Source: a virus. From it: a stretch of 24,481 nt of DNA. The translations under genes and the position numbers were made by a program. Within the stretch, counting starts at the first letter, position 1. Every line of letters begins with the position of its first letter. The notes under the pieces are model-generated. The model was not told where the DNA came from, ran no database searches, and was given only the letters and a program-made list of their open reading frames with translations. Where the stretch lies: IMG/VR virus record IMGVR_UViG_3300020478_000062, positions 1 through 24,481 of that record, one strand, 5' to 3'. Of the stretch, positions 1 to 24,481 are shown one piece after another.

Positions 1-96
1 GCGAAGAAAATCCAAGATAAATTCAATCTAACAGACTACCAAATGCTCGTGTTATCCTTTGGCAAAGGTTTCGTTATTGGAGCAATTCTGCTTTAA
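1..96 (+). CDS. 3' end of a small protein, function unknown (partial)
   Basis: An open frame enters from the left edge of the window and stops at TAA 94-96, leaving 31 residues (AKKIQDKFNLTDYQMLVLSF, then GKGFVIGAILL). The tail is hydrophobic with glycines (GKGFVIGAILL), so it may end in or against a membrane. The start lies outside the window, so total length and function cannot be judged. It abuts the next gene with only 11 bases between stop and the likely ATG, as expected in one transcription unit. I believe short proteins ending in this way occur in T4-like cyanophages, but no function is known to me. Confidence 0.6.
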   Translation, partial: AKKIQDKFNLTDYQMLVLSFGKGFVIGAILL

Positions 97-107
97 CCGT
101 GATTACA

Positions 108-434
108 ATGTCTGAAGACAAGATCCGTGAGATCGTCCCTCAACTTACCTACACCAAGGAACAAGTTGACCAACTTATAGCAGCCGCACTTGAAGAAGCA
201 CGGGCAATTGATGAAGCATCAATGCGTAAGCATAATAGAGATGCTACAATTATTTCCATGATTCTTGGTTTCATATGTCTGGCATTATTTGTTGACGGAT
301 TGTTACGGATATTAGGTATTATCCCTCCATTTATGGATTTGGATGTTAATGTTATTGATGACATCGTAGAGAAGGTTGAATCTGACGTAATGCCATTAGT
401 TAAGCAAGGAGCTAAATACATACCAAGGATATGA
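108..434 (+). CDS. small membrane-anchored protein, function unknown
   Basis: 108 aa. The N-terminal ~45 residues are charged and probably helical (a QLTYTKEQVDQLIAAALEEA stretch), followed by one strongly hydrophobic segment at about residues 46-72 that predicts a single membrane span. An acidic helix and a basic C-terminus (GAKYIPRI) follow. I chose ATG 108 over the in-frame GTG at 99 because only two codons separate them and ATG is the stronger start. Neither has a clear Shine-Dalgarno sequence. Its TGA overlaps the next ATG in an ATGA junction at 431-434, suggesting coupled translation. Function is not recognised. Confidence 0.75.
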   Translation: MSEDKIREIVPQLTYTKEQVDQLIAAALEEARAIDEASMRKHNRDATIISMILGFICLALFVDGLLRILGIIPPFMDLDVNVIDDIVEKVESDVMPLVKQGAKYIPRI

Positions 435-586
435 CAACAGAAAACATGGATGAAGGTGAATTGATTTCTGAGATATTGCAAATTGCTGCTTTACTTGGAG
501 GCACTGCCACAAGGACTACCACCTTAAATTCAATGGGTAGATCCTCTAAAAAGATAACAATCGAATATGAGGTTAAGCAGAAGTGA
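431..586 (+). CDS. small conserved-type phage protein, function unknown
   Basis: 51 aa, starting MTTENMDEGELISEILQIAA. The first half is an acidic amphipathic helix, the middle is Gly/Thr-rich (LLGGTATRTTTLNS), and the C-terminus is a basic strand (KKITIEYEVKQK). No membrane span or catalytic motif is visible. The gene is translationally coupled on both sides: its ATG overlaps the preceding TGA (ATGA at 431-434) and its TGA overlaps the next ATG (584-588). That tight packing is the main reason to call so short a gene. Function unknown. Confidence 0.6.
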   Translation: MTTENMDEGELISEILQIAALLGGTATRTTTLNSMGRSSKKITIEYEVKQK

Positions 587-741
587 TGCAAGAAAAACCC
601 ACGGATTTATATGAAGACATGGCAACGCTTAACGCATTGTATGGCGAACTATGTTGGAATCACGAAGATGTCTTAGATTTTAAAGCAGACTATGAGAATG
701 ACTGCATTATTATCTCAAACAAGACTCGTCATGCTAAGTAA
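586..741 (+). CDS. small acidic protein, function unknown
   Basis: 51 aa, starting MQEKPTDLYEDMATLNALYG. It is acidic and probably helical, with two cysteines (C23 and C40) and a basic end (NKTRHAK). The ATG at 586 overlaps the preceding stop (TGATG), and the gene itself overlaps the next start by 11 bases. No domain is recognised. The call rests on uninterrupted reading frame, tight coupling and natural-looking composition. Confidence 0.6.
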   Translation: MQEKPTDLYEDMATLNALYGELCWNHEDVLDFKADYENDCIIISNKTRHAK

Positions 742-886
742 GGATTATAGATTAAGACTTCAAATAATTGCTTGTAAAACTCGTCTCAATAGAGAAGTAA
801 CGTTAGAAGAGAGAGTATGGGCACAGAAACTATGCGAGCATAATAAGCACGCTAAAGGAATATGGGATAGGACAGTTAACCATTAA
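731..886 (+). CDS. small basic helical protein, function unknown
   Basis: 51 aa, starting MLSKDYRLRLQIIACKTRLN. The frame is open further upstream to an ATG at 692, but that start would overlap the previous gene by 50 bases. ATG 731 overlaps by 11 bases and begins with the LSKDYRLRL motif that I associate with small cyanophage proteins. The protein is helical and basic, with a REVTLEERVWAQKLCEHNKHA stretch. It is the last gene before the terminator at 888-911. Function unknown. Confidence 0.65.
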   Translation: MLSKDYRLRLQIIACKTRLNREVTLEERVWAQKLCEHNKHAKGIWDRTVNH

Positions 887-887
887 A

Positions 888-911
888 AAAACCCCTCTTG
901 CGAGGGGTTTT
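888..911. terminator. bidirectional Rho-independent terminator
   Basis: A perfect 10-bp stem, AAAACCCCTC / GAGGGGTTTT, closes a TTGC loop. Read on the plus strand it ends in four T residues just after the stop at 886. Read on the minus strand it is followed by a longer run of seven T residues. It therefore serves the minus-strand gene at 931-1098 at least as well as the plus-strand genes, and lies between two converging genes. Confidence 0.85.
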
Positions 912-930
912 AACGTGACTTTTTTTGACT

Positions 931-1098
931 TTACGTTGGATACATAAGAATTTCTTTGCAGACTCGCTTACAGTAGTTTTGCTCGTCTATACATTCAACT
1001 AGGCATTCGTAGTAATCGTCTAATAGTTGATCTTGCCTTGTGGCATGATCCGTATGATTCCAGTCTGCTAATTGGTTCTTTGAAATTGCATTATGCAT
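931..1098 (-). CDS. small cysteine-containing protein on the minus strand, function unknown
   Basis: 55 aa, starting MHNAISKNQLADWNHTDHAT and ending in a Cys-patterned tail: DDYYECLVECIDEQNYCKRVC, i.e. C32-x3-C36-x6-C43-x3-C47. The start is ATG at 1098 on the minus strand, preceded by a GGAG seven bases upstream. The stop is TAA at 933-931, and the strong terminator 888-911 follows 20 bases later in the right orientation. The paired CxxxC motifs with flanking helices suggest a small disulfide- or metal-stabilised helical hairpin, which is inference. It is the only convincing minus-strand gene in the window and has its own promoter candidate. Similar small proteins occur in cyanomyoviruses as far as I recall. 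Confidence 0.75.
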   Translation of the reverse strand: MHNAISKNQLADWNHTDHATRQDQLLDDYYECLVECIDEQNYCKRVCKEILMYPT

Positions 1099-1132
1099 CG
1101 TTTTGCTCCATACCTTTAACTTTAAACTTCAT

Positions 1133-1161
1133 AATATAGAAGGTTTGGTTACATCTGTTAC
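1133..1161 (-). promoter_or_regulatory. candidate sigma70-type promoter for the minus-strand gene
   Basis: On the minus strand a -35-like GTAACA (1161-1156) and a -10-like TATATT (1138-1133) are separated by exactly 17 bases. Transcription would start near 1126, giving a leader of about 28 bases that contains the GGAG ribosome site before ATG 1098. The -35 matches TTGACA at four of six positions. No experimental support is available from sequence alone. Confidence 0.4.
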
Positions 1162-1224
1162 CTCCTTAAGTCTACCATTATTTAGGTTAGTATTCCAGGA
1201 TATAGGGTAAAAACTTAACCTCCT

Positions 1225-1248
1225 GTAAAGGGGTATAAATACCTTTAC
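1225..1248 (+). promoter_or_regulatory. late-promoter octamer TATAAATA inside an inverted repeat
   Basis: TATAAATA at 1234-1241 is an exact match to the T4-type late promoter box. It is framed by a perfect 7-bp inverted repeat, GTAAAGG (1225-1231) and CCTTTAC (1242-1248). The box lies 43 bases before ATG 1285. The flanking palindrome is absent from the other late boxes in this window and could be an operator or a hairpin overlapping the promoter. Confidence 0.55.
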
Positions 1249-1253
1249 ACGTA

Positions 1254-1262
1254 TGTTATAAT
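1254..1262 (+). promoter_or_regulatory. extended -10 promoter element (TGTTATAAT)
   Basis: TG-T-TATAAT is a perfect consensus extended -10 element for bacterial sigma70-type polymerase, 22 bases before ATG 1285. No good -35 hexamer lies at 16-18 bases upstream, which is tolerated by extended -10 promoters. It lies just downstream of the TATAAATA box, so the gene at 1285 may be readable both by unmodified host polymerase and by late phage-modified polymerase. Confidence 0.5.
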
Positions 1263-1284
1263 ATGTAAAAAATGGAGTTTTATT

Positions 1285-1515
1285 ATGGGAAAACGTAACC
1301 ACCAAGTGAAAACACAATGGTATTATTGGTTCTGGGGCACAGCAACAGTTGCAGTTTGTGCAGGTCAACTTTATGTTGGTAGTGGGTATCGTCAGATGTC
1401 CAAATCTTTTAATCGAATCATGGATACCATAATCATAAAGATACACGATCAACCAAGAATACAATTTTTAGAATATGGACCTAACCGACAAACAGGCCGC
1501 CAAACGGATTATTAA
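1285..1515 (+). CDS. small single-span membrane protein, function unknown
   Basis: 76 aa, starting MGKRNHQVKTQWYYWFWGTA. A short basic N-terminus precedes one hydrophobic aromatic-rich span at about residues 11-34 (QWYYWFWGTATVAVCAGQLY). A basic cytoplasmic-type tail follows. ATG 1285 has a well-placed GGAG (1274-1277, seven bases upstream). The 3' end overlaps the next gene by 41 bases. I recall short proteins with the QVKTQWYYWFWG start in T4-like cyanophages, but with no assigned function. Topology by the positive-inside rule is ambiguous because both flanks are basic. Confidence 0.75.
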   Translation: MGKRNHQVKTQWYYWFWGTATVAVCAGQLYVGSGYRQMSKSFNRIMDTIIIKIHDQPRIQFLEYGPNRQTGRQTDY

Positions 1516-1648
1516 GATAGCTAAAAAACATCCAGAAATGTATAGCGAATCTGACTTATATTATGCTAAAATGGTGAAGAAAAGAATTAAACAGCAGAAG
1601 AAGGATGAAAAAAAGTCACACAATCGAAAAGAAAAACCCTCAACATAA
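1475..1648 (+). CDS. small highly basic protein, function unknown
   Basis: 57 aa, starting MDLTDKQAAKRIIKIAKKHP. Nearly a third of the residues are Lys or Arg, and the C-terminal half (MVKKRIKQQKKDEKKSHNRK) is almost entirely charged. The composition suggests a nucleic-acid or acidic-protein binder, which is inference only. It overlaps the 3' end of the preceding gene by 41 bases and the start of the next by 44, each in a different frame. I call it because the protein has a coherent start (MDLTDKxAAKRIIK), which I have seen in cyanophage small proteins. Confidence 0.65.
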   Translation: MDLTDKQAAKRIIKIAKKHPEMYSESDLYYAKMVKKRIKQQKKDEKKSHNRKEKPST

Positions 1649-1748
1649 TCAAATTTGGGAGTGGGATGAAACTCCTGAAGTTGTTGCTGCACTAGAAAAA
1701 CTACGTGCAACTGAACGTTTACACCAGGATATACGAGATGCCAAATGA
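1605..1748 (+). CDS. small protein with HNQIWEWDETPEV motif, function unknown
   Basis: 47 aa, starting MKKSHTIEKKNPQHNQIWEW. The segment NPQHNQIWEWDETPEVVAAL is a recognisable short motif of small cyanophage proteins in my memory, followed by a charged helix ending IRDAK. The ATG at 1605 lies inside the preceding gene, and its stop at 1746-1748 overlaps the next gene by 11 bases. No enzymatic or membrane feature is visible. Confidence 0.65.
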   Translation: MKKSHTIEKKNPQHNQIWEWDETPEVVAALEKLRATERLHQDIRDAK

Positions 1749-1890
1749 TAATCCAGCATTGCTGAATGAACCTGATGCTGACCCCAGTGTTTACACTGTT
1801 GACCACGGTATGACAACCAAACAAATAGAAAATCCTGTCAAGGATGACTATGACAAGGATCCTGACGGAGGAGTCTACGATGGAAGTTAA
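1738..1890 (+). CDS. small acidic Pro/Asp-rich protein, function unknown
   Basis: 50 aa, starting MPNDNPALLNEPDADPSVYT. It is rich in Asp, Asn and Pro and probably largely disordered (DDYDKDPDGGVYDGS at the end). The frame is open upstream to ATG 1705, but ATG 1738 gives only an 11-base overlap with the preceding gene and is preferred. It overlaps the next gene's start (1880) by 11 bases. Function unknown. Confidence 0.55.
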   Translation: MPNDNPALLNEPDADPSVYTVDHGMTTKQIENPVKDDYDKDPDGGVYDGS

Positions 1891-2101
1891 TTATGATTAT
1901 GCGAAACTCCCTAGAGAACGTATAACTGAATGTCTCAGGGAGTATATCGATGATGATACTTATGACGATAAAAAGGCATATGACGAGATTCTTGCCTGTG
2001 CTAGAGAACTCGTAGAGTATCACGAAGGTCAGTCTCAGAAAGCAATGGGATTATATGAGCACCTACTCGGTTACGGACCGATTGATTATCCGTATAAATA
2101 G
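1880..2101 (+). CDS. small helical acidic protein, function unknown
   Basis: 73 aa, starting MEVNYDYAKLPRERITECLR. ATG 1880 is chosen over the in-frame ATG at 1844 because a strong GGAGGAG lies about eight bases before it and the overlap with the preceding gene drops to 11 bases. The protein is predicted all-helical and acidic, with a basic patch near the N-terminus. Its last codons, ...TAT AAA TAG, contain a late-promoter octamer, so the end of this gene doubles as the promoter of the structural block that follows. Confidence 0.7.
   Translation: MEVNYDYAKLPRERITECLREYIDDDTYDDKKAYDEILACARELVEYHEGQSQKAMGLYEHLLGYGPIDYPYK
2093..2100 (+). promoter_or_regulatory. T4-type late promoter box TATAAATA
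   Basis: Exact TATAAATA, 28 bases before the GTG start at 2129. It overlaps the last two codons and stop of the preceding gene. It is the first of a series of such boxes that sit directly ahead of virion structural or fibre genes in this window. Confidence 0.7.
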
Positions 2102-2128
2102 ACCTGTAGCCAATAGTGTATTTGATTC

Positions 2129-3451
2129 GTGGGAACTAAAAAGATATCTCAGTTAGAAACAATCTCAGATGCTAACCTGTCTGGAGAAGCAATTCTTCCA
2201 GTTGTTGTTTCTGACCCATTGATTCCTAACCGAAAAGCAAAAGTAAATCAACTCTTTAAAGGTGTTGCTCAGGGTACTAAAGATGCTCCTGGTATATCCT
2301 TTGATTTGGACAGAGATACTGGATTCTACCAAACTGCCTATGACCAATTAGGGATGACCTTTGGTGATGGTGGTTTTTATATGTCTCGTATATTAAATGC
2401 GTCGGAATATTCTTCACTGTATATTACGGCACTTGATGATACTGCGGACAATGCTGATATAGTATTCGCACCTAAAGGCACAGGAGCAGTTAAAGTAACT
2501 GGTCAATTTGTTATGGCAGATGGATCTTTCGTATTGGAAGATGCTCAAGGTCCGAAAGCACGATTTGAGGTAAGTAACGTTGGTACTGGTACTAATACCA
2601 GAATTATGACACTACCTGCTATTACTTCTGGTAATGGCACAGTTTTAGTTGGTGATGATACACAACAGACACTAAGGAATAAGACTATCCTCATTGACGA
2701 GGATAATTTTGTATTGACTGATAATACTGAAGAAGCAATTTTCCAGATTAACTGGGCAATTACTTCTGCTACTAGAAGGTCATACTTCTTACCTGATGGT
2801 GGTACTGTAACAACTACTTCTGAACCTACTGCTACTTCATCCACATTATTAGATACAAAAGCAGAGCAAACAGTATTAAGTAAAACACTCGTTAATCTTA
2901 AACTTGCTGCTGACGCTGAGACAGCAACAAACTATGCTATCTGGAATACGTCTGCATTAACAGCAAACAGGACAATCACAATGCCTGACCTTGCTATTAC
3001 CTTAGTAGGTACTGATGCAACGCAGGTTCTTCAAAACAAGAGTGTTGAGACTCTTATTTTACAAGACCCAACGACGACAACGAAGAAGATAACATTCAGT
3101 GTTGCAAATCAAAACTCATTATCTAATGAAACATTTCAATTCCCACCTACAAACAATCTAAATAACTCAGGTGGAATGAATACAATAGTCTCGGCACTAG
3201 CAAGTCAAGACTTATATAATAAGACACATTATGCACCTGTCTTCAAACAGACTGGTAACATAATCGGTCAAGCGACTTTAGATGTAAGCAATCTCACTGG
3301 TCCAAGAACTATTAAGTTTCCTGATGCTGATGCTACACTACTGTCCACTGAAAACGTAACTCTTGAAGATGTTACGTTTGGTGCTGGTATTGGTGCTGCT
3401 AACTTAACAGGTCGCACTAGGCAACAACAATTTTTCTACGCAGGATCATAA
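2129..3451 (+). CDS. virion structural / tail-fibre-type protein with NKT repeats
   Basis: 440 aa, starting (GTG) MGTKKISQLETISDANLSGE, a start typical of cyanomyovirus structural proteins. Residues ~1-45 form a head domain with AILPVVVSDP. Residues 52-85 carry the fibre signature GISFDLDRDTGFY...LGMTFGDGG. After that, a degenerate unit recurs about every 54-65 residues: a strand ending in P (near 163, 222, 286, 340, 398) and a turn such as VLVGDDTQQTLRNKT (172-186), VLSKT (249-253), LVGTDATQVLQNKS (292-305) and LASQDLYNKT (357-366). This repeat is known from phage fibre proteins and usually builds a trimeric beta-rich shaft. The late box TATAAATA lies just upstream. No better start than GTG 2129 is visible. 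The exact T4 equivalent is not clear to me. Confidence 0.75.
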   Translation: MGTKKISQLETISDANLSGEAILPVVVSDPLIPNRKAKVNQLFKGVAQGTKDAPGISFDLDRDTGFYQTAYDQLGMTFGDGGFYMSRILNASEYSSLYITALDDTADNADIVFAPKGTGAVKVTGQFVMADGSFVLEDAQGPKARFEVSNVGTGTNTRIMTLPAITSGNGTVLVGDDTQQTLRNKTILIDEDNFVLTDNTEEAIFQINWAITSATRRSYFLPDGGTVTTTSEPTATSSTLLDTKAEQTVLSKTLVNLKLAADAETATNYAIWNTSALTANRTITMPDLAITLVGTDATQVLQNKSVETLILQDPTTTTKKITFSVANQNSLSNETFQFPPTNNLNNSGGMNTIVSALASQDLYNKTHYAPVFKQTGNIIGQATLDVSNLTGPRTIKFPDADATLLSTENVTLEDVTFGAGIGAANLTGRTRQQQFFYAGS

Positions 3452-3463
3452 ACATTAAAACTC

Positions 3464-4945
3464 ATGGCAAATCAAGGAATACTTGCACAGAATAAACAGG
3501 GGAACAGCAACGCTGTGCTGTATGAATGTGACGTTTCAACTTCTGCTTCTGCTGCATTAACAATCGCCAACGATGGCACAGGTGCAGCATATAATGTTGC
3601 CATAAAAGATTATGACCAAGATCTCGCTGTTGGAGCATCTACTTACTTGCTTCATAAGGGAGATATTATTACAGGATATAGATTTACAGTTGGAACAGCA
3701 ATTACAACTGCTGCTGGTTTAACTGGAGGAACACTCCTCACAAACATGACGAATGAAAAGACTGCTAAGTTTGAGTCTTTCTATACTCCAGATTATACGG
3801 AGATATTCGTTAAAGCAGTATTGATTCGTGCAATAACACTTGAATCAACTACTGGTACATTTGCAGTTGGAGAAACTTTAACAGAAGGGTCTGGTGGTAA
3901 CACTGCTGTTTCAACCATCTACGCAACAACTTCTGGGTCTGGTAGCACAATAGTTTACGTTGGTCCTACAAATCTTTCTGGAACAGCAGATGAATATGCT
4001 GCTGGTGATAGTGTTACATCAAGTGGTGGTGCAACAGGTACTATTTCTACTGGTGGTATTGCTACTGGAGTAAACAGTTTTGTATTCTCTACAACAACTG
4101 CTGGTGGTACTTACGACATGTATAAGGGCACAACCTTTACACAGTTTGGAGACAGGACTTATCGTTTTAATGTTGCTGATGCATCAATGGCATCGTTAGA
4201 TTTCCATGTATCTGTAACAGTTAATGGTGAGTGGGGACCTGATGGTACTGCTGGTAACTCTGATGATGGCACAGAATATACTACTGGTAAGACAACAAAC
4301 GGTACAGCAGGAAATGCTGGAGCATATGTCCAGTATGACTGGTCTGCGAATGCGTCACCTCCATCCAATATGTACTTCTATGAAGGTACTACTGGTACTG
4401 CTACTAACTCAAGTTATGGTGGTAGTGACCGTCTAATTACCATTAGTGCAACCTATGAATATACTTCTTTCTGGGTATATGATATTGAAGGGTCATGGAC
4501 AAACTCTACTGACACATTTACATTCAATGGTGTAACTTATACTGTTACTGGTCAAACAACCTCAGCATATGGTTATGTCAGAGATTATACAGGCACATCT
4601 TTGAAAGTCGTTAAGGGTAAAAACTCTGCTGACTTTACTACAAGTCATACTTTCTTAGATAATCCTAAACTTGGTACTGCGACTCGTACAACTTGTACAA
4701 TATCCAGTATTACTACAGCAACAACTGCTGTAGAAGATAAGCATTGGATTGCTGTTGGGGTAGCACTCGGCAATAATGCGATTGCTAAAATCAATCAACT
4801 TGTTATTGGACCTGGCGAGAGACTTATTATTAAGAATGCAACTGCTAACAACGTTGCTACTCTTGTTGGATTTGAGGATGCTTCAACTGCATTCGTAACT
4901 AGAAACTTCGATCCTAATGCAACCGTCGCTGGTGGCAGTGGTTGA
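3464..4945 (+). CDS. virion structural protein, beta-rich, Gly/Thr/Ser-rich
   Basis: 493 aa, starting MANQGILAQNKQGNSNAVLY. The N-terminal ~110 residues (ALTIANDGTGAAYNVAIKDY, then STYLLHKGDIITGYR) and the C-terminal ~60 residues (GPGERLIIKNATANNVATLV and FVTRNFDP) match what I know of small cyanomyovirus structural proteins. Between them is an insertion-rich beta region with two GET/GDS turns of the type F.VGETLTEGSGGNTAV (about 137-151) and YAAGDSVTSSGGATG. A Gly/Thr-rich stretch follows near 260-310. There is almost no Cys or Trp in the shaft-like part, as usual for fibres. It follows the 440-aa gene by 12 bases and probably shares its transcript. A role in tail, baseplate or neck decoration is inferred. 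Confidence 0.7.
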   Translation: MANQGILAQNKQGNSNAVLYECDVSTSASAALTIANDGTGAAYNVAIKDYDQDLAVGASTYLLHKGDIITGYRFTVGTAITTAAGLTGGTLLTNMTNEKTAKFESFYTPDYTEIFVKAVLIRAITLESTTGTFAVGETLTEGSGGNTAVSTIYATTSGSGSTIVYVGPTNLSGTADEYAAGDSVTSSGGATGTISTGGIATGVNSFVFSTTTAGGTYDMYKGTTFTQFGDRTYRFNVADASMASLDFHVSVTVNGEWGPDGTAGNSDDGTEYTTGKTTNGTAGNAGAYVQYDWSANASPPSNMYFYEGTTGTATNSSYGGSDRLITISATYEYTSFWVYDIEGSWTNSTDTFTFNGVTYTVTGQTTSAYGYVRDYTGTSLKVVKGKNSADFTTSHTFLDNPKLGTATRTTCTISSITTATTAVEDKHWIAVGVALGNNAIAKINQLVIGPGERLIIKNATANNVATLVGFEDASTAFVTRNFDPNATVAGGSG

Positions 4946-4951
4946 TGACCA

Positions 4952-4959
4952 AATAAATA
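4952..4959 (+). promoter_or_regulatory. late promoter box AATAAATA
   Basis: AATAAATA, differing from TATAAATA only in the first base, lies 19 bases before ATG 4979 in the 33-base gap after the preceding stop. Cyanophage late promoters are reported as relaxed forms of the T4 box at the first positions, so this is a reasonable candidate. Confidence 0.55.
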
Positions 4960-4978
4960 ACTAGAAAGTAAATAGGAA

Positions 4979-7900
4979 ATGTCCCTAACTAGACTAAAGA
5001 ATATTATTACGTCCCGCACGGGACGTATTATTTACGTCAACCCTGATGACTTCGATGCCTCTGATGCTATTGATAATAGGGGTAACTCGGCGTTGCGTCC
5101 TTTTAAATCATTACAAAGGGCATTTCTTGAGGTAGCAAGATTTTCATATAGAGTAGGTTTAAGTAATGACGAGTTTGATGCTTTCAGTATCATGCTTTAT
5201 CCTGCTGAGTATCAGATTGATAACAGACCAGGAGATGTTTTATACACAAACGTTGCTCCTATTGATGCTAACTCTAACTTAGACTTAACGTCACCAAATA
5301 ACGTATTATATAAGTATAACTCTTGTGAAGGAGGAGTTATAGTCCCAAGAGGTTGTTCAGTCATTGGTACTGACCTCAGACGTACTAAGATTATTCCTAA
5401 GTATGTCCCATATCCTACAACATTACCTGCACAAGGTATTAACACAGAAGCACAGATTCCACCTCGGACAGCAATTTTCAAGGTAACTGGTGGTACTTAC
5501 TTCTGGCAATTCTCATTCTTTGATGGTGCTGAGGAAGGTGTATATTTCAAACCTGACTCTGTAAGCACATTAGCACCTAAGTATTCACACCATAGACTCA
5601 CATGTTTTGAGTTTGCAGATGGTTTGAATTCATTATCAACACTTATTTCTGGTGGTACTGTACCTAACGCAGATTACTCTGCTGTACCTAACATACTAGA
5701 GAGAACAGACTTAGAAATATACTATCAGAAAGTATCTAAAGCATTCGCAACAATTCCTGATACCTCTGGAGACCCATCAACTGACCAAATTCAGGCAAGG
5801 GTTGAGGAAAACAGAATCGTTGGTCCGATTTCTGATGAATATCGTATCCTACAAATTACAAGGAATGGACAAACCGCAACAGCAGTTACGGTTGATGAAT
5901 TCGACAACCCACGAGACCACGGATTCTCTGTTGGTGTTAACATTAACATCTCTGGTGTTACTGGATCAACTGGTCCACAATCGGAAGTCGATGCTTCGTT
6001 GTATAACGGCAGTTTCACCGTCACATCAGCATCAGGTAATGTATTTACTTATCAGATGCAGGGAGAACCTACTGGAAACGCAGTAGGTACTAACATAACA
6101 GTTAAGACTGAGATTGATACTGTTGACTCAGCATCACCATACGCATTCAACCTATCACTAAGAAGTGTGTGGGGTATGAATGGTATGCACGCTGATGGTG
6201 CTAAGGCAACTGGTTTCAAATCAATGGTTGTGGCACAGTTTACTGGACTATCACTACAGAAAGATGATAGAGCATTCGTTAGATATAACGCATCAACTGG
6301 TAACTATGATGTAGCAACTGCTGGAGATGGTGCTCACCTAGACGGTTTCGCTGAATACCGTAAAGGATGGGGACACAGACACATCATGGCATCTAATGAT
6401 GCTTTCATTCAGGCAGTTTCTGTTTTCGCTGTTGGATTCCAAGGTCACTTCACTGCTGAAAGTGGTGGTGACATGTCGATTACTAACTCTAACAGTAACT
6501 TTGGTAGCACTGCACTTAGGTCTGCTGGATTTAAAGCAAAAGCATTCTCTAAAGATAAGGCAGGAACAATATCTCACGTTGTACCACCTAAAGCACTTGA
6601 TGTTATTTCAACAACTGCTACTGGTGCAAACGCAACAAATACAATCACACTCGCAAACGATGGTTCAATTGAGGGTGTGCTTCAAGGTATGAATGTTACT
6701 GGCACCAATATTGCTGCTAGTACAACAGTAGGTAGTGTCAATACATCCACAAGGGTAGTTACACTTACTAATAATAATACTGGAGTGGTTAATGGTAACG
6801 TCATCTTTGGTGATGAAGTATCAGTTAACTGGGTTAACATTGACATTCCAAGAACCAAAACAATTAATGCTGCATTAGCAGGACAGGGTGGTACACCAGG
6901 AACTAGATTATATCTCTATGGATATACAGTTGAAGCATCTCCACCAACAAATAGAGTTCAGGGTTATACGATTGGTGCTAGACAAGATGGTACTGGAAAC
7001 AGTGCTATAGCAGATAAACTAAACTGCTTACTTGTTGCTCAAGGTGCTAACGTAGCAACCACTCACTCTGCAAGTATTTCACCTTATGGTCCAAGTGTAT
7101 CTGGTAAAGATGCTGGTACTGCTGGATCACCATTACAATATGATAGTGCGACTTATACAATCAACGGCGTTGTTAGTGTTGGTGGTTGGTATCTATCGGT
7201 ATCTGCTACAAACAACGGTATCTATACAACACTTTCTACTAATACTACTTACAACACTGTTAACTTCACTCCTACTACATTCCTTAAGCGTATCCCAGAT
7301 AGTAGAGACTTGGCAGACAGGACATATCGTGTTCGCTATGTTATAGACAAGGATAAGACTAATCCATTACCAAGAGATCCTATCTCTGGTTATGTATTAC
7401 AACCACTTAATAGTGATACTACATCTTATAAGTTAAACAGATCATTCTATGTTTATGATATAGAAACTGTCCAGAAGTTTGAAAGAGGTGTTAATGATGG
7501 TATATACTACTTGACCTTATTATGTGCAAGTATTGCTCCATCAACTGCTAACTTCAATGACAGAAAATTCTCACAAAACGTCAATGAGGTTTATCCTACG
7601 TTTGATAGAGATAACCCCCTTGCTGACCCTGGTGCTGCTGTATCTGTTGCCGATAACCAAACTATTGGATTGGTAAATGCAACTGATGGTGCTTCACCTA
7701 CACCTAATTTGGATCCAAAACTGTCTATTACTAAGGAAGCAACTCAATTCCTACTAGCAGATACAGGATGGACTCAACCAGGTACAACTCCCAACTATGA
7801 TTCGGTCAACGCAAGATTGTCTAGTGTTTCTCTCACTGCTCGTGCTGGTGATGAAGAAACCAGAAAGATTAATATTCGAGAGAATAATGATGGAACGGTC

Positions 7901-8932
7901 GCACCCATCCCTTGTGAATTACGACGACACTCTATACTTAGATCTGGTAACCATACATTTGAATATCTTGGTTTCGGTCCTGGTAACTACTCAACTGCAT
8001 TCCCTCAGACACAAGTAGAAACCCTAACTCAAAATCAGGTTAGATATTCACAGAGTATTAAAGAAGAAGCAGGTGTTGCTTTCTACTCTGGACTTAACTC
8101 AAATGGTGACCTATTCATTGGTAACCAAGTTATCAACCCTGTTACAGGTCAGATAACAAACGAAGATATTGCACAGTTGAATGTTGTTGGTGAAGAAAAC
8201 ACAACCATTGAAACATTCTCTGAATTGGTTTTAACTGATAAACTCACTGTAATTGGTGGAGCATCTAACCAGTTAGAATCTATCTTTGCTGGTCCTGTTA
8301 CATTCCAAGGTCTAACAACCTTTACGAATAACATTCAAGCGAAGAAAATTTCATACTATAACCAAGATGGAACAGTTATCAAGCAAACATTACTTGCACC
8401 AGAAGATGCAAATGGACTACCTGACTTCTCTAACATCACTGGTTATCCTACTCCTGCTGATGGAGACCTAGTTTATAACATTAACTGGACTCCAGGTAAA
8501 TCTCTTGGTTGGATTTACTATAACCAAGTATGGAAGGAGTTTGGTCTAACTGATACTGGTATTATTGATATTGCTACCTTTAGTGGCACTCAGAATATGG
8601 GTATTGGTACTGCTGCTGTTACAGGATATAGAATGAATATCCTAGGTAATGTTAAGATTGATGGCGACTTAGTTGTAACTGGTCGAGGTGGTGTTGCTGC
8701 TGATAAGTATATTACTAAGACATATACTGGTAATGGTAGTACATTAACATTCCCAATTTCTACATATAGTGGAGGTATCGCACACATTGATGACTCTGTT
8801 TTAGTTACACTAAATGGTGTTGTCCAGATAGCAGGTACTAACTATACTGTAGACGCAAACGGAGCAAACGTAGTCTTTACTGATGCACCACTTGCTTCTG
8901 ATGTTGTCCACATCAAAGAGTTCCCCATCTAA
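4979..8932 (+). CDS. large virion structural protein with beta-helix-like N-terminus and fibre-type C-terminus
   Basis: 1317 aa. The start MSLTRLKNIITSRTGRIIYV, continuing NPDDFDASDAIDNRGNSALR, is highly characteristic of the largest structural proteins of T4-like cyanophages. The GNSALRPFKSLQRAFLEVAR segment (35-54) resembles the entry to right-handed beta-helix folds (pectin-lyase-like tail spikes). Later parts carry fibre elements: FAGPVTFQGLTTFTNNIQAK near 1103-1122, NMGIGTAAVTGYRMNILGNV near 1204-1223, and a C-terminal unit (LVTLNGVVQIAGTNYTVDA...VVFTDAPLASDVVHI, about 1278-1313) of the known VxLNGVxQ...YTVxGxxIxF type from tail fibres. A GC-rich hairpin lies over codons 10-16. It probably forms a long tail or baseplate-attached fibre. 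The precise T4 counterpart is not assigned. Confidence 0.8.
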   Translation: MSLTRLKNIITSRTGRIIYVNPDDFDASDAIDNRGNSALRPFKSLQRAFLEVARFSYRVGLSNDEFDAFSIMLYPAEYQIDNRPGDVLYTNVAPIDANSNLDLTSPNNVLYKYNSCEGGVIVPRGCSVIGTDLRRTKIIPKYVPYPTTLPAQGINTEAQIPPRTAIFKVTGGTYFWQFSFFDGAEEGVYFKPDSVSTLAPKYSHHRLTCFEFADGLNSLSTLISGGTVPNADYSAVPNILERTDLEIYYQKVSKAFATIPDTSGDPSTDQIQARVEENRIVGPISDEYRILQITRNGQTATAVTVDEFDNPRDHGFSVGVNINISGVTGSTGPQSEVDASLYNGSFTVTSASGNVFTYQMQGEPTGNAVGTNITVKTEIDTVDSASPYAFNLSLRSVWGMNGMHADGAKATGFKSMVVAQFTGLSLQKDDRAFVRYNASTGNYDVATAGDGAHLDGFAEYRKGWGHRHIMASNDAFIQAVSVFAVGFQGHFTAESGGDMSITNSNSNFGSTALRSAGFKAKAFSKDKAGTISHVVPPKALDVISTTATGANATNTITLANDGSIEGVLQGMNVTGTNIAASTTVGSVNTSTRVVTLTNNNTGVVNGNVIFGDEVSVNWVNIDIPRTKTINAALAGQGGTPGTRLYLYGYTVEASPPTNRVQGYTIGARQDGTGNSAIADKLNCLLVAQGANVATTHSASISPYGPSVSGKDAGTAGSPLQYDSATYTINGVVSVGGWYLSVSATNNGIYTTLSTNTTYNTVNFTPTTFLKRIPDSRDLADRTYRVRYVIDKDKTNPLPRDPISGYVLQPLNSDTTSYKLNRSFYVYDIETVQKFERGVNDGIYYLTLLCASIAPSTANFNDRKFSQNVNEVYPTFDRDNPLADPGAAVSVADNQTIGLVNATDGASPTPNLDPKLSITKEATQFLLADTGWTQPGTTPNYDSVNARLSSVSLTARAGDEETRKINIRENNDGTVAPIPCELRRHSILRSGNHTFEYLGFGPGNYSTAFPQTQVETLTQNQVRYSQSIKEEAGVAFYSGLNSNGDLFIGNQVINPVTGQITNEDIAQLNVVGEENTTIETFSELVLTDKLTVIGGASNQLESIFAGPVTFQGLTTFTNNIQAKKISYYNQDGTVIKQTLLAPEDANGLPDFSNITGYPTPADGDLVYNINWTPGKSLGWIYYNQVWKEFGLTDTGIIDIATFSGTQNMGIGTAAVTGYRMNILGNVKIDGDLVVTGRGGVAADKYITKTYTGNGSTLTFPISTYSGGIAHIDDSVLVTLNGVVQIAGTNYTVDANGANVVFTDAPLASDVVHIKEFPI
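5008..5027 (+). other. GC-rich hairpin in the first codons of the 1317-aa gene
   Basis: TACGTCCC (5008-5015) and GGGACGTA (5020-5027) form a perfect 8-bp stem around a GCAC loop, 29-48 bases after the A of the start codon. It stands out against the AT-rich surroundings and is followed by TTATTTA, not a T-run, so it is not a typical terminator. It may modulate translation of the long message or may be incidental to the coding sequence T-S-R-T-G-R. Confidence 0.4.
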
Positions 8933-8941
8933 TAAAGTATC

Positions 8942-9364
8942 ATGGCAATTACCCAGATTAGTGGGAATCAGATTTCCACTAGCACTCAAGCAATTATAAC
9001 AACATTAAGTTTCCTCAATGCAAATAGTGTATTGAGGATTCCTGCTGGTAGCACAGCAAACAGACCTACTGGTGTTAGTGTAGGTACAATAAGATTTAAC
9101 ACAGACAATGATGCTGCTGAGATATACAAGGCAGATGATGGTACTGGAAGTGCTGGTTGGGCATCAATCTCTGGTGGTGGTCCTGCTGTAGGAACAGATA
9201 GTGTTATTAGAACAAATGCAGCAACAATAGCAGAGAATATTACAATTGGACCCACAGCAAACGGGGATGCAAAATTTACTAACGGGATGAGTGCTGGACC
9301 GATAGCAATTAACAACGGTTTTACAGTCACCATTGAGAATAACGCAGCATGGAGCATTAGATGA
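8942..9364 (+). CDS. short tail-fibre-type structural protein
   Basis: 140 aa, starting MAITQISGNQISTSTQAIIT. Residues 33-62 carry the recurring fibre module IPAGSTANRPTGVSVGTIRF, continuing NTDNDAAEIY. The tail (FTNGMSAGPIAINNGFTVTI near 112-131, then ENNAAWSIR) is a typical fibre cap in cyanophages, so the protein looks complete rather than truncated. It starts nine bases after the large structural gene and its TGA overlaps the ATG of the next gene (9361-9364), so the two are likely translated together. It may bridge the large structural protein to exchangeable adhesins. That role is inferred. Confidence 0.65.
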   Translation: MAITQISGNQISTSTQAIITTLSFLNANSVLRIPAGSTANRPTGVSVGTIRFNTDNDAAEIYKADDGTGSAGWASISGGGPAVGTDSVIRTNAATIAENITIGPTANGDAKFTNGMSAGPIAINNGFTVTIENNAAWSIR

Positions 9365-9636
9365 ATAGTAAGTTGAATGTTGGTAATATTGAAGGGTTAT
9401 CACCTAACTTTACTGTCAAACTAAAGGCAGAGGCAGATATGGTATTCAAGGGTGATAGTCAGTTACTTATGAACCAAACATCACACTTAGCATTACCTGC
9501 TGGTAGTGACGCACAGTTTGATACTTCTAATCAATCTTATGCACCTAGACGAGGTTATATAAACGGACAGTTGCGTTTTAATACAAGTAATGGTAAACTA
9601 CAGATTTACAATGATGGTCGGTGGACCAGTGGATAA
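9361..9636 (+). CDS. very short fibre module protein without a tip domain
   Basis: 91 aa, starting MNSKLNVGNIEGLSPNFTVK. The N-terminal LNVGNIEG tag resembles the starts of the other fibre proteins here (LTVAHLAG, IKVNNLTA, LNVDKIVS). Residues 45-89 are a version of the shared module: LALPAGSDAQF...NGQLRFNTSNGKLQIYNDGRWTS. The protein stops straight after the module, where the larger fibres continue into adhesin domains. It may be a complete small connector or a fibre that has lost its tip. It is ATGA-coupled to the preceding gene, and a 2OG-Fe(II) oxygenase follows two bases after its stop. Confidence 0.6.
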   Translation: MNSKLNVGNIEGLSPNFTVKLKAEADMVFKGDSQLLMNQTSHLALPAGSDAQFDTSNQSYAPRRGYINGQLRFNTSNGKLQIYNDGRWTSG

Positions 9637-9638
9637 CT

Positions 9639-10262
9639 ATGGGTTTTACAAAAGATGGACAGGATCCTAGGATCCTAGATGTGACACATCATGATAATTT
9701 TATCTCTGAATATAAAACTAATCTTCGAGGAGATAATTTAATTGAGTATTACAATTTTATAAGAGGACAAGGTAAGGCATTCGATAGAACTGCTGGTCAG
9801 AACGGTGCTGTTACTGACCAGCAGATTTTTGTACATGAGTTACCACCTGACTATTGGCATGATAATCTATCAAGGTCAGTCTATAGAGCATGGAACTTCT
9901 TAACAGAAGATGCTTTAAATGATTATGGTAAGAAATATGATGTGTTGGTTGGAAGAAAATTCCAGCATACGATGTGCAAACTACAAAGAACTGAACCTGG
10001 ACAAGGGTTTCATAACTGGCATTATGAATGCACACCATCAACACCTTATAGACTTCTAACTACTCAGTTATACATCAATGATGACTATGAAGGTGGTGAA
10101 ACTGAATTTCTATATCAACACGTAAGAATTAAACCTGAAGAAGGAAAATTCACTATATGTCCTACAGCATGGACACATGCACACAGAGGTAATCCACCTT
10201 TAAATGGGACAAAATATATTGCTACTGCATGGGTTGAAGAGTTTCCTTTCTTTGGACAATAA
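9639..10262 (+). CDS. 2-oxoglutarate/Fe(II)-dependent oxygenase (prolyl-4-hydroxylase-like)
   Basis: 207 aa, cytosolic. ATG 9639 follows the preceding stop by two bases; the frame is also open to GTG 9621, which would overlap. The double-stranded beta-helix core is visible: FHNWHYECT with H128-x-E130 as the proximal metal pair, LTTQLYINDDYEGGETEFLY (140-159), IKPEEGKFTICP (164-175), THAHRGNPPLNGTKYIATAW with the distal His at 180 or 182 and K192 as the likely 2OG carboxylate ligand. Such enzymes couple 2OG decarboxylation to hydroxylation, classically of prolyl or other side chains. It sits between fibre genes, so a fibre protein or a host surface component is a plausible substrate; this is not shown. 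HxE instead of HxD is a less common but known variant. Confidence 0.85.
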   Translation: MGFTKDGQDPRILDVTHHDNFISEYKTNLRGDNLIEYYNFIRGQGKAFDRTAGQNGAVTDQQIFVHELPPDYWHDNLSRSVYRAWNFLTEDALNDYGKKYDVLVGRKFQHTMCKLQRTEPGQGFHNWHYECTPSTPYRLLTTQLYINDDYEGGETEFLYQHVRIKPEEGKFTICPTAWTHAHRGNPPLNGTKYIATAWVEEFPFFGQ

Positions 10263-10265
10263 ATA
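10258..10265 (+). promoter_or_regulatory. late promoter box AATAAATA
   Basis: AATAAATA overlaps the stop codon of the oxygenase gene and lies 18 bases before the fibre start at 10284. It has the same one-base departure from TATAAATA as the box at 4952. Confidence 0.5.
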
Positions 10266-10283
10266 GAAGAAAATACTAATGGC

Positions 10284-11315
10284 ATGAGCACGCTAACAGT
10301 TGCACATTTAGCAGGTACTGCTGCTACAATCAGTCAGACAAACATACCAGCAGGTCATACTTTAGACATCGAAGGTAATGTTTATCATGATGGGACTGGA
10401 GCGTTGCGTTTGCCTACAGGGACAACTGCTCAGAGACCAGGCAGTCCACAAGCAGGTTATATACGTTGGAATACAGATACATCAGCAGTAGAAGTATATA
10501 CAGGTAGTACTTGGAAAATGTACTCTGCTGAGAATGGTAGTAGTGGATCACCATTTACATCATTATCAAATGTAACTACTGCTAATCCTACTCCTGGATT
10601 CTATTACGTTAACTTTGATGGTGGTGGAAATGAAGAGATGTATCTCTTCAAAGATAGTAATAACAAGTGGTGGGCAGGTGTAGCATCTATTACAGATACT
10701 ACTAATCATGGTCAATATACTGGTGGTAGTGATAGTTGGTATGGTAACTGGTCTAATACAAGTACATTTGGAACAGGCACAGGATTTATGGGTCAAGACT
10801 TTAAGTCAAGACATTACCATAACTGGACAGTTAATGATGTATTGATAATGCAGGGATGGTCAACATCTGGTGATCCTTATTCATTATCAACTGAAGTTGC
10901 ATATATTAATGGAGTTTTCACCAATAGAGGTGGAAACATGAAAGAGATGTTTGAAGACCATATTGGATTAGGTAACCACGGAAATATTGGTGGTACACAG
11001 ATAGGTGGTATGACTTTCTTAAAAGGAAGTGCAAACAACTCAGATAATAGATATAGAGGTAGTAGTGCTGGTGAATTGAATCCCAACAACACTTGGCACG
11101 TTTCTCCTGCAAACTGCGAAAACTATACTATGAGTATGATTAATGCTCTAGGTTGTGCATCTAATGGATGTAACGTTGAGCACCATTGTTGGGTTGGTAA
11201 CACTGGTAATAACTATTCAAACCAAAACTTCCCAGAACCTAACTGGTCTGGTAGTTGGGGTATTAATAACCCTGGCAGTCAAAACTGGATGTATTGGTTA
11301 TTCTTCTACGCATAA
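10284..11315 (+). CDS. tail fibre protein with fibrinogen/lectin-like tip
   Basis: 343 aa, starting MSTLTVAHLAGTAATISQTN. Residues 42-78 are the shared module: RLPTGTTAQRPGSPQAGYIR, then WNTDTSAVEVYTGSTWK. The C-terminal ~240 residues form a Trp-, Asn-, Gly-rich tip with four Cys near the end (PANCENY, LGCASNGC, HHCW). GFYYVNFDGGGNEEMYLFKD (105-124), with KWWAGVASI and DFKSRHYHNWTVNDVLIM (172-189), recalls fibrinogen-like/intelectin-like domains, where DFKSxAYxxLxVxDVLxM is a typical run. Those bind glycans, so this is probably a receptor-binding tip. A short ATGGCATGA precedes the start; the second ATG is used because only it opens the long frame. Confidence 0.7.
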   Translation: MSTLTVAHLAGTAATISQTNIPAGHTLDIEGNVYHDGTGALRLPTGTTAQRPGSPQAGYIRWNTDTSAVEVYTGSTWKMYSAENGSSGSPFTSLSNVTTANPTPGFYYVNFDGGGNEEMYLFKDSNNKWWAGVASITDTTNHGQYTGGSDSWYGNWSNTSTFGTGTGFMGQDFKSRHYHNWTVNDVLIMQGWSTSGDPYSLSTEVAYINGVFTNRGGNMKEMFEDHIGLGNHGNIGGTQIGGMTFLKGSANNSDNRYRGSSAGELNPNNTWHVSPANCENYTMSMINALGCASNGCNVEHHCWVGNTGNNYSNQNFPEPNWSGSWGINNPGSQNWMYWLFFYA

Positions 11316-11317
11316 CG

Positions 11318-12427
11318 ATGAGCACTATTAAAGTCAACAATCTAACCGCACCAGCAGATAACAATTTTGCTATCGAGATGGAGACTGGTGAGAATATGCG
11401 AGTAGCAGGTGGAATGACTAATAATTATTGGACTCAATTCTCTATACCATCTGGCACTACATCAGAGAGACCATCTGCACCTGTTGCAGGTATGCTTAGG
11501 TTCAATACTCAAACACAATACTTAGAGGTATATACAGGTAATGCTTGGTCTGGACTATTCATGGCACAATCTGGTGGTATGGATGGATCATCAGAAGCAT
11601 CAGCACCTAACTCAGTTCAAGGATTATTTGACGCAGGTGTATCAACAGACGGAAATTATTATTTGAATCTTGATGGTACTGCAAGGAAATATTTTGTACC
11701 ATTACAGAGTCATCCATATTATATTGTTATGGCAAACTATGGTGGTGGAGCAAACGCATGGTTCTCCAATGCTTCAGCATTAAGTGGTAATCAAATAAAT
11801 GATGTAGGAGACTCAACTCCTACGGGTAACTTTGCAAACAACGGGACATACGGATATTATAGAAATACTGGTGGATCTGATTATAAGTATGCGACAGTTA
11901 GTAGAAGGGGAATATCTTATCGTTATGTAAAAATGAGGTTTAACCTTTACACATATTATTCAAATGATGGTGTAAATGGTAGAAACTTCTTAGGTATATC
12001 ATCAGGTGTTGGTGATGGTATGACTGTTATGCGTAACAACTCTGCTGAGGGTGACGCACAACATATATTCACATATTATACTGCCATAAGTAATAATGAT
12101 GGTAACAGTTGTCCTTCGCAAGCAGGGATGACACCAACCATGCAAGCGGGTGGTAATAACCCTGGTGGATTTATGAGTAACCGATATAACTGCTTCTCTA
12201 GGAGTGGTAATGGTTTCACAAGTGAATACGTTAGAAACTTCTCCACTCTCCCAGGAGATAATAGTGGAGGCACTGGACCAAATGTATTAACAGGAGACTC
12301 TTGGTACACTGTTGATATGGGTTCAGACAAATCTCACGACATGCACATTGTTATTCATTCTGACCAAGACAGTGGAAATGAAGATACATACATCAAACGT
12401 GGTGTAGTGCTTGTCCGACCTGCATAA
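11318..12427 (+). CDS. tail fibre protein with a second, different lectin-like tip
   Basis: 369 aa, starting MSTIKVNNLTAPADNNFAIE. ATG 11318 follows the preceding stop by two bases; in-frame upstream codons exist but would overlap. Residues 42-77 are the shared module (FSIPSGTTSERPSAPVAGML, then RFNTQTQYLEVYTGNAW). The tip begins near 110 with DGNYYLNLDGTARKYFVPLQ and YYIVMANYGGG, echoing the GFYYVNFDG start of the preceding fibre's tip, and ends KRGVVLVRPA after HSDQDSGNEDTYI. This pattern resembles fibrinogen-like domains more loosely than its neighbour. Beyond the module and that opening the two tips look unrelated, so they likely recognise different receptors. This is inferred. Confidence 0.7.
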   Translation: MSTIKVNNLTAPADNNFAIEMETGENMRVAGGMTNNYWTQFSIPSGTTSERPSAPVAGMLRFNTQTQYLEVYTGNAWSGLFMAQSGGMDGSSEASAPNSVQGLFDAGVSTDGNYYLNLDGTARKYFVPLQSHPYYIVMANYGGGANAWFSNASALSGNQINDVGDSTPTGNFANNGTYGYYRNTGGSDYKYATVSRRGISYRYVKMRFNLYTYYSNDGVNGRNFLGISSGVGDGMTVMRNNSAEGDAQHIFTYYTAISNNDGNSCPSQAGMTPTMQAGGNNPGGFMSNRYNCFSRSGNGFTSEYVRNFSTLPGDNSGGTGPNVLTGDSWYTVDMGSDKSHDMHIVIHSDQDSGNEDTYIKRGVVLVRPA

Positions 12428-12430
12428 ATA
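12423..12430 (+). promoter_or_regulatory. late promoter box CATAAATA
   Basis: CATAAATA overlaps the stop codon of the preceding fibre gene and lies 22 bases before ATG 12453. A GAAGGA purine stretch in between (12435-12440) may be part of the ribosome site. It would start a transcript covering the first fibre-modification cassette. Confidence 0.5.
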
Positions 12431-12452
12431 ATACGAAGGATAGAAGTTAAAC

Positions 12453-13841
12453 ATGTCACAGTTAAACGTTGATAAAATTGTATCCCTAGCAGGAGGTGGA
12501 GGTACCGCTCAGTTCCAGTTGGAATCATCAGGCAACTTTAACTTTGACTCAGGTACTTTTTATGTTGATGCCACCAATAATAGGGTAGGTATTAATGATG
12601 CTTCTCCAGAGTATTCATTAGATATCGAAGCAACTGACGCAGTTAAGATGCCAGTCGGCACAACTGCTCAAAGACCTGGTTCCGCAGTAGAGGGATTATT
12701 CAGATATAATAGTACCGATAGAACCTTTGAAGGTTATTCATATAACCAAGATACAGGTGCTACTGAGTGGGGACCAATTGCTGGTGCAGCAGGTGGAGCA
12801 GCATTACCTGATCAATCCACTGACAGATATAGTGTAAATTATTCTGTTAAAGCACAATTAATGTCCGATGGTACTAACGCTTATTGGTCACATGAAAACG
12901 GTGCAAGTTCATGGGCACAAGCAAGAATCTGGACACATGGATATACAGGTGGAGGATATAGAGGAGGTAGTCCTTGGAAGAATATTAACAGGACTGTTCA
13001 CTCTAACGACACAACAACAAACTTAGGTGATAAACTCGATAGATCTGGGGCATATATGTCAGGGTCATGGAGTGACATCAAGCATTGGTTCCATTCAATG
13101 GAAAACACATACAGAGGTTCATCTAACTATACCTCTGGTTTTAATATGGCAACTGAAAACGGTATAGCACACCTTAACCAGTGGGATATGACCGTTAATA
13201 GAGGGTCAATGGGATCCTGTCAAGACCATGTATTTGCAGGAGGTAATTCATTCTTGCATTGTGGTGGTAACTCAAGGACTGACGTTTTCAACTTGAAGAC
13301 TGAAACCATGAGAACCTCTGGTTTCCCTAATGATTACCCTGATGGTGGTGATGACCCTACATGGGGTGGTCATGGAAGAACTCATGGGTGGATTAAAAGG
13401 TCGGGTACCCGAAGAGGATTTGAGTGGAAGACCGAATCTTATACCATGTGGAATCATGGACCTGGTGGTGATGGATGGAAGAAAATTCTTCCAACTATGC
13501 TAGGACACATGTATGTTGGTACTGGAAACAACAACCAAAATGGTAACCAAAAGTGTGATGACCGTACTGGTATTCAGGTACATGGTCTTAACTTTGGTAA
13601 CATGGGTGAAGAAAATTTCCAAATGGGTATGAGAAAAGGTTATTGTTTAGGTAACTATAACGGTAACCAGAATAACCAGACATTCAAAGTTAACTATATG
13701 AATGATGGTCATAACTATATGGGTAACACAACTGAACCCAAAGGACATTCTGGTATGTCCTCAGCACACTGTGCCTCTGCAAGTTCTGTAACTTCAGGTG
13801 CAGCATCTTATGACTACGGCACAAACATTCCTAATTACTAA
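12453..13841 (+). CDS. tail fibre protein with Kelch-like tip (cassette A, gene 1)
   Basis: 462 aa, starting MSQLNVDKIVSLAGGGGTAQ. Residues 44-58 are the fibre motif RVGINDASPEYSLDI, and 65-106 are the shared module (MPVGTTAQRPGSAVEGLFRY...). From about 160 onward a Gly/Asn/Trp-rich tip shows repeated blades ending in YxxGG-like turns: WTHGYTGGGY, NRGSMGSCQDH...GGNSRTDVFNL, LGHMYVGTGNN, GYCLGNYNGNQNN. This is suggestive of a Kelch-type beta-propeller, a fold used for glycan or protein binding. The tip is clearly homologous to the separate protein at 18493-19494 (THGY, NRTVHxNDTxTNLGD, GEENFQMG, PKGHxGMSSA). Its stop overlaps the next ATG (TAATG). Confidence 0.75.
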   Translation: MSQLNVDKIVSLAGGGGTAQFQLESSGNFNFDSGTFYVDATNNRVGINDASPEYSLDIEATDAVKMPVGTTAQRPGSAVEGLFRYNSTDRTFEGYSYNQDTGATEWGPIAGAAGGAALPDQSTDRYSVNYSVKAQLMSDGTNAYWSHENGASSWAQARIWTHGYTGGGYRGGSPWKNINRTVHSNDTTTNLGDKLDRSGAYMSGSWSDIKHWFHSMENTYRGSSNYTSGFNMATENGIAHLNQWDMTVNRGSMGSCQDHVFAGGNSFLHCGGNSRTDVFNLKTETMRTSGFPNDYPDGGDDPTWGGHGRTHGWIKRSGTRRGFEWKTESYTMWNHGPGGDGWKKILPTMLGHMYVGTGNNNQNGNQKCDDRTGIQVHGLNFGNMGEENFQMGMRKGYCLGNYNGNQNNQTFKVNYMNDGHNYMGNTTEPKGHSGMSSAHCASASSVTSGAASYDYGTNIPNY

Positions 13842-14596
13842 TGGCAGACACTAGAGACGTTATCGTATTTGATCTTGAAAGGTATCCTATACTGAATACC
13901 TGGGGGACTCGTTTGGATTCAGTTATGGATCTATATTGGGGACACATAGACAACGATAGGTGGGATCATATACCACAGAATATTGCTTACTTAAGATTAT
14001 CTGCTGCTGATGCCATTACAGCACAGACATATTGGGGTGAAGTAAGAACAGAGAAGTCAGTTTATGGTACAGATGAGAATGGATTATATACTGACAAGCA
14101 TAAGGAAACTATAACTCAAGCACAATTTGATAAGACTGAAGAAGTAATGAAAGCAGTCATTACTCTTAGAGTCCAAGAGATTTTTGAAAAGAGATATACT
14201 GCATTGAGAAAGAATTATGGTGAATTAGAACATGCTACCTGGAAGGATCAGTATGAGGAATCAACTGCATATATCGCAGATAACTCTACAACAGTTAAAT
14301 TAATTGATAGACTTGCTACTATTAGAGGGTTGACAACCGCTAGTTTTGCTGCTAAAGTTGTTGATAAATATAATGCGTGGCAAACCGATTTCTTTAATCT
14401 TGCCGTGAAAGAACAGGAATTAGTCCAAGAGATTAAATCTTGCTCTGACATCAAATCAATCAATGTCTTCCTAGAAGATAAGTTTGGTATTGAGATGTCT
14501 TTACAACAAGCACTTGAATATAGTAGAGCAACACAAGATGGTTCAACAAACGTCATTACAAGAAACTCCGAAGTCAACTGGGGGTTACAATTCTGA
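13841..14596 (+). CDS. tail-fibre-assembly-like / fibre-associated protein (cassette A, gene 2)
   Basis: 251 aa, starting MADTRDVIVFDLERYPILNT. Predicted mostly helical. Residues ~118-195 (YTALRKNY, ATWKDQYEES, LIDRLATIRGLTTASFAAKV, VDKYNAW) match the TWxxQxxEAxxY...LxxLAxxRGxxxxxLAxKIxxK pattern that I know from phage tail-fibre assembly and related tail proteins. The last ~50 residues (199-236, SCSDIKSINVFLEDKFGIEM) resemble the C-terminus of the 191-aa protein in the second cassette. It starts at a TAATG overlap with the adhesin, as fibre chaperones typically do. A role in folding, attaching or capping the adjacent fibre is inferred. Confidence 0.6.
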   Translation: MADTRDVIVFDLERYPILNTWGTRLDSVMDLYWGHIDNDRWDHIPQNIAYLRLSAADAITAQTYWGEVRTEKSVYGTDENGLYTDKHKETITQAQFDKTEEVMKAVITLRVQEIFEKRYTALRKNYGELEHATWKDQYEESTAYIADNSTTVKLIDRLATIRGLTTASFAAKVVDKYNAWQTDFFNLAVKEQELVQEIKSCSDIKSINVFLEDKFGIEMSLQQALEYSRATQDGSTNVITRNSEVNWGLQF

Positions 14597-15464
14597 TAAT
14601 TATGATGTAAACGAAGTCTGTAAGGCGTTAGATGAAATTTCGCCTTGGGAAAATTGTGACGAGTTTACGAAAGAATTAATGGAGTGGGCAGACCACCAAT
14701 ACTTTGAGCAGTCTGAATTTCAGAATAAGCATTTCGTAATTAATTCACATGTAACTCCTTATCGCCAAATGCAACAGGCAGCGATGGAGGTACAAGTAAG
14801 ATATAATTCACTACAGAAGATAACAATATCATATAAGAGATGCCTCAATGATATTGCTAGAGTAACACATGAAATGGAGCAAGAAGATGATCCATTTTAC
14901 AAGCAAGATAAGGTTTATGAATTACAGTTATTGCAAGTAGATAAGACTGTATGGGTTAATAAGATTAATCAATCTAAGAAAGAGATTGAAAGTTTTGTCA
15001 AAATTATTAAAGAGAAATTCCAAGACCCCAGTGATATTAAGGGATTATTGGAAGATAAAGAATTAAAAGAGAGAGAAGAGCAGAAGTATTGGATTGCTAG
15101 GATGGCAAGACAGTCTGCTACTGATCTCATGACTACTGGTAGAATTCAAGCAGGTAACATTGAAGCATTACTTCAAATGAATCCTGAAGATCAAGCAGCA
15201 GTTGTAGACCTTGCTTTGACATATTCTACTGCTGTGAATAGGTCTATCGGTGGAATTAAGACAGCAGCAGAGGATAGAGTTGATAAGATGATGGAAGGTA
15301 AACCACCTCAACTATTTGATACCAATGGAGTTTTAACTGATTATGCAACCCAAAACATCGCAGACAGATTGCTTCAGTCTGCCGATCAACCCGAAGGCGG
15401 ATCCTCAATTTCAGGACGAATTACTGATTCCATTTCTAAACCAGCATCGTCACCTAATAACTGA
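14538..15464 (+). CDS. coiled-coil protein of unknown function (cassette A, gene 3)
   Basis: 308 aa, starting MVQQTSLQETPKSTGGYNSD. Residues ~65-185 are long charged helices likely to form a coiled coil. Residues 183-218 (KYWIARMARQSATDL, GRIQAGNIEALLQM, NPEDQ) are by far the most conserved part when compared with the partner at 20011-20748. The C-terminus (250-308) is low-complexity and Ser/Pro-rich. ATG 14538 overlaps the preceding gene by 59 bases; the upstream in-frame ATG 14484 would overlap far more. In the second cassette the homologous gene has its ATG at the exactly equivalent overlapping position, which supports this start. No enzyme motif is seen; a scaffold or adaptor role is a guess. 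Confidence 0.7.
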   Translation: MVQQTSLQETPKSTGGYNSDNYDVNEVCKALDEISPWENCDEFTKELMEWADHQYFEQSEFQNKHFVINSHVTPYRQMQQAAMEVQVRYNSLQKITISYKRCLNDIARVTHEMEQEDDPFYKQDKVYELQLLQVDKTVWVNKINQSKKEIESFVKIIKEKFQDPSDIKGLLEDKELKEREEQKYWIARMARQSATDLMTTGRIQAGNIEALLQMNPEDQAAVVDLALTYSTAVNRSIGGIKTAAEDRVDKMMEGKPPQLFDTNGVLTDYATQNIADRLLQSADQPEGGSSISGRITDSISKPASSPNN

Positions 15465-17133
15465 TTTATATTTTACTTGTAGAATGCCACCCTTTATGCA
15501 GGATGCAATGGGTGACACATTTCGCACGGAGAAAGATGCTAAGAGGGTTGCAGGTAACGCATTTTATGTAAGAGAGAAGACAGGCATACCATTGTCTGCT
15601 ACGTTTAATAATATATGGGTACGACCTGATGAAAAGAATTTAGATATATGGATTGAAAACTTTAAACCATTGTATGATATTGGTATCAATATAGTTACCT
15701 TACCTCATACATCATGGGTTGCTACAGGTAGAATACAGAGAGCATTTCCAGACATTTATATAAAGAATACAATTCTCAGGGAGGTAACTAAACCCAATGA
15801 GATTGTATCCTTAGCATCTATGGGTTTCAATTATATTAATCTTGATAGAGATATAATGAGAGACCAAGAAGCATTGGTACGTATTAAACAAGCAAAGGAA
15901 TATTGTGCAAATAAAGGTAATCCTATCAAGTTATCATTGCTAGTCAATGAACACTGTTGGGGTGGTTGTCCTATCATGCCAGAGCATTATCAATATAATA
16001 GTACAAGAGAAGGAACTCAACCTCAATATTTTAATAGTGAAATCAGTAGAATATCATGCTCACGTTGGGATGCTTATGACCCTGCATTTGAATTAAAGCA
16101 AGCAAACTTACCACCTTGGAGAGAGGACTGGGAGGAGTTGCTAGATGTTATTGATGTGTTCAAATTACATGGTAGAGAGAACTTCATGCGAATGAAGGAA
16201 TCAATGGACATCATTAAAAGATGGAATGATGGTGACAGTATATTATATCCAGAGTATGTTAAATATATGGAGGATATTGATATAAAAGATTCTCCTATCA
16301 ATATCTGGAGACAGAAGATCAAGACATGCAAGTTTGATTGTTGGGATTGCAACTATTGCGAGTCTGTGGTAGAATCACATTTACGGAGGCAGAATAGAAA
16401 AATGGATCCATTTGTAGATAAGGCAATTCGTGCTATTGATGCTGCTGTAGATAACAAATCTAATTTTAACCCTGAAGGTTATGATGTCATTGGGTTATCA
16501 TCAAACAAGGTAAGACATTTACTCAATAATCTATGTGATGCTGGCACAGTATATGCTGATGTTGGTTGTTATATGGGTAGCACATTATTTGCTGCATTAA
16601 TGGGTAATCAGGCAGTTAAAGCATATGCTATTGATGATTTTGGTGAAGGTGAGATAAGACCAAGACGAGAAGACTTAAGAAGTAAGTATGAAGTTGAGGA
16701 TCCATTTAAACAATTCATTGAGAATGGTAAGAAATGGTTTAATCAGTATTGTTCTATTGGTGTTAGTGATAGGAGTCTGTTAGATGTAGAGTTTAACTTA
16801 GATTATAGACCATCAGTTATATTCTATGATGCAGACAATAAGAAGAAACCTATGCTTGCTAACTTAGAGCATTTACATAAGGCAGCAGAGCACACATATA
16901 TCTTAGTAGTTGATGATGCTAACTTTGATGGTGTTGTTGATACCACTAAAGAGTTTTGTAAGGATAAAGAAGTAAGATTTGAGAGGATAATATTAACAGA
17001 AACTATAGAAGATGAGAATGATTGGTGGAATGGTCTTTATATTCTCGTAATACATAAACCTGAACTATTTGTACCTAAAGGATCTAATGAAGTTACCATT
17101 AAAGATAGAAAAGGAATTTCTTCCAAGAAGTGA
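15343..17133 (+). CDS. U32-like Cys-rich TIM-barrel fused to SAM-dependent methyltransferase (cassette A, gene 4)
   Basis: 596 aa. Residues ~10-340 contain FSLPINP, DLYFTCRMPPFMQDAMGD, PLSATFNN, TLPHTSWV, FNYINLDRDIMRD, LLVNEHCWGGCPIMPEHY (199-216) and DVFKLHGRE. This order resembles the peptidase-U32/UbiU-V family, whose members bind a 4Fe-4S cluster and hydroxylate RNA or quinones without O2. Seven cysteines are candidate Fe-S ligands: C205, C209, C239, then C329-x3-C333-x2-C336-x2-C339. Residues ~380-572 are a class I methyltransferase of the Methyltransf_24 type: YADVGCYMGST (404-414), AIDDF, FYDAD (494-498), LVVDDAN (521-527), WWNG. The start overlaps the preceding gene by 122 bases, with no alternative ATG before residue 48. 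U32 membership is by eye; radical-SAM-like origin is an alternative. Substrate unknown. Confidence 0.65.
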   Translation: MQPKTSQTDCFSLPINPKADPQFQDELLIPFLNQHRHLITDLYFTCRMPPFMQDAMGDTFRTEKDAKRVAGNAFYVREKTGIPLSATFNNIWVRPDEKNLDIWIENFKPLYDIGINIVTLPHTSWVATGRIQRAFPDIYIKNTILREVTKPNEIVSLASMGFNYINLDRDIMRDQEALVRIKQAKEYCANKGNPIKLSLLVNEHCWGGCPIMPEHYQYNSTREGTQPQYFNSEISRISCSRWDAYDPAFELKQANLPPWREDWEELLDVIDVFKLHGRENFMRMKESMDIIKRWNDGDSILYPEYVKYMEDIDIKDSPINIWRQKIKTCKFDCWDCNYCESVVESHLRRQNRKMDPFVDKAIRAIDAAVDNKSNFNPEGYDVIGLSSNKVRHLLNNLCDAGTVYADVGCYMGSTLFAALMGNQAVKAYAIDDFGEGEIRPRREDLRSKYEVEDPFKQFIENGKKWFNQYCSIGVSDRSLLDVEFNLDYRPSVIFYDADNKKKPMLANLEHLHKAAEHTYILVVDDANFDGVVDTTKEFCKDKEVRFERIILTETIEDENDWWNGLYILVIHKPELFVPKGSNEVTIKDRKGISSKK

Positions 17134-17593
17134 ATTCGACCTAATGGTCGCAAAGATGGTAGATACTATCCCTTGGTGGATGGGTAAGATCCATTATGAT
17201 ACACCAGAGAATATTCATCGTAACATGCAGATGGTGCATTATTTTTATGAGCACCATACACCCAATAAACAGACGGTAGAGTTAATCTATCCAATATTAC
17301 AGAAACTACAACCTTGTGCTATAATCAAAATCAAAGCAAACCTAGTCATGGCAACAGATACCATTGTTGAGCATGGACTACATAGGGATGTGGAGGATGC
17401 AGAGCATCTATCAGACTTAAAGACTTCCATCTTATACTTAAATGATAATGATGGTTATACTATGTTTGAAGATGGTACTAAAGTGCAGTCAGTTGCTAAT
17501 ACTATGGTTACATTTCCCAATGATATTAGACACACTGGTTCTACATGCACCAACTCAAATTGTCGTTTAGTATTAAACTTTAACTATGTTTAA
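17087..17593 (+). CDS. 2-oxoglutarate/Fe(II)-dependent oxygenase-like protein (cassette A, gene 5)
   Basis: 168 aa, starting MKLPLKIEKEFLPRSEFDLM. ATG 17087 is chosen because AAAGGA lies just upstream; an in-frame TTG at 17069 is weaker. It overlaps the methyltransferase gene by 47 bases. The oxygenase signature is EHGLHRDVED with H99-x-D101, then LKTSILYLNDNDGYTMFEDG, then FPNDIRHTGS with H149 and a 2OG-ligand candidate R160 in NCRLVLNFNYV. Spacing between HxD and distal His (48-50) fits the family. It would hydroxylate a side chain or small substrate using 2OG and O2. Orthologous in order and motif to the gene at 22450-23007. Confidence 0.75.
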   Translation: MKLPLKIEKEFLPRSEFDLMVAKMVDTIPWWMGKIHYDTPENIHRNMQMVHYFYEHHTPNKQTVELIYPILQKLQPCAIIKIKANLVMATDTIVEHGLHRDVEDAEHLSDLKTSILYLNDNDGYTMFEDGTKVQSVANTMVTFPNDIRHTGSTCTNSNCRLVLNFNYV

Positions 17594-17939
17594 GAAACTT
17601 TTGAAGAGATATCTTACTCTAATTGGTAAGATTGATGAGAGACATTATTGGTTTTTGTTTATATTTTTGTCACTATACTTTGTTGTACCATATAGTGAAT
17701 ATATAGTTACTGCATTAATACTTTTATACTTCAAGTTTGAGCAAGCATTTCGTAGATTTAGTGGTAAGATAACAAGAGTATTACCTGAATGGTTAAGAGT
17801 AGGTGGATCTGTTATATTTTTCCTAGTAATGTTGGATGATACATTGATGTATCTCTCTGTTATTGCAATAGCATATTATAGTAATAAGAAAGCAAAAGAG
17901 TTACAAGCAGAAGACCATATAAATACAGAAGAGAAGTAA
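17586..17939 (+). CDS. small multi-span membrane protein, function unknown
   Basis: 117 aa, starting MFKKLLKRYLTLIGKIDERH. Hydrophobic segments at about 21-34 and 38-50 and a longer one at 74-98 suggest two or three membrane spans; the N-terminus and the 50-62 loop are strongly basic. The start overlaps the oxygenase stop by 8 bases, so it is co-translated with cassette A. It has no counterpart in cassette B. A holin or other envelope-active role is possible on size and topology, but nothing specific supports it. A late promoter box lies inside its last codons. Confidence 0.65.
   Translation: MFKKLLKRYLTLIGKIDERHYWFLFIFLSLYFVVPYSEYIVTALILLYFKFEQAFRRFSGKITRVLPEWLRVGGSVIFFLVMLDDTLMYLSVIAIAYYSNKKAKELQAEDHINTEEK
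17918..17925 (+). promoter_or_regulatory. T4-type late promoter box TATAAATA
   Basis: Exact TATAAATA inside the 3' end of the membrane-protein gene, 25 bases before ATG 17951. It would drive the second fibre cassette independently of the first. Confidence 0.65.
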
Positions 17940-17950
17940 TAAGTAAATTC

Positions 17951-18487
17951 ATGTCAACTTTAAGTGTAGGAACAGCATCAGTATCCACCTCACTCGTTGC
18001 TGCGACTAATACATACCCTACAACACAAGGGACTAATGGACAGGTCTTGACTACCCTTGGTAATGGTACCTTACAGTGGGCAGACCAGTCAGCAGCAGGT
18101 GGTGGAGTTGAGGGATTCACCAATTCAGGCACAGCATTGAATGGTGGTATCGACCTTAATTTAAAAACCTCAACAATATATCATTATACCGCTAACTCTG
18201 CTGGTACATGGCAACCAAACTTTAGAGGGGATGGTAGTACTACATTAAACAATTATATTTCTACAAATGAAACTATTACTGTTGTAATGTGGGTACCATG
18301 TAATAACTCTGGACGTTATCCTACGCAACATAAAGTTGATGGTAGTGTTATAACTCCTAAGTGGATTGGTGGATTTGGTGCACCAACTGGAGGACATGAT
18401 GGTAAAATTGATTTCTATACTTATACTATTCTTAAGACAGGCAATGGTGCTTTCAGCATATATGCTAATCAAAACTTCTACGATTAA
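17951..18487 (+). CDS. short tail fibre protein (cassette B, gene 1a)
   Basis: 178 aa, starting MSTLSVGTASVSTSLVAATN. It has the common fibre N-terminal tag and the motif TQGTNGQVLTTLGNGTLQWA (25-44), widespread in phage fibre proteins. A compact beta domain follows (ITVVMWVPCNNSGRYPTQHK, then GKIDFYTYTILKTGNGAFSI, near 109-170) and it ends QNFYD. It lacks the PxGTTAQRP module. The end looks natural, with no sign of an interrupted frame. It lies five bases before the Kelch-like protein gene, whereas in cassette A shaft and tip are one polypeptide. It may be the shaft/attachment partner of that tip. Confidence 0.7.
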   Translation: MSTLSVGTASVSTSLVAATNTYPTTQGTNGQVLTTLGNGTLQWADQSAAGGGVEGFTNSGTALNGGIDLNLKTSTIYHYTANSAGTWQPNFRGDGSTTLNNYISTNETITVVMWVPCNNSGRYPTQHKVDGSVITPKWIGGFGAPTGGHDGKIDFYTYTILKTGNGAFSIYANQNFYD

Positions 18488-18492
18488 AGATT

Positions 18493-19494
18493 ATGCCAGG
18501 TACAGTTAATTCGTCAGCAGGAAATGGTGCAGCAGACTGGACTCCAGGACGTGCGAGGTATGACGGTTGGAATAAAAACCAGACTCGTGCACCTTGGGAA
18601 AGGTCTCGTATCATCACGCATGGATATGTTGCTGGTGGATATAAAAATGCTAATCCTTGGTATAATGTTAATCGCACAGTTCATAACAATGACACCTCAA
18701 CAAACTTAGGTGACATAATGAACTATGCAGCATCATATGTTGATGGTGGTAATAGTGATAGAGCATTTTATATTTACGGTGGAGATAATAGTTTCTCAGG
18801 TACAACGTCAAGAGTTTGGAAGATGAATTTAAGTAATGCTTCTTCTCAAGGCATGACAAACTCAATGAACGTTAGCAGGAATGATATGTCCTGTATGACA
18901 GACTATCATCATCAAGGTGCAAAGATATACATTACTGGTGGAGGTAATAGTACTACTGACCGCACCAATATGCAGAATGATACTAATAATACTGTACAAG
19001 GTAGTGGACAAGGTGGAGACTATAGTGCAGGAGCACAAGGTAGATTAAGAGGATGGTCTAAGACAGGAGGCACAGCACAATATCTTACATGGGCAAATGA
19101 AACTTGGTCATCATGGGGTGGATCTCCTGGTACAAATGGATGGGGTAAAGCATGTAGTAGTTATCTTTCATACATGTATTGGAAGAATGGAGGTAACTGT
19201 ACAACAGATATTAGAAGAGTTAATGATTTCACTGGAGCAAACATGAACGCATTCAATGTGCAAAACTCTGGTGAAGAGAATTTTCAAATGGGTAACTATA
19301 AAGGTTATTGTCTAGGACACTATAATGGTTCACAGAATAATAACTCATACAAATGGAATTATCTAACAGACTCGTATGCTGACGGAGGTGGTAACATGCA
19401 ACCTAAAGGACATGATGGCATGTCCAGTGCTGGCAACGCATCTGCCTATACATTTAACAACTACGGATACGGAATTTCACCACCTTCTTATTAA
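18493..19494 (+). CDS. Kelch-like adhesin as a separate polypeptide (cassette B, gene 1b)
   Basis: 333 aa, starting MPGTVNSSAGNGAADWTPGR. It lacks any fibre N-terminal tag. From residue 42 it aligns with the tip of the 462-aa fibre: THGYVAGGY, NRTVHNNDTSTNLGD, then blades YIYGGDNSFSGTTSRVWKMN and YITGGGNSTTDRTNM, and SGEENFQMGNYKGYCLGHYN (259-278) plus PKGHDGMSSA (304-313). Gly, Asn, Ser and aromatic residues dominate. A propeller-like receptor-binding tip is inferred. A separate Gly-rich tip next to a fibre is reminiscent of the gp37/gp38 arrangement of T-even phages, by analogy only. Starts five bases after the short fibre's stop, in another frame. Confidence 0.7.
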   Translation: MPGTVNSSAGNGAADWTPGRARYDGWNKNQTRAPWERSRIITHGYVAGGYKNANPWYNVNRTVHNNDTSTNLGDIMNYAASYVDGGNSDRAFYIYGGDNSFSGTTSRVWKMNLSNASSQGMTNSMNVSRNDMSCMTDYHHQGAKIYITGGGNSTTDRTNMQNDTNNTVQGSGQGGDYSAGAQGRLRGWSKTGGTAQYLTWANETWSSWGGSPGTNGWGKACSSYLSYMYWKNGGNCTTDIRRVNDFTGANMNAFNVQNSGEENFQMGNYKGYCLGHYNGSQNNNSYKWNYLTDSYADGGGNMQPKGHDGMSSAGNASAYTFNNYGYGISPPSY

Positions 19495-19496
19495 TT

Positions 19497-20072
19497 ATGG
19501 ATGAATCAATCGCAAAATATTTTATCGCAGACATTGATGACCTGCCAATGGCAGTAAGGTCTGATGGTAATGTTAAGTTCAATCATAGCACCATTAAATA
19601 CTCAGTTGTAGGTGTGACTCAAGAGATATGGGATGCACATTTAAAAGATGCTGGATATACTGAAGTGACTGCTGATGAAGCAATCATAGGGTCACAGCAT
19701 TGGGGAAAAGTTGGAGCAAAGATTAGTGACTATCAAGTAGAAGTTGGTACTGGATTAATATTAAAGACTAAAGTTGATATTGTTGAATCAAATCGTGCTT
19801 ATGGTGTTACATTAATGAAGGCAGTAGCAAAGGAACTTGTTAAGTATGCTATTTCAGAGAAGGGTAATTCTGATGCTACATATAATACTGCTCTATTGAC
19901 ATCTATTGATAATTGCACTACAATGGCAAGTATCAATAGTATTTGGGAAGACTACCTAGGTGGTCAGTTACCTAAAGAGCAAGCACAATCTGAAAATTTA
20001 TATGAAAGCGATGGAGTCACCAGAAAATACAAATCAGGAAGAGTTAAACCCGACTTTATTCCAGGACTTTGA
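19497..20072 (+). CDS. fibre-associated protein (cassette B, gene 2)
   Basis: 191 aa, starting MDESIAKYFIADIDDLPMAV. It starts two bases after the adhesin stop. The N-terminal ~90 residues (FNHSTIKYSVVGVTQEIWDA, ADEAIIGSQHWGKVG) do not obviously match the 251-aa protein of cassette A, and the RGLTT-type assembly motif is absent. The C-terminal segment 138-176 (IDNCTTMASINSIWEDYLGG, then EQAQSENLYESDG) does resemble residues 199-236 of that protein. Position and shared C-terminus suggest the same job, perhaps fibre folding or attachment, with an exchanged N-terminal part fitted to its own adhesin. Function is otherwise not recognised. Confidence 0.6.
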   Translation: MDESIAKYFIADIDDLPMAVRSDGNVKFNHSTIKYSVVGVTQEIWDAHLKDAGYTEVTADEAIIGSQHWGKVGAKISDYQVEVGTGLILKTKVDIVESNRAYGVTLMKAVAKELVKYAISEKGNSDATYNTALLTSIDNCTTMASINSIWEDYLGGQLPKEQAQSENLYESDGVTRKYKSGRVKPDFIPGL

Positions 20073-20748
20073 TGAGTTTGACCACTATCTAATTGATAGA
20101 GCAAATACACATCCATTCCCTCAAACGAGGTATCAATGTAATCATTTTGTAACTGATTCTCATCCTACTGAATATCGTGCAATTAGACAGACTCTACTAG
20201 AGTTAGCAACACGAAAGCACAGTAATAAGAAGATTCAAGTTAACATGAAGAAGGCATATATTGAGATAGCAAGGAAGCAGAAACAAATAGAAGAGACGAC
20301 TGACCCCTTTGATGCTCAAATGTTAGAGGTTGAGATAGAAGACCTAGAACTAGATATTGAACAATATGAGAAGAAGATACTGCAATGTAATCTTGAGTTA
20401 AGATATTATCTTGATTCAATTAAAGAGAAGTGTTCAACACCAGAAGAGACTGATAAGTATTTTGCTGATGATGAAGAGGAAGAAAGAAAGTATTGGATAG
20501 CAAGGATGGCAAAGCAATCTGCTACTGATATGATAGGATATGGTACAATATCTGCTGGTCAGATTGATAGTTTATTGATGATGCCTAAAGAAGATCAAGA
20601 AGCATCATTAAATCTTTCAATGAGATATGCAGGTGCTATTAATAAAGGTATCAATGAGATGAGACTACAGGCAGAAGCAGATGTAAAATACTTTGACAAT
20701 ACTACTAACGTGACTAAGATGTTACAAGATGGTGCAGACAAAGTTTAG
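20011..20748 (+). CDS. coiled-coil protein of unknown function (cassette B, gene 3)
   Basis: 245 aa, starting MESPENTNQEELNPTLFQDF. Homologue of the 308-aa protein of cassette A: the CNHFVTDSHPTEYR region (43-56), a long charged coiled coil (about 70-160), and the highly conserved block at 160-196 (KYWIARMAKQSATDM, GTISAGQIDSLLMM, PKEDQ). It is shorter because it lacks the Ser/Pro-rich tail. ATG 20011 overlaps the preceding gene by 62 bases, and the ATG sits at the codon pair for Asp-Gly exactly as in cassette A; in-frame ATGs at 20002 and 19960 are alternatives. Unknown function; conservation of the C-terminal block suggests a binding interface. Confidence 0.7.
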   Translation: MESPENTNQEELNPTLFQDFDEFDHYLIDRANTHPFPQTRYQCNHFVTDSHPTEYRAIRQTLLELATRKHSNKKIQVNMKKAYIEIARKQKQIEETTDPFDAQMLEVEIEDLELDIEQYEKKILQCNLELRYYLDSIKEKCSTPEETDKYFADDEEEERKYWIARMAKQSATDMIGYGTISAGQIDSLLMMPKEDQEASLNLSMRYAGAINKGINEMRLQAEADVKYFDNTTNVTKMLQDGADKV

Positions 20749-20764
20749 GTCTTTCTATTCTCGC

Positions 20765-22453
20765 ATGTGGCAAAAGATATTTTCTCTACCTATTAATCCT
20801 AAGTTAGATCCTAACTTCATTAAGGGTGAGTTTCTTGAGTTCTTAATGAGAAATAGAGATTGGATTTATGATCTCTATTTTACATGTAGGATGCCACCAT
20901 TCACTCAGGATGCAATGGGTGATGTATTCTTTACTCAGGACATGGAGTTCCAAGTAATAGAAATGGCAATGTGGTTATCTGAAATCACAGGGATTCCACT
21001 ATCTGCAACATTCAATAACATATATGTGAGACCAGACCAGAAAGGTTTGGATATGTTTATCACAAACTTTAAGCAATTATATGATGCTGGTGTTAAGATA
21101 GTAACTCTACCTCATACTTCATGGGTATTAACTGGACAGATACAGAAAGAATATCCTGAATTATACATTAAGAACACTATACTTAGAGAAGTAACAAGAC
21201 CTAATGAGATAGTTCAATTAGCAAGAGCAGGATTTCATTATATTAATCTCGATAGAGATTTAATGAGAGATAGAGATAGACTGATAGAAATAAAGGAAGC
21301 AAAAGAATACTGTGCAGAGCAAGGATATCCTGTTAAGTTATCAATATTAGTTAACGAAGGTTGTTGGGGTAATTGTCCTATAATGCCTGAACATTATCAC
21401 TATAATAATACTAGAAATGGTGATGATCCTCAATATTTTAATGATACAATTAGCAGAGTTAGTTGTAGTAAATGGGATGCAGTAGAGGGAGGACTGGCAG
21501 CACTCAAGGCAGCAAATCTACCACCTTGGAAGAGTGATTGGGAAGAGTTTTTAGAGTTAGGTATAGATGTCTTTAAACTACATGGTAGAGAGTCAGCAAC
21601 TAGACTTAAAGAGTCTATGGATATTATTAATAGATGGGTATTAGATAAGAAACTATTGTTCCCTACATTCCAAGAATATATTGAAGACGTTGATATTAAA
21701 GAAAGACCTATTGATGTATGGAGAGATAAGATTAAGACATGTCAGTTCAACTGTTGGAAGTGTAACTACTGTGACCTAGTTTATAAAAATGGTAAAAATA
21801 ATAAAGTTAATTTTAAAATCAATGAAATAATAAAGGCAATAGACAAAGCAGAGTTAGGTGAAAGCAATTATACTGGAGTGTGCATTGAGTCATTAACTTC
21901 AGAAACTACTAAACATTTTCTCAATAATATATGTGCTATTGAAGGAACAAAGTATCTTGAGTTAGGTGTGTATGGTGGTGGTACATTCTATTCAGCATTA
22001 CAAAATAACAATGTTAAAGGTTATGCTGTTGATGATTTTAAAAAGAGATACCTATCACCAGAGAGAGATGACATAGAGTTTACACCATTTACTAATCCAA
22101 AGACTGCATTTTTAACACCACCATGGTACCCAGATAAGAGATATGACTTTGAACTCATTGAAGGTAATATTTCTGAGGTAGAAATACCAGAGCAATGTAA
22201 TGTTATATTCTATGATGCAGACCATGACCCAGTTGAACAATATAAGAATCTACAACACATTTGGCAATACTGTGATGATGAGTTTATATTATTAGTTGAT
22301 GATGCAAATATGCCTGGAGTTATTGATAGTGTTGATGATGTAATTAGAAGTAATAATCCTACAGTATTATTTGAGAGAAAGATATTAACATCTATTCCTG
22401 AAGATTTAAACTCTTGGTGGAATGGTATCTATATTTTATTGATACAAAAATGA
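20765..22453 (+). CDS. U32-like Cys-rich TIM-barrel fused to SAM-dependent methyltransferase (cassette B, gene 4)
   Basis: 562 aa, starting MWQKIFSLPINPKLDPNFIK. ATG 20765 puts FSLPINP six residues from the start; in-frame ATG 20729 would add 12 residues and overlap the preceding gene by 20 bases, so either is possible. Domain order matches cassette A: DLYFTCRMPPFTQDAMGD, TLPHTSWV, FHYINLDRDLMRD, LVNEGCWGNCPIMPEHY, DVFKLHGRE, then CQFNCWKCNYC. All seven candidate Fe-S cysteines are kept (C200, C204, C234, C326, C330, C333, C336). The methyltransferase part has YLELGVYGGGT (397-407), AVDDF, FYDADHDP (482-489), LLVDDAN (509-515) and WWNG. Keeping every Cys while other residues diverge argues that both copies are active proteins. 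Biochemical reaction and substrate are unknown. Confidence 0.65.
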   Translation: MWQKIFSLPINPKLDPNFIKGEFLEFLMRNRDWIYDLYFTCRMPPFTQDAMGDVFFTQDMEFQVIEMAMWLSEITGIPLSATFNNIYVRPDQKGLDMFITNFKQLYDAGVKIVTLPHTSWVLTGQIQKEYPELYIKNTILREVTRPNEIVQLARAGFHYINLDRDLMRDRDRLIEIKEAKEYCAEQGYPVKLSILVNEGCWGNCPIMPEHYHYNNTRNGDDPQYFNDTISRVSCSKWDAVEGGLAALKAANLPPWKSDWEEFLELGIDVFKLHGRESATRLKESMDIINRWVLDKKLLFPTFQEYIEDVDIKERPIDVWRDKIKTCQFNCWKCNYCDLVYKNGKNNKVNFKINEIIKAIDKAELGESNYTGVCIESLTSETTKHFLNNICAIEGTKYLELGVYGGGTFYSALQNNNVKGYAVDDFKKRYLSPERDDIEFTPFTNPKTAFLTPPWYPDKRYDFELIEGNISEVEIPEQCNVIFYDADHDPVEQYKNLQHIWQYCDDEFILLVDDANMPGVIDSVDDVIRSNNPTVLFERKILTSIPEDLNSWWNGIYILLIQK

Positions 22454-23007
22454 AACATCTAAAAGGATTTAATTTCCCTGCTGATAACTTTAGACATGGT
22501 ATAGATGAACCTTATGTCTTTGATAATTTCTTAGAAGATAAGAAGTTTCTTCCTATATTTGATGCAATGAAAGCACCAGCATTTCCTTGGAGGATGACAA
22601 AGATATTAGATGATACTGAAGATAATTATCTTACTAACATCCAAATGGCACATATGTTCTATGACCATTATTCACCAGAGGATGAAAGTATAAATTTATT
22701 GTTTCCAATATTAGAGGCAATAGATCCTATATCAATTCTTAAGATTAAGGCAAATGTTTTAACTAAGACTGATACTATAGTTGAACATGGACTACATAAT
22801 GATATAGAGAATAGATTGGATTGTCCATTCATTAAAACAGCAATACTGTATATGAATACATGTGACGGTTATACTAAATTCTCTAATGATGACAAAGTTA
22901 ATAGCGTCCAAAATAGATTCGTGGTTTTCCCAAACTCATTGCAGCATACGGGTAGTACCACTACCAATTCGCCTTTTAGGATGGTTATTAACATCAACTA
23001 CATATAA
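22450..23007 (+). CDS. 2-oxoglutarate/Fe(II)-dependent oxygenase-like protein (cassette B, gene 5)
   Basis: 185 aa, starting MKHLKGFNFPADNFRHGIDE. ATG 22450 overlaps the methyltransferase stop in an ATGA junction; the frame is open further upstream but no better start is seen. Core: LKIKANVLTKTDTIVEHGLH then NDIEN, giving H116-x-D118; ILYMNTCDGYTKF; FPNSLQHTGSTTTNSPFR with H166 and R177; end NINYI. It matches the 168-aa enzyme of cassette A through most of its length, with a somewhat longer N-terminus. Expected chemistry is 2OG- and O2-dependent hydroxylation. Last gene before the transcriptional break at 23008-23087. Confidence 0.75.
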   Translation: MKHLKGFNFPADNFRHGIDEPYVFDNFLEDKKFLPIFDAMKAPAFPWRMTKILDDTEDNYLTNIQMAHMFYDHYSPEDESINLLFPILEAIDPISILKIKANVLTKTDTIVEHGLHNDIENRLDCPFIKTAILYMNTCDGYTKFSNDDKVNSVQNRFVVFPNSLQHTGSTTTNSPFRMVININYI

Positions 23008-23033
23008 TACAATTCGGATAGTGTCACACACCA

Positions 23034-23062
23034 TTGCAATCCTGTAATCAATGTGTTATACT
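23034..23062 (+). promoter_or_regulatory. sigma70-type promoter
   Basis: TTGCAA (23034-23039) and TATACT (23057-23062) are separated by exactly 17 bases, and a TG one base before the -10 (23054-23055) makes it an extended -10. It sits in the 80-base gap between cassette B and a run of small genes. This is the best host-polymerase promoter I see in the window, suggesting that the genes from 23088 on are expressed early. Confidence 0.65.
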
Positions 23063-23087
23063 AACGGACGTAAAAGGTTATAAACCA

Positions 23088-23366
23088 ATGCCTAAATTTC
23101 GATTTGAATGTATAGATGACGATAATGTTGTCACAACGAAAACATTCGAGACCGCATATTTGCAGGAATGTGTAGAACAATCACAAGACTTTCTTCATGG
23201 ATGTGGATTTGTATTTGATGAATTATCATATACTAAATCTAAACTATCTCCTGAAGAAGAGGATGAAGCATCTAAGGAGGATGCAAAAGTTCTACTTCAA
23301 GAAGTTATGTTTGGTAAAACCTTAAAAGATAAGTCCACAATTACAGACTGGACTGCAACTGATTAA
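23088..23366 (+). CDS. small acidic protein, function unknown
   Basis: 92 aa, starting MPKFRFECIDDDNVVTTKTF. ATG 23088 lies downstream of the promoter and about ten bases after AAAAGG; the frame is open to 23034, but that would start inside the promoter. Residues ~1-45 are beta-like with two Cys (FRFECIDDDN, FLHGCGFVFDEL), a pattern I recall from small cyanophage proteins (MPxFRFEC...FLxGCGFxFD). The second half is an acidic helix (SPEEEDEASKEDAKVLLQEV). No catalytic motif seen. Confidence 0.7.
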   Translation: MPKFRFECIDDDNVVTTKTFETAYLQECVEQSQDFLHGCGFVFDELSYTKSKLSPEEEDEASKEDAKVLLQEVMFGKTLKDKSTITDWTATD

Positions 23367-23408
23367 GTTGCTATATAAATTTAAGTTGTTTCATTCGCAA
23401 TCAAACAA

Positions 23409-23588
23409 ATGGGTAAAACTTTTAGACGAGGTGGTGCCGAGCGAGGATATTCTTCTCCAGGTAAATCACTTAGGGATAAAAGACAATCAAGTAAAAGTAC
23501 AAATCGCTCTTACGAATCTTATGACGAATCATACACCAAAAGGAAACAAAGTGCTAAGAGTCACCACACACCCTACAGAGAAACGTGA
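23409..23588 (+). CDS. small basic disordered protein, function unknown
   Basis: 59 aa, starting MGKTFRRGGAERGYSSPGKS. Very rich in Arg, Lys, Ser and Tyr, with no hydrophobic core, so probably disordered and possibly nucleic-acid binding. The MGKTFRRG start is familiar from small cyanophage proteins, which is why this frame is preferred here over the longer overlapping frame that runs from 23368. No clear ribosome site precedes it. It overlaps the next gene by 38 bases. Confidence 0.55.
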   Translation: MGKTFRRGGAERGYSSPGKSLRDKRQSSKSTNRSYESYDESYTKRKQSAKSHHTPYRET

Positions 23589-23703
23589 AACAACTGAGGA
23601 ATTTATTAATCGATTAACTGATGAAGATGAGATTTATCAGGACTATAGTTTTGATGATGGTTCATCCTTTCCAGCAGAAATAGATTATACTACTCAGACA
23701 TAA
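23551..23703 (+). CDS. small acidic protein, function unknown
   Basis: 50 aa from GTG 23551: MLRVTTHPTEKRETTEEFIN, then an acidic tail (DEDEIYQDYSFDDGSSFPAE). The GTG is preceded by a good AAAAGGAA five bases upstream, which decides the start; ATG 23521 and TTG 23368 are in-frame alternatives giving 60 or 111 aa. The part between 23368 and 23521 conflicts with the neighbouring MGKTFRRG gene. Stop and next ATG overlap (TAATG at 23701-23705). Function unknown. Confidence 0.45.
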   Translation: MLRVTTHPTEKRETTEEFINRLTDEDEIYQDYSFDDGSSFPAEIDYTTQT

Positions 23704-23897
23704 TGAAGGATCAGAATACAATCGATGACAATGAAGATTATAATCAGAAATGGAATCGAGGACTAGATTTGTACATTGAAAGTGTACACAAACCAGACAA
23801 TGCTCTTCGTGCATGTGCTCATAATCAGAAATGTTATAATGAGTTAATGGATGTACGAGAGCATGTTTTAGAATACCTCAAAACAATAAGGAGATGA
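23703..23897 (+). CDS. small helical protein, function unknown
   Basis: 64 aa, starting MKDQNTIDDNEDYNQKWNRG. Acidic N-terminus, then helices carrying a CAHNQKCYNELMDVREHVLE segment with two Cys six residues apart. Coupled at both ends: TAATG with the preceding stop and ATGA (23894-23897) with the next start. No recognised domain. Confidence 0.65.
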   Translation: MKDQNTIDDNEDYNQKWNRGLDLYIESVHKPDNALRACAHNQKCYNELMDVREHVLEYLKTIRR

Positions 23898-24100
23898 ACC
23901 CTACTCACACAATCGATTTACCTGCTTGTTTGTATCTTCAAGATGAAGAAAAACAAGTGCTAAAAGATGCTTTGCTCTGTTATATTAAAGAGTTAGAAAT
24001 AAAAGCAAAAAAAGATAAAATTCTATCTGTTGAGGCATACCAAGAGGTCATGGGTATGTTAACTAAAATCATCAAAAAAACAGGGTTATCTCATGATTGA
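23894..24100 (+). CDS. small helical protein, function unknown
   Basis: 68 aa, starting MNPTHTIDLPACLYLQDEEK. Predicted helical with a basic second half (LEIKAKKDKILSVEAYQEVM). AAGGAG lies directly against the ATG, too close for ideal use, so translation probably relies on coupling with the preceding gene through the ATGA overlap. Its TGA overlaps the next gene by 8 bases. Function unknown. Confidence 0.65.
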   Translation: MNPTHTIDLPACLYLQDEEKQVLKDALLCYIKELEIKAKKDKILSVEAYQEVMGMLTKIIKKTGLSHD

Positions 24101-24481
24101 AGTATTTTCTCCTAAGTGGTATTATATTAATAAATTGGAGGAGGAAAAACAGAATAAAGTTACTGAATTGTTTACAGATTTCATTGATGATGATTCAAAC
24201 TTTAAACAACCACCTGCATGGAATTGTAATATTCAATGTTCTTATCAACATGAGAATAATTCCAAAGCACCTTGGGATGCTTGGTTAGAAATTGTTAGAC
24301 CACAGTTTGATAATTTCATCGAAGAAGTTGGTTGTCTTCAAGATATAGAAATACTACCTCAAGAAGCATGGGTTAATAAGTATTTGCCTGGTGATTCACA
24401 AGAGTATCATAATCATTGCACACCTAATACTAATATTAGTATGGTATATTTTCATACTGTCAATGAGGATGATAATTGTAA
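24093..24481 (+). CDS. 2OG-Fe(II) oxygenase-like protein (partial, cut by window end)
   Basis: 129 codons are visible, starting MIEVFSPKWYYINKLEEEKQ, with no stop before the edge. The segment AWVNKYLPGDSQEYHNHCTP (92-111), then NTNISMVYFHT, resembles the start of the double-stranded beta-helix in phage putative 2OG oxygenases (WxNxYxxGxxQxxHxH...SxVYYL), with H106 and H108 as candidate metal ligands. The distal His and Arg would lie beyond the window, so the call is tentative. ATG 24093 overlaps the preceding gene by 8 bases. This frame, not the overlapping one from 24097, gives the coherent protein. Confidence 0.55.
   Translation, partial: MIEVFSPKWYYINKLEEEKQNKVTELFTDFIDDDSNFKQPPAWNCNIQCSYQHENNSKAPWDAWLEIVRPQFDNFIEEVGCLQDIEILPQEAWVNKYLPGDSQEYHNHCTPNTNISMVYFHTVNEDDNC

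Follow-up and report, generated by a model that had tools for sequence, protein, structure and literature searches.

The question raised by this locus is why a virus should carry, side by side, two diverged sets of the same gene families built around an adhesin, and what the products of these genes may do together. The window, that is, the whole stretch of DNA that was analysed, is a 24.5-kb environmental virus record and comes from the fibre region of a marine T4-like cyanophage; the genes upstream of the cassettes match T4-GC 344-347 of Syn19 and P-SSM4, which code for virion structure and fibres. Copy 1 runs as A1-B1-C1-D1-E1 (12453-17593) and is followed by X1, and copy 2 runs as Z2-A2-B2-C2-D2-E2 (17951-23007). 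The features, with their best family matches, are the following:

12453..13841, plus strand: A1, adhesin with a fibre-type N-terminus (about 1-120) and a Kelch-like propeller (about 150-450); phrog_1417, 5e-207
13841..14596, plus strand: B1, fast-evolving protein of unrecognised fold, candidate for fibre assembly or as an adaptor; phrog_1604, 1.6e-82
14538..15464, plus strand: C1, coiled-coil protein, with its ATG in the +1 frame inside B1; phrog_1409, 8.7e-102
15343..17133, plus strand: D1, predicted U32-like TIM barrel (about 11-345) and class I methyltransferase (about 375-572); phrog_1458, 4.5e-278
17087..17593, plus strand: E1, predicted 2OG-Fe(II) oxygenase, with HxD...H...R intact; PF13640, 2.3e-5, 25.7 bits, under the cut-off of 27
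17586..17939, plus strand: X1, small membrane-type protein between the copies; phrog_1248, 4e-49
17951..18487, plus strand: Z2, short fibre-type protein, first gene of the type-2 cassette; phrog_5906, 1.4e-21
18493..19494, plus strand: A2, Kelch-like adhesin lacking the fibre N-terminus; phrog_1417 (positions 136-444), 3.2e-81
19497..20072, plus strand: B2, with a middle part shorter than in B1; phrog_1604, 1.6e-14
20002..20748, plus strand: C2, coiled-coil protein, with an out-of-frame start inside B2 (ATG at 20002 or 20011); phrog_1409, 6e-62
20729..22453, plus strand: D2, second predicted U32-like/methyltransferase fusion, with all seven cysteines; phrog_1458, 2.6e-215
22450..23007, plus strand: E2, second predicted 2OG-Fe(II) oxygenase, with the triad intact; phrog_274, 1.1e-48, and PF13640, 0.0039, under the cut-off

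A preliminary description of this DNA had recognized five families occurring twice in one order, and this is confirmed by the matches and the pairwise identities: the paired genes fall in common PHROGs (A in 1417, B in 1604, C in 1409, D in 1458 and E in 274, with E-values from 1e-14 to 1e-278), and the amino-acid identity between the copies ranges from 23 to 53% over the five families (38-40% for A1/A2, 23% for B1/B2, 37% for C1/C2, 52-53% for D1/D2 and 50% for E1/E2). In codon alignments of copy 1 against copy 2 the nucleotide identity is 43-60%, so that the copies are diverged and, as had been stated, do not constitute a recent repeat. The count of five genes per copy stands for copy 1 but not for copy 2, where the adhesin is split into Z2 and A2, giving six ORFs; A2 consists of the Kelch part only, the fibre N-terminus of A1 having no counterpart in it in the alignment. 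Z2, which precedes A2 in the contigs carrying a cassette like copy 2 (type 2), resembles the C-terminal part of phrog_5906, and the N-terminus of A1 resembles the N-terminal part of the same family. The gene X1, between the copies, is additional to the five-family set; it usually follows E in relatives, occupies the same place in Syn19, P-SSM4 and P-RSM1, and also comes after the cassette in some type-2 contigs, such as L009 and L018-L020.

The adhesin assignment of A is supported by structure prediction. Sequence-profile search of the PDB with A found no useful relative, and the Pfam cut-offs for Kelch were not reached, Kelch_6 matching only A2 at an E-value of 0.094. The AlphaFold model of A, derived from a shallow alignment of 26 sequences, is rich in beta strands between 200 and 440, with the Kelch part mostly at pLDDT 65-80, and the 50 best matches of this model in the PDB are all Kelch propellers (50/50; best E-value 3.1e-9; target TM about 0.6-0.7). 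The predicted Kelch propeller fold of A therefore holds, in agreement with the earlier call. Another call made at the same time, that of E, is also borne out: H97, D99, H147 and R158 (alignment numbering) are invariant in 24 sequences, corresponding to the HxD...H iron triad and the distal Arg, and PF13640 is matched at 25.7 bits, under its cut-off of 27. Search of the PDB by sequence with the E profile gave no useful relative. E is then a predicted 2OG-Fe(II) oxygenase, which contradicts the usual label of 'DNA endonuclease V'; in T4-like cyanophages, many 2OG oxygenases flank fibre genes.

The genes B and C overlap in different frames. In 99 of 101 B-C pairs, C is in the +1 frame with its ATG inside B, usually 50-70 bp ahead of the B stop, indicating that the out-of-frame start noticed in the window is a general property, but not that it is kept at one codon pair; general conservation of the Asp-Gly codon pair at the C start was rejected, as most relatives use other codons. 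The B and C profiles found no relative of known structure in the PDB, and searches of Pfam, PHROGs and the PDB revealed no likeness of either protein to known chaperones.

For D, the call of a U32-like/methyltransferase fusion finds support in both halves. In the AF2 model, obtained from a shallow alignment and of moderate confidence, eight alternating strands and helices (11-274) make up a barrel of the TIM-barrel fold, followed by a C-terminal alpha/beta domain, and the loops with pLDDT below 50 lie exactly around the cysteines. Foldseek with the whole model retrieved pyruvate kinase and MTHFR barrels mixed with methyltransferases, with no U32 entry in the top 50, so that the U32 assignment rests on sequence bridges. 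PF01136 (Peptidase_U32) does not match D1, D2 or any of 36 relatives, and search of the PDB by sequence with the D profile returned no useful relative; the D profile matches bacterial intermediates at 100% (P 2.9e-60), these match U32 proteins of the UbiU/UbiV/RlhA/TrhP type at 97.6% (P 2.8e-12), and one of the intermediates, L123, matches PF01136 itself with 23.7 bits (cut-off 22.4). Compared directly with U32, the D profile reaches 77% (P 2e-5), with a score of 47 against a maximum of 26 in 30 column shuffles. The N-terminal part of D is, on these bridges, a predicted divergent branch of the U32 superfamily. Seven cysteines are invariant in all aligned members (205, 209, 239, 329, 333, 336 and 339 in D1), arranged as NE-x-C-x3-C-P and a downstream CX3CX2CX2C, the whole being CX3CX29CX89CX3CX2CX2C; the four-cysteine CX6CX15CX3/4C motif for [4Fe-4S] of U32 proteins is absent, with CX3C in place of the usual CX6C, and D has no Glu at the distance before the cysteine that corresponds to E162, which is indispensable in TrhP.

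For the C-terminal part, the D relative L027 matches PF13578 (Methyltransf_24) with 30.9 bits, above the cut-off of 26.3, and 17 of 36 family members are matched at E-values up to 0.1; within the window, D2 reaches only 20.3 bits and D1 has no match. The glycine-rich motif YxDxGxYxGST is conserved, and the prediction of a class I methyltransferase of the Methyltransf_24 family holds. Search of the PDB by sequence with this part gave no useful relative and none like TrmR. Relatives of the U32 part also occur in bacteria: two Desulfobacterota genomes each have one next to a canonical U32 protein, and in a Desulfocapsa MAG a stand-alone relative is flanked by an RTX-repeat protein and a type I secretion ABC transporter, which may be an independent hint that the U32 branch of D serves surface or secreted proteins.

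The linkage among these genes is strict for four of them. In a set of 50,697 phage records, the number with A-Kelch, with C and with D is 123 in each case, with an identical breakdown (Synechococcus 77, Cyanophage 38, Prochlorococcus 8), the three sets being compared by number and by breakdown according to organism name, not one by one; B is found in 117 and E in 249, and D is single-copy in 123/123. At least 434 records under the names Synechococcus phage or Cyanophage have the baseplate gene gp6, so that the cassette marks a minority of them. These counts give the occurrence of D given A or C; the converse, how often D is accompanied by A, B and C, comes from a set of 106 distinct loci plus the window, fetched by D. 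In this set C adjoins D in all the 103 loci with room for it, and A is found with D in 80 of the 81 loci with room, as is B, whereas E accompanies D in 70 of 93 loci and is absent beside it in the other 23. S-ShM2 retains D at a distance, about 6 kb from C and about 7.7 kb from A, the interval being occupied by petE, gnd and other cargo. The conserved obligate unit is A-B-C-D, and E is a frequent companion that, given its 249 records and 23 absences, only loosely belongs. The claim that the whole five-gene set is linked thus stands for A-B-C-D and fails for E, whose place in the obligate unit was rejected on the same figures; the scattering of families that would have spoken against the linkage was not seen, A-Kelch, C and D occurring in equal numbers of records with the same breakdown.

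These data suggest a model in which both copies serve a T4-like cyanophage for host recognition. A would be the tail-fibre tip protein, whose Kelch propeller touches the host surface, and B and C would be proteins dedicated to A as assembly factors or adaptors; D would combine two steps in one fused enzyme, hydroxylation by a U32-type [Fe-S] domain and then O-methylation, and would modify its own A, or the A-B-C complex, ahead of assembly; E, where present, may add a further 2OG-dependent hydroxylation. Since the obligate genomic partner of D is a Kelch adhesin together with B and C, the adhesin is its likeliest substrate. If one D were sufficient for both adhesins, decay of the other would be expected, but both are intact in all the eight contigs that span both cassettes; the maintenance of two intact D genes with two adhesin sets suggests cognate specificity, each tip protein having its own dedicated modifying enzyme. 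The two side-by-side types would then yield two differently modified tips, with a probably broader or switchable host range. The case for the model as a whole, with D modifying its cognate Kelch adhesin, B and C helping, and two types giving two tips, is evenly poised. More tentatively, the cassette could represent a phage adhesin-specific post-translational modification, in which a U32 hydroxylase independent of O2 and fused to an O-methyltransferase, optionally joined by a 2OG hydroxylase that uses O2, tailors a Kelch tip, in pairs so specific that two tips keep two enzyme sets. Counted against the model are the position of D outside PF01136, its CX3C spacing, the misplaced TrhP Glu, the want of a recognised function for B and C, the frequent absence of E, the A-D gap in S-ShM2 and the moderate AF2 confidence.

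The substrate of D and E might also be a small molecule, the host receptor or a surface polysaccharide rather than the adhesin, for example in making or changing the ligand of the Kelch propeller, or in altering the surface of the infected cell against superinfection. Enzymes of the U32 and Methyltransf_24 types mostly target small molecules or nucleic acids, UbiU-UbiV hydroxylate quinone precursors, and distant bacterial relatives of the U32 part of D adjoin molybdenum hydroxylases or AMP-ligase, all of which agree with such a target; nevertheless, the strict one-to-one pairing of D with a Kelch adhesin and its helpers, two D genes accompanying two A genes, agrees better with a protein as substrate than with a metabolite common to both, and this alternative is considered unlikely. 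Somewhat less likely again is that A, B and C are an ordinary adhesin with its chaperones, and D and E are cargo of the fibre hot-spot, swapped along with them and not acting on A. The fibre region is indeed a cargo hot-spot, E is loose and of a kind that commonly flanks fibre genes in these phages, and in S-ShM2 cargo including petE and gnd parts the D gene from A-C; against this, D without A-Kelch and C, or the converse, was not seen in the counts over 123 isolates and 103 loci, and S-ShM2 retains D despite the broken linkage. Adhesin modification by D remains the preferred reading.

The history of the two copies bears on why both are present. The copy-1 genes are those of the common type 1 of isolated cyanophages, and the copy-2 genes group with the cassettes of contigs L008-L024, which have only type 2 and different upstream genes; this grouping has SH-aLRT values of 100 for A, 99 for B, 98 for C, 100 for D and 94 for E in quick-search trees with long branches, and in the trees of A, B, C and D the type-2 sequences make up a single clade. 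Over 15 loci, distance correlations among A-D are 0.88-0.97, compared with 0.67-0.76 against the nearby fibre-region gene g347, and the E distances correlate less with those of A-D. The tree comparison that had been proposed as a check therefore gave congruent gene trees, with no sign of the incongruence expected from neighbours assembled independently. In either copy, dN/dS is 0.05-0.24 for the genes compared (about 0.1 for D2); purifying selection acts on both copies. The pair of types recurs in this order in at least seven further environmental contigs, derived from separate metagenomes, with identities to the window from 98-100% down to about 40%; an assembly chimera was rejected on this recurrence at differing divergence.

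A tandem duplication within this phage lineage, followed by divergence, would account for copies that are adjacent and in the same orientation in 8/8 contigs spanning both. It is improbable, since the relatives of copy 2 in all five gene trees are cassettes of phages in which type 1 is missing and the surrounding genes differ; the trees reject a recent duplication, whereas a very old one is compatible with them. Moreover, where the type-2 cassette would stand, Syn19 and P-SSM4 have T4-GC 356, an unrelated glycine-rich adhesin gene whose product in Syn19 has an ALK/LTK glycine-rich domain, so that the spot looks like an adhesin exchange site. The copies described as tandem are adjacent and in the same order, but are better read as two anciently diverged cassette types, and the simplest account is that two old types came together at a site of adhesin exchange and were both maintained from then on. 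A role of D in modifying RNA (tRNA wobble uridine or rRNA), like a fused TrhP and TrmR and with the adhesin irrelevant, is very improbable: although the best-characterised U32 proteins, RlhA and TrhP, hydroxylate RNA, TrmR methylates the product, and TrhP is the best match of the bridging profile among U32 proteins (1.1e-6), D is linked to A, B and C, two diverged copies are retained in one genome, no RNA-binding domain was seen in D, and nothing like TrmR was retrieved from the PDB with its methyltransferase part.

Little is understood of how the most abundant phages of the ocean recognise their receptors. Should D modify the tip, sequence would be joined by a chemical mark in determining host range, and D would be, as far as the literature searched shows, the first known U32 enzyme with a protein substrate. 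The genes are already available in 123 sequenced isolates, and even with another target of D, the 'endonuclease V' label is corrected, the 'sericin 1 precursor-like' proteins are given a predicted fold and the A-B-C-D unit is defined.

In the literature searched, there was no account of these genes as an adhesin-modifying system, of phage U32 enzymes or of the paired arrangement. Mutations in an 'adhesin block' of S-PM2d have been described (PMC9910659), and S-PM2 is absent among the D matches listed. The gene families and their order are already public in cyanophage records, as T4-GC 351-354 plus '100': the run 351-352-353-354-100 of Syn19, P-SSM4 and others is the type-1 cassette, to which copy 1 belongs with 66-75% identity for A and D. 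The only annotations of those genes are 'sericin 1 precursor-like', hypothetical and 'endonuclease V', and the cassette is single-copy in all 123 isolates, in comparison with two in the window. In fibre tips of the T4 gp37/gp38 and S16 gp38 types, the distal adhesin is encoded with helper genes and exchanged as a unit; the layout of adhesin and helper is the same here, whereas the predicted Kelch tip and the putative modifying enzymes set the cyanophage cassette apart. In HlyC-HlyA and in autotransporters with their heptosyltransferases, the gene of the enzyme adjoins that of the surface protein it modifies, by acylation or glycosylation. The adjacent enzyme is shared with the present cassette, where the predicted reactions are hydroxylation and methylation instead, and the Desulfocapsa locus has the RTX-enzyme-T1SS layout of such pairs.

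With regard to chemistry, U32 proteins hydroxylate aromatic or pyrimidine rings without O2, using prephenate (RlhA, TrhP) or [4Fe-4S] (UbiU-UbiV) (PMC6599085, PMC6747719). UbiU-UbiV share with D the U32 superfamily, conserved cysteines and an expected [4Fe-4S] cluster (PMC6747719), but they form a heterodimer acting on quinone precursors, and the UbiU pattern is CX6CX16CX38C, compared with the seven-cysteine pattern of D. In Bacillus subtilis, hydroxylation by TrhP1/P2 (ho5U34) is followed by O-methylation by TrmR (mo5U34) in tRNA (PMC6599085). This order, U32 hydroxylation and then O-methylation, is the one proposed for D, whose U32 part is remotely related to that of TrhP and RlhA; nevertheless, these are separate proteins acting on RNA, with CX6C spacing and an essential Glu, whereas in D the two predicted activities are fused in one protein and linked to an adhesin.

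The E-type proteins of the cassette, which in the window are encoded at 17087-17593 and 22450-23007 and belong to phrog_274, go under the label 'DNA endonuclease V (denV)' both in PHROG 274 itself and in many records of cyanophages; the proteins bearing this label have the intact HxD...H...R set and are 2OG-Fe(II) oxygenases, and the denV label on the phrog_274 proteins looks like a propagated misannotation. The fibre genes of the window are also flanked on both sides by further 2OG-Fe(II) oxygenase genes, this pair belonging to families phrog_61 and phrog_81.

9621-10262, 2OG-Fe(II) oxygenase gene
10284-12427, F and G, two additional fibre-type proteins
24093-24479, 2OG-Fe(II) oxygenase gene

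F and G have in common an N-terminal domain (29% identity) that is also found at the N-terminus of A1, the copy-1 adhesin, and is likely a common attachment module on which different tips are borne.

Regarding the relatives of D, the U32-like/methyltransferase fusion, another group of viral contigs (L185-L202) shows 62-64% identity in the U32 part, with E mostly missing beside D. The entire cassette, together with fibre genes, is present in L113, which appears to be a phage contig wrongly assigned to a metagenome-assembled genome, and the short L114 may be a second one, the bins given for this pair being Dehalococcoidia and Euryarchaeota. In a Desulfocapsa MAG contig (L115, 1-4352), a stand-alone relative of the U32 part (43%) has an RTX-repeat protein on one side and, on the other, a type I secretion ABC transporter of the C39 type. 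Distant relatives of this part also occur in Desulfobacterota genomes, in L127 and L129 beside genes for molybdenum hydroxylases and in L142 and L145 immediately adjacent to a canonical U32 gene; they possibly represent an unnamed U32 branch.
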